64,000 bases of DNA from Proteus appendicitidis (lineage in GTDB: Bacteria; Pseudomonadota; Gammaproteobacteria; Enterobacterales; Enterobacteriaceae), in contig NZ_CP127389.1 of the NCBI RefSeq assembly GCF_030271835.1, positions 2,702,001-2,766,000 of the forward strand, given 5' to 3'. The position numbers and the translations under genes are program-made. Positions 1 through 64,000 of this stretch are shown one piece after another. How positions within the stretch are numbered: position 1 is the first letter of the stretch; each line of letters opens with the position of its first letter. The notes under the pieces are model-generated. The model saw nothing but the letters and a program-made list of their open reading frames with translations. It made no database searches and was not told the DNA's origin.

Positions 1-1260
1 TATTCTACATCAGCACTAGGGCGTGCATTTTCAGGGGAAGGCGTTATCGCCGATGACGCAAGCGTAGGTAGCCGAAACCCAGCTGCACTGACTATGTTTG
101 ATCGCCCCGAATTTTCTGTCGGTGCTATTCTCATTAACCCAGGGGTTGATGTTAAAGGTAAATCACCTCTTACAGGTACTGATACCACTGCAAAAGATAT
201 CGCACCAAGTGCATTAGTACCTAATATCCACTTTGTCGCACCTATCAATGATAAATGGGCCATTGGCGCATCAGGTACAACAAACTTTGGTTTAGCGACA
301 GATTTCCCCGACGATTATCCTGCAGGGCTTATCGGTGGGAAAACTGATTTGAAAACCATGAACCTAAACTTAAGTGCAGGTTACCGTGTAAATAACCAAT
401 TTAGCGTAGGTTTAGGGTTAAATGCTCTTTACGCTGATGCCGAAATTACTCGTCATGTGGGCGAAGCTGGTAAAGTCTTAGGTGGCGCATTATCTCAAAA
501 ACCGGGCATGGAACAATTAGGTGGTTATTTATCAAGCCTATCTCCTAGCGATCGCTTTGCTCAGTTAAAAGGTGATGCATGGGGCTTTGGCTGGAACGCA
601 GGTCTATTATACGAATTTGATGAAGGTAACCGTATTAGCTTCACTTATCGCTCTAAAGTAAAAGTGAAATTTAAAGATGGTGAGTATCAAAGCGATTTAC
701 GCCCTATTCCGCAACTCGAAGGAATGGGAATTGTCGGCACTAACGGCGAAACCATTAAAGGTAAACTTGATCTTAACCTACCTGAAATTTGGGAATTTGC
801 AGCTTACCACCGCGTCGCACCAAAATGGGCTGTTCACTATAACTTCGCTTACACCAGTTGGAGTGCGTTCGAAGAGTTAAAAGCAACACGTAAGAGCGAC
901 GGTCAACAGCTGTTTAATAAAGAAGAAGGTTTCCGTGATGCATGGCGTGTGGCTTTAGGAACAACTTATTATCACGATGATAACTGGACATTCCGTACCG
1001 GTATTGCCTTTGATGATAGCCCAGTTCCCGCTGATAAACGTTCTATTTCCATTCCAGACCAAGATCGCTTCTGGTTAAGTGCAGGTACAACTTACGCATT
1101 TAATAAAGATATGTCTGTTGATGTGGGCTTAGCCTATATGCACGGTAAAAAAGTCACAATCAAAGAGAAATTATCTGAAGATTTACCATTACCTGCTTAT
1201 GAATTTGAATCATCAGGTAAAGCATGGTTATACGGTATGAACTTTAACTACCGTTTTTAA
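1..1260 (+). CDS. fadL: Long-chain fatty acid outer-membrane transporter FadL, 5' end outside the window
   Basis: The frame is open from base 1, so the gene is cut by the window edge; 419 residues are visible. The first residues read [18 protein letters not shown], the conserved start of the mature FadL hatch region, so only the signal peptide and roughly a dozen mature residues should be missing. FadL is a 14-strand beta-barrel that binds long-chain fatty acids and passes them laterally into the outer membrane for uptake and beta-oxidation. The C-terminal half is very close to E. coli FadL, including [18 protein letters not shown] and [14 protein letters not shown], and it ends in an aromatic NYRF typical of outer-membrane barrels. 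mlaA lies downstream on the other strand, as in E. coli, but with an extra orphan gene between them. Confidence 0.95.
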
Positions 1261-1321
1261 TCTATACGCTTAATAATATTGATACAAAAATGCTCTTTTA
1301 TTTAAGAGCATTTAAACTAAT

Positions 1322-1357
1322 AAAAAACGCTCTGTTAAAAACAGAGCGTTTTTTATT
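1322..1357. terminator. Bidirectional intrinsic terminator after fadL
   Basis: Stem AACGCTCTG / CAGAGCGTT with a short A/T loop is flanked by an A-run on the left and a T-run on the right, so it can end both fadL (+) and the convergent orphan gene (-). Confidence 0.85.
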
Positions 1358-1389
1358 AGTTCGATTATAGTTAAAATAATTCTCGATAC

Positions 1390-2400
1390 TTAAAAAAGAA
1401 TAAACCAACGTTCATTATGATCGCCAACGAAAAATAGTTCTTCATTTCTAGAAATATTCTTTTTTTGATTAGCAATATGTACCGTTGAATTATATCCAGC
1501 ATTACTGGTTATATAAATTACCGCATTATCAACAGGTGCGGTTTCTGGAATATAAATATTAGGAGACCAATGTCCATCATATAATTCAATATGGATATGT
1601 TTATTTTTTTCTAACGCCTTGTTGAGTTTAGATGATGTTATATCTCTTGAATTGTGAAAATCTAATTTTGCAAAGTCATTATTTTTAATTATCTCTCTTT
1701 TCATTTTCATTGAAAGATAGCCGGGATCTGCTACATCCTCTATTTTATAAAGATAATCAATTCCCCAATCTTCTGCATGTTCTTTCCCTGAAAATGGTTG
1801 TTTAAATTCTATGGACTGATCCATAGTTCTATTCCACAGATTACCTGCAAACCATGTACAATTCGTCACAGGGGTATATACACCTTTTTCGCCATTGCCT
1901 GGGCGCATATTAAAGTTTTTTGCTATCTCCGTGCTTTCTTCATTTAATTGAGGAATAACAACATGTTCTAAGCGATTAAATTGCTCTTGAGAGATTTTTA
2001 AACAAAGTTGATAAGCAAAACCTCGAGTTGGACGATCATTACTTCTATTTTTAGTATATCCAACACCTTCATGATAGCCATATCGATGGCAATTTGAATC
2101 AGTCACATCTTTACTTTCAAAAACAATGACCCAAGCGTGTCCTAAGCTTCCTCCGCCACAAATTTGATTTAATGCAGTTACCACGGCTTTAGCTCTAGCA
2201 TTTTTATCATCGGGATAATCAGATGCTGCTTTATCGGCAATCTCACAAATAGCATCTAAATCTGTCGGCTCAGGTTTTCTATTCGATCGCAGACAAATTT
2301 GTGGATATCCTACTGTCGGATCTCCCTGTGGCATAATATATGATTCATTCTTCAAACCTGACAGTGACTTATTTAAAAAGAAACTATTAATACTACTCAT
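1390..2400 (-). CDS. Orphan two-domain protein: possible permuted papain-fold (NlpC/P60-like) domain plus C-terminal beta-rich domain
   Basis: I do not recognise this 336-residue protein as a named family. It has no signal peptide or membrane segment. His88 in GHAW comes before Cys181 in TNCTWFAGNLWN. His first, then an NC-x-x-F motif, is the order and context seen in circularly permuted papain-fold enzymes (LRAT, PPPDE, YaeF/YiiX groups), which are proteases, amidases or acyltransferases. The last 75 residues (HIHIELYDGHWSPNIYIPE onward) look like a beta-sandwich of the kind appended to secreted surface-acting proteins. I chose the ATG at 2400 because GGAG lies 9 bases upstream; an ATG 15 bases further out has no ribosome-binding site. 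The gene is isolated, with a very AT-rich upstream region, and splits fadL from mlaA, which suggests acquisition. A secreted or contact-delivered effector is one possibility, not shown. Confidence 0.6.
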   Translation of the reverse strand: MSSINSFFLNKSLSGLKNESYIMPQGDPTVGYPQICLRSNRKPEPTDLDAICEIADKAASDYPDDKNARAKAVVTALNQICGGGSLGHAWVIVFESKDVTDSNCHRYGYHEGVGYTKNRSNDRPTRGFAYQLCLKISQEQFNRLEHVVIPQLNEESTEIAKNFNMRPGNGEKGVYTPVTNCTWFAGNLWNRTMDQSIEFKQPFSGKEHAEDWGIDYLYKIEDVADPGYLSMKMKREIIKNNDFAKLDFHNSRDITSSKLNKALEKNKHIHIELYDGHWSPNIYIPETAPVDNAVIYITSNAGYNSTVHIANQKKNISRNEELFFVGDHNERWFILF

Positions 2401-2941
2401 AATTAAATACTCCATTTCATTTGGTTAAAAATTAATTAATACCAGTGATTTTACTTATTAAAATAATAACAACTAAAGTAATCAATTTATTTAACGGAAG
2501 AGTAAAGTGTTGAGGATATTAAATTACTTCAATATTTTTTTGAAGAAAACATCATGTAATAATTATCAAGATAAATCACTTACAAATAGTTAATCTATAT
2601 AATTATTATAAAAATAACTTATATCATGCTAAAAATTAAAATCAAGCATGACACTATAATTTAAATATAAAACCTTTTTAAAAAAGGCTTTAATTAACAA
2701 GCAATATTATTAATAAGATTTATCATCCGAACAATATCAATGGATAAGAATGAGTTAATAAAAATAATAATTATTTTTGAGACAATTTATTAATAATATT
2801 ATCTTTATTAAAGATAATACTTATTGTAATAATCAACAAAACTCTGTTGAAAAAATAGGATAAAAATATGTTTTTTCACTCGGTATTATTCAATTTGAAA
2901 TCAGTAAATTAGTTTTTCATATCTATGAAAAATAATGTAAT
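2401..2941. other. Long AT-rich gene-free region upstream of the orphan gene
   Basis: About 540 bases, mostly A/T homopolymer-like text, between the start of the orphan gene and the hairpins behind mlaA. I see no open frame of note and no recognisable operator. It must carry the promoter of the orphan gene. Such composition attracts H-NS-type silencing in enterobacteria, which is inference here. Confidence 0.5.
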
Positions 2942-2976
2942 GACTGTAACCAAACACAATTTGTTCGGTTACAGTC
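2942..2976. repeat. 15-bp inverted repeat next to the mlaA terminator
   Basis: GACTGTAACCAAACA and TGTTCGGTTACAGTC are complementary over 15 positions with one mismatch, separated by five bases. It forms a hairpin immediately beyond the mlaA terminator, giving two hairpins in tandem. Neither side has a strong T-run, so it may protect a transcript 3' end or bind a protein. Confidence 0.6.
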
Positions 2977-2977
2977 T

Positions 2978-3003
2978 AAATGGTCTGTTTTCAGACCATT
3001 TTT
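2978..3003. terminator. Intrinsic terminator of mlaA
   Basis: AAATGGTCTG / CAGACCATTT stem with a four-base loop 28 bases after the mlaA stop codon. The A-run preceding it on the plus strand reads as a short U-tract for minus-strand transcripts. Confidence 0.75.
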
Positions 3004-3031
3004 CATTTATACATAAAACGAGTAGCAACGA

Positions 3032-3769
3032 TTAGTCAATGGAATCTAAATCATCTTCAATTGCTTTTGCGTTAGGGTTCTCTTTTACCGTGCCAGCTTT
3101 GAAGTCATTACTCTGGAAGTAAGCTTCACGCATCATTAAGTAAGGATCAGAAGAATTTTGTAAAATCGCATCTGAATCTAGCAATTGCGCTCGTGTTTCA
3201 ATGCCTTCTAATGCCCACTTACCTGCTGACATCCAAAATGTTAAATAGCTCAGCATAGGATAGGTTAAGTCAGCCCAATCACCACCTTCTTCACGAACAG
3301 TAAAGCTACCATAGCCTGGTACAACAACATAAGGACCGTAATCCATACCATAATGCCCTAATGTGCTACCAAATCGCATTGGGACTTCTTTTTCCATCGT
3401 CTCTTTAGACATGCCAGCAACATCTATTAAGCCGCCCATACCAAAAACGGTATTGATCCAGAAACGACCAAAATGTTTTGCACCCTTTTCAAAATCACCA
3501 CGTAATATGCTGTTTACCATACTTGCAGGCTCTTCTAAATTACCCAAAAAGTTAGATAAGCCATTTCTTGCTGGTGGCGGCACATAATCACGCCAAACAA
3601 CGGCAACTGGGCGTAAGATATAGGGGTCTAAAACATAGTAGTTAAAATCAAACATCTGGCGGTTAAACCCTTCTAATGGGTCAGAGCGCCCCTCCCCATT
3701 ATTAGAGGTACTTGCACATCCTGAAAGTAAGGCGACTGAAAGAGCAACACCGCACAGGCGATACTTCAT
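3032..3769 (-). CDS. mlaA: Phospholipid-retrograde-transport lipoprotein MlaA (VacJ)
   Basis: 245 residues with a lipoprotein signal peptide ending in LLSGC (lipidated Cys18). MlaA sits in the outer membrane with OmpC/OmpF, removes mislocalised phospholipids from the outer leaflet and hands them to periplasmic MlaC for return through MlaFEDB. The family core is visible: DPLEGFNRQMFDFNYYVLDPYILRP near residue 31, the NxLGNLEEPASMVN segment, and GHYGMDYGPYVVVPGYGSFTVRE. Length is close to the E. coli protein (251). The start is preceded by GGAG. It is a single-gene unit with its own terminator. Placement beside fadL is the same as in E. coli. Confidence 0.95.
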   Translation of the reverse strand: MKYRLCGVALSVALLSGCASTSNNGEGRSDPLEGFNRQMFDFNYYVLDPYILRPVAVVWRDYVPPPARNGLSNFLGNLEEPASMVNSILRGDFEKGAKHFGRFWINTVFGMGGLIDVAGMSKETMEKEVPMRFGSTLGHYGMDYGPYVVVPGYGSFTVREEGGDWADLTYPMLSYLTFWMSAGKWALEGIETRAQLLDSDAILQNSSDPYLMMREAYFQSNDFKAGTVKENPNAKAIEDDLDSID

Positions 3770-4067
3770 AACGTTCTCCGCTAATTATCTTATGATGAGC
3801 AGCATCATAGTTCGCATATTCATAAACTCTACACATAATACTGTCAATGCGTAACAAGTGGTACTTTTATTAGGCGTTGATCTTATAAGATAATTCAGTT
3901 TTTAGGCTTATCCCATTGAGCTAATTTACAATATTAGCCCAATATTTACCCAATAAAGATAACGGTTATCAACGAATCAATACGAACGGTAACGGAAAAG
4001 AACTTGCTGTAAATATTGAGTTTTGTGGGATTTTGAGAACTGAGGCGAACTAATGCGGACTTGTAAC

Positions 4068-4142
4068 TGGCGTTCCCTACAGGAATCGAACCTGTAACTA
4101 GCCCTTAGGAGGGGCTTGTTATATCCATTTAACTAAGGGAAC
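4068..4142 (-). tRNA. argW: tRNA-Arg (anticodon CCT), CCA encoded
   Basis: On the minus strand a complete 75-base cloverleaf starts GTTCCCTTAG and ends with an encoded CCA. The anticodon loop CTCCTAA contains CCT, which reads the rare AGG codon. The sequence is close to E. coli argW, which also lies between the fadL/mlaA area and accessory genes and is a well-known prophage attachment site. No integrase gene or second copy of the tRNA 3' end is present in this window, so the site looks unoccupied here. Confidence 0.95.
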
Positions 4143-4336
4143 ATACATGAAAAAATTAAGTATAACTTATGGACGGGCTACATTTTACCTCCCTCACTCT
4201 CTATTAATCAAGTTTTAACGCACTGATATTGGAAGGAATTTTTTTGTTTCTTTTTTGAACATATCATTTGGCTTAAAAACCATCTGATAAATATCAGTAT
4301 CAGTGATTATGTTTCTCCTTATACATGCTTTCTCTA

Positions 4337-5113
4337 TTAAAACTCTTTCAGTTGTTTTAAAAACAATTTCGGTGAATATCCCATCTCTTTATTAAACATC
4401 GCGCTAAAGGCACTCGGATTTTCATAACCCAGTTCTAAAGCAACTTCAGTAACTGAATCACCTTTCTTTAAAGCCGTTAACGCATACATTAAACACGCTT
4501 TTTGACGCCAATCTCGAAAAGAAAGACCTGTTTCTTTATGAAAAAGACGGGTAAAAGTACGTAAGCTCTTATTCAATTTTTCAGCCCACATTTCTGGTGT
4601 TGTGCGAATATTTGGTTGTGACATAAATTCAGTACACAATTCATCTAATAAAGCATGTTGCGGTAATGGCGTAAAATAAGGCAATGGCTTAGCATGAGCT
4701 AATTCATGACAAAGCAAAGTCAGTAATGCGCTATCTCGTCCACCTAAATCATAAAGTAAAGGAAGCTCATTGGCCGAAAGTAATAGCTGATGAAGCAAAG
4801 GAGAAACTTGTAAAACCTCACAATATTCTGAATAGCGAGGAATTTTATTAGGTTCAATATAGAGACTATAAGTACTACTCCCCAACATTAGTACTTGATG
4901 TACTTTTTCTGCGGGGATCCACACGCCACTATAAGGTAATACTATCCATTGTCCATCTTCTGTTTTCACTTTCATTACCCCATTAGGAGCATATAAAAAT
5001 TGAGCGCGTCGATGATGGTGAGCTTCAAGTAATGTGTCATAAGGATAATCAGAGCCTAATGCCAAAATATCACGAGGAAGATTATCCACACTGTTGATAT
5101 CGATATTACGCAT
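4337..5113 (-). CDS. AraC-family transcriptional regulator with N-terminal cupin
   Basis: 258 residues. The N-terminal part (roughly 15-100, with HHHRRAQFLYAPNG and VWIPAEKVHQV) is an AraC-type cupin sensor. The C-terminal third (about 165-258) holds two helix-turn-helix motifs and the AraC signature ALELGYENPSAFSAMFNKEMGYSP. The architecture resembles the short AraC regulators of the YdcN/NimR type, which control a neighbouring exporter. The gene is transcribed away from a TauE/SafE permease 105 bases off, so control of that permease is the natural inference. The effector is unknown. Confidence 0.85.
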   Translation of the reverse strand: MRNIDINSVDNLPRDILALGSDYPYDTLLEAHHHRRAQFLYAPNGVMKVKTEDGQWIVLPYSGVWIPAEKVHQVLMLGSSTYSLYIEPNKIPRYSEYCEVLQVSPLLHQLLLSANELPLLYDLGGRDSALLTLLCHELAHAKPLPYFTPLPQHALLDELCTEFMSQPNIRTTPEMWAEKLNKSLRTFTRLFHKETGLSFRDWRQKACLMYALTALKKGDSVTEVALELGYENPSAFSAMFNKEMGYSPKLFLKQLKEF

Positions 5114-5217
5114 AATATTTAAATTGTCCTAAATTCGTATAAACTTGTCATTATCGCGTGGGTAAGCCATCACTTTATTCTATATTGTTAATCTCCTGAC
5201 TCAACAGGAGATTTAAA

Positions 5218-6021
5218 ATGACACTCTGGCTGATTTCTTTTGGTTTAATTTCAGGCATCACAACATGGTTATTTGGCTTTGGTGGTGGCTTTGTCACTGT
5301 TCCCTTACTCTATACACTTATTCTTACACTTTGGGGAATAGACAGTTTACCTGCTGAACATGCAATGCAAATCGCGGTTGCTACCTCTGCATTAATTATG
5401 TTGTTTTCTGCGACAGTCACAACTATTAAACACCATAAAGCAAAAAGGCTTGATTGGAATATCATGTCCATTCTATTTATTGGTATCGCTTTTGGTGGGA
5501 TTTTAGGTGCGCTTCTCGCCTTAATGGTTGAAGGTGTGTGGATCAAGTGGATCTTTATTGGTTATCTTTTTGTCACTATTTTAGATTGCTATTTTCGCCC
5601 CGGTTTTATGGCTCCTACTCACAACGCAAAAAAAGTAACCAAAGTAAAAGAAAGCATTAATGGAACAGTGATTGGTATTATTGCTGCTTTCCTAGGGGTT
5701 GGTGGAAGTGTGATGACAGTCCCTTTATTGCGCCGTAGAGGAACACCAATGGCACAGTCAGCAGCAATGGCGAACGCACTAACCTTACCTTTAGCGCTCA
5801 CTGCAACATTCACTTATATCACTCTTTCTTTTACGTCACCTTTAAATAGTGAATCTGGGTTTATTGGTTATATTTGGCTAAAAGCTGCACTTATTCTGAT
5901 TTGTAGCACTTGGGTTGGTTTGAAGATCTCTGAACGCTTTTTATCTCGTATTCCCGACAAATGGCATGCAAGAGTTTATCCTCTGTTACTGAGTCTTGTT
6001 TTAGTTGTCATGCTATTTTAA
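5218..6021 (+). CDS. TauE/SafE-family membrane permease (sulfite/organic anion exporter family)
   Basis: 267 residues, almost all hydrophobic, with about eight predicted membrane helices. Two internally related halves are visible: FGFGGGFVTVPLLYTL near residue 20 and FLGVGGSVMTVPLLRRRGTPMAQSAAMANAL near residue 160, the diagnostic repeated glycine-rich motif of the TauE/SafE (DUF81) family. Members export sulfite, sulfoacetate or other small organic anions; the substrate here cannot be read from sequence. AGGAG lies seven bases before the ATG. The divergent AraC regulator is probably its controller. Confidence 0.85.
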   Translation: MTLWLISFGLISGITTWLFGFGGGFVTVPLLYTLILTLWGIDSLPAEHAMQIAVATSALIMLFSATVTTIKHHKAKRLDWNIMSILFIGIAFGGILGALLALMVEGVWIKWIFIGYLFVTILDCYFRPGFMAPTHNAKKVTKVKESINGTVIGIIAAFLGVGGSVMTVPLLRRRGTPMAQSAAMANALTLPLALTATFTYITLSFTSPLNSESGFIGYIWLKAALILICSTWVGLKISERFLSRIPDKWHARVYPLLLSLVLVVMLF

Positions 6022-6902
6022 ATCGTATCTTTTATGTAGAAGATACCAAGACAATAAACAACGAAAAAACAATAATGGCTACACATAAAATATGTGGCAA
6101 ATGGTGGTTTTGAGTGTTCAAAAAACTGCCATTTTTTTAACATTTCCCCCATATTTTTCCTACGTATCTTCATTTAGCCTTAATGCTATTAAGACACATA
6201 AAACAAAAAATATCTCTTTTTGACAATCACGATACAGTTCCATAACTATTAATATCATTAATTAATATTAAAACATAATGAATAATAATTTATAAATTGT
6301 CTCGTATTTAGTATCAGTCTGTTTACGTTTAATTGAGCATTTTTCGTACCATTAATCACCGATTTATTTTTCTTTTTTATTTGTATTTATTATCAAAATA
6401 ATAAGTTAGCTATTTTTATAAGAAGATAATTCAAGAAAAAACTGGATTTAAATAGCATCAAAAATATTATTTATTCTGATTTTTAAATAACAAATTAATT
6501 ACAATAAAATCAACCTTCGATATATAAATAATTATATATCGGTTGGATTTTTTGTCAAATTTTAATTATTATTAATCATATATTTTAAATACACTTTAAT
6601 AAAATGGATTAATGAGATAAGTTAGTGAATTTAAAAGAACAAACAGTAACTTCGGCATCCCTTAAAATCCCCTACTCCTTCTCCAAACTTTTATAATAGT
6701 ATTTAATAGAAGAAAATAATTATCATTTAATTTTGTCTATTTTAGTTAATTTATTTAGTGACATTTATTAACTTCTTATTCTCTATTATTTATTATTTAC
6801 AACTAACTCATCACTTATGGATTAATAAAATGGAGACACCTTCAAATATTTATTTAATCGTCCGTATATAATATTTAGCTATAAGAAGAAACTGGAGGTT
6901 AT
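6022..6902. other. Extended AT-rich upstream region of phsABC
   Basis: 880 bases without a gene. It must contain the phs promoter. I found no clear FNR (TTGAT-N4-ATCAA) or CRP box by eye. The one distinct structure is the hairpin at 6511-6545. GGAGG lies five bases ahead of the phsA ATG at the right edge. The length and low GC fit a regulatory region open to nucleoid proteins, which is inference. Confidence 0.5.
6511..6551 (+). terminator. Hairpin followed by T-run inside the phs upstream region
   Basis: CAACC(TT)CGATATATAA pairs with TTATATATCGGTTG, with a two-base bulge and a short loop, and is followed by GATTTTTTG. It could end tauE read-through or an unannotated leader RNA. The stem is AT-rich, so the call is tentative. 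Confidence 0.45.
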
Positions 6903-9182
6903 ATGAGTATTAGTCGTCGTTCTTTTATTAAGGGGATGGGGATAGGATGTGTAGGTTGTACCGTGAGTAGTTTACCACCGGGTGCGCTTGCATTTAATCC
7001 TGTAGATTCTCTTAAGGGTCAGTCCAAATTAACACCTAGTCTGTGTGAAATGTGTTCTTATCGTTGCCCGATAGAAGCTCAGGTTGTTAACAACAAGACT
7101 GTTTTTATCCAAGGAAATAGAAATGCAGAGCACCAGAGTAGCCGAGTTTGTGCAAGAGGGGGAAGTGGCGTTAGCCTAGTTAATGATCCAAACCGGATTG
7201 TCAAACCTATGAAACACAAAGGTCCTAGAGGGGCTGGTGAATGGGAAGTGATAAGCTGGGAACAAGCTTATCAAGAAATTGCAGAAAAAATGAACGCCAT
7301 AAAACAAAATTATGGTGCAGAAAGTATCTCTTTTTCATCTAAATCAGGTTCACTCTCTTCTCACCTTTTCCATTTAGCTACTGCCTTTGGTTCACCGAAC
7401 ACGTTTACACATGCATCGACTTGCCCTGCGGGTAAAGCCATTGCAGCATCAGTGATGATGGGCGGTGATCTTGCAATGGATTTAGCAAATTCTAAATATA
7501 TTCTCTCTTTCGGTCATAACCTTTATGAAGGTATTGAAGTCGCTGAAACACACGAACTAATGACCGCTCAAGAGCGCGGTGCAAAACTAGTCAGTTTTGA
7601 CCCTCGTTTATCTGTCGTTTCAAGTAAAGCTGATGAGTGGTTTGCAATCCGCCCAGGTGGAGATTTACCTGTTCTAATGGCAATGTGCCATATTTTAATT
7701 AAAGAAGATCTCTACAATAAAGATTTCGTTGAGAAATTTACGGTTGGCTTCCCACAATTAAAAGACGTTCTACAAGATACAACACCTGAATGGGCCGAAG
7801 CTCATTCTGATGTTCCCGCTAAAGATATTGTTCGTATCGCACGCGAAATAGCAGCAAAAGCACCTCATGCACTGATTATGCCTGGTCACCGCGCAACCTT
7901 TAATAAAGAAGAGATCAATATGCGCAGAATGATCTTCACCTTCAATGCCTTACTTGGCAACATTGAACGTGAAGGCGGTATGTATCAGAAAAAAGCAGCG
8001 TCAAAATACAATAAATTAGCGGGCATTAATGTTGCTCCTGAATTAGCGAAACCAAGCGTTAAAGGTATGCCTGAAATTACGGCAAAACGCATTGATGCAA
8101 CAGCACCTCAATTTAAATACATCAATAAAGGTGGTGGTGTTGTTCAATCGATTATTGATTCAACTTTAGAGGGTGTACCGTATCAAACAAAAGCATGGAT
8201 TATGTCCCGTCACAATCCATTCCAAACAGTCAGTTGTCGCCCAGAGTTAGAAAAAGCAGCACAGAAATTAGATTTAATTGTTAGCTGCGATGTTTATTTA
8301 AGTGAAAGTGCTGCTTATGCAGATTATCTGTTACCTGAAACCACTTATTTAGAGCGTGATGAAGAGATTTCTGATGTTTCAGGTTTAAACCCAGCTTATG
8401 CATTACGCCAGCAAGTTGTCGAACCTATTGGTGATACTAAACCAAGTTGGTTAATTTGGATGGAATTAGGTAAAGCATTAGGATTAGAAGCCTATTTCCC
8501 TTGGGAAAACATGGGAGTAAGACAGCTATATCAAGTTAATGGTAGCGAAGAACTTTATAAAGAGATGCATAAAAAAGGTTATATCTCTTATGGTGTTCCA
8601 CTATTATTACGTGAGCCTTCTTATGTAAAAGCCTTTGTTGAGCAATATCCAGATGCAATTAAGCATGTTGATAGCAACAATACAATGGAAAAAGCCCTCT
8701 CCTTTAAATCACCAAGTGGCTTAATTGAAATCTACTCTGAAGAATTAGAAAGCCGTTTAGAAAACTATGGTATTCCGCGCTTCCACAACTTCCCATTAAA
8801 AGAAAAAGACGAGCTTTATTTTATCCAAGGTAAAGTCGCCGTTCATACTAATGGTGCAACACAATACGTACCATTATTAGCTGAATTAATGTGGAAAAAC
8901 CCTGTTTGGCTTCACCCTGAAACAGCGAAAAACCATGGAATTAAACATGGTGATGAAATCATTCTGGAAAACAGTATAGGCAAAGAAAAAGCACATGCTT
9001 TGATCACTGAAGGCATTCGCCCTGACACGGTATTTGTTTATATGGGATCAGGTGCAAAAGCAGGTGCGAGAACAGCCGCAACTACAACAGGCGTTCACTG
9101 TGGCAACTTATTGCCTCATGAAATTAGCCCTGTATCAGGTACTGATGTGCATACATCAGGTGTCAGAATTAGTCGGGCTTAA
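6903..9182 (+). CDS. phsA: Thiosulfate reductase catalytic subunit PhsA (molybdopterin, Tat-exported)
   Basis: 759 residues, the same size as Salmonella PhsA. The N-terminus SRRSFIKG is a twin-arginine export signal ending near ALA30. A [4Fe-4S] motif follows: Cys48, Cys51, Cys55 and Cys83. STCPAGKA places Cys174 where PhsA/PsrA enzymes ligate molybdenum. The rest is the molybdopterin oxidoreductase fold and the C-terminal dinucleotide-binding domain (about 640-759). The enzyme uses menaquinol electrons to cleave thiosulfate to sulfide and sulfite in the periplasm under anaerobiosis. It is first in phsABC, 14 bases from phsB. Polysulfide reductase (PsrA) is the main alternative; overall similarity and gene order favour thiosulfate. 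Confidence 0.9.
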
Positions 9183-9196
9183 GGAAAAAAATAACG

Positions 9197-9775
9197 ATGA
9201 ACAATAATGATAAACAATTTGTCATGTTACATGATGAAAAACGTTGTATTGGCTGCCAAGCTTGCACTGTTGCGTGTAAAGTCATCAATGACATTCCAGA
9301 AGGATTTAGCCGACTTCAAGTCCAAATTCAAGGTCCTCATGACGACGAAGCGGGTTATCCACATTACCAATTTTTCCGAGTTTCTTGCCAGCATTGTGAA
9401 GATGCACCTTGTGTTTCTGTTTGCCCTACAGGTGCCTCTTTTATCGATGAAAATGGTATCGTTCAGGTGAAAAAAGAGCTATGTATCGGCTGTGATTACT
9501 GTGTTGGTGCTTGCCCTTACCATGTTCGATATATCAATCCAATGACACATATCGCAGATAAATGTAACTTCTGTTCTGATACTCGATTAGCTGAAGGTGA
9601 ATTACCTGCATGTGTATCGGTATGCCCAACAGATGCACTTGCTTTTGGCCGCATCGACTCACCTGAAATTCAGGCTTGGATCAAACAAAAATCCGTTTAT
9701 CAATACCAATTAGATAATGTCGGAAAGCCAAGTTTATTCCGTCGTAAAGAAATCCATCAGGGAGATAAAGCATGA
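9197..9775 (+). CDS. phsB: Thiosulfate reductase electron-transfer subunit PhsB
   Basis: 192 residues with four cysteine clusters of a DMSO-reductase-type ferredoxin: [11 protein letters not shown] near residue 16, [14 protein letters not shown] near 65, [12 protein letters not shown] near 95 and [22 protein letters not shown] near 122. They bind four [4Fe-4S] clusters that pass electrons from the membrane subunit PhsC to PhsA. It has no signal peptide; such subunits are carried through Tat with their catalytic partner. Its TGA overlaps the phsC ATG by four bases (ATGA), implying translational coupling. Confidence 0.9.
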
Positions 9776-10551
9776 CTAGTATCTGGGGAGCAGAACTCCA
9801 TTATACGCCAGATTATTGGCCTGTATGGTTAATGGCAGCCGGTTTATTAATCGTTGCTATGATAGCTGTATTAGTTATTCATGGCTTACTACGCTATGCC
9901 CTTGCACCAAAACACTCTGGTCATTATGAAGAAGAACGAGTTTATTTATATTCTAAAGCAATTCGTTTTTGGCACTGGGGTAATGCTTTACTGTTTATCC
10001 TATTACTATTGAGCGGATTTTTAGGGCATTTCTCTATCGGAAATGTCGCTTCAATGGTGCTATTACATAAGATCTGTGGCTTTGTACTTATCGCGTTCTG
10101 GATTGGTTTTATTCTTATCAATTTAACAACCAGTAACGGCGTACATTACAAAGTAAGATTTAGTGGATTAATTGGTCGTTGTATCAAACAAGCTCGCTTT
10201 TATCTTTACGGCATAATGAAAGGCGAACCCCATCCTTTCGCCGCAACTGAAACTGATAAATTTAATCCGCTTCAGCAACTCGCTTACTTAGGTGTGATGT
10301 TTGGTTTAGTGCCGCTGTTACTGGTTACCGGATTATTATGTTTATACCCTGAAGTACTTGGTGAAGGCTATTGGATGCTAAAAGCACACTTAGTTTTAGG
10401 GATCGTGGCACTAATGTTTATTTGTGCGCACTTCTATTTATGTACACTGGGCGATACGTTTACTCAAACATTCCGCAGCATGATCGATGGTCATCACCGC
10501 CACCAGAAACATGATGATCATGGTTCCATAGCAGAAAAAACAGAACATTAA
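9772..10551 (+). CDS. phsC: Thiosulfate reductase cytochrome b subunit PhsC
   Basis: 259 residues with five likely membrane helices (about 17-45, 66-90, 95-120, 168-195 and 202-225). Histidines suitable as haem b ligands lie in or beside helices: [21 protein letters not shown] and CAHFYLC. This is the menaquinol-oxidising membrane anchor of the complex. The C-terminal tail is rich in histidine ([12 protein letters not shown]), which may be a cytoplasmic metal-binding extension or simply a variable tail. It overlaps phsB by four bases and ends the operon ahead of an intrinsic terminator. Confidence 0.88.
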
Positions 10552-10586
10552 TTTTTCAATATCCCTTCTGTTATGTTTCATTTCCT

Positions 10587-10616
10587 AAAATGCCCGTTTA
10601 AATGGGCATTTTTTTG
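10587..10616 (+). terminator. Intrinsic terminator of phsABC
   Basis: AAATGCCCGTTTAAATGGGCATTT hairpin followed by a run of Ts, 36 bases after the phsC stop codon. Confidence 0.85.
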
Positions 10617-10717
10617 ATCTTAATTCAGAAACAATTTCATAATCTTATTATTAGCAAATATATCATTTTATTTACATGTTATTAGGTGTATAGTCGGCGC
10701 CCATCCTCGTTATATAT

Positions 10718-10776
10718 AAATTTATACAATGATATACATTGCATTACATTTGCGATGAGCATCGTTGTATAAATTT
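10718..10776. promoter_or_regulatory. Large inverted repeat upstream of the TonB-receptor gene
   Basis: AAATTTATACAATGAT (10718-10733) is complementary to ATCGTTGTATAAATTT (10761-10776) over 16 positions with one T/C difference that still allows a G-U pair in RNA. The 27-base spacer includes ATACATTGCATTAC. The right arm ends in a T-run, so in RNA it resembles a leader terminator 50 bases before the GTG start. It may equally be a paired operator. It does not match the usual Fur box, and I see no conserved cobalamin riboswitch core. Confidence 0.5.
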
Positions 10777-10827
10777 TTTAATATCGATGGATTTAAATAA
10801 CTAAAAAATACATTTTGGGAGTCTATC

Positions 10828-12996
10828 GTGAAGAAATTTATCATTTCGACAATAGCTTGTGCTATAGCACAAACATTAGCTGTATCAGCAAGTGTAGCCG
10901 CTGAAAATGCTGAAAAAATCGTCGTTACTGCACAACCAGTGAATAATAGTGAAGCCGGTGCTGGATTTGTTACTCGAGAAGTTGATATGGGACCATTAGG
11001 TGAAAAAAAATGGCTAGATACTCCTTACACAACAAATACTTTCACTCAATCTATGATTGAAAATCAACAAGTTACCAGTGTCTCAGATATCTTAAAATAT
11101 AATGCCTCTTCCCAAATGCAAGCGCGTGGAGGAATGGATGTTGGGCGTCCTCAAAACCGTGGAATGCAAGGCAATGTTGTTGCTAACTCTCGCTTAGATG
11201 GTGTTAATATTATTTCAACTACAGCCTTTCCAATCGAAATGCTTGAGCGTGTAGATATTATAAATGGTCTAACAGGCTCACTTTATGGACCAGCAAGCCC
11301 TAGTGGACAATTCAATTTCACCCAAAAACGTCCAACCTTAAAACGTTTAACCTCGCTTAATGCAACTTATGTCAATGATAACCAATTTAAAGGTCATCTT
11401 GATTTAGGTGGTTTTATTGATGACAACAACACTTTTGGTTATCGCATTAATCTAGTGCATGATGAAGGTAAAGGTTATGTCGCAGGAAGCAAAACACGTC
11501 GCCAGCTAATCAGCACTGCTTTTGATTGGAATATCTCTTCTGATACCGTGTTAGAAGTGAATTTTAGTGATTATTGGTTTAAAAAAATGGGCTTCCCTGG
11601 TGCGTTTTCGTATTCTAAAGATGTCACCAAATTACCTGATGCGCCAGATCCAACTAAAGCAGGCTATGGTCAAGCTTTTGCGGGTGTTGATCTTCACACC
11701 AGAACAGTCAGTAGCCGACTAAAACATGATTTTAACGAAGATTGGCAAATAAGTGCAGCAATTGGTTATCAAACAGCTGATCGTGGATTCCGTTCTGTTT
11801 CTAACCAATTAAGTAATGATGGAAAACAATTCCAACAAGCATTATCCGTACCTTCTACTTATGGTCGTTTTACTGTTCTAAGTAACTCTATAAATGTAAA
11901 TGGTCGTATCATGACAGGTGCTATCTCTCATGATTTAGTGATGGCAACCAGTGGTTATCGTTGGGATATTTATGGTGCTAACGGAAAAGATAAAATTTGT
12001 GGCACTAAATCTTTTCCAGAATGTAAATCACAACCATGGTTAGATATCAATCACCCTCACCGTTATGACGATCCTTCTAATGAAGGCTTTTATACAGGTG
12101 CGGCTCGTACCAAAAATAGTCGCTCTCAAGTTCAATCCGTTACTTTAGGTGATACTGTTACCTTTAATCCTCAATGGTCAGTGATGGGATCACTAAGCCA
12201 AAACTGGATCAAAGAAACGTCTTATCGTTCTGGTGGTGGAAATCACACTGAAAATGGTTTAAGCCCTGCTGTCGCATTAATGTTTAAACCAATTCCTGAA
12301 GTGATGACTTATATTTCTTATGCCGATTCATTAGAAGAAGGTGATGTTGCGCCTGATAACGCTAAAAACAAAAATGAAGTGCTAAAACCTTACCGTAGTG
12401 AGCAGTGGGAAATGGGGATAAAATCGCAAATTGGTGACCTTAATTTAAATGCGGCTATTTTCCAATTAGAACGCCCTTTTGCTTACGCTGGGGATGATAA
12501 AATATTTAAAGAACAAGGCAAACAACGTAACCGTGGGTTAGAGCTTATTGCTAACGGAAAAGTCACTGATGAACTTTTCGTTTTTAGTAGCATGACTTGG
12601 TTAGATCCAACATTAACTAATACAGGTAATGCGAAAACTCAAAATAAAGACGTTGTGGGTGTACCAAAATACCAAGCTAATTTATTAGCTGAATACCATT
12701 ACCCTACTTTGCCAAATGTTATCTATAGCGCCAATATTCACTACACAGGTAAACGTGCAGCAAATACCACTAATACTATGTGGGCAAAAGCGTACACCAC
12801 CCTCGATCTAGGTGCTCGTTATCAAACACAATATTGGGATAAGAAAACAACCTTCCGCCTCAATTTAGATAACGTTACTAATGAGCATTATTGGGCATCT
12901 ATCTTCTCAGGTAACCAAAATGGGGCTGAAGGTGGGGCTAATGCCTTCTTAGGTACACCTCGTCAAATATCTGCATCTGTTAGTATTGAACTCTAA
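10828..12996 (+). CDS. TonB-dependent outer-membrane receptor (siderophore/metal-chelate type)
   Basis: 722 residues starting with GTG, with GGGAG seven bases upstream. A signal peptide ends near SVAA26, followed by a TonB-box-like EKIVVTA and a plug domain (about 50-170, including NRGMQGNVVANSRLDGV and ERVDIINGLTGSLYGPASPSG). A 22-strand barrel follows, closing with ASVSIEL. The plug/barrel class is that of ferrisiderophore receptors, but the ligand is not evident; haem, nickel or cobalt chelates are possible. A periplasmic binding protein gene follows after 12 bases, so both serve one import route. No inner-membrane permease or ATPase is nearby, so they must borrow one encoded elsewhere. 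Control by iron or another metal is likely but unproven. Confidence 0.85.
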   Translation: MKKFIISTIACAIAQTLAVSASVAAENAEKIVVTAQPVNNSEAGAGFVTREVDMGPLGEKKWLDTPYTTNTFTQSMIENQQVTSVSDILKYNASSQMQARGGMDVGRPQNRGMQGNVVANSRLDGVNIISTTAFPIEMLERVDIINGLTGSLYGPASPSGQFNFTQKRPTLKRLTSLNATYVNDNQFKGHLDLGGFIDDNNTFGYRINLVHDEGKGYVAGSKTRRQLISTAFDWNISSDTVLEVNFSDYWFKKMGFPGAFSYSKDVTKLPDAPDPTKAGYGQAFAGVDLHTRTVSSRLKHDFNEDWQISAAIGYQTADRGFRSVSNQLSNDGKQFQQALSVPSTYGRFTVLSNSINVNGRIMTGAISHDLVMATSGYRWDIYGANGKDKICGTKSFPECKSQPWLDINHPHRYDDPSNEGFYTGAARTKNSRSQVQSVTLGDTVTFNPQWSVMGSLSQNWIKETSYRSGGGNHTENGLSPAVALMFKPIPEVMTYISYADSLEEGDVAPDNAKNKNEVLKPYRSEQWEMGIKSQIGDLNLNAAIFQLERPFAYAGDDKIFKEQGKQRNRGLELIANGKVTDELFVFSSMTWLDPTLTNTGNAKTQNKDVVGVPKYQANLLAEYHYPTLPNVIYSANIHYTGKRAANTTNTMWAKAYTTLDLGARYQTQYWDKKTTFRLNLDNVTNEHYWASIFSGNQNGAEGGANAFLGTPRQISASVSIEL

Positions 12997-13008
12997 GAGG
13001 ATCACAAA

Positions 13009-14055
13009 ATGTATCAAGGGTTTTTCAAAACCCTGTGCATTACGTTACTGGGAGCTTTGGCTCTCAGTATCTCCTTTAATGTACAGGCACAAAGAGTTGT
13101 TCAATATTATCAAAACCAATCCATTACGGTTCCTGATTCCCCTGAAAGAGTTGCCACCAGTTGGAATGCGCAAAATGCCATATTAGCGATGCTGGGCGCA
13201 GGAGATAAAATTGTTTCGACAACGGATTTAGTTAAAACGATCCCTTTTTTTACGGAAATAGTGCCCGCGATAAAAACGGCCTCTATTTCGAGTAAAGGTA
13301 ATAACGATACTCTAAATATCGAAACATTAATTGTTAGCCAACCTCAGATCTTTTTTGCAACAGGAAAGCTATCTGATGCACAAATGTCCGCACTAAAAAA
13401 TGCAGGGATCAGTGTTGCATTATTAAAGTCAGGCTCTATGGATGCATTATTAGAAAGAACATTGATCACGGGTGAGATTTTAGGTTCAAGTAGTCACCAA
13501 TTAGCAAAAGATTACTTAGTCTACTTTCAGCGTAATAAAGCGCTTGTAAAAAATGCGGTAGGTGAAGTCAGCGCCAATAAACCAATGAAGGTCTATCATG
13601 CTTTTGGCTCACCATTAAGAACATCTGGCGCACCTTCATTAAATCATGATTGGATAGCGCTTGCAGGCGGTGTTAACGTTGCAGAGCATTGGTTTGATAA
13701 TGTGCCAAGCAGAGCTGGCGATGTTTCTTTAGAGCAAGTTATTCATGCCAATCCTGATGTCATTGTCACTATGTATGCAAGAGACACCGAAATCATTAAA
13801 AATGCACCTGAATGGCAATCTATTACTGCAGTACGTGAAGGTCGAGTTTATACAAATCCTAAAGGCTTATTTTGGTGGTGCCGTGAAACCACAGAAGAAG
13901 CCTTACAATTTTTATGGTTAGCGACTGTTTTATATCCAGAACAAACAGCACATATTGATATCCGTAAAGAAACACAACAGTTCTATAAAACATTTTTTAA
14001 TATCGCCCTCACCGATCAGCAACTCGAATACATTCTAAAACCTCTCAAAGACTAA
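13009..14055 (+). CDS. Periplasmic metal-chelate binding protein of an ABC importer (BtuF/FepB-like fold)
   Basis: 348 residues with a signal peptide ending near VQAQ (residue 28). The body matches class III periplasmic binding proteins: PERVATSWNAQNAILAMLGAGDKIV near residue 45, the first-lobe motif IETLIVSQPQIFF near 105, and the second-lobe motif SLEQVIHANPDVIVTM near 240. An unusual WWCRETTEEALQFLWLA stretch near 285 may contribute to ligand binding. AGGA precedes the ATG, 12 bases after the receptor gene, so the two are one operon. The cargo could be ferric siderophore, haem, cobalamin or nickel chelate. A urease-producing Proteus would need nickel, which makes nickel worth testing but not established. 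Confidence 0.8.
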   Translation: MYQGFFKTLCITLLGALALSISFNVQAQRVVQYYQNQSITVPDSPERVATSWNAQNAILAMLGAGDKIVSTTDLVKTIPFFTEIVPAIKTASISSKGNNDTLNIETLIVSQPQIFFATGKLSDAQMSALKNAGISVALLKSGSMDALLERTLITGEILGSSSHQLAKDYLVYFQRNKALVKNAVGEVSANKPMKVYHAFGSPLRTSGAPSLNHDWIALAGGVNVAEHWFDNVPSRAGDVSLEQVIHANPDVIVTMYARDTEIIKNAPEWQSITAVREGRVYTNPKGLFWWCRETTEEALQFLWLATVLYPEQTAHIDIRKETQQFYKTFFNIALTDQQLEYILKPLKD

Positions 14056-14058
14056 TTG

Positions 14059-14095
14059 TTGTTGCCTCTTCATATTCACAATGAAGAGGCAACAA
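14059..14095. terminator. Perfect 15-bp hairpin after the binding-protein gene
   Basis: TTGTTGCCTCTTCAT pairs perfectly with ATGAAGAGGCAACAA across a seven-base loop, starting four bases after the stop codon. There is no T-run behind it, so it may stabilise the mRNA end or assist factor-dependent termination. Confidence 0.6.
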
Positions 14096-14214
14096 TAATC
14101 CATTCTAATGTGATATTAACTACTATTATCCATAAATAGTCATTTAATGATAAATATCTAAATTTTGATCTGATCACCTATTTTCACCAACGCACACATT
14201 TTGCCTTTATCATA

Positions 14215-14343
14215 TTAAAATTCATTCTTTTTAAATTTATTGGTGTGAAGCGCATAAGTTATACGTTTAATAGCTTCAGAAATGTTATCAGGAGGTGGAA
14301 TCGTGGTGGGTAATATATGTGGCAATTTTATGGGAAGCTTATT
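14215..14343 (-). pseudogene. Possible decayed coding fragment (C-terminal remnant)
   Basis: On the minus strand a frame closed upstream by TAG reads about 42 residues to a TAA, including HILPTTIPPPDNISEAIKR and YALHTNKFKKNEF. The composition (proline pair, amphipathic helix, basic tail) looks protein-like compared with the surrounding noise. There is no start codon or ribosome-binding site. It could be the tail of a degraded enzyme gene, but I cannot name a parent. It may also be chance. Confidence 0.3.
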
Positions 14344-14484
14344 CTAAACAAATATTAATTAGCTGCCTTTTTCTTATACAAATAAATACGAGAATATATT
14401 TCTCCAAGCATGAAAGTCTCGGTTCATTTACAATAAAATTATTCTTTTTTTCTTAAAAATTAAAAATTATCATTCTCTATAAAC

Positions 14485-14510
14485 GTAAAATGCCCTAATA
14501 AGGGCATTGG
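14485..14510 (-). terminator. Intrinsic terminator, probably of the HTH regulator
   Basis: AATGCCCTAATAAGGGCATT forms an eight-pair stem; read on the minus strand it is followed by TTTTACGTTT. It lies 138 bases past the regulator stop codon. Confidence 0.55.
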
Positions 14511-14647
14511 TTTCATATAGAGGCTTTATTTTATTCATTAAGAAAATTCTTATTATTAACTGACAAAAGGGGAATATCTGAATATAAGAATTATCTTACT
14601 CAATTTAGTTATTCTAAAATGAGTTACTTTCTAATTTAAGAATATTA

Positions 14648-14950
14648 TTAGAAAATAGAGAGAGCCTTGCTATCGAAATGAGCTGGAATATGTTGTTCAT
14701 TACGCTCAGTTTCTTGAGTCATTCCACCTGTTACTTCTTCAAAGAAGCTACCAATATTAACGCCCAGTACTTCAAGTACTCTAACTAAGCAATCAATATC
14801 AATACGGTTTACACCACGCTCATAACGAAATAACTGTTGTTCACTAATATCAATCTCTTTTGCTAACTGAAATACAGTATAACCTTGAGATTTTCTTAAT
14901 GACTTAATTTTTTGTCCAACTGCATAAGCGACTGGATACTTGCTACTCAT
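14648..14950 (-). CDS. XRE-type helix-turn-helix regulator resembling the MrpJ family
   Basis: Small DNA-binding protein of 100 residues (107 if the GTG at 14971 is used). A Cro/CI-type helix-turn-helix spans about residues 10-65: VGQKIKSLRKSQGYTVFQLAKEIDISEQQLFRYERGVNRI. Size and layout match the MrpJ regulators of Proteus, which repress flagellar genes when fimbriae are made. MrpJ paralogues usually end fimbrial operons, but no fimbrial gene is present here, so this would be an orphan member. Neither possible start has a strong ribosome-binding site; GAG nine bases before the ATG slightly favours 14950. An imperfect palindrome at 15001-15044 upstream could be its operator. Function beyond DNA binding is inference. 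Confidence 0.75.
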   Translation of the reverse strand: MSSKYPVAYAVGQKIKSLRKSQGYTVFQLAKEIDISEQQLFRYERGVNRIDIDCLVRVLEVLGVNIGSFFEEVTGGMTQETERNEQHIPAHFDSKALSIF

Positions 14951-14971
14951 AATATTGTTCTCGCTTTTCAC

Positions 14972-17125
14972 TTTGATTGATATCTAATTTTATAATGGTG
15001 TGTTCCTGCGCAATAATATGTAAAACTATATATTGTCGAGGACACCTTTTTGTTTTAATAAAATATTATTTTAGTAGATAAGAAATATTACAATTCATAA
15101 CACGACTTATCATATGTAAATAATATACTACGCATTTAAACACTTTCAACTAGTCAAAAAAAGACAGTGCAAGCACAGTGATTTACTCATACTAGTTAAT
15201 AATACCTAGGATAGTGGTATATATTCTTTATTTTCATAAAGTTAGAATATTTTCGTTATAAAATTACGCTTTTTTTTCCTTAAACTTTACTCATTAATTA
15301 GAATTATTATCTATTACAAGCTTAATTTAAAGTGTGATTGTTTGAATTGTGCAAAAATAAATCAACTTATATCAGTCTAATTTATTTAAAATAATAAATT
15401 AACCTCGCAAAGGTAACGATTTTCTTATTTTTATTAAATAGCTTAAGCAATATCAATGAAATCTGATGAGTTTATAAATAAGCAAACATTATACTTTAAT
15501 TTCAATACATTACAGATATTGCATTAAGATTTAGATATAAATCACACTTTAAACATTTGTTAATTAATTTATATAAGCATAAACACTTACTCTTTCAACT
15601 AAATATATTTCAAAATCTACAATTCTTTATTACTCTAGAATAAACAAATTATAGATTTAATTACTCATTTTTTTTGAATTTTTATTAATGAATAACTTAT
15701 TTTAAGTTTCAATTAGATTGAAAATCTTCTTTATAAAATAGAAAAAAGGTGGATATTAATATAAATATTTTTGTTTTATCAGTAAGTTATTCAAAGGCTA
15801 CACTTATTACCATAAAAAATGTTCTTTTTATGAGCACACAATACTATTCTTTCTTTTTCACTCAAATACGCGTATTTCGTACATGACAGAAACCGAGTGA
15901 TCATCGCATATTAAGCTAAATTAATGAGAGAATGAACTATTAAATATCGATTTTAGTATGATCTAATTTTGTTAAAAAATACAAAAATTAATCTTTTTAC
16001 GTCCTAAGTAATTTCACCTATTCCATATAAGAGTTATTCTTAGTGCAAAATAAACATTAATATTTTTATATAATTTATGTTCCTGTCAAATGCACAATTT
16101 TCTCCATTTTTCGCAAAAAATGAAATTAACCACTCCAGGACAAATCAATTACTGATAAAACAAGTGCATTTTGCTTTATATCATTTACTATTCAGTTCAT
16201 TATGATAAAGATATTGATAAATATCAAACTTAAAAATTAATTTATTTTAATTCATAAAGTTAAGCAAATTATCTTGCTCGATCATATCTTTAAAAAAGAA
16301 GAATAAATAAGATAAAACATCATTATATTTTATCTTTCCTCTTGTTAGCACCATCCTATGTTTTATAAAAAGTACGAAAGATTAACTATAAAGCCCTATT
16401 TGGGTCTTTTAATCTTCTAAATTTTTTCTTAAAAAATGGGATCTACATATTTTTCAATGCTAACTAAAAATGTTTTAACTTGCTCATTTTATGAGAGATA
16501 TTGCTCATAAGAAGTGCTCAAATGATTTATAACCGTGTATCTAAGGTTATTTAATTCTATTAATAAACTGGAAATGCCTATATTTACACCTAAAGAGAGT
16601 AGAACTTTCTTTTTCAGTTGAAGTAATTTTTTTAATATTTTTAGCTCCAAATAGATACATATTTTCTACCGAACGCCCCTCTTCTAAAATGATTAACTCA
16701 ACAACAGAAGAGAGATTTCCTTTTTTATAAGCCCTCCATTTTAAATGATAAAAACATGACAAAATGTAAAAAAGCGTAATAAAGAAACCGACTTACGCTC
16801 TCTTTTCACAAAAAGTACAATGTAATAACAGGTTAAAACAGTCTTAGAGACTAATAACGCCAAAGGAACAAGATGAGTAGCTAAGGGTATTGCCTTGGGT
16901 ATATAAAAGGACTAGGAATGCATGTAGGTAAGGATATACGGGTATAAATAAGGCATGCATGAGCTAGGTGATAAAACAGCAGATGTAGATAAACCGATTG
17001 AGACTTAAAAGAATACAACTAGACCGCAATAATACAGGTATTAAAAAGACCAAATGGCTATTGTTGCTTGTTTTAAAGAAATACTAGGGAAATAAAGAAG
17101 AAGGAATGAAGAAAAGATAAAGAAG
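14972..17125. other. 2.1-kb AT-rich region without convincing genes
   Basis: No frame with start, ribosome-binding site and coding character was found over 2.15 kb; the longest candidate (71 codons, TTG start, minus strand at 16547-16762) lacks a Shine-Dalgarno. Visible items are an imperfect palindrome at 15001-15044 with TGTTCCTG/AGGACA ends, similar ends at 16078-16085 and 16135-16142, a perfect 14-base palindrome AAATACGCGTATTT at 15864-15877, and a G-rich, C-poor strand at about 16860-17100 behind the tRNA operon. It may be decayed acquired DNA beside the tRNA cluster, or hold small RNAs. Confidence 0.55.
15001..15044. promoter_or_regulatory. Imperfect palindrome upstream of the HTH regulator
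   Basis: TGTTCCTGCGCAATAATAT and TATATATTGTCGAGGACA are roughly complementary about a GTAAAAC centre, with mismatches. It starts about 50 bases upstream of the ATG of the regulator, a position suited to an operator or a promoter-proximal RNA structure. Confidence 0.35.
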
Positions 17126-17201
17126 TGGTGGGCGGTATTGGGCTCGAACCAACGACCTCCTCCTTGTAAGGGAGATGCTCTACCAACTGAGCTAACCGCC
17201 C
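17126..17201 (-). tRNA. tRNA-Val (TAC), last gene of the Val/Lys operon
   Basis: Complete 76-base cloverleaf with encoded CCA; anticodon loop CTTACAA gives TAC. It is identical to the three Val copies at the head of the operon. Being last and after three Lys genes, it breaks the simple Val-Val-Val-Lys order known from E. coli. Confidence 0.97.
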
Positions 17202-17215
17202 GCTTGATTATTAAA

Positions 17216-17291
17216 TGGTGGGTCGTGGGCGATTCGAACGCCCGACCAATTGATTAAAAGTCAACTGCTCTACCGACTGAGCTAACGACCC
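17216..17291 (-). tRNA. tRNA-Lys (TTT)
   Basis: 76 bases, GGGTCGTTAGCTC start, anticodon loop CTTTTAA (TTT), encoded CCA. It lies 14 bases before the last Val gene in the direction of transcription. Confidence 0.97.
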
Positions 17292-17331
17292 ATTTAATAA
17301 TTTTGCGTAAATCTATAAGTAGCTTTGTGAA

Positions 17332-17407
17332 TGGTGGGTCGTGGGCGATTCGAACGCCCGACCAATTGATTAAAAGTCAACTGCTCTACCGACTGAGCTA
17401 ACGACCC
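17332..17407 (-). tRNA. tRNA-Lys (TTT)
   Basis: 76 bases, identical to the neighbouring Lys genes and with encoded CCA. The 40-base spacer to the next copy differs, so only the gene bodies are kept identical. Confidence 0.97.
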
Positions 17408-17445
17408 GTCACAATGTTCACTACTTTATGTTGTATTTTTAGGAA

Positions 17446-17521
17446 TGGTGGGTCGTGGGCGATTCGAACGCCCGACCAATTGATTAAAAGTCAACTGCTC
17501 TACCGACTGAGCTAACGACCC
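17446..17521 (-). tRNA. tRNA-Lys (TTT)
   Basis: 76 bases, first of the three identical Lys copies in transcription order, following the three leading Val genes as lysV follows valUXY in E. coli. Confidence 0.97.
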
Positions 17522-17562
17522 ATACCTAAATTTGTGATATTGCGCGAAATAACCGGATGAAG

Positions 17563-17638
17563 TGGTGGGCGGTATTGGGCTCGAACCAACGACCTCCTCC
17601 TTGTAAGGGAGATGCTCTACCAACTGAGCTAACCGCCC
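17563..17638 (-). tRNA. tRNA-Val (TAC)
   Basis: 76 bases, anticodon TAC, encoded CCA; third gene of the operon, corresponding in position to E. coli valY. Confidence 0.97.
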
Positions 17639-17681
17639 ACTTCATGATGACTAAATTCTCACTACCACGCTTTAATGTAAT

Positions 17682-17757
17682 TGGTGGGCGGTATTGGGCT
17701 CGAACCAACGACCTCCTCCTTGTAAGGGAGATGCTCTACCAACTGAGCTAACCGCCC
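17682..17757 (-). tRNA. tRNA-Val (TAC)
   Basis: 76 bases, anticodon TAC, encoded CCA; second gene of the operon, corresponding in position to E. coli valX. Confidence 0.97.
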
Positions 17758-17795
17758 AATTACACTAAATCATACAACTATCACAACGAAAATAA

Positions 17796-17871
17796 TGGTG
17801 GGCGGTATTGGGCTCGAACCAACGACCTCCTCCTTGTAAGGGAGATGCTCTACCAACTGAGCTAACCGCCC
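17796..17871 (-). tRNA. tRNA-Val (TAC), first gene of the operon
   Basis: 76 bases, anticodon TAC, encoded CCA; promoter-proximal, corresponding in position to E. coli valU, divergent from gltX. Confidence 0.97.
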
Positions 17872-17886
17872 GTCGTGATGGGGTGC

Positions 17887-17914
17887 ATTATAGGGATACT
17901 GCGCTATGAGTCAA
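17887..17914 (-). promoter_or_regulatory. Sigma-70 promoter of the Val/Lys tRNA operon
   Basis: On the minus strand TTGACT (17909-17914) and a perfect TATAAT (17887-17892) are 16 bases apart. The following GCACCCC is a GC-rich discriminator typical of stable-RNA promoters under stringent (ppGpp) control. Confidence 0.85.
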
Positions 17915-18192
17915 CGATTTTTATCAGTTTTTTATCGTGAAAATGATCGTTCGTTTTATTTTTAGTCAAGATGCTTTTTTTAGCACCATAAGTGACACAG
18001 CAATTAACCAAAGTAATCCTACGGATACTCTTCGTCAAACAAAAAATCATCAATTTGAAAAATTTATCTCTGTTAAAAGCTTAATGCCATTGAGGAATTA
18101 GCATCCAGTGATAAAATAAGGCAACCATTTCGTTTTTTTGATAATCACGATTACTTATCTATATATAAGTAAGACGTACAAAGGCAATCCCA
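17915..18192. other. Divergent regulatory region between the tRNA operon and gltX
   Basis: About 280 bases separate the tRNA promoter and the gltX ATG. The gltX promoter must lie here. I see no strong hairpin or known operator. Confidence 0.45.
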
Positions 18193-19611
18193 ATGAGTAA
18201 AATAAAAACCCGTTTTGCACCAAGTCCTACTGGCTATCTACATGTTGGTGGTGCGCGTACCGCACTTTATTCCTGGTTATATAGCCGTCATAATAAGGGC
18301 GAATTTGTACTGCGTATAGAAGACACCGACTTAGAGCGTTCTACACAGCCAGCCATCGATGCAATCATGGACGGTATGAATTGGTTAAATCTGAATTGGG
18401 ATGAAGGTCCTTATTATCAGACTAAACGCTTCGATCGCTATAACCAAGTGATTGATCAAATGTTATCTGCGGGTACGGCATACCGTTGCTATTGTTCTAA
18501 AGAGCGTTTAGAACAACTACGCGAAGATCAAATGGCGAAAGGTGAAAAACCTCGTTACGATGGTTGTTGCCGTGGCGGTAACCATAATCATAGCGCTGAT
18601 GAACCTCATGTTGTGCGTTTTTTAAACCCACAAGAAGGTTCTGTTATTTTTGATGACAAAATTCGTGGCCCTATTGAATTTAGCAACCAAGAACTTGACG
18701 ATCTGATTATTCGTCGTACTGATGGTTCTCCAACTTATAACTTCTGTGTTGTTATTGATGACTGGGATATGGAAATCACTCATGTTATTCGTGGTGAAGA
18801 TCATATCAATAACACACCTCGCCAAATCAATATTCTCAAAGCATTAGGTGCTCCTGTACCTGAATATGCTCACGTATCAATGATTTTAGGTGATGATGGT
18901 AAAAAACTATCTAAACGTTACAACGCAGTCAGCGTAATGCAATATCGTGATGACGGCTATTTACCTGAAGCACTATTAAACTACTTAGTACGTTTAGGCT
19001 GGTCTCATGGTGACCAAGAGATCTTTACGATTGATGAAATGATTGAACACTTCACTTTAGAAGCTATCAGTAAATCAGCAAGCGCATTTAATACTGATAA
19101 ACTACTTTGGTTAAACCATCACTACATCAATACATTGCCAGCAGAGAAAGTTGCGGTTCATTTAGATTGGCATATCAAACAGCAAAATATTGATACCAGC
19201 AATGGTCCATCATTAGTGGAGCTGATCAAATTATTAGGCGAACGTTGCAAAACATTAAAAGAGATGGCTGAAAGTTGCCATTACTTCTATGTTGATTTCG
19301 AAACCTTTGAAGAAGCTGCTGCGAAAAAACATTTACGCCCAGTTGCTCGTCAACCATTAGAAGTTGTTCGCGATAAGTTATCAGCAATTACAGAATGGAC
19401 GGCTGAAAATGTTCACCAAGCCATTCAAGATACCGCTGATGAATTAGAAGTGGGTATGGGTAAAGTAGGTATGCCGTTACGTGTTGCTGTAACAGGTGCC
19501 GGTCAATCTCCTGGCTTAGATGTTACCGTTCATGCTATTGGTAAAACACGTAGCATTGCACGTATTAATAAAGCATTAGACTTTATTACTGAAAGAGAAA
19601 ACCAAGCTTAA
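18193..19611 (+). CDS. gltX: Glutamyl-tRNA synthetase
   Basis: 472 residues, essentially E. coli GltX length (471). It charges tRNA-Glu with glutamate in the cytoplasm. The class I motifs are present: [11 protein letters not shown] at residues 10-20 (HIGH region) and KLSKR at 237-241 (KMSKS loop). The E. coli-type zinc site is visible near residues 98-128 as YRCYC followed by [10 protein letters not shown]. The C-terminal anticodon-binding helices follow. It is divergent from the Val/Lys tRNA operon and followed by Ala tRNAs, the same arrangement as E. coli. Confidence 0.98.
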
Positions 19612-19637
19612 CTTACTCGTTAATCTTACTTATTAAG

Positions 19638-19677
19638 AAAGATACATTCCTCAAATAGCGAATGTATCTTTTTTTTG
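19638..19677 (+). terminator. Intrinsic terminator of gltX
   Basis: AAAGATACATTC / GAATGTATCTTT stem with a 10-base loop and a long T-run, 27 bases after the stop codon. Confidence 0.9.
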
Positions 19678-19719
19678 TACTCTTTTTCAGCAATCAATAA
19701 ATAATGTGAGATTAACTGA

Positions 19720-19748
19720 TTGACAGTATTGTGCTTGTTGCCTATTAT
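19720..19748 (+). promoter_or_regulatory. Promoter of the Ala tRNA pair
   Basis: Perfect TTGACA (19720-19725), 17-base spacer, TATTAT (19743-19748), then a GC-rich stretch and the first tRNA 20 bases on. Confidence 0.85.
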
Positions 19749-19768
19749 CAAGCCCGTTCCAGTATGTT

Positions 19769-19844
<76 letters not shown>

Positions 19845-19871
19845 ATATACTTCTAGAACAATCCAATATGT

Positions 19872-19947
<76 letters not shown>

Positions 19948-19956
19948 GAATTTTAA

Positions 19957-19989
19957 GATCCTGAAGAGAAATCTTCGGGATTTTTTGTT
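19957..19989 (+). terminator. Intrinsic terminator of the Ala tRNA operon
   Basis: ATCCTGAAGA / TCTTCGGGAT stem closing a GAAA loop, followed by TTTTTGTTTT. Confidence 0.85.
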
Positions 19990-20011
19990 TTCTACTCCCC
20001 TTTATTTATTT

Positions 20012-20767
20012 CTATTGTGCAGTATAACCTCCATCAATGGCATAAAATGCTCCAGTGGAAAAACTGCTCTCATCTGAAAGTAAAAAAGCGACTGTTTTAG
20101 CAACTTCTTCTCTAGTTGCCATTCGTTTCATTGGGTGTGTGTTTGCCATCCATTCACGTACTTCATCGGGTAACATTTGCATTCTTGGCGTATCGACATA
20201 ACCAGGTCCAACCGCATTGATCCTTATTCCTTTATCTGCAAACTCAAGCGCAGCTGAACGAGTGATCCCTAATACAGCGTGTTTAGCCGCTGTATATGCT
20301 GAAATCCCCGCAATCCCCACAATGCCATTAGATGAAGAAAGATTCACAACACTTCCTCCCCCGCTTTTTAATATTGCAGGGATGCCATATTTCAAGCCAT
20401 AAAATACGCCATTGATATCTGTATCAATTACAGCTTTCCAATCTTCAATCTCATAATCCACAATAGATGTATTATGAGGTCCCGTGATCCCAGCATTATT
20501 AACCAAGCCATGTAATGCTCCTGCTTGAGCGATGATAATTTCAATCATTTCTTTTACTTGAGAAAATGAGGTCATATCAGCCTGTAACGCAATGACTTTC
20601 TTACCAGCTATATCAATAGAACGTGCTGTTTTTGTTACTTCCTCTAAATGCCGACCTGTAATAAAAACCGTAGCACCACGTTGAAATAGTAATTGTGCAA
20701 TGCCTTCACCTACACCTGTACTTGCGCCAGTGACTAAAATCACTTTATCTTTAAAATAATCCATCAT
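20012..20767 (-). CDS. Short-chain dehydrogenase/reductase (SDR family)
   Basis: 251 residues with the classical SDR layout: the cofactor motif TGASTGVG near residue 13, NNAG near 90, the catalytic Ser in VVNLSSSNG, and Tyr-x-x-x-Lys as YTAAK near 157. It should be a cytoplasmic NAD(P)H-dependent oxidoreductase; the substrate cannot be inferred. I chose the ATG at 20767 because AAGAGG lies about ten bases before it, inside a longer TTG-started frame. It diverges from a MarR-type regulator across a region with three similar palindromes, so it is probably repressed by that regulator and induced by a small aromatic or electrophilic compound. Confidence 0.85.
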   Translation of the reverse strand: MMDYFKDKVILVTGASTGVGEGIAQLLFQRGATVFITGRHLEEVTKTARSIDIAGKKVIALQADMTSFSQVKEMIEIIIAQAGALHGLVNNAGITGPHNTSIVDYEIEDWKAVIDTDINGVFYGLKYGIPAILKSGGGSVVNLSSSNGIVGIAGISAYTAAKHAVLGITRSAALEFADKGIRINAVGPGYVDTPRMQMLPDEVREWMANTHPMKRMATREEVAKTVAFLLSDESSFSTGAFYAIDGGYTAQ

Positions 20768-20822
20768 TTCGACTTTACCTCTTATCAATTACATCAAGTT
20801 TTATCAGGCAACCGCAAAATAA

Positions 20823-20924
20823 TTAACCAAAGTTAACTATATGCCATATTATTTGATTAACTTTAGTTAATCAATATAAAGTTTATTCACAATGAATGAC
20901 CTGATAATATTAACTTTAGTTAAC
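20823..20924. promoter_or_regulatory. Three operator-like palindromes between SDR and MarR genes
   Basis: Copies at 20823-20837 (TTAACCAAAGTTAAC), 20855-20872 (GATTAACTTTAGTTAATC, perfect 8-base arms) and 20910-20924 (TTAACTTTAGTTAAC) share the core TTAAC-N4/5-GTTAA. Position and symmetry suit binding sites of the divergent MarR protein. Confidence 0.75.
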
Positions 20925-20947
20925 ATAATTCATAAGATGGCGTATTT

Positions 20948-21388
20948 ATGGAAAAGAGTGATTTAGAAAATGCATTGTCATTATTACAATGCACATTAGT
21001 CGCACAACGAACCCGTTATACCCCAGAGCAAGTTACTTGGGGTCAATATGATATTTTAGAATTATTGCGCTTACGTGGTGACTTAACCCCTTCTCAATTA
21101 AGTGACTCGTTGGCAATTTCAAGACAAAATTTATCGAAATTTATGCGGGGATTAAAATCTTTAGGATTTATTGCTCAAAATCGTTCAGAAAAAGACAAGC
21201 GTGAGTTTATTACCCATTTAACGAATGAAGGTCACGCTTTTTTAGCAAGAGCAGCATTAGGTCGAAAACAAAATGCAGAGAAAATAAGTAAATGTTTAAC
21301 GCTCGGAGAACAAACATTATTTATTGAATTAAGTCAGAAAATTATTAATGCATTAACACCTGAAAAATCAGGTATGGATAATAATTAA
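20948..21388 (+). CDS. MarR-family transcriptional regulator
   Basis: 146 residues with a winged helix-turn-helix. Helices LRGDLTPSQLSDSLAISRQNLSKFMRGLKSLGF (about 38-72) are the recognition segment, and the wing RSEKDKREFITHLT follows near 78. MarR dimers bind palindromic operators and release DNA on binding small phenolic or similar ligands. It faces the SDR gene across three related palindromes, so it likely controls both itself and the SDR gene. The ligand is unknown. Confidence 0.88.
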   Translation: MEKSDLENALSLLQCTLVAQRTRYTPEQVTWGQYDILELLRLRGDLTPSQLSDSLAISRQNLSKFMRGLKSLGFIAQNRSEKDKREFITHLTNEGHAFLARAALGRKQNAEKISKCLTLGEQTLFIELSQKIINALTPEKSGMDNN

Positions 21389-21390
21389 CT

Positions 21391-21606
21391 TCACCGCTTT
21401 AATGGCTTTAATAGCCCTTCTAAACCTTCAATTTTAATTGCTAAGGTCATCTCCATGAGTTGGCCAAGCTTACCTTCAGGAAACTCGCCTTTCTTTGCAA
21501 ACCACAATAAATACTCTTCAGGTAAATCAACTAGCATACGCCCTTTGTACTTACCAAATGGCATTTGTGTGTTTGCTATATCGATAAGGTGCTGTTTCTC
21601 TAGCAT
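21391..21606 (-). CDS. Small DUF3820 protein (QSregVF-type)
   Basis: 71 residues built around MPFGKYKGRMLVDLPEEYLLWFAKKGEFPEGKLG, the hallmark of the DUF3820 family (described in databases as putative quorum-sensing-regulated virulence factor; function unproven). The frame extends 33 codons further upstream, but that part contains the nupC terminator, so the ATG at 21606, with AGAG in front, is the real start. It ends two bases from the convergent MarR gene, so the two share a 3' boundary. Confidence 0.8.
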   Translation of the reverse strand: MLEKQHLIDIANTQMPFGKYKGRMLVDLPEEYLLWFAKKGEFPEGKLGQLMEMTLAIKIEGLEGLLKPLKR

Positions 21607-21662
21607 GTTCTCTACCACGTTGTCATTGAAGGAATAGAACCGATTATAGGGCAATTTAAAGA

Positions 21663-21692
21663 TAAAAAAAGCAGTACCCGAAGGTACTGCTT
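21663..21692 (-). terminator. Intrinsic terminator of nupC
   Basis: AAGCAGTACC / GGTACTGCTT with a CGAA loop (TTCG on the transcribed strand), followed on the minus strand by a run of seven Ts. Confidence 0.9.
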
Positions 21693-21768
21693 GATTTTCT
21701 ATCACTTGATTAGTGACTCAGTTTACATTGTTATTTTGTTCACATGCTATTTGTTTTATCTTCAGAGA

Positions 21769-22953
21769 TTAAACAAACAGACCTGCAATAGCTGCTGATA
21801 AGAAGCTTACCAATGTAGAGCCAAACAGTAATTTCAGACCGAAACGAGACACAACGTTACCTTGTACTTCGTTTAGACCTTTAATCGCACCTGCAACAAT
21901 CCCGATTGAAGAGAAGTTAGCAAATGAAACTAAGAATACAGATAAGATACCAACAGAGCGTGGTGAAATTTCAGCAGCGATATCTTGTAAGCTACCCATT
22001 GCAACGAATTCGTTAGACACTAATTTAGTTGCCATAACACTACCAACACGTAATGCATCTTGCTCTGGCACGCCAATAACCCATGCTAATGGATAGAAAA
22101 CGTAACCTAAACAATCTTGGAAGCTAATACCGAAAATCATGCTGAAAATCGCATTCACTGCTGCGATTAATGCAATGAAACCAATCAGCATTGCAGCAAC
22201 GATTAATGCCACTTTGAAACCTGCTAAGATGTATTCGCCTAACATTTCAAAGAAGCTTTGACCTTCATGCAGATTACCCATTTGAATATCTTCTTCATTC
22301 TCAACAGAGTATGGGTTAATCACAGAAAGGACGATAAAGGTACTGAACATATTCAGTACTAGAGCAGCAACGACATACTTTGGATCTAGCATTGTCATGT
22401 ATGCACCAACAATTGACATTGATACGGTTGACATTGCTGTTGCAGCCATAGTGTACATACGACGCTGAGACATTTTGCCTAATACATCTTTATAGGCAAT
22501 AAAGTTCTCTGATTGACCAAGAACCAGTGAGCTAACTGCGTTGAATGATTCCAATTTCCCCATACCGTTCACTTTAGAAAGTACAGTACCGATAATGCGG
22601 ATCACGAAAGGTAATACTTTGATATGCTGAAGAATACCAATTAATGCAGAAATAAAGATAATTGGACATAAAACATTCAGGAAGAAGAATGCTAAACCAC
22701 CTTTCATCATGCCACCGAATACGAATTCAGTACCTTGTGCGGCATAACCTAATAAGTGATCAAATAATCCAGCGAAGCCACGAACAAAGCCTTCACCAAC
22801 ATCAGAGTTGAGGAAGAACCATGCTAATGCGATTTCAATAACTAATAACTGCACGATATAACGCAGACGGATCCCTTTGCGGTTGTTACTCGCAACGAAT
22901 GCTAATGCGCCAATAACGGCGAGTGCTAAAACGAAGTGAATGATAGAGGACAT
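21769..22953 (-). CDS. nupC: Concentrative nucleoside transporter, NupC type
   Basis: 394 residues (E. coli NupC 400), strongly hydrophobic with about ten membrane-associated segments. Conserved CNT features are visible: [13 protein letters not shown] near 150, [11 protein letters not shown] near 185, and NEFVAMGSL near 318, which line the nucleoside and cation sites. It imports nucleosides with protons across the inner membrane. GGAG precedes the ATG. A perfect CRP site lies about 62-77 bases upstream of the start codon, matching the cAMP-CRP control known for E. coli nupC. The location near gltX and the Ala tRNAs is also as in E. coli. Confidence 0.93.
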
Positions 22954-23014
22954 GCATGCTCCAAAAATAAAAATAAATCTTGTAGAGCATTTTATGTAAC
23001 GCGTAACATTAGGA

Positions 23015-23030
23015 TGTGACTATTGTCACA
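23015..23030. promoter_or_regulatory. Perfect CRP-binding palindrome upstream of nupC
   Basis: TGTGACTATTGTCACA matches the CRP consensus TGTGA-N6-TCACA at every fixed position, 62 bases upstream of the nupC ATG. Confidence 0.85.
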
Positions 23031-23130
23031 ATCTCATGAAACCGCATACACACTATTTATTAAATAAGATAGGTTGATCACACTTTGAAAGTTACTTAAG
23101 AAACATAAAATGTAAATTTGACTTAAGTAA

Positions 23131-23163
23131 AAATGCCACTGAGAAGGTTTCCCAGTAGCATTT
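23131..23163 (-). terminator. Intrinsic terminator of ligA
   Basis: Read on the minus strand, AAATGCTACTGGGAA pairs with TTCTCAGTGGCATTT (two G-U pairs) and is followed by TTAC; it lies 18 bases after the ligA stop. Confidence 0.7.
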
Positions 23164-23180
23164 ATTAAATATTAGAATGA

Positions 23181-26295
<3,115 letters not shown>

Positions 26296-26518
26296 TTCTA
26301 TCTCTGTTGTCTTGAGGTTTAATAGCCACGTTGGCAAATATTACTTTTTACTAAGAGTATTTGCCAATGCTCATAAGTGCAAGCCAATACTTAATTTTCT
26401 TGTCACAAAGATACACACATCAATCTCTTATGCGCGTTTTTTAGACAATTCATGACTAGTAAGGCTGATTATCTCCCTATATGATACTAGCTTGCCCTCA
26501 CTGGAGAGAATAGGAAGT

Positions 26519-27289
26519 ATGACAAATTTGACAGAAACGAATAAAAATTTAAATGGATTTCATTATTTTGCTCTTGGTTGGCGTTTAATTACACGCAAAG
26601 GGCTGAAGCGTTTTGTTATCTTACCCTTACTTGCCAATATTATTATTCTCGGAAGCGCCTTTTGGTGGTTATATGGTCAAATTGGTAGCATGGTCAATTG
26701 GATGATGGAAAAAGTTCCTGATTGGTTACAATGGTTGAGTTATTTGATCTGGCCACTATCCGTTATTTTTATCTTACTCGTATTCACTTATTTCTTTAGT
26801 ACCTTAGCCAATATTATCGCTTCTCCGTTTAATGGATTATTAGCTGAAAAATTAGAAGGTCAAATAACTGGCGTTACCCCACCCGATACGGGTGTTACAG
26901 GTATATTGAAAGATATTCCACGTATTTTAAAACGTGAGTTAACTAAAATAGCTTATTATTTACCTCGCGCTATTGTCTTGTTATTGCTCTATTTTATTCC
27001 TGCTATCGGACAAACCGTTGCGCCTGTTTTATGGTTTGCTTTTGGTGCTTGGATGATGGCAATTCAATATAATGACTTCCCATTTGATAACCACAAAATT
27101 TCATTTGCAGCGATGAAATCTTCGCTTAAACAGGATAAATGGAATAATCTTCAATTTGGTATGGTTATTAATATTTTTACCATGATCCCTATTTTAAATT
27201 TAGTCATCATGCCAGTTGCTATCTGTGGTGCAACCGCAATGTGGTGCGATCGTTATCGTAAACAGCATGTGCAAGATGGGCAGTGGTAA
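26519..27289 (+). CDS. cysZ: Sulfate permease CysZ
   Basis: 256 residues (E. coli CysZ 253) with about four to five hydrophobic segments. It begins [30 protein letters not shown] and contains [13 protein letters not shown] near 115, both characteristic of the family. CysZ is a proton-driven, high-affinity sulfate channel that supplies sulfate for cysteine synthesis. An ATG after GGAAGT is preferred to an in-frame TTG 27 bases upstream. It lies between zipA and cysK, interrupted from cysK by one unrelated minus-strand gene. Confidence 0.95.
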
Positions 27290-27319
27290 ACCTCATTTAG
27301 TCATATCTCGATAAATATG

Positions 27320-27355
27320 AAAAACCCCGTTTTATTTAAGACGGGGTTTTATTTT
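27320..27355 (+). terminator. Intrinsic terminator of cysZ
   Basis: AAAACCCCGT / ACGGGGTTTT stem followed by ATTTTATG; 30 bases after cysZ. Confidence 0.85.
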
Positions 27356-27401
27356 ATGCTTTTTTCTAAAACGTGATGTGGCTTATTTGTTGTTAATCAT
27401 A

Positions 27402-27932
27402 CTACTCAATTAATGAACGAATATAATCTTTCGTTTCTTCTCTATCCATCGGCTCACGCTCATTAATACCTATTTCAAAGATATTTAATGCGCCATCTAG
27501 TTTTTCAATTAACTCTTCATCATCTCGAATACAGAAAATATAAGCATTTTCAAACGGAGTGAGATCGACCAATCGTAACCCTTTTTCTGTCAAAAAGTGG
27601 TTAATATATTCCAAATAAGGTAGTTCATAAGGCAACATATAAGGGTCTACACTCGCCTCATCCCAATCAATATTTTCAACTTGAGATAAAATCAACGCAC
27701 TCGGTGATTCAGACAAAGAGACGTGCTCTAACGATTTTAGATCAGGAATATCGCCAAAATATTCTGTCCACTCCACATAATCCATTAATCCTTGAGCTGA
27801 GAGTGATTCATATAGCCAATTAAGGACATCTTCTTGAGCATCTGACTCAGGTAAATTTTCACGCAAAGCTTGCGCATCTAATTCAGGCACAGCAAGTTCA
27901 AGCGCACTAATCAACTCTTCAATGGTTTCCAT
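27402..27932 (-). CDS. Uncharacterised acidic protein
   Basis: 176 residues, strongly acidic, no signal peptide or membrane segment, so cytoplasmic. Visible features: an N-terminal helix METIEELISALELAVPELDA, an internal WLYESLSAQGLMDYVEW segment, and a C-terminal alpha/beta part GLRLVDLTPFENAYIFCIRDDEELIEKLDGALNI. The layout recalls small uncharacterised families such as DUF6630 in which a strand pair is followed by a Tyr/Phe-rich strand, but I am not certain. The ATG at 27932 follows GGGGT; upstream in-frame codons are discounted. It sits between cysZ and cysK, where E. coli has no gene. Function unknown. Confidence 0.65.
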   Translation of the reverse strand: METIEELISALELAVPELDAQALRENLPESDAQEDVLNWLYESLSAQGLMDYVEWTEYFGDIPDLKSLEHVSLSESPSALILSQVENIDWDEASVDPYMLPYELPYLEYINHFLTEKGLRLVDLTPFENAYIFCIRDDEELIEKLDGALNIFEIGINEREPMDREETKDYIRSLIE

Positions 27933-28167
27933 TATGACCCCTGTATTTGCAGTAAATGTGGTTAAAAATAGATTATCAGTCATCAATATACTGTACATCT
28001 CTTGATTTATTAATTTGTGAATCGTCTCACTGACTCTTGATTAGAACCTTTTGGAATAAAAATATAAAAAAGTTATAAGTATATTCATAAAGCTTATTTC
28101 CATCTTTAGTTTGATGGCGTATGGTAATTTCATCTGACCTTATAAAAATCATGTACCGAGGATAAAA

Positions 28168-29121
28168 ATGAGTAAGATTTTCGAAGACAACTCGCAAACT
28201 ATTGGACACACTCCCTTAATTCGCTTAAAGCATTTCGGAAATGGCAACATTCTGGCTAAAGTGGAATCTCGTAACCCAAGCTTCAGTGTAAAATGCCGTA
28301 TCGGTGCCAACATGATTTGGGATGCAGAAAAGAAAGGCATTCTTAAAGAAGGCGTGGAGCTTGTAGAACCGACTAGTGGTAATACTGGGATTGCGCTGGC
28401 TTATGTTGCAGCAGCTCGTGGTTACAAATTAACTCTGACGATGCCAGATACCATGAGTATCGAACGCCGTAAATTGCTCAAAGCATTAGGTGCTAATTTA
28501 GTGCTGACTGAAGGCGCAAAAGGCATGAAAGGTGCCATTGATAAAGCCAATGAAATTCGCGATAGCGATCCTAAACGTTACCTGTTACTACAACAATTTA
28601 GTAATCCAGCTAACCCTGAAATTCATGAAAAAACCACAGGCCCAGAAATCTGGAATGATACTGATGGTGAAGTCGGTGCTGTTATTGCTGGTGTTGGCAC
28701 TGGTGGTACGATTACAGGTATTGGTCGCTATTTGAAAAAGACACAAGGTAAAGCAGTAACTATGGTTGCTGTTGAACCAGCAGGCTCTCCTGTTATCACG
28801 CAAGCTTTAGCTGGAGAAGAAATTAAACCGGGTCCACATAAAATCCAAGGTATCGGAGCTGGCTTTATTCCTGAAAACCTAGATTTATCGTTACTGGATC
28901 GTGTTATTCAAATCACTAATGAAGAAGCCTTTGATACTGCTCGTGAACTTATGACTAAAGAAGGTATTCTTGCTGGTATTTCTTCAGGTGCAGCTATTGC
29001 AGCAGCAGTAAAACTGGCAAAAGAGCCAGAATTTGCAAATAAAGAAATTGTGGTTATTTTACCTTCTTCAGGTGAGCGTTATTTAAGCACCCCACTTTTC
29101 GCTGACATTTCTGATAGCTAA
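28168..29121 (+). CDS. cysK: Cysteine synthase A
   Basis: 317 residues, slightly shorter than E. coli CysK (323), ending after LFADISDS. It makes L-cysteine from O-acetylserine and sulfide with pyridoxal phosphate; the Schiff-base Lys is Lys42 in [12 protein letters not shown]. The substrate loop [11 protein letters not shown] (near 68) and phosphate-binding [10 protein letters not shown] (near 176) are intact. GAGGA precedes the ATG. It is the gene before ptsHI-crr, as in E. coli, and has its own terminator. CysB control is expected from family knowledge; no site was identified. Confidence 0.97.
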
Positions 29122-29152
29122 ATCGCGTCATCTCAATTGTAAAATATTTATT

Positions 29153-29181
29153 AAAAAAGCACCTCAACGGTGCTTTTTTTG
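29153..29181. terminator. Intrinsic terminator of cysK
   Basis: AAAAAAGCACC / GGTGCTTTTTT with a five-base loop, 31 bases after the stop codon. Confidence 0.9.
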
Positions 29182-29451
29182 TGGTAGAGATCAAAGTTTG
29201 TCACCCAAACAGGTGATTTATTTCTTCGAGTTTAGTATTTAATCAATTAATTATTTCGAAGGTCGAAATTAATCAGAAAATAACCGAGACGACAAAACTA
29301 GCTCTTTTATCTTTCTGAACACTATTTTTATCAGATGACGCTTTACGACTTAATATTATCTGATATTGCTACGCAAAGCAGGACAAATTCATCTACACTT
29401 ACTAAGTCCTGACTTAATGTGAACAATTGAGTTATAAAAGGAAAAAATCCT
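29182..29451 (+). promoter_or_regulatory. Upstream regulatory region of ptsHI-crr
   Basis: 270 bases with the pts promoters. TTATTTCGA (29251-29259) and TCGAAATTAA (29263-29272) form a palindrome resembling the operators of Mlc/NagC repressors; Mlc controls the pts operon in E. coli, so this is a candidate Mlc site. No perfect CRP site was seen. Confidence 0.45.
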
Positions 29452-29709
29452 ATGTACCAGCAAGAAGTTACTATTACAGCACCAAACGGCTTACATACTC
29501 GTCCTGCAGCACAATTTGTAAAAGAAGCCAAAACATTCTCTTCTGATATCACGCTTATCTCTAGTGGTAAATCTGCCAGTGCTAAGAGCCTTTTCAAATT
29601 ACAAACTTTAGGCTTAACCCAAGGTACTGTTGTAACTATCTCTGCTGAAGGCGAAGATGAAAAACAAGCTGTTGAAGCATTGGTAAAATTAATGGCGGAA
29701 TTAGAGTAA
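29452..29709 (+). CDS. ptsH: Phosphocarrier protein HPr
   Basis: 85 residues, the exact HPr length. It relays phosphate from Enzyme I to sugar-specific EIIA proteins. The active site is His15 in [12 protein letters not shown], and the regulatory-site region [11 protein letters not shown] lies near 46. AAAGGA precedes the ATG. It is first of ptsH-ptsI-crr; 137 bases separate it from ptsI. That gap contains a weak hairpin (CCCCTGAAACCATTCAGGGG) that may set the ratio of HPr to Enzyme I. Confidence 0.97.
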
Positions 29710-29846
29710 TTCGCGATTAAGTATTAACGCAGTATTTATTCCCCTGAAACCATTCAGGGGAGTTAATTTCAATGATGATTTTAAAACAACAGTATTTTGC
29801 AATCCTATTCTTTTAAGATTATCACCAGCAAGTCGTAGGATAAATT

Positions 29847-31574
29847 ATGATTTCAGGAATTTTAGCGTCACCCGGTATCGCATTTGGTCAAACCCTTCTT
29901 CTCAAAGAAGAACCAATCATCATTAGCCAACGTAAGATCCAAAGTGATGAAATTGAGAATCAAATCGAACGCTTTAAAGACGGTCGTAACAAATCTGCAC
30001 AACAACTAGAAATTATTAAAGAGCGTGCTGAGAAGAATCTTGGTGCGGATAAAGCCGAAATCTTTGAAGGCCATATCATGTTGCTAGAAGATGAAGAGTT
30101 GGAACAAGAAATTGTTACTCTTATCAAAAGTGACAAAAAAACGGCTGAAGCTGCTGTTCAATCTGTTATTGAAGATCAAGCAACCGCATTAGAAGCATTA
30201 GATGACGAATATCTAAAAGAGCGTGCGGCTGACGTTCGTGATATTGGTAAACGCTTAATGCGCAATATCTTAGAGATGCCAATTATCGATTTAAGCGCTA
30301 TCTCAGAAAAAGTTATTTTAGTTGCAACTGACCTTACCCCTTCTGAAACTGCGCAATTAAGCTTAGACAACGTATTAGGTTTTATCACTGACTTAGGTGG
30401 TAGAACATCTCACACTTCTATCATGGCTCGTTCATTAGAAATTCCAGCTATCGTGGGAACATCTAATGCGACACAAACCATTAAAAAAGACGATTATCTT
30501 GTTCTTGATGCGATTAATAACAAAATCATTATTAATCCATCAGATGAGGAACTCGAAACATTAAAAGCTATCAAAGAAGAGTACCTGCACGAAAAAGAAG
30601 AATTAGCAAAACTCAAAGACTTACCTGCTATTACGCTTGATGGGCATCAAGTTGAAGTTTGCGCTAATATTGGTACAGTTCGAGATGTTGCTGGTGCAGA
30701 ACGTAACGGTGCTGAAGGTGTTGGTCTGTATCGTACTGAATTCTTATTTATGGATAGAGACTCTTTACCAACAGAAGATGAGCAATTCCAAGCCTATAAA
30801 GCGGTAGCTGAAGCAGTAGGAAGCCCAGCGGTCATTATTCGTACTATGGATATTGGTGGCGATAAAGACTTACCTTACATGAACCTACCAAAAGAAGAGA
30901 ACCCATTCTTAGGCTGGCGTGCAATTCGTATTTGTCTTGACCGTAAAGAGATCCTTCATCCGCAATTACGTGCTATCTTAAGAGCATCTGCTTTTGGTAA
31001 ACTACGTATTATGTTTCCAATGATTATCTCTGTTGAAGAGATCCGTGCATTGAAAGCAGAACTTGAAATACTGAAAAGCCAGCTTCGTGAAGAAAAGAAA
31101 GCTTTTGATGAATCTATTGAAGTCGGTGTGATGGTAGAAACCCCAGCCGCAGCAGTGATGGCTCGTCATATGGCAAAAGAAGTTGACTTTTTTAGTATTG
31201 GGACTAACGATCTAACACAATATACTCTGGCTGTAGACCGTGGAAATGAGCTGATATCTCATCTATATAATCCAATGTCACCTGCAGTACTCAACCTGAT
31301 AAAACAGGTGATTGATGCATCACATGCTGAAGGTAAATGGACTGGAATGTGTGGTGAACTTGCTGGAGATGAACGAGCAACATTGCTCCTTCTCGGCATG
31401 GGATTAGATGAGTTTAGTATGAGTGCTATTTCAATTCCTCGCATCAAAAAAGTAATTCGTAATGCAAATTACGATGATGCAAGAGCACTAGCAGAGCAAG
31501 CACTTGCTCAGCCAACTGCAAAAGAATTGATGGACTTAGTAGAAACTTTTACTAAAGAAAAGACACTGTGCTAA
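29847..31574 (+). CDS. ptsI: PTS Enzyme I (phosphoenolpyruvate-protein phosphotransferase)
   Basis: 575 residues, identical in length to E. coli Enzyme I. It takes phosphate from phosphoenolpyruvate and passes it to HPr. The phosphorylated residue is His189 in [13 protein letters not shown]. The C-terminal PEP-binding barrel shows [15 protein letters not shown] near 291, GGDKDLPY near 337, and the active-site loop with GMCGELAGD near 500. It lies between ptsH and crr in the conserved order. Confidence 0.98.
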
Positions 31575-31623
31575 TCGCATTAGCCAGAGCCCGGTCCCAA
31601 CTACAATAATTAGGAGAAGATTC

Positions 31624-32133
31624 ATGGGTCTGTTTGATAAATTAAAATCACTGGTTTCAGAGGAAAAGAAAGGCAGTGGCACGATTGATATTGTTGCACC
31701 ACTTTCTGGTGAAATCGTCAATATCGAAGATGTTCCTGATGTTGTTTTCGCTGAAAAAATCGTAGGTGACGGTATTGCTATCAAACCTGCTGGTAATAAA
31801 ATTGTTGCGCCAGTCGATGGTACTATCGGTAAAATTTTCGAGACTAACCATGCTTTCTCTATTGAGTCTGACAACGGTATCGAGTTATTTGTCCACTTCG
31901 GTATCGACACTGTTGAACTGAAAGGTGAAGGGTTTAAGCGTATCGCTGAAGAAGGTCAGCAAGTAAAAGTTGGTGATACTATTTTAGAATTTGACTTGGC
32001 TGTATTAGAAGAAAAGGCAAAATCAGTTCTAACACCGGTTGTTATCTCTAATATGGATGAAATTCAGGGTTTAACCAAAATGACAGGCCCAGTTACTGTT
32101 GGTGAAACCGTTATTATTCAGATTAAAAAATAA
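31624..32133 (+). CDS. crr: Glucose-specific PTS component EIIA-Glc
   Basis: 169 residues as in E. coli. It accepts phosphate from HPr and passes it to glucose-specific EIIB; unphosphorylated it blocks other sugar permeases, phosphorylated it stimulates adenylate cyclase. The active-site His91 lies in FVHFGIDTV, with the partner His76 in NHAFSIES. The N-terminal amphipathic helix [12 protein letters not shown] is present. AGGAG precedes the ATG, 49 bases after ptsI. In E. coli pdxK follows crr; here it is absent and ERIC repeats and cysM follow. Confidence 0.98.
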
Positions 32134-32154
32134 TCTTCTGTGATATTCTCTATT

Positions 32155-32187
32155 TAAACCGCCACCAATAAAGTGGCGGTTTTTTTA
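32155..32187. terminator. Intrinsic terminator of ptsHI-crr
   Basis: AAACCGCCAC / GTGGCGGTTT stem followed by seven Ts, 22 bases after crr. Confidence 0.92.
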
Positions 32188-32238
32188 TATTTAAAAAACA
32201 CGAACTAAAAACTACTCTAACTCATTCGACAATGTTCT

Positions 32239-32307
32239 TACTCTAAATAATTCAAGATGCAGCGAATGAGAGTAGTCAACAACGCTATAACTTGAAGAAT
32301 GACGAGT
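32239..32307. repeat. Internally deleted ERIC element
   Basis: About 69 bases with both ERIC ends, CTCTAAATAATTCAAGATGC on the left and CAACTTGAAG-like CTTGAAGAATGACGAGT on the right, but lacking the central part. Compare the full copy that starts five bases further on. Confidence 0.75.
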
Positions 32308-32311
32308 GAAA

Positions 32312-32435
32312 TGCTCTAAATAATTCAAGGTGTAGCTAGGCGACAAGTGAATAAATCCCTAGGAGCATACATTAGTATGTGACTAGGGTGAGTGAACGCA
32401 GTCAACAACGCTACAACTTGAAGTATAACGAGTAA
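32312..32435. repeat. Full-length ERIC (IRU) element
   Basis: About 124 bases running from GCTCTAAATAATTCAAGG to CAACTTGAAGTATAACGAGT. Its centre (TCCCTAGGAGCATAC then GTATGTGACTAGGGTGAG) matches the enterobacterial ERIC core, where the family reads CCCCAGGAGCTTAC and GTGACTGGGGTGAG. ERICs are non-coding palindromic elements of about 127 bases found between genes. Here it lies between the convergent crr and cysM. Confidence 0.88.
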
Positions 32436-32448
32436 GAATTATGACGAG
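32436..32448. repeat. ERIC right-end remnant overlapping the cysM stop codon
   Basis: GAATTATGACGAG repeats the ERIC terminal sequence (compare GAAGTATAACGAG and GAAGAATGACGAG just upstream). It supplies the final serine codons and stop of cysM. Confidence 0.5.
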
Positions 32449-33323
32449 AAAACGCCCGTAGATAGATAACGATCACCCCTATCACACACAATCGCAACAA
32501 TCACCGCACCAGGATTCTCTTTTGCAACGCGCAGAGCGCCAGCAACAGCCCCTCCAGAACTTACGCCACAGAAGATACCCTCTTGACTTGCTAAAAGGCG
32601 CATCGTTGATTCTGCTTCTTTTTGTGACATATCTATCACACTATCCACCAGCTCTTTTTTAAAGATACCCGGCAAGTAAGCAGGTGACCAACGACGAATA
32701 CCTGGAATTTGACTTTTCTCTTCAGGCTGAAGTCCGATGACTTGCACACTATCAGATTGTGTTTTTAAGTAACTTCCTACACCTGTGATTGTACCCGTTG
32801 TTCCCATACTCGAAACAAAATGCGTAATGCGACCTTGTGTTTGTTGCCAAATTTCAGGGCCAGTAGAAATAAAATGAGCTCTGGGATTATCTGGATTATT
32901 AAATTGGTCTAATACCTTACCTTTGCCCTGCTGTTCCATCTGCTGTGCGAGATCTCGCGCACCTTCCATACCGACTTCACGACTCACTAAAATCAATTCT
33001 GCACCATAGGCTTGCATTGATGCTTGACGCTCTTTACTCATATTCTCAGGCATTAACAGCTTTAAACGATAACCTTTTACCGCTGCAATCATTGCTAAGG
33101 CAATTCCTGTATTACCACTAGTTGCTTCTATCAGCGTATCACCCGGCTTTATTTCACCGCGTAGTTCCGCTTGTTCAATCATCGATAATGCAGCTCTGTC
33201 TTTTACTGAACCTGCGGGATTATTGCCTTCAAGCTTAACCCAGATTTCAGCGTCCACCTCTTGTGTAAGTCGTTGTAGTTTTACTAATGGTGTATTACCA
33301 ATAAATTGTTCTAACCCTGCCAC
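32439..33323 (-). CDS. cysM: Cysteine synthase B, short C-terminus
   Basis: 294 residues. It makes cysteine from O-acetylserine and sulfide, and S-sulfocysteine from thiosulfate. Lys41 in NPAGSVKDRAAL is the pyridoxal-phosphate lysine; [10 protein letters not shown] and SSMGTTGTITGVG are the substrate and phosphate loops. E. coli CysM (303) continues about nine residues past STGVF; here the protein ends STGVFSS inside ERIC-like sequence. The catalytic part is intact. In E. coli cysM closes cysPUWAM; here 179 bases and a terminator separate it from cysA. Confidence 0.95.
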   Translation of the reverse strand: MAGLEQFIGNTPLVKLQRLTQEVDAEIWVKLEGNNPAGSVKDRAALSMIEQAELRGEIKPGDTLIEATSGNTGIALAMIAAVKGYRLKLLMPENMSKERQASMQAYGAELILVSREVGMEGARDLAQQMEQQGKGKVLDQFNNPDNPRAHFISTGPEIWQQTQGRITHFVSSMGTTGTITGVGSYLKTQSDSVQVIGLQPEEKSQIPGIRRWSPAYLPGIFKKELVDSVIDMSQKEAESTMRLLASQEGIFCGVSSGGAVAGALRVAKENPGAVIVAIVCDRGDRYLSTGVFSS

Positions 33324-33434
33324 AATAAGTTCCTGCTCATTTGTTTGTCTGTATTAATGAAGAAATCACATTTAACTTATTAACGCAATAATATTAACGT
33401 AATTCAATAAATCTCTTCATTTTCTTAAAAACCA

Positions 33435-33468
33435 AAACACCCATGCCTGAAATAAGCATGGGTGAAAA
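33435..33468. terminator. Terminator between cysA and cysM
   Basis: CACCCATGC / GCATGGGTG nine-pair stem; on the minus strand it is followed by TTTTGGTTTTT. It should end cysPUWA transcripts before cysM. Confidence 0.8.
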
Positions 33469-33502
33469 ATAGTGAAATTAAGTGATAGATTAAATAATTA
33501 AA

Positions 33503-34591
33503 TTAGGCGGTATAGGCTAACGATACCGTATTTAAGGGAGTATCCCCCGTATATAAACGGGCTTGAGCACCTCCCATATAATAGGTATTTCCTTTTGTTG
33601 GCGCTGAAGAAATAGCATTCCAAACTGCGGTAATCGGTGTTTCACTCCATCCTAATGGCTGTAAAATTAACTGCCAATAATGTCCTTTAGGTGATACCTC
33701 AATAACCTTGACGGGCAATCGGCAAACACTATTAGCATGTCCACTTAATGCAATTTCCCAAGGACGCAAGAACACATCTACCGAACCTTGATAAAGCGGT
33801 GTTACAGATAAGGGCAAGTGATATCCCCCAATCTGTAATTGAGCACCATTAATTTCACCTTGTAGATGATTCACATCACCTAAAAATTCTAAAACGAAGC
33901 GACTTTTTGGTGATTGCCACACTTCTTGCGGTGTTCCGACTTGCTCTATTTTGCCATTCCCCATAATCACAATACGATCAGCAACTTCCATCGCTTCTTG
34001 TTGATCATGAGTGACAAAAACACTGGTAAATTTAAGCTCTTCATGCAATTCGCGTAACCAACGACGCAATTCTGTTCTTACTTTGGCATCTAAAGCACCA
34101 AAAGGCTCATCTAATAACAAAATTTGCGGCTCTACAGCCAATGCTCTTGCTAAGGCTACACGCTGTTTCTGCCCACCTGACAATTGTGCAGGATAACGTT
34201 GAGCTAAATGAGGCAATTGGATCATCTCTAATAACTGCTCAACTTTTTTATTAATTACGTCTTTGCTAGGGCGCTCACGACGGGGCAATACAGTTAAACC
34301 AAAAGCGATATTCTCAAATACAGTCATATGGCGAAACAGCGCATAATGCTGAAAAACAAAACCGACTTTGCGATCTCTCGCGTGTAACCGACTAACATCC
34401 TGCCCTTCGAAACGAATGCTTCCTTGGGTTTGATGTTCAAGACCAGCAATAATACGCAAGAGCGTTGTTTTGCCTGATCCAGAAGGCCCTAACAATGCCA
34501 CCATTTCACCTGAAGCCACATCAAGTGTGACATCATGCAACACTTCAGTGCGATCAAAATATTTTGTGACACTATTAATTTCAATACTCAT
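33503..34591 (-). CDS. cysA: Sulfate/thiosulfate ABC-importer ATPase CysA
   Basis: 362 residues (E. coli 365). It powers sulfate and thiosulfate uptake with CysU, CysW and the binding proteins. Walker [10 protein letters not shown] lies near residue 34, the signature [16 protein letters not shown] near 137, Walker [13 protein letters not shown] near 157 and the switch His in VTHDQQEA near 192. The C-terminal third is the regulatory TOBE-like domain. GAGG precedes the ATG; 32 bases separate it from cysW. Confidence 0.96.
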
Positions 34592-34623
34592 ATTTTGCCT
34601 CTACTTTGTGTAAATAATGATGT

Positions 34624-35466
34624 TCATTGCTGACGGGCTAAATGCCATTGCAAAGCACTTTTAAACATTAAGGTGAAAATTGCCATCATCGCGAGTAATG
34701 CAGCCGCAGTAAATGCACCGACGGTATTGTAATCTTGATGCAGTAATTCAACTTGTAACGGTAGTGAATAGGTTTCGCCACGAATAGCACCAGATACCAC
34801 AGAAACCGCACCAAATTCACCGATAGCTCTGGCATTGGTTAATACCACGCCATATAACAATGCCCAGCGAATATTCGGTAATGTCACTCGCCAAAACATC
34901 TTCCAACCACTCGCGCCTAATAACACGGCAGCTTCATCCTCTTGGCTACCTTGGCTCATCATCACTGGCACCAGTTCTCTTACTACAAAAGGGCAAGTAA
35001 CAAACACCGTCACTAATACCATTCCCGGCCATGAGAACATAAGTTGAATATCAAACTGTGATAACCACTGCCCAGCCCAGCCATTGCTACCGTAAAACAG
35101 TAGATAGAGTAATCCAGCAACTACTGGAGACACAGCAAATGGAATATCAATCAAAGTCATTAATAACTGACGCCCCGGAAAACGAAAGCGCGTGACAAGC
35201 CATGCCATACTGACACCGAACAACATATTGACAGGTACAGTGATTAACGCGATGAGCACAGTTAACCAGACTGCATGTAACATATCGCTGTCTAATAAGT
35301 TCTCAGTAAATATTTCAACGCCTTTTGAAAACGCGGTCATAAAGATCCACGCAATAGGCACAACTAAAAATAAAATGGATAACACAACGCCTGTAAAGAT
35401 TAACCCCCACTTTACCCAATCAATTTGGCGACGATATGCCGAGCGTTGTTGCATAATATCTGACAT
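34624..35466 (-). CDS. cysW: Sulfate/thiosulfate ABC-importer permease CysW
   Basis: 280 residues with six membrane helices. The ATPase-contact EAA loop reads EDEAAVLLGASGWKMFWRVTLPNIRWALLYG (about 175-205). It forms the channel with CysU. The ATG at 35466 shares one base with the cysU stop (TGATG), a coupled arrangement; the TTG just upstream is not required. The sequence is close to E. coli CysW throughout but ends earlier, without the His/Glu-rich tail. Confidence 0.95.
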   Translation of the reverse strand: MSDIMQQRSAYRRQIDWVKWGLIFTGVVLSILFLVVPIAWIFMTAFSKGVEIFTENLLDSDMLHAVWLTVLIALITVPVNMLFGVSMAWLVTRFRFPGRQLLMTLIDIPFAVSPVVAGLLYLLFYGSNGWAGQWLSQFDIQLMFSWPGMVLVTVFVTCPFVVRELVPVMMSQGSQEDEAAVLLGASGWKMFWRVTLPNIRWALLYGVVLTNARAIGEFGAVSVVSGAIRGETYSLPLQVELLHQDYNTVGAFTAAALLAMMAIFTLMFKSALQWHLARQQ

Positions 35467-36299
35467 CAATGCCCCCTCAACCGTTGACCAAATCGGCTTT
35501 GTAATCCATTAATTGAAAACAGTAAGACTAATGAAACAAGTAAAATGACAGAAGCAACGGCACTTGCCGCAGGATAATCAAATTCTTGCAATCGAATAAA
35601 AATCATCAAAGAAACAACTTCTGTTTGCCATGCAATATTGCCAGCAATAAAAATAACAGCGCCAAACTCACCTAAACTACGCGTAAAAGAGAGCGCGGTT
35701 CCGGCTATTAGTGCCGGTGATAACTCAGGTAATACAACCTTACAAAAAGTCTGCCAACGACTCGCACCTAGCGTCTCAGCCGCTTCTTCATACTCAGGGC
35801 CTAACTCTTCAAGAACGGGCTGAACCGTTCTTACAACAAAAGGTAAGCTGGTAAATGCCATCGCAACGGCAATGCCAATCCATGTATTAATAACTTTGAT
35901 ATCAAATTTATTCAATACAAAACCGTACCAGCCTTGTGTTGAAAAAAGAGTTGCGAGTGTCAAGCCAGCAACAGCCGTAGGTAAAGCGAAAGGTAAATCC
36001 ATTAAACCATCAAGTAGTTGTCTGCCCGGAAAACGATAACGAGTAATGATCCACGCGAGCAACATACCGAAAATAGCATTAAAAATACTGGCAACTGCCG
36101 CCGCTAATAGCGTGACTTTATAAGCGGCCACTATTTGTGGATGCGTGATCACTGCCCAATATTGAGCAAAACTCATATCAGAAAGTTGCACAACCAGCGC
36201 ACTCATTGGTAACAGTAAGATCAAGCAGGTATAAAACAGTGTTCCACCTAAACTTAATCCAAATCCCGGTAAAACTCGTTTGCTGGTTGCGGTAAACAT
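35466..36299 (-). CDS. cysU: Sulfate/thiosulfate ABC-importer permease CysU (CysT)
   Basis: 277 residues (E. coli 277), six membrane helices, EAA loop EYEEAAETLGASRWQTFCKVVLPELSPALIAG near 165-195. It pairs with CysW to form the sulfate/thiosulfate pore. Its ATG overlaps the cysP stop by one base (TAATG) and its stop overlaps the cysW start, so cysP-U-W are translationally coupled. Confidence 0.95.
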   Translation of the reverse strand: MFTATSKRVLPGFGLSLGGTLFYTCLILLLPMSALVVQLSDMSFAQYWAVITHPQIVAAYKVTLLAAAVASIFNAIFGMLLAWIITRYRFPGRQLLDGLMDLPFALPTAVAGLTLATLFSTQGWYGFVLNKFDIKVINTWIGIAVAMAFTSLPFVVRTVQPVLEELGPEYEEAAETLGASRWQTFCKVVLPELSPALIAGTALSFTRSLGEFGAVIFIAGNIAWQTEVVSLMIFIRLQEFDYPAASAVASVILLVSLVLLFSINGLQSRFGQRLRGH

Positions 36300-37318
36300 T
36301 ATTGACGTCCTTGCGCTAATAACTTATCAAGCATGCCATCTGTCGTGAAATGTGTTTTCATCACGTTATTCCAGTCACCGAATACCTCTTCAATCGTAAA
36401 TAGTGACGTTGCTGGAAACTGTGCTGCTTTTGCAGCCATGACTGCTTTATCATTTACGCGATAATTAAATTGCGTAATGATTTCTTGTGCTTTAGGGCTG
36501 TATAAATAATTTAGATAGGCTTTTGCCAGTGCTTCGGTGTCGTTACGTTGAACATTTTTATCAATCCAAGCGACAGGAAACTCAGCTAATATATCAACAG
36601 GTGGCACAATGACTTGATATTCATCTTCACCATATTGTTGACGAATATTATTAACTTCAGATTCAAAGCTGATTAATACATCTCCGAGTCCACGTTCAAT
36701 AAAAGAAGTCGTTGCACCACGACCGCCTGTATCAAATACCTCAACATTCTTGAGGAATTTCTTCATTGCTTCTTGTGTTTTCTCATCGCTGCCATAAGCT
36801 TTTTCAAAAGCGCCCCACGCTGCTAAATAGGTATAGCGACCATTACCCGATGTTTTAGGATTAGGGAAAACCACTTTGACATCTTCACGCGTTAAGTCTT
36901 CCCATGAAGTAATATTCTTTGGATTTCCTTTACGTACTAAATACGCCATGGTGGAATAATAAGGCGAGCTATTATTAGGAAGACGTTGTTGCCAATCAGC
37001 AGGAATTAAATTGCCTTTATCATGCAAAATTTGCACATCAGTGACTTGGTTATAGGTCACGACATCCGCAGGTAAACCTTGCAATATTGCAAGTGCTTGC
37101 TTAGAAGAGCCAGCATGTGATTGTTTGATGGTGATCTTATCGTCAGGATGTTGAGCATCCCACTGCGTTTTAAAATCACTATTTAGCTGTGTGAATAGCT
37201 CTCTTGCGATATCGTAAGAGCTATTAAGTAATTGAGCGGCCCCTGCATAACTACTAACAACCAAAGACAATGCTGCGGTTGCTTGTAATGCAAAGGTTCT
37301 GATTGTGTTTTTCTTCAT
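36299..37318 (-). CDS. cysP: Thiosulfate-binding periplasmic protein CysP
   Basis: 339 residues with a signal peptide ending near SYAGAA (cleaved before QLLNSSYD). It delivers thiosulfate, and also sulfate, to CysUWA. Family motifs: [13 protein letters not shown] near residue 33, [25 protein letters not shown] near 65, and [21 protein letters not shown] near 150. I use the ATG at 37318; a TTG directly before it is in frame. It is first in cysPUWA. CysB-dependent induction is expected from the family, with no site identified in the 170 bases upstream. Confidence 0.95.
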
Positions 37319-37491
37319 CAAAAGTACCCATCATTGTAAGTTTTATTCTAATGGCTACTCTATCGGCTTTATTTATAACAGTGTAGTTAGCTTTTGTTAT
37401 TTGATATAACTACAAGCTATTAAAAATGACTAAAACTCAGGCTAATTAATTAAAATTACATCAATTACTATTAATGTGAAAAAATGTCAGA

Positions 37492-37522
37492 CAAAAATGC
37501 CCGCTTATAAAGCAGGCATTTC
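37492..37522 (-). terminator. Intrinsic terminator of yfeX
   Basis: On the minus strand AAATGCCTGCT pairs with AGCGGGCATTT (one G-U) and runs into TTTTTGTC, 33 bases after the yfeX stop. Confidence 0.85.
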
Positions 37523-37554
37523 ACTAATAAAACGTCTTTAACACTAGATAATGA

Positions 37555-38451
37555 TTACAGTGCTTTTAATACTTCATAAGAAGGGGCGAAGTAATAACTT
37601 CCTGTTACAGGTTTACTCATACGTAATAGGTCATCATATTTGCCATCTAATTCACCAAACATGCTCAATAGTTGTTGCTCGATGTTATATAAACGACCAC
37701 AGTAAGCTAAGAAATATAAACCATGTTTACCGCTTACAGTACCGTAAGGCAGACTGTGACGTAAAATCGCTAACTCTTCACCGTCTTCTTCAATTACAAC
37801 ACGAGAAACGTGAGATGTTACATTGCGTTCAGATTCATCAAGTTCAACACTGTCTTTTTTAGTACGACCGATCATTTTTTCTTGGTCTGATTCACTAAAA
37901 CGCGTCCACTTCTTCAGGTTATGCTCATAACGTTGAACTAAAACATAACTACCACCAGCATCAACACCGTCATTAATTAGTGCTACACCATAACGCTCAT
38001 CATCTTGTGGATTTTCTGTGCCATCAATGAAACCGCTAAAATCGCGCTCTTCAATCCAACGGAAACCATGAATTTCTTCTTCAACTTTGATTGCATCACC
38101 AAAAGCAGCAATTGCGGCTTGTGCCAGTGAGAAATTCACATCATGACGCATAGATTGGATATGAATAAGTAGATCGCGCTGTGTTGCAGGCGCTAGTCCT
38201 TTACCTAAAGGGCGAAAAGGTTTTAGCTCTGGTGCGCTATTTTCATCGGAAAGCTTTTTCCAAAGATCAGAGCCAAATGCAACAACTGCGCCTAGTGATG
38301 CATCCGGAAATTGCTTTTGTAAATCAGATAATGATTGCATGAATTTCTGACATCCTTCACGCAGAGCCTCTAATTCACCCACGACCATTGCTTCAATAAA
38401 AAGACCAAATTTACTATGTGCGACTAAAATGCCACTTTGCGCATGAGACAT
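37555..38451 (-). CDS. yfeX: Dye-decolorizing-type haem peroxidase YfeX
   Basis: 298 residues (E. coli YfeX 299). The Dyp peroxidase motif GxxDG is seen as [12 protein letters not shown] near 147, and the proximal haem His lies in SHVSRV near 213, followed by ILRHSLPYG near 230. YfeX is a cytoplasmic haem-binding peroxidase with porphyrinogen-oxidising activity; a proposed deferrochelatase role is disputed. The yfeX-yfeY-ypeA-hemF neighbourhood is conserved with E. coli, which places it near haem biosynthesis. Confidence 0.92.
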
Positions 38452-38602
38452 ATTGCTTTCCTAATCAATAATCAAAACACCCAAAATAATGTTGATTATA
38501 TCGAATACTTTTTCCTGAAGATTTGCCTTTCAACAAAAATCAGACAATCTGATCATAAAATCTTCCCTGTTTTATAAGGAATAGTATAAGGAATAGCGCA
38601 AA

Positions 38603-39199
38603 TTATTTGTTCTGCCAAATAATTTGCGTTAATACCCAGTTAGATAAAACTTCATCAGGTGGCATCAATCCATCAGGACCATCCCATTGACCACTAAAGA
38701 CATAACTCACCGATTTAGCTTCTGCGGATTGGCATAAAATGGTTCTCTGTTTTTCATCTTTAGGACCTTTGCTACATGCACCAAATGCTTTTTTATAGAT
38801 ATCTTTAAATGGTGTACCTATCGTTGTTCCCCAATCCGTTGTTGCCTTAGCATCAAAGACTTCTATTTTCTCAACGGTGCCTTTTTCTTTGCCATAGAAA
38901 GCCACTTGGATTTTATTATCTTCAAGTGCTTGGACTACAACAGTAATATCGCTACCTTGCATCTCCATACCTTCACGATAATTGAAGCTACCGCCTAGCG
39001 CATTTTTTATTTCACTTTCTGTTATTTTGGTTGAGCTGGTGATATTACCTAATCCATTGGCAGAAACTGTTAACGTATCATTTGAAAACCAATTCATCGG
39101 ATTTAGTGCAGAAAAAGACATTCCTCCCATGGATGAACAGCCACTTAATAGCAAAACACTTGTGCTTAAACACAAGGGTAACCAAAACTTAGGCATCAT
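38603..39199 (-). CDS. yfeY: YfeY-like outer-membrane lipoprotein
   Basis: 198 residues with a lipoprotein signal ending LLLSGC (Cys21). The mature part resembles E. coli YfeY: SALNPMNWF near 30, GLGNITSSTKITESEI near 50, IGTPFKDIYKKAFGAC near 127, and the end GPDGLMPPDEVLSNW...IIWQ. YfeY is a sigma-E-regulated lipoprotein of unknown role in E. coli. I could not find a convincing sigma-E promoter by eye. GGAG lies seven bases before the first ATG. Confidence 0.88.
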   Translation of the reverse strand: MMPKFWLPLCLSTSVLLLSGCSSMGGMSFSALNPMNWFSNDTLTVSANGLGNITSSTKITESEIKNALGGSFNYREGMEMQGSDITVVVQALEDNKIQVAFYGKEKGTVEKIEVFDAKATTDWGTTIGTPFKDIYKKAFGACSKGPKDEKQRTILCQSAEAKSVSYVFSGQWDGPDGLMPPDEVLSNWVLTQIIWQNK

Positions 39200-39534
39200 T
39201 TATTTCTCCGTTAAACTTTTTCGTCACACATTAAAATAGATATTGAGGTGATTAAGAACACCTTATCTTACTCTTTGTATCGCCTCAATCATCAGGTTAA
39301 AACCATCGCGATAAATCAGCATAACAAAATATTTACTGATTTGATCTTAGATAACCACATGAAAAGAAAGCCTAGTTACGACCATCTACAGAACATTTTG
39401 TTCCACAGAAAAGGTAATATCAGATTTTACGCATAAAATAAGAAATACAAACGTAAGAATAGAAACCGGGGAAAAGAGATAAATATAAAAGAAAGAGTAA
39501 TAACCCCTAAAGATATCAGGGGTTTTGAATACAA
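39200..39534. other. Intergenic region between yfeY and ypeA
   Basis: 335 bases carrying the yfeY promoter and the ypeA 3' end. A 62-codon plus-strand frame here has no ribosome-binding site. A hairpin AACCCCT / AGGGGTT at 39502-39524 lies 11 bases past the ypeA stop and is probably its terminator, although the T-run is weak. Confidence 0.5.
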
Positions 39535-39972
39535 TTAAAGATCGAAATCCTGATCAACAATTAATCGCTTAGTATAAGTTGTGCTTTCTTGATTTTGATC
39601 TTCATACAATAACTTCTCAAACATACAAATGGTTGCATCATTTTCTTCTGGTACAACTAATGTAATTTGAGGGCATCCTTTCGCAATCAGCTTTTTCTCT
39701 AATCGAGAGATCAATGCATTCGCAATGCCTCTTCCTCGAAAATCTGGGTGAACGCCTAAATAGTATAAAGAGCCACGATGACCATCGTATCCCCCCATTA
39801 CACTACCTACAATCTCTCCTGCCACTTCTGCTATCAGAAATAAATCAGGTGAGTGGTTTAATTTTCTTTCAATATCAATTTCAGGATCGTTATCAGGCGA
39901 TATCAGATCGCAACGCTCCCAAAGTGTAATAATTGCCTCAAAATCATCTTGGCGAAATACACGTATTTCCAT
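39535..39972 (-). CDS. ypeA: GNAT-family acetyltransferase YpeA
   Basis: 145 residues (E. coli YpeA 141). The sequence [23 protein letters not shown] is nearly the E. coli start, which is why the ATG at 39972 is preferred to one four codons upstream. The acetyl-CoA-binding motif is [29 protein letters not shown] near 77-105. YpeA is a predicted cytoplasmic N-acetyltransferase of unproven substrate. In E. coli amiA lies between ypeA and hemF; it is absent here. Confidence 0.92.
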
Positions 39973-40099
39973 GGTTTTGCCCATTATCTGTCACATAAAT
40001 CTGAATTTATTATCGCTTGTTTGGTTTATGAATCAACTTGAAAATGAGAACATAGACAATATGGAGTTCTATTTTTAATAAATATGATAAAAATTGTAG

Positions 40100-41014
<915 letters not shown>

Positions 41015-41034
41015 CATATTTAATTTATTAAGAA

Positions 41035-41060
41035 TAAAGCCACATTAAAATGTGGCTTTA
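41035..41060. terminator. Palindromic hairpin between hemF and the small lipoprotein gene
   Basis: TAAAGCCACATT / AATGTGGCTTTA is a near-perfect palindrome between convergent genes; it can act in both directions although T-runs are short. Confidence 0.6.
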
Positions 41061-41102
41061 CTGGAATAAAACGAGAATTTTAATAACAAATATTTTCTAG
41101 AA

Positions 41103-41450
41103 TCAATTAAATAAGAAAGCCAGTAAGCCTGTCACTTTATTTTTATTCTCCCACCCTTCCGCTCTCATACAGGTATTAAAATAATCTTTACGCTCCCATT
41201 CATTAGCATCAGAAGGAAAAGAGGTTCCTGCTCCTGAACTAGGAATATCTTTACCATTGACCCTCATAGGAGCAAAAGAAGGCTGAGTTGAAGTCACATA
41301 TCTCGCAGGATATCGCTCTTTGGCTTGTTGCATACACATATTTTTAGCGATATCTAAAGGTGACGGATTTGTGGTTTTTGCTTCCCATTTTTCAGGGGTC
41401 GCACAAGCTGAAAGCATAAAAATGGATGCAATGATGATCGTTTTTTTCAA
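41103..41450 (-). CDS. Small uncharacterised lipoprotein
   Basis: 115 residues with a lipoprotein signal peptide ending MLSAC (Cys16). The mature part has two further cysteines in NMCMQQAKERYP (near 38) and NTCMRAEGW (near 92) that could form a disulfide. This two-cysteine pattern occurs in several small enterobacterial lipoproteins of unknown function. The residues after Cys16 (ATP) do not include the Asp at +2 inner-membrane retention signal, so outer-membrane sorting is expected. It has no clear operon partner. Confidence 0.7.
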   Translation of the reverse strand: MKKTIIIASIFMLSACATPEKWEAKTTNPSPLDIAKNMCMQQAKERYPARYVTSTQPSFAPMRVNGKDIPSSGAGTSFPSDANEWERKDYFNTCMRAEGWENKNKVTGLLAFLFN

Positions 41451-41755
41451 AGTAATAACTCATTAAGACGAATAGGAATCAATTGCATTTTAGCTGTTTT
41501 CTGAAAGAAATAATTAATTTTTTATGAAGTCCAATATCATTGAATAATTATTGAGCAGAAAAACGACAAATTAAATGTTAGATAAGCTGTGGAACCTCAT
41601 TTAAGACAGTGATATCTATTTTTCATAATTTATCTCATTAAAATGTATCAAAGCTCCCATCATTTAAGTATGTTGAAAAAATATAAAAATGAGAAATTTA
41701 TCATTTTTCTTGTCTTAAACTAATCATGCGATCTAAGAAATAAGGAAGGTAAATA
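41451..41755. other. Divergent intergenic region before mviM
   Basis: 305 AT-rich bases with promoters for the lipoprotein gene and mviM. I recognise no operator or structured RNA. AAGGAAG lies eight bases before the mviM ATG. Confidence 0.4.
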
Positions 41756-42670
41756 ATGAGAAAATTACGTATTGGTATGGTCGGTTTAGGATCAATTGCA
41801 CAAAAAGTTTATCTCCCTATTTTAAGCAAAGCTTCTAACTGGGAATTTATAGGCGCATTTTCACCCAATCAGGAAAAAGGAAATATAATTTGTACCGCTT
41901 ATCGTATCCCTTTATTCACTAGCTTAAGTGCTTTAGCCCAACAGTGTGATGCGATATTTGTACATAGCGCAACATCAAGTCATTTTGAAGTTATAGACTA
42001 TTTATTAAATGCAGATGTACATGTTTACGTTGATAAACCCTTAACAGAACATATTCACCAATCTGAAGCACTTATTGAACTTGCCGCTAAGAAAAATAAA
42101 AAGCTAATGGTGGGTTTTAACCGTCGCTTTGCACCTTTTTATCATCAGTTGAAACAAAATATTACACATCTTTCTTCTTTAAGAATTGATAAACATCGCT
42201 GTGATAGCGTCGGCCCTAAAGAGGCACGCTTTACCTTATTTGATGACTATTTACATGTTGTTGATACCGCGCTTTGGTTAGCGGGTTCAAACGCTGAATT
42301 ATTAAGTGGTAGTATTATCCAAACAAAAGAAAATGCACTGTTTTATGCTGAACACCATTTAAAAATCGATGATTGCTGGATAACAACATCAATGCATAGA
42401 AAAGCAGGAAGCCAGCAAGAACAAGTTATTGCCGTTGATGAAGATGCAATCCATCAAATTACAAATATGAATTTATGGCGCAGCGAAAGCAGAAATAAAC
42501 TCACTGAAAAACACCCAGAAAACTGGGACCCTATTTTATTACAACGGGGTTTTATTGGGGCGGTGGAACACTTTATTGAATGTGTGACGAATGATACAGA
42601 TCCATCGACAAGTGGAGAGCAAGCCATTGTTGCTCAACTTATGATAGAAAAAATGTTATCTAATCAATAA
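41756..42670 (+). CDS. mviM: Gfo/Idh/MocA-family oxidoreductase MviM (YceM)
   Basis: 304 residues (E. coli YceM/MviM 307). The Rossmann motif GMVGLGSIAQKVYLPIL is at 8-24; the family catalytic lysine lies in VHVYVDKPLTEHI near 93-105, and MVGFNRRFAPFY near 121. The C-terminal sheet domain includes DDYLHVVDTALWL near 162. It is a predicted NAD(P)-dependent sugar or sugar-alcohol dehydrogenase whose substrate is unknown; the mviM name comes from a virulence-associated Salmonella locus. In E. coli it lies near murJ, so it has moved in this genome. It ends at a terminator shared with der. Confidence 0.9.
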   Translation: MRKLRIGMVGLGSIAQKVYLPILSKASNWEFIGAFSPNQEKGNIICTAYRIPLFTSLSALAQQCDAIFVHSATSSHFEVIDYLLNADVHVYVDKPLTEHIHQSEALIELAAKKNKKLMVGFNRRFAPFYHQLKQNITHLSSLRIDKHRCDSVGPKEARFTLFDDYLHVVDTALWLAGSNAELLSGSIIQTKENALFYAEHHLKIDDCWITTSMHRKAGSQQEQVIAVDEDAIHQITNMNLWRSESRNKLTEKHPENWDPILLQRGFIGAVEHFIECVTNDTDPSTSGEQAIVAQLMIEKMLSNQ

Positions 42671-42683
42671 ATTCTAGGTATAA

Positions 42684-42726
42684 AAAAACTGAGTCCATTA
42701 TAAATTGAACTCAGTTTTTATTTTTA
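42684..42726. terminator. Bidirectional terminator between mviM and der
   Basis: AAAAACTGAGT / ACTCAGTTTTT stem with flanking A- and T-runs between the convergent genes. Confidence 0.85.
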
Positions 42727-42740
42727 GACGCTAAATTAAC

Positions 42741-44231
42741 TTATTTAGATTTCTTCAAGTGTGACATTAAACGCTTACGTTTACGCAACTGAGATTGTGT
42801 TAATTTATTTTTCTTATCCGCATAAGGGTTTTCACCCTCTTTAAATTGAATACGGATTGGCGTACCCATCACTTGCAGAGTACGGCGGAAATAGTTCATC
42901 AAATAGCGCTTATAGCTATCGGGTAAATCAGTGACCTGATTACCATGAATAACTACAACAGGTGGATTATAACCACCAGCATGTGCATATTTCATTTTTA
43001 CACGGCGTCCACGAACAATCGGTGGCTGATGATCATCTTCTGCCATCTTCATGATACGAGTGAGCATTGATGTGCCTACGCGACGCGTTGCACAGACATA
43101 AGCTTCTTGAATTGATTCAAAAAGATTACCCACGCCACTTCCATGTAATGCAGAAATAAAATGAACACGCGCAAAGTCAACAAAGCCCAGTTTAAGATCA
43201 AGCATGGCTTTTACTTGCTCGCGATCGTCTTGTGTCATGCCATCCCATTTATTGACAGCAATGACTAATGAACGACCCGCATTCAGGATATAACCTAATA
43301 ATGAAAGATCTTGGTCAGAAATACCTTCACGAGCATCAATAACCAACAATGCAACGTTAGAGTCTTCAATAGCTTGTAATGTTTTGATAACAGAGAATTT
43401 TTCTACTGTTTCTTTTACTTTACCGCGTTTACGAACACCCGCTGTATCGATGATGATATATTCTTTCTCATCACGTTCCATTGGGATATAGATACTGTCA
43501 CGGGTTGTACCTGGCATATCGTAAACAACCACACGATCTTCACCAAGCATACGGTTTGTCAGTGTTGATTTACCAACATTAGGACGACCAACAATCGCTA
43601 ATTTTACTGGTAATGTAGAAGGGTCAAAGTCGTCTTCTTCCTCTTCTAACGCTTGTGCTTCTTGTTCTGCTTCTAATGCAGCCCAATAAGCCGCATTTTC
43701 TTCTTCTTCAGTCAGCTCTAACTCTTCTTCCACCACTTTACCAGTAATTGGTAAGAGTGTTTGTTCAATCAATTGAGCAACACCACGACCATGAGATGCA
43801 GCGATTGGGAAGATTTCACCTAATCCTAAAGAGTAAAAATCAGCTAATGCAGTATCAATATCGATACCATCAGTTTTATTCGCAACTAAATACGTTTTTT
43901 TCTCAACACCACGAAGGTGTTTTGCAATACCTTGGTCTGCTGGCATCAAGCCCGCACGAGCATCAACTAAAAACAGTACGATATCGGCTTCTTGAATAGC
44001 CTGTAGCGATTGTGATGCCATATGGGTTTCAACACCCTCTTCAGCACCATCAATACCACCGGTATCAATAATAATAAATTCTTCGCCTTCTAACTCTGCT
44101 CGACCATATTTACGGTCACGGGTGAGTCCTGGAAAATCGGCAACTAATGCGTCTCTTGTGCGTGTTAGTCGATTAAATAACGTGGATTTACCCACGTTAG
44201 GGCGCCCTACTAAGGCAATAACGGGTATCAT
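42741..44231 (-). CDS. der: Ribosome-assembly GTPase Der (EngA)
   Basis: 496 residues with two tandem GTPase domains, the unique mark of Der: [14 protein letters not shown] near residue 10 with DFPGLTRD and NKTD, and [14 protein letters not shown] near 212 with [10 protein letters not shown] and NKWD. An acidic linker ([17 protein letters not shown], then EEEEDD) joins them, and a KH-like domain ends the protein with a basic tail ([13 protein letters not shown]). It is essential for 50S assembly. The ATG at 44231 is preceded by GAGG; an ATG five codons upstream is not needed. bamB is upstream, as in E. coli. Confidence 0.97.
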
Positions 44232-44297
44232 TTTTTGATGCCTCATAAAAATACAATCACAAACCTAATTGTATTTTACATGTAATTACTAAAAAGA

Positions 44298-44326
44298 CGA
44301 AACGGCTCCTTTAAAGGAGCCGTAAA
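44298..44326. terminator. Perfect palindrome between bamB and der
   Basis: ACGGCTCCTTTAAAGGAGCCGT is a perfect 22-base palindrome; on the minus strand TTTCGTCTTTTT follows. It could terminate or attenuate transcription from bamB into der. Confidence 0.7.
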
Positions 44327-44350
44327 ATAAATAGATTTGTCAGCAACTAA

Positions 44351-45523
44351 TTACCGACTATAAAGATAAACCTTACCATCGCGAGCTTGGATCATCAGCT
44401 TATCTTGTACCGCTTGAGGGCGGCTTAATAAGCCTGAACTGTTCACTTGGTTTTGTGCAATAAATTTACCTGTGCTGGTATCAATCCAATGGAGATAACC
44501 TTCTGCGTCACCAACCACTAAATAGCCATCAAAAATAGCCGGAGCAGTTAAATTGCGATGCAATAAATCTTCTTGTGTCCATAATGTCACACCATCAGAT
44601 TTACGAACAGATAAAACTCTGTCATTTTGGTCAACAAGGTAAAGATTGTCACCCAACAGTACCATATCATTAACTGAGCCTAAATCACGTTTCCAAAGGA
44701 TTTGTCCAGAACGCATATCAAGGCTAACTAAATTACCGTTATACGCCATTGCATAAACAGTATTTTCATCAATAATCGGTGTGATATCCACATCATTTAA
44801 TCGGCTAATTTCAGTAGAGCCTTTAATTTGTGAAATATTTTGTTGCCAAATCAACTGTCCTTGAGAAAGAACAACTGCACTGACACGACCATTATCTGCA
44901 CCAATAATTGCTGCGCCATAAGCAACGGCAGGTGCAGACTCACCACGAAGAGATAATGATGGAGTGTCTAAGTTAATAGTCCAAGAAATCTCACCCGTTA
45001 ATAAGTCGAGTCCTTGCAACATACCATTACTGGTATGAATAAGGACTAAACCATCACTAACAACAGGTTTTGAAATGGCTTCACCAGCAACATCTGTTTC
45101 CCAATCAATGGAGCCATCTTCAGTGTTCAGTGCATATACTTTCGCTTTTTCAGTTCCCACAAAAATGCGAGTACCTGAAACTGTTAACCCACCAGAAAGT
45201 AATGCCGATTCATTAGATGAAAGAAAACCGGTTTTAATAGAAAGATCTTGCGACCAAATCTCTTTTCCTGTTTCTACATCTAATGCTTTAACTAAACCAT
45301 GGCGATCAGCGACATAAACAACCGCGCTATCCCATGTTGGTGACAAGTGAGAATAGTATTTACCAATACCATTTCCAACTGATTTGTCCCAAACAGCTCT
45401 AGGTGTAAATTGGCTTTGCACCTCAGGCAATGGAGACATTGTCACATTATCCTGTTCACTAGAACATCCTGCCAACAAAGCAGATGCTAGTAGACCAACC
45501 AGGAGAGTTTTACGCAGTTGCAT
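44351..45523 (-). CDS. bamB: Outer-membrane assembly lipoprotein BamB
   Basis: 390 residues (E. coli 392) with a lipoprotein signal ending LLAGC (Cys20). The mature part is an eight-bladed propeller of PQQ-type repeats: VYVADRHGLVKALDVETGKEIW, VYALNTEDGSIDW, LQGLDLLTGEISW, LVSLDMRSGQILW and VLSVRKSDGVTLW among others. BamB binds BamA and supports insertion of beta-barrel proteins. It lies between yfgM and der, 14 bases after yfgM. Confidence 0.96.
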   Translation of the reverse strand: MQLRKTLLVGLLASALLAGCSSEQDNVTMSPLPEVQSQFTPRAVWDKSVGNGIGKYYSHLSPTWDSAVVYVADRHGLVKALDVETGKEIWSQDLSIKTGFLSSNESALLSGGLTVSGTRIFVGTEKAKVYALNTEDGSIDWETDVAGEAISKPVVSDGLVLIHTSNGMLQGLDLLTGEISWTINLDTPSLSLRGESAPAVAYGAAIIGADNGRVSAVVLSQGQLIWQQNISQIKGSTEISRLNDVDITPIIDENTVYAMAYNGNLVSLDMRSGQILWKRDLGSVNDMVLLGDNLYLVDQNDRVLSVRKSDGVTLWTQEDLLHRNLTAPAIFDGYLVVGDAEGYLHWIDTSTGKFIAQNQVNSSGLLSRPQAVQDKLMIQARDGKVYLYSR

Positions 45524-45537
45524 GTCTGAAGATCCCT

Positions 45538-46158
45538 TTAATTGGATAAATTATTGAGTTTAAGTTCAACCAGTGAGCGAATAGCACCCGCATTTTCATC
45601 AGTTAATGCGCTACGATAGGCGGTTGTTGCACCTGCGTTATCGCCTTTTTTCGCTAAGACATCACCACGGATATAATTTTTCATTCCATTCCATGCTTTG
45701 CCTTTCACTTGCTCTAACGAAACTAAAGCAGCATCTGTTTTATCTAATGCTAATTGTACGCGAGCTAAACGAAGATTAAGCATATCTGCAAATGCATCAT
45801 TTTTTACTTTTGCCACAGCATTCGTTAGATGACGTTCACCACTGACCAAATCATTAGCATCGATAGCGATTTGCGCTAGCTCTAATGAAGCTAAAGCGCC
45901 ATAAATATCATTCGTTTCAGTAACAAATTTTTCAGCTAATGCAATATTTTCAGGCGTAGGCTTAGCAAGTGCCTCACTAACTGTTGCAAAAGCACCTGCA
46001 CTTTCTTGCAGACGATTTGTTTGATGTGATTGCCAATATTTCCAACCAAACACACCACCAAAACCAATAACAGCGGCTAAAACGATAGTTAAACCGTAGT
46101 TTTTAAAGAACTGTTTAATTGCATCAACTTGTTCGTTTTCGGTGCTATAAACTTCCAC
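45538..46158 (-). CDS. yfgM: Inner-membrane TPR protein YfgM
   Basis: 206 residues (E. coli YfgM 206). It begins MEVYSTENEQVDAIKQFFKNYG, then a single membrane helix (about 23-41, LTIVLAAVIGFGGVFGWKYW), and a periplasmic domain of tetratricopeptide-like helices. YfgM associates with PpiD and the SecYEG translocon and with periplasmic chaperones. It is 10 bases downstream of hisS and 14 upstream of bamB, part of the conserved hisS-yfgM-bamB-der series. Confidence 0.95.
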   Translation of the reverse strand: MEVYSTENEQVDAIKQFFKNYGLTIVLAAVIGFGGVFGWKYWQSHQTNRLQESAGAFATVSEALAKPTPENIALAEKFVTETNDIYGALASLELAQIAIDANDLVSGERHLTNAVAKVKNDAFADMLNLRLARVQLALDKTDAALVSLEQVKGKAWNGMKNYIRGDVLAKKGDNAGATTAYRSALTDENAGAIRSLVELKLNNLSN

Positions 46159-46168
46159 AAGTCTCTCC

Positions 46169-47452
46169 TTAACCTAATAACAGAGTCAATTGCTGAGCGA
46201 GTTCATTGCGAGCAACAATGGTTTGTTCCCCTGAACGCAAATCTTTCACTGCAACAGTGCCGGCATTAATTTCATCTTCGCCTAAAATCAGAGCAATTTT
46301 AGCGCCTTGTTTATCAGCACGTCCTAACTGCTTTTTAAAGTTACCATTACCATGATTCGTCATTAAACGTAATGTTGGTAATTGATCACGAATTTCTTCA
46401 GCCAGCATTAATGCTGCACTTTGGCTCTTCTCACCAAATGAAGCGAGGTAAACATCAGCGACATTAGTATCTGCAACAAATTCAGGGTTAACCGCTTGAA
46501 CTAATAAAATCATGCGCTCCATTCCCATCGCAAAACCAACTGCTGGGGTTGGATGTCCACCTAGTTGCTTCACAAGACCATCATAACGGCCACCAGCACA
46601 CACTGTTCCTTGTGAACCTAATGCGCTAGTCACCCACTCAAAAACAGTACGGTTATAATAGTCTAAACCACGAACTAAACGCTGATTAACGCGATATGTA
46701 ATACCAACAGCATCTAATAAGGCACAAAGACCATCAAAGTGCGCTCTTGATTCGTCATCAAGATAATCGAAAAGTTCAGGCGCATCATTCAATAAAGTCT
46801 GAATTTCTGGATTTTTTGAGTCTAAAACGCGTAATGGGTTAGAATACATACGACGTTTGCAGTCGTCATCCAACTTATCTACATGCTGCTCTAAGAAAGC
46901 AACTAACGCTTCACGATATTTAGCACGCGCTTCTAATGAACCAATAGAGTTAAGCTCTAATGTTACGTGTTCTGCAATACCTAACGCTTTCCACCAGCGC
47001 GCAGTTAGCATAATTAATTCCGCGTCAATATCTGGGCCTTGTAGACCAAAGACTTCTGCACCTAACTGGTGGAATTGACGATAACGACCTTTTTGAGGGC
47101 GCTCATAACGGAACATTGGTCCTAAATACCATAAACGTTGTTCTTGATTATAAAGCAAACCGTGCTCGATACCCGCACGAACACAACCCGCTGTATTTTC
47201 TGGGCGTAATGTCAGGCTTTGAGCATCTTCACCACGATCGGTAAAAGTATACATTTCTTTTTCAACAACATCGGTCACTTCACCAATTGCTCGCTGAAAT
47301 AGAGGGGTATGCTCTACGATAGGTGTTCTGATTTCACTAAAGCCGTAACCCGCTAAAATTTGTTTTAGCGTATTTTCAATTTTCTGCCATACACGAGTGT
47401 CAGCAGGTAGATAGTCGTTCATACCACGAATGGCTTGGATTTTTTGTGCCAC
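46169..47452 (-). CDS. hisS: Histidyl-tRNA synthetase
   Basis: 427 residues (E. coli 424). Class II motifs are clear: motif 2 [13 protein letters not shown] near 83 with [21 protein letters not shown] near 111, the histidine-specific [15 protein letters not shown] near 258 and AGGRYDGL near 286, motif 3 GFAMGMERM near 305, then the anticodon-binding domain (about 330-427). It charges tRNA-His. The start [16 protein letters not shown] is the expected one. Confidence 0.98.
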
Positions 47453-47535
47453 TTTTCTTCTCTAATAGTTATTAATTGATTGTTAGGCTGATTATAGAAG
47501 CGAAATCAATCAGTATTCAATGTGAAATCTATAGT

Positions 47536-47570
47536 AAAACTGGCTCATTGATTAATGAGCCAGTTTTTTG
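47536..47570. terminator. Hairpin between ispG and hisS
   Basis: AAAACTGGCTCATT / AATGAGCCAGTTTT, a 14-pair stem directly behind the ispG stop codon, with TTTTACTA on the minus strand. Confidence 0.75.
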
Positions 47571-47574
47571 AGTG

Positions 47575-48696
47575 TTATTTGTCCAATTGATTTATGTTTA
47601 TGCGCATACTGTCATCAAGCATTGATGCTTTAGCACGAATTTTTGCTTCTAATAAATCAATCATATTAACGTTATCAAGACGCTCTTTTTGTCTTACGCC
47701 ATCTTCATAAAAACCGCTGCGTGTTTTAGCGCCAGTTACACCTAACGTTGAAACTTCAGCTTCGCCCGGTCCATTAACAACACAACCAATGATAGAAACA
47801 TCCATAGGTGTGATGATATCTTCCAAACGTTGCTCTAATTCGTTGACTGTTCCGATAACATCAAATTCTTGACGGGAACAAGTTGGGCAAGCGATAAAGT
47901 TAATTCCACGAGAACGAATACGTAAGGATTTAAGAATATCAAAACCGACTTTAACTTCTTCAACGGGATCTGCAGCTAATGAGATCCTTAACGTATCACC
48001 GATACCTTCTGATAATAAGATCCCAAGACCAATCGCTGATTTAACCGATCCCGCTCTCGCGCCACCGGCTTCGGTGATCCCTAAGTGTAAAGGTTGATCA
48101 ATTTTTTTCGCTAATAAACGGTAAGAATCAACTGCAAGGAAAACATCTGAGGCTTTTACGCTGACTTTAAATTGTTCGAAATTCAGCTTATCAAGAATAT
48201 CGACATGACGCATTGCTGATTCAACTAACGCTTCTGGTGTCGGCTCGCCGTATTTCTCTTGAATATCTTTTTCAAGTGAACCACCGTTTACACCAATACG
48301 AATAGGAATATTGTTGTGACGAGCGCAATCAACAACTTGGCGAATACGTTCTTCACTACCAATATTACCCGGATTGATACGTAAACAATCAACACCATAT
48401 TCAGCGACTTTTAATGCGATACGGTAGTCAAAATGAATGTCAGCGACTAAAGGCACATTAACTTGTTGCTTAATTAATTTGAATGCTTCCGCAGCATCCA
48501 TTGTGGGTACAGAAACACGAACAATATCCACCCCAACACGTTCCAGAGATTTTATCTGGCGAACAGTCGCTTCTACGTCTGTCGTTCGTGTATTCGTCAT
48601 CGACTGTACCGCGATAGGAGCGCCATCGCCAACAGGTACATTGCCCACATAAATTCGTGTCGATTTGCGACGAATAATAGGTGATTCTTTATGCAT
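47575..48696 (-). CDS. ispG: 4-hydroxy-3-methylbut-2-enyl diphosphate synthase IspG (GcpE)
   Basis: 373 residues (E. coli 372). It catalyses the reductive ring opening of methylerythritol cyclodiphosphate in isoprenoid synthesis. The barrel domain includes [21 protein letters not shown] and [13 protein letters not shown]; the [4Fe-4S] ligands are in [13 protein letters not shown] near 270 and [11 protein letters not shown] near 303. It lies between rodZ and hisS, as in E. coli. Confidence 0.97.
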
Positions 48697-48743
48697 TGAT
48701 TAATTCTCCCATGCTTCCATGCTTGCTCAAATGTGTAGTCAGA

Positions 48744-49712
48744 TTAAGCGCTCGGTACTGTTATTTTTGCTATTTTTCCAGTAAAACGGCTTAAATCAAC
48801 AGATTCACCATTAAACTGTAAGCGAGTAACAGAAGGTGCGCCTATTTTTAGTTTATAAGGTTGCTCACCATCAAATTCCAAACGATCACCCGCTTTCTTA
48901 ATACCATTAAATAAGACTTTATTTTGAGCATTACGAACTTCTAACCAACATTCACCATCAAACATAAGAACCAATTGATTCGCAATAGCAGACGCTTCCG
49001 ATGAAGTGGATTCTTGTGCTGAATTTGCTCGAGAAGTTGTTGAAGTTGTTAGAGGTGATACTGGTAATGGAACCGTTCTCACTTCTGTTGGTGCTGGTGA
49101 CGTCGTTTCAGTCGTTGGCAATGTAGCGACATTATTCGCCTGATTATCAACTAATGGAGACGCAGGTACTTGTAAATTATCACCTTCAGATGTTGACGTA
49201 TTATCTAAGGTTGCTAAAGGAGAATCTATCGTATTGGTGTTTTCTTGTGTACTATTTTGCCCTATGTCTTGAGATGCCATAGAGACTAATTCTTGTTGAT
49301 CAGCCTGATGACCTTGCCACCACCAAACACCAACTAATGCAATCATCACAATCAAAATCACCCAAGTGATTTTCATCAGCCAGCCTTCACGTTTTTTATG
49401 ACGCTTACCTAATGAGTAATTTTGTGTGGTTGTCATTCTAATTTGTTTGACAGGAGCTTGTTGGTCGATAAAACCAAGGATGTCTTTTTCAGGAACGCCG
49501 ACTAACTTAGCGTAAGAACGCATGTATCCGCGTAAAAATGTGGGTGCAATATTAGAAGAAACAGAATCTGTTTCAATGTCGCGCACTGTTGATAACTTCA
49601 AACAAAGTCGATCAGCAACAGTTTGTTGTGTTAGCCCTACTTTTTCTCGTGCCTGACGTAAAAGTTGACCTGCTGTTAATTTCACTTCTTCGGTTTTGTT
49701 TTCAGTATTCAT
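48744..49712 (-). CDS. rodZ: Cell-shape protein RodZ
   Basis: 322 residues. An N-terminal helix-turn-helix (about 12-75, LLRQAREKVGLTQQTVADRLCLKLSTVRDIE) binds MreB rather than DNA. A basic juxtamembrane stretch and one membrane helix (about 108-130, ITWVILIVMIALVGVWWW) follow, then a Ser/Thr/Pro-rich periplasmic linker and a C-terminal beta domain (about 245-322). RodZ couples MreB to the elongation machinery. The ATG at 49712 is chosen because E. coli RodZ also begins MNTE; 20 in-frame codons upstream lack homology. Confidence 0.93.
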   Translation of the reverse strand: MNTENKTEEVKLTAGQLLRQAREKVGLTQQTVADRLCLKLSTVRDIETDSVSSNIAPTFLRGYMRSYAKLVGVPEKDILGFIDQQAPVKQIRMTTTQNYSLGKRHKKREGWLMKITWVILIVMIALVGVWWWQGHQADQQELVSMASQDIGQNSTQENTNTIDSPLATLDNTSTSEGDNLQVPASPLVDNQANNVATLPTTETTSPAPTEVRTVPLPVSPLTTSTTSRANSAQESTSSEASAIANQLVLMFDGECWLEVRNAQNKVLFNGIKKAGDRLEFDGEQPYKLKIGAPSVTRLQFNGESVDLSRFTGKIAKITVPSA

Positions 49713-49786
49713 TAGCAATCTAGGCACTGTGGCTATTGGATGTTTAACATTGATGAACTCGCAAAAGCACAAAGTACCTTAACGTA

Positions 49787-50221
49787 TCACCGCGAATTTT
49801 CTGATATTTTATTATCACTTTGCTGACAGACCAAATAATCTGGCGGTATATCCTCAATTAACACGCTATTATTGTTTAATAGTTTTTGTTCACAAAGGAA
49901 ATTACCATAAAGCCTTAATACATTAACATTTACTGGCTTCGAGTTCATCGCTAATTTGTAATAATCTAACGCTTGAATAGAATTTCCCAATAACTGCGAT
50001 GTTAATGCCATTCCTAAATTCGCATCTGGGTGATTTGGCATCACTGATAACACTTTTTGGAAATGATATTGCGCTATTTGATATTGTCTTTCAGCTAAAT
50101 AAGCATCACCTAATTGTAAACGTGTAGACACTGCAACACGTTCTTGATTGGCTGATGATTGACAACCGAGTGTCAATAGCATCAAGCCAATAGTGATAAC
50201 TACTGATGATATCCTTATCAT
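49787..50221 (-). CDS. Short TPR lipoprotein of the PilF/PilW type
   Basis: 144 residues with a lipoprotein signal ending LLTLGC (Cys20). Two to three tetratricopeptide units follow: RLQLGDAYLAERQYQIAQYHFQKVLSVMPNHPDANLGMALTSQLLGNSIQALDYYKLAM, and the start of another, YGNFLCEQ. PilF/PilW proteins of about 250 residues are pilotins for type IV pilus secretins; this one stops about 100 residues early, with an unrelated tail. GAGGAA is eight bases before the ATG. Location between rlmN and rodZ is where many gammaproteobacteria keep pilW. It may be a reduced pilotin with a changed role, or a remnant. Confidence 0.75.
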   Translation of the reverse strand: MIRISSVVITIGLMLLTLGCQSSANQERVAVSTRLQLGDAYLAERQYQIAQYHFQKVLSVMPNHPDANLGMALTSQLLGNSIQALDYYKLAMNSKPVNVNVLRLYGNFLCEQKLLNNNSVLIEDIPPDYLVCQQSDNKISENSR

Positions 50222-50309
50222 CGTTTTATTCCTCAAATATATTCGTCCTTGTTCTCTCTACATTGTAATTATGTAATACACTTCACAAAGAAAGAGATAT
50301 CCACCTGTA

Positions 50310-51491
50310 TCAGACTGCTTTTACTGAAATTAGTTCACCTTGTTGACGTTTTTTCAGTGTACGCTTTGTACGGTCAATAACATCACCAGCTAATTGTCCA
50401 CAAGCCGCATCAATATCATCACCACGGGTTTTACGTACAATCGTCGTGAAGCCATATTCCATTAATACTTTAGAGAAACGGTCAATACGGCTATTAGAAC
50501 TACGTCCATATGGCGCACCCGGGAACGGATTCCATGGAATTAAGTTAATTTTACACGGCGTGTCTTTTAAAAGCTCTGCTAATTGGTGAGCTTGATCTGT
50601 GCTGTCATTAATATGATCAAGCATGACATATTCAATCGTCACTCGCCCTTGGTTCGCGTTTGATTTAGCAATATAACGGCGAACACCTTCAAGAAACATT
50701 TCAATGTTGTATTTCTTGTTAATTGGAACGATTTCATCACGAATTTCATCAGTTGGAGCATGTAATGAAATAGCTAAAGCCACGTCAACAGCATCGCTTA
50801 ATTTATCTAATGCAGGCACAACACCTGATGTAGAAACAGTGACACGACGTTTAGATAAACCAAAACCAAAATCATCCATCATGATTTCAAGTGCTGGAAT
50901 AACATTATTTAAATTCAGTAATGGCTCGCCCATTCCCATCATTACAACGTTAGTAATAGGACGACGACCCGTCTCTTTTAATGAGCCAATAATTTTAGCT
51001 GCACGCCAAACTTGCCCAATAATTTCAGACACTTTCAAGTTACGGTTAAAACCTTGCTGTGCAGTTGAACAGAACTTGCACTCTAAAGCACAACCCACTT
51101 GCGAAGAAACACATAATGTTGCGCGATCATCTTCTGGAATGTACACAGTTTCTACTTGTTGATCGCCAACTTTAATTGCCCACTTAATCGTGCCATCTGT
51201 TGAACGTTGTTCTTCAGAAACTTCAGGTGCTTTGATTTCAGCAATTTCTTTTAATTTATTGCGCAACACCTTGTTGATATCTGTCATTTGATCAAAATCG
51301 TCATAACAGTAGTGGTACATCCACTTCATAATTTGGTCAGCACGGAAAGGTTTTTCGCCCATAGAGACAAAAAGCTCACGCATCTGTTTACGATTTAAAT
51401 CTAACAGATTAATTTTAGTTTTTTGATTCACAGTATTTTCTTTAGAAACAGCGACAGAAGCGCTTGGCGCTGGAGTGGTAGATTGGGTCAT
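50310..51491 (-). CDS. rlmN: Dual-specificity 23S rRNA/tRNA adenine-C2 methyltransferase RlmN
   Basis: 393 residues (E. coli 384). The radical SAM cluster ligands are Cys134, Cys138 and Cys141 in [15 protein letters not shown]. The C-terminal active-site Cys lies in [12 protein letters not shown]. It methylates A2503 of 23S rRNA and A37 of some tRNAs. The first 20 residues (Thr/Ser/Ala-rich) are longer than in E. coli, so an internal start is possible, but the MTQ start has GAGGCAATG in front. Confidence 0.96.
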
Positions 51492-51576
51492 GACATTGCC
51501 TCGTTGTTACACTATGCGGCCTGCATTAGCATTGATGCTAATGGGATACTTATATATTTGTATAATTAAACAATAA

Positions 51577-51612
51577 TAAAAAACGCCCTGTTAATTATCA
51601 AACAGGGCGTCG
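51577..51612 (-). terminator. Intrinsic terminator of ndk
   Basis: ACGCCCTGTT / AACAGGGCGT stem; on the minus strand TTTTTTATTATTG follows. It lies about 36 bases after ndk. Confidence 0.88.
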
Positions 51613-51647
51613 CATTGTACTGTTTTTCGCGTAGAGATGCTAATAAA

Positions 51648-52073
51648 TTAGCGCGCGCAAACTTCGTTTTCAGTGAAGAAATATGCGATTTCACGAGCAG
51701 CAGAAGCTTCTGAATCTGAACCGTGTACCGCATTTTCAGTAAAGCTATCAGCGTAATCAGCACGTAATGTACCCGCTAATGCGTTGTCTGGGTTAGTTGC
51801 GCCCATCAGATCACGGTGACGTTGAATCGCATTTTCACCTTCTAACACTTGAACCATGATAGGGCCAGAAGTCATAAATTCAACTAAACCGTCAAAGAAA
51901 GGACGGCCTTTGTGTTCTTCATAAAAGCCTTCAGCTTGTTCGCGCGTTAAATGCAACATTTTAGCGCCAATGATGCTAAAACCTGCACTTTCAAAACGGT
52001 GATAGATAGCACCGATAACATTTTTTTTCACTGCGTTTGGTTTGATAATAGAAAATGTGCGCTGAATAGCCAT
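51648..52073 (-). CDS. ndk: Nucleoside diphosphate kinase
   Basis: 141 residues (E. coli 143). It equilibrates nucleoside triphosphate pools through a phosphohistidine. The active-site motif is NAVHGSDS near His117. The start [21 protein letters not shown] is canonical, with AGAGGTAAG in front. It precedes rlmN as in E. coli. Confidence 0.98.
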
Positions 52074-52418
52074 GTCTTACCTCTAAATTATTTTATTAAT
52101 GATAACTTTTGTTATCTCTTTTATCGCAGATCATGGAAAAACGAATCAAAAACCGCATTCCCTGCAAAAAATAGTGCTCGATTATAGGAGGATAAAAATG
52201 AATTGCACAGATTGAATATCCTTTTTTTTAAAAAAACTGTGGCAAAAAAGTTATAAATTATCGATCTAATCACATTTTTGACCTATTCCATGTTCAAACT
52301 TAAAAATTAAGAACAAAAAAGAACCAAAATGATACTCAATAAATAGTCTATTTATCTTTATTAAAAAGCCTATTTTAGTTAAAAATCACTCAGTTCTCGT
52401 TTATCTCATCTTTTTAGT
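52074..52418. other. Intergenic region between pbpC and ndk
   Basis: 345 AT-rich bases that carry the ndk promoter and the end of the pbpC transcript. I see no strong hairpin behind pbpC and no recognisable operator. Confidence 0.4.
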
Positions 52419-54740
52419 TTAACGAAATATAAAATTAACCATATCCGTTTGACCACTTAGATCAAGCACTGAAAGTTGATATTTACCTCGTTTCTCTAAT
52501 AAATAAGAGAATGTTTCCCCGTTTTCTGTTTTGCCTATTTGTTCACCATTTAAAAACCACCATTGCATACCACTTCCTCCTTGTGTAGAAACTGTTATTT
52601 CGAGATTAGTTTCACCGGGTAATGGTCTTAATAAATCACCCGCTCGGATACCTGAGATAAACAAGGGAATAATATCTTCTTTAATTGGTGGGCAAGTTTC
52701 AGAAATCGGCGGCAATCGTTTTGCTCTGCGCTCTTTTTCAGGCAACCATGCTTCTAATGCTATCGGCCATAAAGCAATATCTTTTAACTCTGCGTTAGGA
52801 CAATTAGGTCCCGTACGTTTACCTTCATCATCTAACCAAATTTTTTCGTTGATCCCCAAAATACCTTCTTGGCTATCATTCAATAAAGTGGGTGGAATAG
52901 TGTTATCTAAGATCCAGCTTCGACGACTGACTCTACAGTTACTATCTTCTTTAGGTAATGCCTTACCTGTCGGCCAACAAATTGTTGCTGCGGTTACACT
53001 ATCAGGACGCAAATCAGTTGGTGGTCTTTGTTTATTTTGATAGAAATAGCCGGTTAATAAGTTATTGACCTGATTCATAATAGGGACAGCCGTTGCAAAG
53101 CCAAATTGCCCTGCAACAGGTGTTCCATCAGGTCTGCCCACCCAAACACCAATGGTATAGCGAGCATTCACACCGATAGACCACGCATCTCGATAGCCAT
53201 AACTTGTTCCTGTTTTCCAAGCTAAAGGAACAACGGGGGAAATTGCACTATCTGGTCGAGGTCTAGCTTCTCCAGCTAATATGCGCCTAATAATCCATGC
53301 CGAACCTTGTGACATCAACACTCGGTTTTCTATTATTTGCTCTGGCTTAAAACGTAACGGTGCTGTTTTTCCTTGCCTTGCTAATGCACTAAAGGCAGAA
53401 ACAAGCTCATCCATTCGTGTTGCTGTTCCTCCTAAGATCAGCGCTAAATTTGGCTCTGAACCATAAGGAAAGCGCATTTCAAGATGGTTATGACGCAATT
53501 TTGCCGCAAATTTCTTTGCTCCATACACTTCGATAAGTTGTACCGCGGGTAAATTTAAAGAACGGCTTAGTGCTTCACTGGCACTGACCGCACCATTAAA
53601 ATCAGAGTCAAAATTACCAGGACGATAATTATCAAATCGACGGGGAACATCTTGTAAGAGTGATTCTGCATGAATAAGCCCTTCATCTAATGCAAGTGCA
53701 TAAATAAATGGCTTTAATGTTGAACCGGGCGAACGCCATGCACTAATCATATCGACATGACCAAAGCGCGAATTGTCATTAAAATCGGCAGAACCAACAT
53801 ACCCTTTTACACTCATATCCGTATGATCAACAACTAAGATGGCTAAGGATGTTTTATCCGCTAATTGATACTTCCATTGATTCGCAATATCTTCGAGTTG
53901 TCGTTGAATATTAATATCAATCGTAGTGGTAATAACAGGCTCTCGCTTTTCGTTATACATACGACGAGCCAGCAATGGTGCCAATTGCGGTGTTTGCCTT
54001 GGCGCTAATAAAACCTGTTCTTCTTTGATTTCATCAACTTTTTCTTGTGACCATATTTGATATTCTGCCAGCCTATCTAATACTTTATCTCTAGCAGCTT
54101 GAGCGCGTTCAGGATATCTATCTGGTCGTAAACGACTTGGCGCTTGTGGCAATACCGCCATTAATGCCGCCTCGCCCGCAGATAAATCAGCGGGTGATTT
54201 GCCTAAATAAGCCCAACTTGCTGCACCAATGCCTTCTAATGTACCGCCAAAAGGAGCTATATTGAGGTAAATCTCCAGAATTTCATCTTTTGAGTAATAC
54301 CACTCTAATTGCAAGGTACGCCAAAGCTGTTTGATTTTCCCCCCTAAAGTACGCGAGTGAGGATCAATAAGGCGAGCCACTTGCATTGATAACGTACTTC
54401 CGCCTGACACTATTCTTCCTGAACTTAGATCTTGCCACGCCGCACGGAATATCGCCATCGGGTTAACACCAGGATGTTGATAAAACCAGCGATCTTCATA
54501 AGTAATTAAGGCTTCTAAATATTCAGGAGAGACATCAGCGAGTTTGACATGATAACGCCATACCCCTTCTTTATCGGCAAAACGCCAAAGAGGTGTACCA
54601 TCTTGCGCTGTAACAATCGTCGCAATTTGAGGTTCAGGATCAGGAAGAGGCCAAATTTTATCTGCGATCCAGACTAAAATTGGCGTTGTTAGCAAAAAAA
54701 TAATGATAACAGCAATAAGCCGTTTATATCCTAGTTTCAT
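52419..54740 (-). CDS. pbpC: Penicillin-binding protein 1C
   Basis: 773 residues (E. coli 770). One N-terminal membrane helix (about 7-25) is followed by a family 51 glycosyltransferase domain (YEDRWFYQHPGVNPMAIFRA near 86, GGSTLSMQVARL near 116, and IYLNIAPFGGTLEGIGAAS near 160). The transpeptidase-type domain has Ser340 in SPGSTLKPF, SRSLNLPAVQL, and KTGTSYGYRDAW. A C-terminal BiPBP_C domain ends the protein. PBP1C makes peptidoglycan glycan strands; its transpeptidase role is less clear. It is paired with the alpha-2-macroglobulin gene, the conserved arrangement. Confidence 0.95.
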   Translation of the reverse strand: MKLGYKRLIAVIIIFLLTTPILVWIADKIWPLPDPEPQIATIVTAQDGTPLWRFADKEGVWRYHVKLADVSPEYLEALITYEDRWFYQHPGVNPMAIFRAAWQDLSSGRIVSGGSTLSMQVARLIDPHSRTLGGKIKQLWRTLQLEWYYSKDEILEIYLNIAPFGGTLEGIGAASWAYLGKSPADLSAGEAALMAVLPQAPSRLRPDRYPERAQAARDKVLDRLAEYQIWSQEKVDEIKEEQVLLAPRQTPQLAPLLARRMYNEKREPVITTTIDINIQRQLEDIANQWKYQLADKTSLAILVVDHTDMSVKGYVGSADFNDNSRFGHVDMISAWRSPGSTLKPFIYALALDEGLIHAESLLQDVPRRFDNYRPGNFDSDFNGAVSASEALSRSLNLPAVQLIEVYGAKKFAAKLRHNHLEMRFPYGSEPNLALILGGTATRMDELVSAFSALARQGKTAPLRFKPEQIIENRVLMSQGSAWIIRRILAGEARPRPDSAISPVVPLAWKTGTSYGYRDAWSIGVNARYTIGVWVGRPDGTPVAGQFGFATAVPIMNQVNNLLTGYFYQNKQRPPTDLRPDSVTAATICWPTGKALPKEDSNCRVSRRSWILDNTIPPTLLNDSQEGILGINEKIWLDDEGKRTGPNCPNAELKDIALWPIALEAWLPEKERRAKRLPPISETCPPIKEDIIPLFISGIRAGDLLRPLPGETNLEITVSTQGGSGMQWWFLNGEQIGKTENGETFSYLLEKRGKYQLSVLDLSGQTDMVNFIFR

Positions 54741-54755
54741 TCAATCACTCAAAGG

Positions 54756-54781
54756 AAAAAGCCCTTTCCGAAGAAAGGGCT
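54756..54781 (-). terminator. UUCG-loop terminator between yfhM and pbpC
   Basis: On the minus strand AGCCCTTTC-TTCG-GAAAGGGCT is followed by TTTTCC, seven bases past the yfhM stop and 16 before the pbpC start. Some read-through would be needed if the pair is one operon. Confidence 0.8.
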
Positions 54782-54788
54782 ACAAGAT

Positions 54789-57700
54789 TTAAGGAACAAC
54801 ATCAATCTTGGTTTCTGTTGATCCTATTGCACGCCAATAAGGCACATACATAGATTCAACTTGTGGTGGTGGTACTTGATAGCTGCCCGGTGTTACGGCT
54901 CTTGCTAAATAGAGCAATGTCGTTGGGCGATATTTATCAACAGAAATAGCAGCAACAAAGCGATCATCACGATATTCTAGATGTTTGATATTTGCTTGTC
55001 CCATATCGTCGATAAATTCCTGCAAGTCAGCAGCACTATCACTTAAGCTTGCACTACTTGATGCTAAGTTTTGGTTTTCGATTTCAAGACCAGCTGGTAA
55101 TAAATCAACCACTAATGCATCAGGTACGTCTCTGTCAGCAGAAACTTCCAGTTTTACCACCAGCATTTCACCACTTTGTAAGCGATTAGGGTGAACGCGG
55201 TTTCCTTTCAAATCATAGTAACTACGATGGACATTTAATACATTACTATAAGGAGCAGGAGCGACTTTCGGATAGCCCACGATATTCATACGAGAATAAA
55301 TCGCTGCGCCACCACGATTATTTAGCTCTAAACCTTCTTGTAATTGTGCTGATGTTAATGTCTCATTGACTGCGCGATCGCTACTGATTGCAGGGACTTG
55401 ACGATTAACAGCAACTTCCCAAGGCTGTTCTGCCATATTAATAAAGAAGCGCCCAGCAAGATATAGCGAGTTACTTTCTTGAGTTGAGAACCATTCACGG
55501 CTTGTTAAGTTATCCGATAACGTCATCACGCTTGCATCACGAGATTGTGTTTCAAGATTATTTTCACTTAACAAAGCAATAATTAATGCTTGGTCACGAA
55601 TGGTGCTACCGTAGTCGCCCAATCCATAATTATATTTACGCGATGTTGTCACACCTTCAGCAATTAAGCTTTCAGCGCGGCTGCTATCCCCCATCAGTTT
55701 TAATGCGATACCTAACTGAACTAAGGCTAAGCCACTTCCAGCTTGATTACGCTCAAGATAGAGACGACGTAATTCACCTAAAGGTGCTTTTTGCTGATTA
55801 GCTAATACTAACGCAGCATAAGCCCTTGCTGAGAAACGAGCTGCATCTTGATTAACTGCATATTCATAGTTAACTAAGTTTTTATCTTGTAAATAACGTA
55901 ATAAACGATCATTCGCGCGTTTTAATGAATCAGCGGGAACTGAATAACCTTGTTGTGACGCACGGAATAAGAAGTCAGTCGCATAAGCGGTTAACCAATA
56001 TTCTTCACGTCCACCCTGATCCCATAAAGCGAATCCGCCTTCTGATTTTTGCATCGTCAGCAGATGAGCAATACCTTTATCAATAGCCGCTTTTCTATCA
56101 GCATCAGTTTGCGTTTTAATTCCCAACTGTTTCAACTCTTTTTCTGTTGAATACAGTGAAGGATAAAGCCCACTGACGGTTTGTTCTAAGCAACCATAAG
56201 GATAAGCAAATAGCTCTCTAACATAACGCGCTACTTGTAACGGAGGGCGACTTGTCAGCAATAATTCACCTTCAAGCGTTGAGCTATTAAAGCGATTTAA
56301 AATTTCTGATGGTAAACGCCAAGTATCACCATCTTGCAATGTACTTGCATAATGAATGGTTTCTGCTGGGAATGCAGGGCGAACACCAATATTCCATGTA
56401 TTATGGTAAGGTTTAATCTCTTCACCCGGTACTTTAATACCATAAATAGACAGTGAGAATTCGCCCTGACCAAAACCATGTTTCGCTTTTACTGGGATTT
56501 GAATTTGAGTACGTTCACCTTTCGTTAGCGAGACAGTTTTGCTTTCAGCGCCACCTAATCCCACCAAACCTGAAGCGGTATAATTTAAGGTAATAGATTG
56601 TGCATCATCTGTCAGATTGGTTAAATCTAACGATAAGAGTGCATTATCACCGCCAGCCATAAAGCGAGGTAATGAAAGCTGAGTCACTAAAGGTGCGGCA
56701 ATAACAACTTTACCTTCTTGGCTACCAAATTTATCCGCAGTCCAAGCTTGCGCCATTAAACGAACTTCACCATTAAACTCAGGAATAGGTAAAGAAACTT
56801 CGCCCTCACCTTGCGCATTTAATTTTACAGGAGCCGTTTGTTGAGCGATGATTTGCACATCCGTTAATGGCTTTTTACCACCACGAGATAATGCGGCGGC
56901 TTCACCACCATCACCACCAAAACGCAAGTTAGCTAAACGACCTTGCCCTTCAATTAATTGCCCATAAACATCATATTGGTCGATGCTGTAACGTTTACGA
57001 CCAAAGAAAGCATCGTAAGGATCTGGGGTTTTATACTCTGTGATATTCAATACACCAGTATCAACCGCAGAAACCAATACATTAATATTTTCAGGTAATG
57101 GCTGATCGGCAACTGGATTCGCTTTAATGCGGATTTTTAAATCTTGGTTAGGGCGAATTTTTTCAGGTGCATCAAGTGAAATATCAATACGACGGTTTTT
57201 ATCCTGTAATGGTAAATGCAAAATACCCACAGCACGTTTTACTGTCGCTTGTTTTGAAGTATCTCCTGGTCTTACAACAACAGAAGTCAGATAGAGATCG
57301 TGTCTTGCCCACTCTTTATTAATAGGCACTTCAACATCAAGCCCTTTTTCGGGTACATCAATTTCCTGCCACCATAAAGGACCATTACTTGATTCGAGTA
57401 ACACATAACCTTTACCCGGATGAGGCGCAACAATGTTTAATTTGACTTTTTCGCCCGGTAAATACCCCTCTTTATCCAGTTTCAATTTAACTTGGTCTGG
57501 TCTTACCGCGCCTGTTCCACCTGTGTTATCCATCCAAGAATAACCCGCCCAGAAACGTAGGCTACTGACTAATTCTGTTTTAGGATCGACAACTTCAATG
57601 CGATAAGAACCCCACTCAACAGGGAATGCCACTTTTGCAGTACCATCTTTCGCAATCTTGATTGTCTGTTCATCCATTTGCAGATCTTTTTCGTTATAGC

Positions 57701-59876
57701 CAGATTCCCAGCCATTCGAACTAGACCAACGCCAGTAATAATCATGACGTTCATAGATAAACTTCACTTTTAGATCATTAGCAGGTAGTTTTTTACCGTC
57801 TTGATCTGTATAGACAATTTCAAATTCAGCCATTGAGTTTTCATCAACGCTATAACCTGATTTATATTTGTCTGTGCGGTAATCGTAAACTTCTTTTTTA
57901 GGGAAGACAGGACGAATACCAGCAAGATGAGTGGCAGGCCAAACTGCTTGTTGATAACGACGAGTAACAGGACGTCCACCCGCTTCAAGTAGGCTTGCTT
58001 GTAGAATGATATTGATAGGTGATTTCAACTCAGCATAACGTTCACTATCAACACTTAACTCACCTTCACCATCAGAGTCTAAATTAAGTTCAAACTCATC
58101 CAATAGGCGGCTGAAGTTCTCATCTTTTACAGCACCAAATTCATAGCCGGGTAATTTACTGACAGCTTCACGCGAGGCTTTTAAGAAAACTTGCCCTTGT
58201 AAGCGATTATCCGCAGCTGGTGCGCCATAAAGATAGCGACCCTTAATGTCAAAATAAGCGTCATTACCACTCAATAAAATGCCTTTCTTACCGGTGATTT
58301 CTAATGCCATACGTTCTGGCATAAAGTCTTCGACCTGAAATTCATAGAAACGAGGAGTACCATCGCCTACATCAAAACGTAAGGTACGTGTACCCGTATT
58401 TTCATCCGCAGGAATAACTAATTTTAATTGGTAAAGCCCCTTTTCAGGTTGCCAAACAAAACTACGAGACACTTGCCCGTCTGTTTTAAGCAGATCGACT
58501 TTAACAGGTTGTTCTTTAATAGGATTACCATCACCGTCACGTAGCAATGCGTTAACGATTAATGTTTCACCCGGACGATAGAGATCGCGAGGACCGAAAG
58601 CAAAAAATTGTTTGCTATAACCTTGCGGACCACCAATATCAAATTCAGAAAGATCAAGCGCGGGTTTACGCAAGTCAATCATACTGGTTTGTCCATCACG
58701 AATGGCCATTAATAAACGTGCTTTATCACTTTTCTCAAGTGTGGCATGTCCTTGGCTATCTGTCTGTGCTTTAGAAATCAATCCACCTTTTTCATCTAAT
58801 AGGCGAATTTCTACTTTATCTAATGCAGAACCATTTTTAAGTGATTGAGTAAAAACATCTAACGTATCAAGATAACTGTGCATCGACAGCCCGATATCAC
58901 TAAATGTAAATACCGTGGCAGGCACTGTATAAGAGTATTTACCCGCTTGTTGCATAACCGCAATGTAGGCACCCTCTTTTTTCAGGGCATCTATTGATTT
59001 TAGCGGTAACAATACGTTTTCACGGGTATTTGTTTCTGTGTTTAACTCAAAACGACCGGTATATACCAAATCAGCTTGAGATAAAAACTCATCTGATTCC
59101 CAATAGTTAATATTGGAACGGCTTTCCCATTGCGTTAAAAATTGAGCTAATTGTTCATCTTTAACGCGGAAAAAGTTTACGTCAACTTGCCCCACATTTA
59201 ACGCAGTAATGGGTAGACCTTCAGCTGCTTCAAGTGGCAGTAACGAACCTTTGCTGGTAAAGCCAACAGATGGGAAAATTTCTTCTGTCGTTAATTTCTG
59301 GCTAAAAGGCGTTGTTAATGTGCGTTCATTAATACCTTTTATTTTTTCATCGATGGTTAAATTTAATTCTGTTGATGGTGGTAAATGACGAAAACGCAGT
59401 TCCATTAAGTTATCAGATAACTCCCACGCACCTTCTAATTTCCCTTTTTTGGTATCAACAAGGTGAATTACATCATCAAACTTTTGGTCAGGATCAAGTG
59501 GTACAGAGAAAGTCACCACCATTGTGCTCGCACCATCACGCTGTAATTCTGATGCATCTAATACAGTGACGTCTTTTCCGGCAAAACGCATTGCCAACTC
59601 ATCACGGACTTCTTTGCTTTTTAATGCAGTTTGGTTATTCGTTTTTGTTGTAACTGCTGGTTTTTCGCTTGTTTGAGTTTCAGTGCCTGATGTGTTTTGA
59701 GCGGTATTTTTTTGCTCTGTCACTTGTGTATTTTGCGTCTTATTAGCAGATGATGTGTTTTCATCCGCTTTATCATCACAGCCGATAAGAGCCAATGCTG
59801 ATGCCAATACAACAGCAAGGGAGCTATAACGATAGCCTCTCTTTTCTGTATATTGTCTAAATTGGTTTTGGTTCAT
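54789..59876 (-). CDS. yfhM: Bacterial alpha-2-macroglobulin, thioester-containing lipoprotein YfhM
   Basis: About 1,695 residues (E. coli YfhM 1,653). A lipoprotein signal ends LALIGC (Cys35 counted from the first of two start ATGs). Macroglobulin-like domains span much of the N-terminal two thirds. The reactive thioester motif is YGCLEQ with Cys1231, within the alpha/alpha barrel domain; the C-terminal domain ends AIGSTETKIDVVP. The protein is thought to trap proteases that breach the outer membrane, in concert with PBP1C, which repairs the wall. The start at 59876 has GGAAATGA ahead of it; an ATG two codons upstream is equally possible. Confidence 0.95.
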   Translation of the reverse strand: MNQNQFRQYTEKRGYRYSSLAVVLASALALIGCDDKADENTSSANKTQNTQVTEQKNTAQNTSGTETQTSEKPAVTTKTNNQTALKSKEVRDELAMRFAGKDVTVLDASELQRDGASTMVVTFSVPLDPDQKFDDVIHLVDTKKGKLEGAWELSDNLMELRFRHLPPSTELNLTIDEKIKGINERTLTTPFSQKLTTEEIFPSVGFTSKGSLLPLEAAEGLPITALNVGQVDVNFFRVKDEQLAQFLTQWESRSNINYWESDEFLSQADLVYTGRFELNTETNTRENVLLPLKSIDALKKEGAYIAVMQQAGKYSYTVPATVFTFSDIGLSMHSYLDTLDVFTQSLKNGSALDKVEIRLLDEKGGLISKAQTDSQGHATLEKSDKARLLMAIRDGQTSMIDLRKPALDLSEFDIGGPQGYSKQFFAFGPRDLYRPGETLIVNALLRDGDGNPIKEQPVKVDLLKTDGQVSRSFVWQPEKGLYQLKLVIPADENTGTRTLRFDVGDGTPRFYEFQVEDFMPERMALEITGKKGILLSGNDAYFDIKGRYLYGAPAADNRLQGQVFLKASREAVSKLPGYEFGAVKDENFSRLLDEFELNLDSDGEGELSVDSERYAELKSPINIILQASLLEAGGRPVTRRYQQAVWPATHLAGIRPVFPKKEVYDYRTDKYKSGYSVDENSMAEFEIVYTDQDGKKLPANDLKVKFIYERHDYYWRWSSSNGWESGYNEKDLQMDEQTIKIAKDGTAKVAFPVEWGSYRIEVVDPKTELVSSLRFWAGYSWMDNTGGTGAVRPDQVKLKLDKEGYLPGEKVKLNIVAPHPGKGYVLLESSNGPLWWQEIDVPEKGLDVEVPINKEWARHDLYLTSVVVRPGDTSKQATVKRAVGILHLPLQDKNRRIDISLDAPEKIRPNQDLKIRIKANPVADQPLPENINVLVSAVDTGVLNITEYKTPDPYDAFFGRKRYSIDQYDVYGQLIEGQGRLANLRFGGDGGEAAALSRGGKKPLTDVQIIAQQTAPVKLNAQGEGEVSLPIPEFNGEVRLMAQAWTADKFGSQEGKVVIAAPLVTQLSLPRFMAGGDNALLSLDLTNLTDDAQSITLNYTASGLVGLGGAESKTVSLTKGERTQIQIPVKAKHGFGQGEFSLSIYGIKVPGEEIKPYHNTWNIGVRPAFPAETIHYASTLQDGDTWRLPSEILNRFNSSTLEGELLLTSRPPLQVARYVRELFAYPYGCLEQTVSGLYPSLYSTEKELKQLGIKTQTDADRKAAIDKGIAHLLTMQKSEGGFALWDQGGREEYWLTAYATDFLFRASQQGYSVPADSLKRANDRLLRYLQDKNLVNYEYAVNQDAARFSARAYAALVLANQQKAPLGELRRLYLERNQAGSGLALVQLGIALKLMGDSSRAESLIAEGVTTSRKYNYGLGDYGSTIRDQALIIALLSENNLETQSRDASVMTLSDNLTSREWFSTQESNSLYLAGRFFINMAEQPWEVAVNRQVPAISSDRAVNETLTSAQLQEGLELNNRGGAAIYSRMNIVGYPKVAPAPYSNVLNVHRSYYDLKGNRVHPNRLQSGEMLVVKLEVSADRDVPDALVVDLLPAGLEIENQNLASSSASLSDSAADLQEFIDDMGQANIKHLEYRDDRFVAAISVDKYRPTTLLYLARAVTPGSYQVPPPQVESMYVPYWRAIGSTETKIDVVP

Positions 59877-59882
59877 ATTCAT

Positions 59883-60153
59883 TTCCTTTAATTCAACCCC
59901 TGAATAATGCGATGTTTTATGCAGGCAGAGATAATATATGTATTTCTTTATACTAATAAGATAAAAAAATAACTTAATAAGCTATCTTTTACCGCGTAAG
60001 ACGAAACAAATGACAACACAAAGTCGCCTTATTTTTACTTTAAAAACAAAGCCTAGCTAAAACAAAGCGTTATATAAAAATGCAAACGATTTGCTAATTT
60101 AGTCAATTTTCTATTATAAGATAAAAAAAAGCGATATCTGATGAGATATCGCC
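59883..60153. other. Region between sseB and yfhM with sseB terminator
   Basis: Holds the yfhM promoter region and, at 60122-60152, a stem GCGATATC / GATATCGC that runs into eight Ts on the minus strand and ends the sseB transcript. E. coli has sseA here; no trace of it is seen. Confidence 0.6.
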
Positions 60154-60171
60154 TAAATTTAGAGGGCTGTA

Positions 60172-60597
60172 TTAACTATCCAAATTAACTATCGGGATAC
60201 CTTTTCTTAAGAATCCTCCTAGTTTGCGTTGATAAAAAGGTGATACATGGTGGATCATAAAATGACTCACGCCTTTTTCATCTTTATTCACAAAGCAAAA
60301 ATCTAGAGATTGCCCTTCTTCTAAATATTCAAAAGCTGATTCAGCCGCTTGTGGGAGTATCTGCGTAATTACATCTTCTTCACCCGTTATTTCTAAACCA
60401 ATAAGATAAAATGACTCTTCATTATCTTGCTCCTGAGCATTAACAATAAAGGCACGGCGGATCGGTTTATGTTCACCAAAAAACTCGCTAAGTGCGGTTG
60501 TTAATTTTTCAGGTTGTGGCTCTAGAACACTTAACTTCAAAGAAGAACCTTCAACAGAAACAATTTCTTGTGTCTCAAATTGTTCAGATACACCCAT
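60172..60597 (-). CDS. sseB: SseB C-terminal-domain protein, half length
   Basis: 141 residues. The sequence matches only the C-terminal half of E. coli SseB (258): KPIRRAFIVNAQE, FYLIGLEITGEEDVI, LDFCFVNKDEKGVSHFMIHHVSPFYQRKLGGFLRKG. The N-terminal SseB domain is missing, and the 27 bases back to pepB leave no room for it. GGAG lies six bases before the ATG, so the short form has its own ribosome-binding site. SseB is linked to serine sensitivity in E. coli; mechanism unknown. Likely a stable domain-only version rather than a broken gene. Confidence 0.85.
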   Translation of the reverse strand: MGVSEQFETQEIVSVEGSSLKLSVLEPQPEKLTTALSEFFGEHKPIRRAFIVNAQEQDNEESFYLIGLEITGEEDVITQILPQAAESAFEYLEEGQSLDFCFVNKDEKGVSHFMIHHVSPFYQRKLGGFLRKGIPIVNLDS

Positions 60598-60624
60598 TAC
60601 AAACTCCAAATCAAATAACGTTTA

Positions 60625-61920
60625 TTATTTTGCTTTTGCTAATAACAGATTCGCGATAGAACGCACACCATAACCCGTAGCACCCGCTGCCCATTGTTCT
60701 ACAGAAGATTTTCTGTATGTTGCTGAACAGTCGATATGTACCCAACCTTTTTTATAGTCGGTAACAAAGTGTGATAAGAATGCAGCCGCAGTACTTGCAC
60801 CCGCAGTATGGGAAGGTGCTGCGATATTATTTAAATCAGCGAAGCTAGACGGTAATTGACTACGATGGAAATCTGCTAATGGCAGACGCCAGAACAATTC
60901 ATTTTCTTGTTCAGCGCTAGCCAGTAACTCTGCGGCTAATTTATCATCAAAACTCAATACAGAGTGGTAGTCATTACCTACTGCAACTTTAGCTGCACCA
61001 GTTAATGTTGCTGCATCGATAATCAGCTCTGGTGCAATATTACTTGCATCAATTAAACCATCAGCTAAAACTAAACGCCCTTCAGCATCTGTATTCATGA
61101 TTTCAACTGATTTACCATTACGGTAACGAATAATATCACCTAATTTAAAGGCATTACCGCTGACCATATTATCTGCGATACAAAGCAGTAGTTTTACGCG
61201 TTTATTTAAACCTCGAGTAACCGCTAATGCTAAAGCACCCGCTAACGTTGCTGCACCACCCATATCGGCTTTCATTGAGTTCATGGATGATGAAGGTTTG
61301 ATGCTATAACCACCTGAGTCAAAAGTAATACCTTTGCCGACTAAACACGCAAATACAGGGGCATTGCTATCTTTTGTTGGGTTGAAATCTAATGCTAAAT
61401 AGACAGGATCACGAGAAGAACCTCGTCCTACTGTATAGATACCAGCATAATTTTGATCGCGCAGATCAGAACCTTTGGTGATCTTATAGCTAATATCTTC
61501 TTTATTAAGACCGCAGAACAGATCAACCGTGCGTTGTGCCAATTGCTCAGGTCCTAATTCTTCAGCCGGTGTATTGATGGTATCTCTAACCCAATCAACG
61601 ATGCGAATACGTGATTCTAGTTCGTGTTTATCTGCATCCTTTAATTGTGGCCATTCGATTGAACGAGCGCCTTTAGGCGCTCTAAAACCTAACCAGAAAG
61701 CCCAACTACGTTCTAAATCCCAGCCTTCGCCAACAAGTGCAACGTTACGAATACCTTGGCTATCAACTTTACGTCCACCACGCTGAATAGCGCCTAAGCG
61801 GTTTTCTTCCGTTAAGTGGATTGTCATGCCGGTTTCGCTAGTGCTAATTAGTGCTCTTTCACCCCAACATGCAGCAGCAGGTTCATTTGACAGCATGATA
61901 GGCATAATTTGTTTATTCAT
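60625..61920 (-). CDS. pepB: Peptidase B (M17 leucyl aminopeptidase family)
   Basis: 431 residues (E. coli 427). The cytosol aminopeptidase signature [14 protein letters not shown] near 277 and metal ligands in [33 protein letters not shown] near 195 are intact. PepB is a broad-specificity, manganese-stimulated hexameric aminopeptidase in the cytoplasm. It lies downstream of iscX with a 281-base gap and a terminator, so it may have its own promoter here, whereas sseB follows closely. Confidence 0.96.
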
Positions 61921-62201
61921 TTATTGTCTCACTTATTATTACTGGTGGCAGTTAACCCATTCAGACTACCAGATATTTACCGTTTAGCGTGATCAATTTA
62001 CTGCAAAAACAAAGAGGTCACCATTATCATCCAGTGATCTTACGTATTTACATGATATTCCTCGAAGAAGATCGCACAATAGAATATCCATACTTCCCTC
62101 TTTATGGTTATTTTTTAGTCACTAATAAAACAAAAGGTGAAAGGTCATAATGCAAAAAGACCAGCAATAAGCCAGTCTTTTTAAATTTACGATATTATCA
62201 A
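61921..62201. other. Gap between iscX and pepB with iscX terminator
   Basis: The stem at 62153-62187 reads GACTGGC-TTATT-GCTGGTC then TTTTT on the minus strand (two G-U pairs that would be A-C mismatches on the other strand, so it acts only for iscX). The remaining 230 bases should carry a pepB promoter. Confidence 0.65.
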
Positions 62202-62396
62202 TTATTCAAATTCATCAAGCCAAACAAGTAAAATAGCTTCAAGAATTTTTTCATTTGATTTCTGTGGATCATCGTCAAAATCTTCTAAATCACAAATCCA
62301 CTGATGCATATCAGTAAAGCGTACCGTTTTAGGATCAGTATCAGGGTAAAGATCAAATAATGCTTCCCCTATTTCTCGCGTGTCACTCCATTTCAT
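62202..62396 (-). CDS. iscX: Iron-sulfur assembly adaptor IscX
   Basis: 64 residues (E. coli 66), nearly identical to the E. coli protein: [18 protein letters not shown] and [16 protein letters not shown]. IscX binds IscS and iron and tunes cluster assembly. AGGAG precedes the ATG. It is 15 bases after fdx and ends the isc operon. Confidence 0.97.
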
Positions 62397-62411
62397 GCTC
62401 GGCTCCTAAAA

Positions 62412-62747
62412 TTAATGCTCTCTTGCGTGATTAATCGAATATTTAGGGATCTCAACAACTAAATCTTCGTCAGTCACTTTTGCTTGACAGCTTAAGCGGC
62501 TTTCTGGCTCTAAACCCCATGCTTTATCTAACATATCATCTTCAAGTTCAGAGCTTTCTTCTAGTGAGTCAAAACCTTCACGCACTACACAGTGACAAGT
62601 TGTACATGCACAAGACATTTCACAAGCATGTTCAATTTCGATGCCGTTGCGTAATGCAACATCTAGAATAGACTCACCTTCTGTTGCGTCAACAACAGCG
62701 CCTTCAGGGCACAGAGTGCTATGGGGTAAAAATACAATTTTAGGCAT
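62412..62747 (-). CDS. fdx: [2Fe-2S] ferredoxin of the ISC system
   Basis: 111 residues as in E. coli. The cluster ligands lie in [14 protein letters not shown] near 41-54 and LSCQ near 86. It supplies electrons to IscS/IscU for cluster assembly. Two bases separate it from the hscA stop, so translation is coupled. Confidence 0.98.
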
Positions 62748-62749
62748 AG

Positions 62750-64000
62750 TTATATCTCATCCACAGAATGACCTGCCAACGCTTGTCGAATAGATGAATC
62801 CATACGACGCGCTGCAAAATCCTGAGTTTGCTTATCCAGTAGTTTAATCGCGTTTTCAATAGCAACAGGATCTGTTCCTTCAACGCTCTCTATTAAGGTA
62901 TCTACAACTTTGTCGATAGCCATTTTCTCATCTTCATTTAACAGATGAGCATCTTCTTCTAATGCTGCAGTTAAACTTTCTAACACGCGAGCTGCTTCGA
63001 CTTTTTGCTCGGCTAAACGACGAGCTTGTAAATCTTCTTGGGCATTTTCCATCGAAGATTGGATCATCTTAGCGATTTCAGTATCGCTAAGACCATAAGA
63101 AGGCTTGACCTGTACGGAGGCTTCAACACCCGTTGATTTTTCCATCGCACTAACGCTGAGTAAGCCATCAGCATCAACTTGGAATGTGACACGAATATGT
63201 GCGCCACCCGCAGCCATCGGAGGAATTCCACGTAATGTGAAACGCGCTAAAGAACGACAATCACTCACCATTTCACGTTCACCTTGAACAACATGAACGC
63301 TCATTGCCGTTTGACCATCTTTGAATGTCGTAAATTCTTGCGCTCTGGCAACAGGAATAGTGGTATTGCGTGGGATCACTTTTTCAACTAATCCGCCCAT
63401 TGTTTCAAGACCAAGAGAAAGTGGAATAACATCCAGCAATAACATTTCGCTATCCGGTTTATTACCCACCAAAATATCAGCTTGGATTGAAGCACCAATG
63501 GCAACCACTTTATCTGGATCGATAGAAGTTAAAGGTTCACGTTTAAAATAATCACCCACCATTTGACGAACTAATGGCACTCGTGTTGAACCGCCAACCA
63601 TAACCACTTCTAGAACTTCATCTATTTCAACATCCGCGTCTTTTAATGCGCGGCGAACCGATAATAGAGTACGTTTTACTAATGATTGAATTAATGATTC
63701 AAACTCAGCACGAGTTATCTCACCTTTCCATCCATTAATGTTGATATCTGCAACATCGTTATCACTCAATGCAATTTTGGTTTCTGATGCAACATCCAGT
63801 AATTGACGTTGTAATACAGCATCTTTTTGATGCCCAAAACCAGCACGTTCTCTTATCCAGTCTGCCAGCATCATATCAAAATCATCGCCACCTAACGCGG
63901 TATCACCGCCAGTTGCTAAGACTTCAAAAACGCCTTTAGTTAAACGAAGTACAGAGATATCAAAAGTACCACCACCTAAGTCATAGACAACAATGGTGCC
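62750..64000 (-). CDS. hscA: Fe-S chaperone HscA, N-terminal part outside the window
   Basis: The frame stays open to base 64000; 416 residues of about 617 are present. The first visible residues, [20 protein letters not shown], are the Hsp70 phosphate-2 motif. The substrate-binding domain follows, with [29 protein letters not shown] and [21 protein letters not shown]. HscA is the specialised Hsp70 that, with HscB, releases clusters from IscU. It precedes fdx and iscX in the isc operon. Confidence 0.98.

What the first reader, a model, noticed from the sequence alone, without database searches (positions are those of the whole stretch)
1390..2400. Orphan protein with a His-before-Cys papain-like signature and a beta-rich C-terminus
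GHAW (His88) followed by TNCTWFAGNLWN (Cys181) fits the permuted papain-fold order, and the C-terminal 75 residues resemble an appended surface-binding beta domain. It interrupts the conserved fadL/mlaA neighbourhood, has no relatives in the window and sits in AT-rich DNA. It could be an enzyme acting on lipids, peptides or proteins, possibly exported.
Basis: partly seen in the sequence, partly recalled or inferred. Interest (0 to 1): 0.7.

Follow-up and report, generated by a model that had tools for sequence, protein, structure and literature searches.

The report
Permuted papain-like enzyme with glycan-binding tail
A rare, horizontally acquired gene encodes a predicted cysteine-histidine enzyme joined to a sugar-binding module; some relatives sit on phages, on plasmids or beside polysaccharide-degrading enzymes, so it may be a new kind of tool that bacteria release onto sugar-coated surfaces.

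Summary
The gene (336 aa, minus strand 1390-2400) has two modules. Residues ~20-236 are modelled confidently (pLDDT 95.7). The only PDB chains that stand out structurally are permuted papain-like (NlpC/P60-type) proteins: TseH, YiiX, a B. cereus enzyme, Aichivirus 2A and CLN5. His88 heads a strand and Cys181 heads a helix; both are kept in 74 of 74 aligned rows. Two decayed Arsenophonus fragments left out of that count have Tyr for His88. No Pfam family was found for this domain. Residues ~243-336 are a StcE/CpaA-type beta-sandwich. It is not an orphan: searches returned 86 distinct relatives in Enterobacterales, Vibrionaceae, Bacillus, Enterococcus, Lactococcus and others. Carriage is sparse (3 of 394 Enterobacterales genomes). 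The domain is fused in places to a StcE sandwich, GH16, Big_3 or hemopexin. Of 22 neighbourhoods read, some lie beside LPMO, GH16 or lectin genes, two on conjugative plasmids, and four in phage lysis/late regions. All 19 other species of the genus have an empty fadL-mlaA site. Best reading: a mobile, glycan-anchored thiol hydrolase or acyltransferase acting outside the cell, most likely on acyl bonds. Substrate and export are inferred. New family of a known superfamily.

The parts
1390..2400 (-). Coding sequence, 336 aa plus stop (start ATG at 2400)
   Evidence: conserved over its length in relatives
2410..2413 (-). GGAG, likely ribosome-binding site, 9 nt before the ATG at 2400
   Evidence: Read from sequence
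1693..2343 (-). Permuted papain-like (NlpC/P60-type) domain, residues 20-236
   Evidence: Model pLDDT 95.7, pTM 0.92; structural neighbours
2137..2139 (-). His88, predicted catalytic base, first residue before strand 89-94
   Evidence: 74 of 74 rows; secondary structure
1858..1860 (-). Cys181, predicted nucleophile, first residue of helix 181-193
   Evidence: 74 of 74 rows; secondary structure
1393..1674 (-). StcE/CpaA-type beta-sandwich, residues 243-336 (Pfam match 269-333)
1261..2977 (.). Segment absent from the fadL-mlaA gap of 19 of 19 other species of the genus (approximate insertion limits; left limit uncertain by some tens of bases)
2401..2977 (.). AT-rich upstream stretch, 19.6% GC, no ORF of 50 aa or more
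2978..3001 (+). Terminator-like hairpin shared with the short gap of most sister species read

Best explanation
The gene is a horizontally acquired cargo gene for a two-module enzyme that works outside the producing cell. Shown by computation: a permuted papain-like domain with an invariant His88/Cys181 pair in the aligned family, a StcE/CpaA-type beta-sandwich at the C-terminus, sparse carriage, and an empty site in all 19 sister species examined. Inferred: Cys181, activated by His88, attacks a carbonyl and forms a thioester intermediate, which is resolved by water or by another acceptor; the sandwich holds the enzyme on a glycosylated surface (mucus, insect peritrophic matrix, fungal or bacterial envelope). 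The most likely bond is an acyl bond in a phospholipid, lipoprotein or lipid-linked glycan, because the characterised permuted relatives act on lipids. Members with a Sec-like leader are secreted; leaderless ones probably leave by another route, and for the phage-borne copies lysis is the obvious one.
Confidence: 0.45

Rival explanations
1. A cysteine peptidase for O-glycosylated proteins: the sandwich binds mucin-type glycans, as proposed for StcE and CpaA, and the papain-like domain cuts the peptide, so it would be a thiol mucinase.
For: The only annotated domain is the one shared with the O-glycoproteases StcE and CpaA. Relatives occur with LPMO, GH16 and lectin genes. Peritrophic-matrix breakdown by LPMO plus a protease is described for Melissococcus (passages of PMC6116112).
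Against: The same sandwich fold serves structural roles in phage baseplates and tailspikes (PMC8825819 passages). Only the window's clade (4 rows of 74 plus the near-identical P0002) carries the sandwich, so it cannot define the substrate of the whole family. Characterised permuted relatives act on lipids.
Confidence: 0.25
2. An antibacterial effector delivered by a type VI or other secretion system that damages rival membranes or peptidoglycan, like TseH or Tox-Act1.
Against: No partner ORF that could be an immunity gene lies beside it in the window (no ORF of 50 aa or more within 1261-1389 or 2416-3031), and I saw no secretion-system gene in the neighbourhoods read (read by eye, most genes not profiled). 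Gram-positive members have Sec-like leaders.
Confidence: 0.14
3. An accessory phage lysis enzyme (peptidoglycan or envelope hydrolase) that was later captured by chromosomes.
For: Copies 97-100% identical to the Hafnia protein lie just behind holin-endolysin-spanin genes in three different phage backgrounds (profile-tested genes).
Against: No match in 50,697 phage records. Most neighbourhoods read are not phage (18 of 22). Many relatives have their own leader and binding modules.
Confidence: 0.08
4. A non-catalytic binding protein that merely keeps the fold.
For: The third catalytic residue is not fixed: the candidate His110 is kept in 64 of 74 rows and absent in the marine proteins.
Against: The dyad is invariant across highly divergent rows. 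PMC3142127 passages note that the third residue may be dispensable in LRAT.
Confidence: 0.08

Closest known systems
TseH (VCA0285; PDB 6v98; DUF6695 clade), T6SS effector
   Different: No sequence-profile match; here no immunity gene or secretion locus, an added beta-sandwich, and leader-bearing Gram-positive relatives
YaeF/YiiX-like enzymes (Peptidase_C92; PDB 2if6, 3kw0)
   Different: No Pfam match in the 25 families listed for 74 rows; profile comparison P 0.83
Tox-Act1 and Lnb/DUF4105 clades of permuted NlpC/P60 enzymes
   Same: Permuted core with essential His and Cys, lipid substrates (passages); weak alignment over the Cys motif with DUF4105; one source names relative P0085 'DUF4105 domain-containing'
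   Different: Not significant by profile (P 0.21); P0085 has no DUF4105 match in Pfam at E up to 10
StcE and CpaA (secreted O-glycoproteases)
   Different: No zinc metalloprotease domain and no HExxH motif in the 336 aa (read)

Membership tests
Permuted papain-like (NlpC/P60-type) superfamily | Papain-like fold with catalytic His before Cys in the chain | tested here: met
   Model and structural neighbours; His88 before Cys181, 74 of 74 rows. Fold-level only; the geometry of the dyad was not measured.
Permuted papain-like (NlpC/P60-type) superfamily | Third polar catalytic residue and the tyrosine near the Cys | tested here: inconclusive
   His110 in 64 of 74 rows, absent from the marine proteins; Tyr not assigned without coordinates
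Peptidase_C92 / YiiX-like | Sequence-profile similarity | tested here: not met
Lnb_N / DUF4105 | Sequence-profile similarity | tested here: not met
   as above; hhalign P 0.21; P0085 not matched at E up to 10
LRAT, PPPDE, canonical NLPC_P60, DUF6695 | Pfam profile match | tested here: not met
   Window protein: no match at E up to 10; not among the 25 families listed for 74 members. Structural membership of these: inconclusive
StcE_b-sandwich (PF20944) | Pfam match above the curated cut-off, and fold | tested here: met
StcE/CpaA metalloprotease | HExxH zinc motif and metzincin domain | tested here: not met
   Motif absent from the sequence; no such Pfam or NCBIfam match over cut-off
StcE/CpaA-like glycan binding | Binding of glycans by the sandwich | not testable with these tools
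   Needs a binding assay
T6SS effector | Secretion-system dependence and cognate immunity gene | tested here: inconclusive
   No neighbouring ORF of 50 aa or more on either side in the window; dependence needs an experiment

The most novel reading that the evidence does not exclude
An unnamed family of permuted papain-like enzymes forms a mobile extracellular toolkit shared by Gram-negative and Gram-positive bacteria, many of them associated with insects, nematodes or fungi. The same catalytic domain is aimed at glycan-rich barriers by interchangeable modules (StcE sandwich, hemopexin, Big_3, GH16) and partner genes (LPMO, laminarinase-like GH16, lectin). In Gram-negatives it is leaderless and its phage-borne copies sit behind the lysis cassette, so release by prophage lysis would put the enzyme onto the host or prey surface, as for Shiga toxin phages.
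Probability: 0.3. Interest if true: 0.75.

Novelty: new variant of a known kind. Interest (0 to 1): 0.55.

Why it matters
Permuted NlpC/P60 enzymes have recently been tied to lipid attack in bacterial competition (PMC12994826, passages). This family would extend that fold to extracellular work guided by glycan-binding modules, in two phyla and on phages and plasmids. It has no Pfam model that I could find, so its members are annotated as hypothetical proteins where a source names them. The conserved dyad makes the main prediction directly testable with one purified protein and one Cys mutant.

Tried and rejected
Considered and rejected: (1) Orphan or spurious ORF: rejected, 86 relatives and conservation over the full length. 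(2) StcE-type metalloprotease: no HExxH. (3) Ordinary lipid gene linked to fadL/mlaA: the empty site in 19 of 19 sister species shows recent insertion. (4) Phage gene in the window: no match in phage records, and PADLOC and PHROGs scans of four family proteins each, among them the window protein, gave nothing convincing.

Led nowhere: profile search of the family against PDB sequences (best E 0.17, chance); Foldseek against PDB for the N-domain (best E 0.14, proteasome) and against viral models (best E 0.035, a virophage protein named DUF4105); DUF6695 in 114 genomes, where nothing rang anywhere, controls included, so it shows nothing; promoters in 1200-3100 not above shuffles (15 against 13.1); a Cys36-Cys133 disulfide: Cys133 never occurs without Cys36 (35 of 35), but 12 rows have Cys36 alone and the split follows lineage, so inconclusive; LPMO co-occurrence: 3 of 6 genomes or records with the gene have an LPMO anywhere, and LPMO is in 20 of 20 genomes of the genus and 49 of 197 of the order, so co-presence alone means little; adjacency is the argument. 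GH16 occurs in 54 of 197 genomes of the order and not in the window's genome. The Pfam scan of the 950-aa protein upstream on the E. faecium plasmid gave nothing. Papers: PMC12994826, PMC3142127, PMC6116112, PMC8825819 and PMC7542363 were seen as passages only; the others as search listings. None of the search listings I saw showed this family; the library holds only open-licence papers.

Full report
What is there. The minus-strand frame 2415..1390 is open. Pfam finds only the C-terminal PF20944 StcE_b-sandwich (residues 269-333, E 8.3e-12). Sequence comparison with the PDB finds StcE (3ujz, 4dny) and, weakly, CpaA. Nothing is found for residues 1-236 in Pfam, NCBIfam, PHROGs or PADLOC.

Relatives. 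Three searches of 5.8 billion proteins returned 21, 75 and 14 proteins, 86 distinct ids. Names given by sources include Klebsiella, Cedecea, Serratia, Hafnia, Pectobacterium, Yersinia, Xenorhabdus, Arsenophonus, Utexia, Aeromonas, Chromobacterium, Mycetohabitans, Acinetobacter, Photobacterium, Aliivibrio, Vibrio cholerae, Erwinia amylovora, Bacillus cereus and thuringiensis, Enterococcus, Lactococcus, Lactobacillus and Listeria. The four proteins P0002-P0005 share the full two-module layout; the others lack the sandwich or carry other tails.

Conservation. I aligned the window N-domain with 73 of the 79 ids then known. His88, Cys181, Trp90, Trp183, Tyr32-Pro33-Gln34, Arg38, Gly84, Gly87, Ser156 and Gly227 are present in 74 of 74 rows. 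Six ids were left out. Three of them (P0002, P0017, P0051) keep His and Cys; two Arsenophonus fragments (P0074, P0077) keep the Cys but have Tyr for His88; P0080 lacks both motifs. Reduced endosymbionts seem to be losing the gene: another Arsenophonus copy is frameshifted. His, Cys and Trp stay invariant in an alignment of 10 rows that includes seven further divergent proteins. The candidate third residue His110 is kept in 64 of 74 rows and absent from the marine proteins, so only the dyad is firm.

Acquisition. All 19 others have fadL and mlaA 75-85 bp apart without the gene. The window has 1771 bp there: the gene plus 577 bp of 19.6% GC DNA. The mlaA-side hairpin at 2978-3001 is shared with most sister gaps read. 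No target-site duplication or mobile element was recognised. Across the order 3 of 394 genomes have the domain.

Neighbourhoods. I read 22: the window, 14 loci from genome contigs, two Enterococcus plasmids and four of five IMG/VR loci, and one further genome region. An LPMO_10 gene lies within 2 kb in 2 of 22: Moellerella (241 bp away) and the conjugative E. faecium plasmid pEfm12493 (1.8 kb away). A GH16 gene is adjacent in 2 of 22 (Pectobacterium, Moellerella), and one metagenomic protein, P0016, from short contigs, is a fusion of the domain with GH16. These GH16 proteins are closest to beta-1,3-glucanases in the PDB. In Lactococcus a lectin/Big_3 surface protein lies 66 bp upstream. In the others read I saw no such partner. 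Background: LPMO occurs in 49 of 197 and GH16 in 54 of 197 genomes of the order, and LPMO in 20 of 20 of the genus, so the adjacency is suggestive, not proof.

Phage link. IMG/VR holds five loci. In L045, L046 and L047 copies 97-100% identical to a Hafnia protein (P0013) follow holin, endolysin and Rz-like genes of different phages. In L045 and L047 the gene is the next one after Rz; in L046 one more ORF lies between. In L049 a more distant copy lies downstream of endolysin and Rz, between a baseplate gene and the tail sheath. Profiles confirm holin, endolysin, Rz and terminase in L045, endolysin in L047, and endolysin, Rz, baseplate and sheath in L049; the remaining labels are by eye. No cultured phage record has it. 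A 74-row tree places the window with leaderless Gram-negative proteins (15-row clade, support 100/99) and the leader-bearing rows elsewhere; 29 of 74 rows have a Sec-like leader by a simple hydrophobicity rule.

Mechanism. Shown by computation: fold class, dyad, sandwich, mobility. Inferred: thiol catalysis at Cys181 with His88 as base, acting outside the producer on a glycan-coated surface. I favour acyl bonds because characterised permuted relatives act on lipids (passages), and keep glycoprotein cleavage as the main rival because the window's own tail is the one found in StcE and CpaA.

Verdict. A real, conserved, mobile, unnamed family of a known superfamily, with a new module combination. 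Interest 0.55; the bold reading of a shared extracellular toolkit for glycan-rich barriers would deserve 0.75.

Noticed in passing
window 6001-6750: A second strongly AT-rich stretch (GC 0.19-0.23 per 500 bp) between two genes, as AT-rich as the stretch upstream of the finding.
   Followed up: no
L002 8001-8702: The copy in the Arsenophonus symbiont of Aleurodicus floccissimus is split over reading frames, and two other Arsenophonus fragments have Tyr in place of His88: decay in reduced symbionts.
   Followed up: partly
L036 5426-8672; L044 7887-8711: Two conjugative Enterococcus plasmids carry relatives with a Sec-like leader or a similar N-terminal hydrophobic stretch, one behind an LPMO gene and near a transposase.
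   Followed up: partly
L037 6001-6294: A Lactococcus lactis plasmid holds a partial relative close to Tn3-family transposase genes.
   Followed up: no
window 1390-2400: Cys133 occurs only in rows that also have Cys36 (35 of 35), which may mean a disulfide, but 12 rows have Cys36 alone and lineage confounds it.
   Followed up: partly
P0078, P0079, P0083-P0087 C-terminal ~200 residues: Marine Vibrionaceae-type members share a C-terminal region of about 200 residues without a convincing Pfam match.
   Followed up: no
window 17126-17871: A cluster of seven tRNA genes (four Val, three Lys) on the minus strand; ordinary.
   Followed up: no
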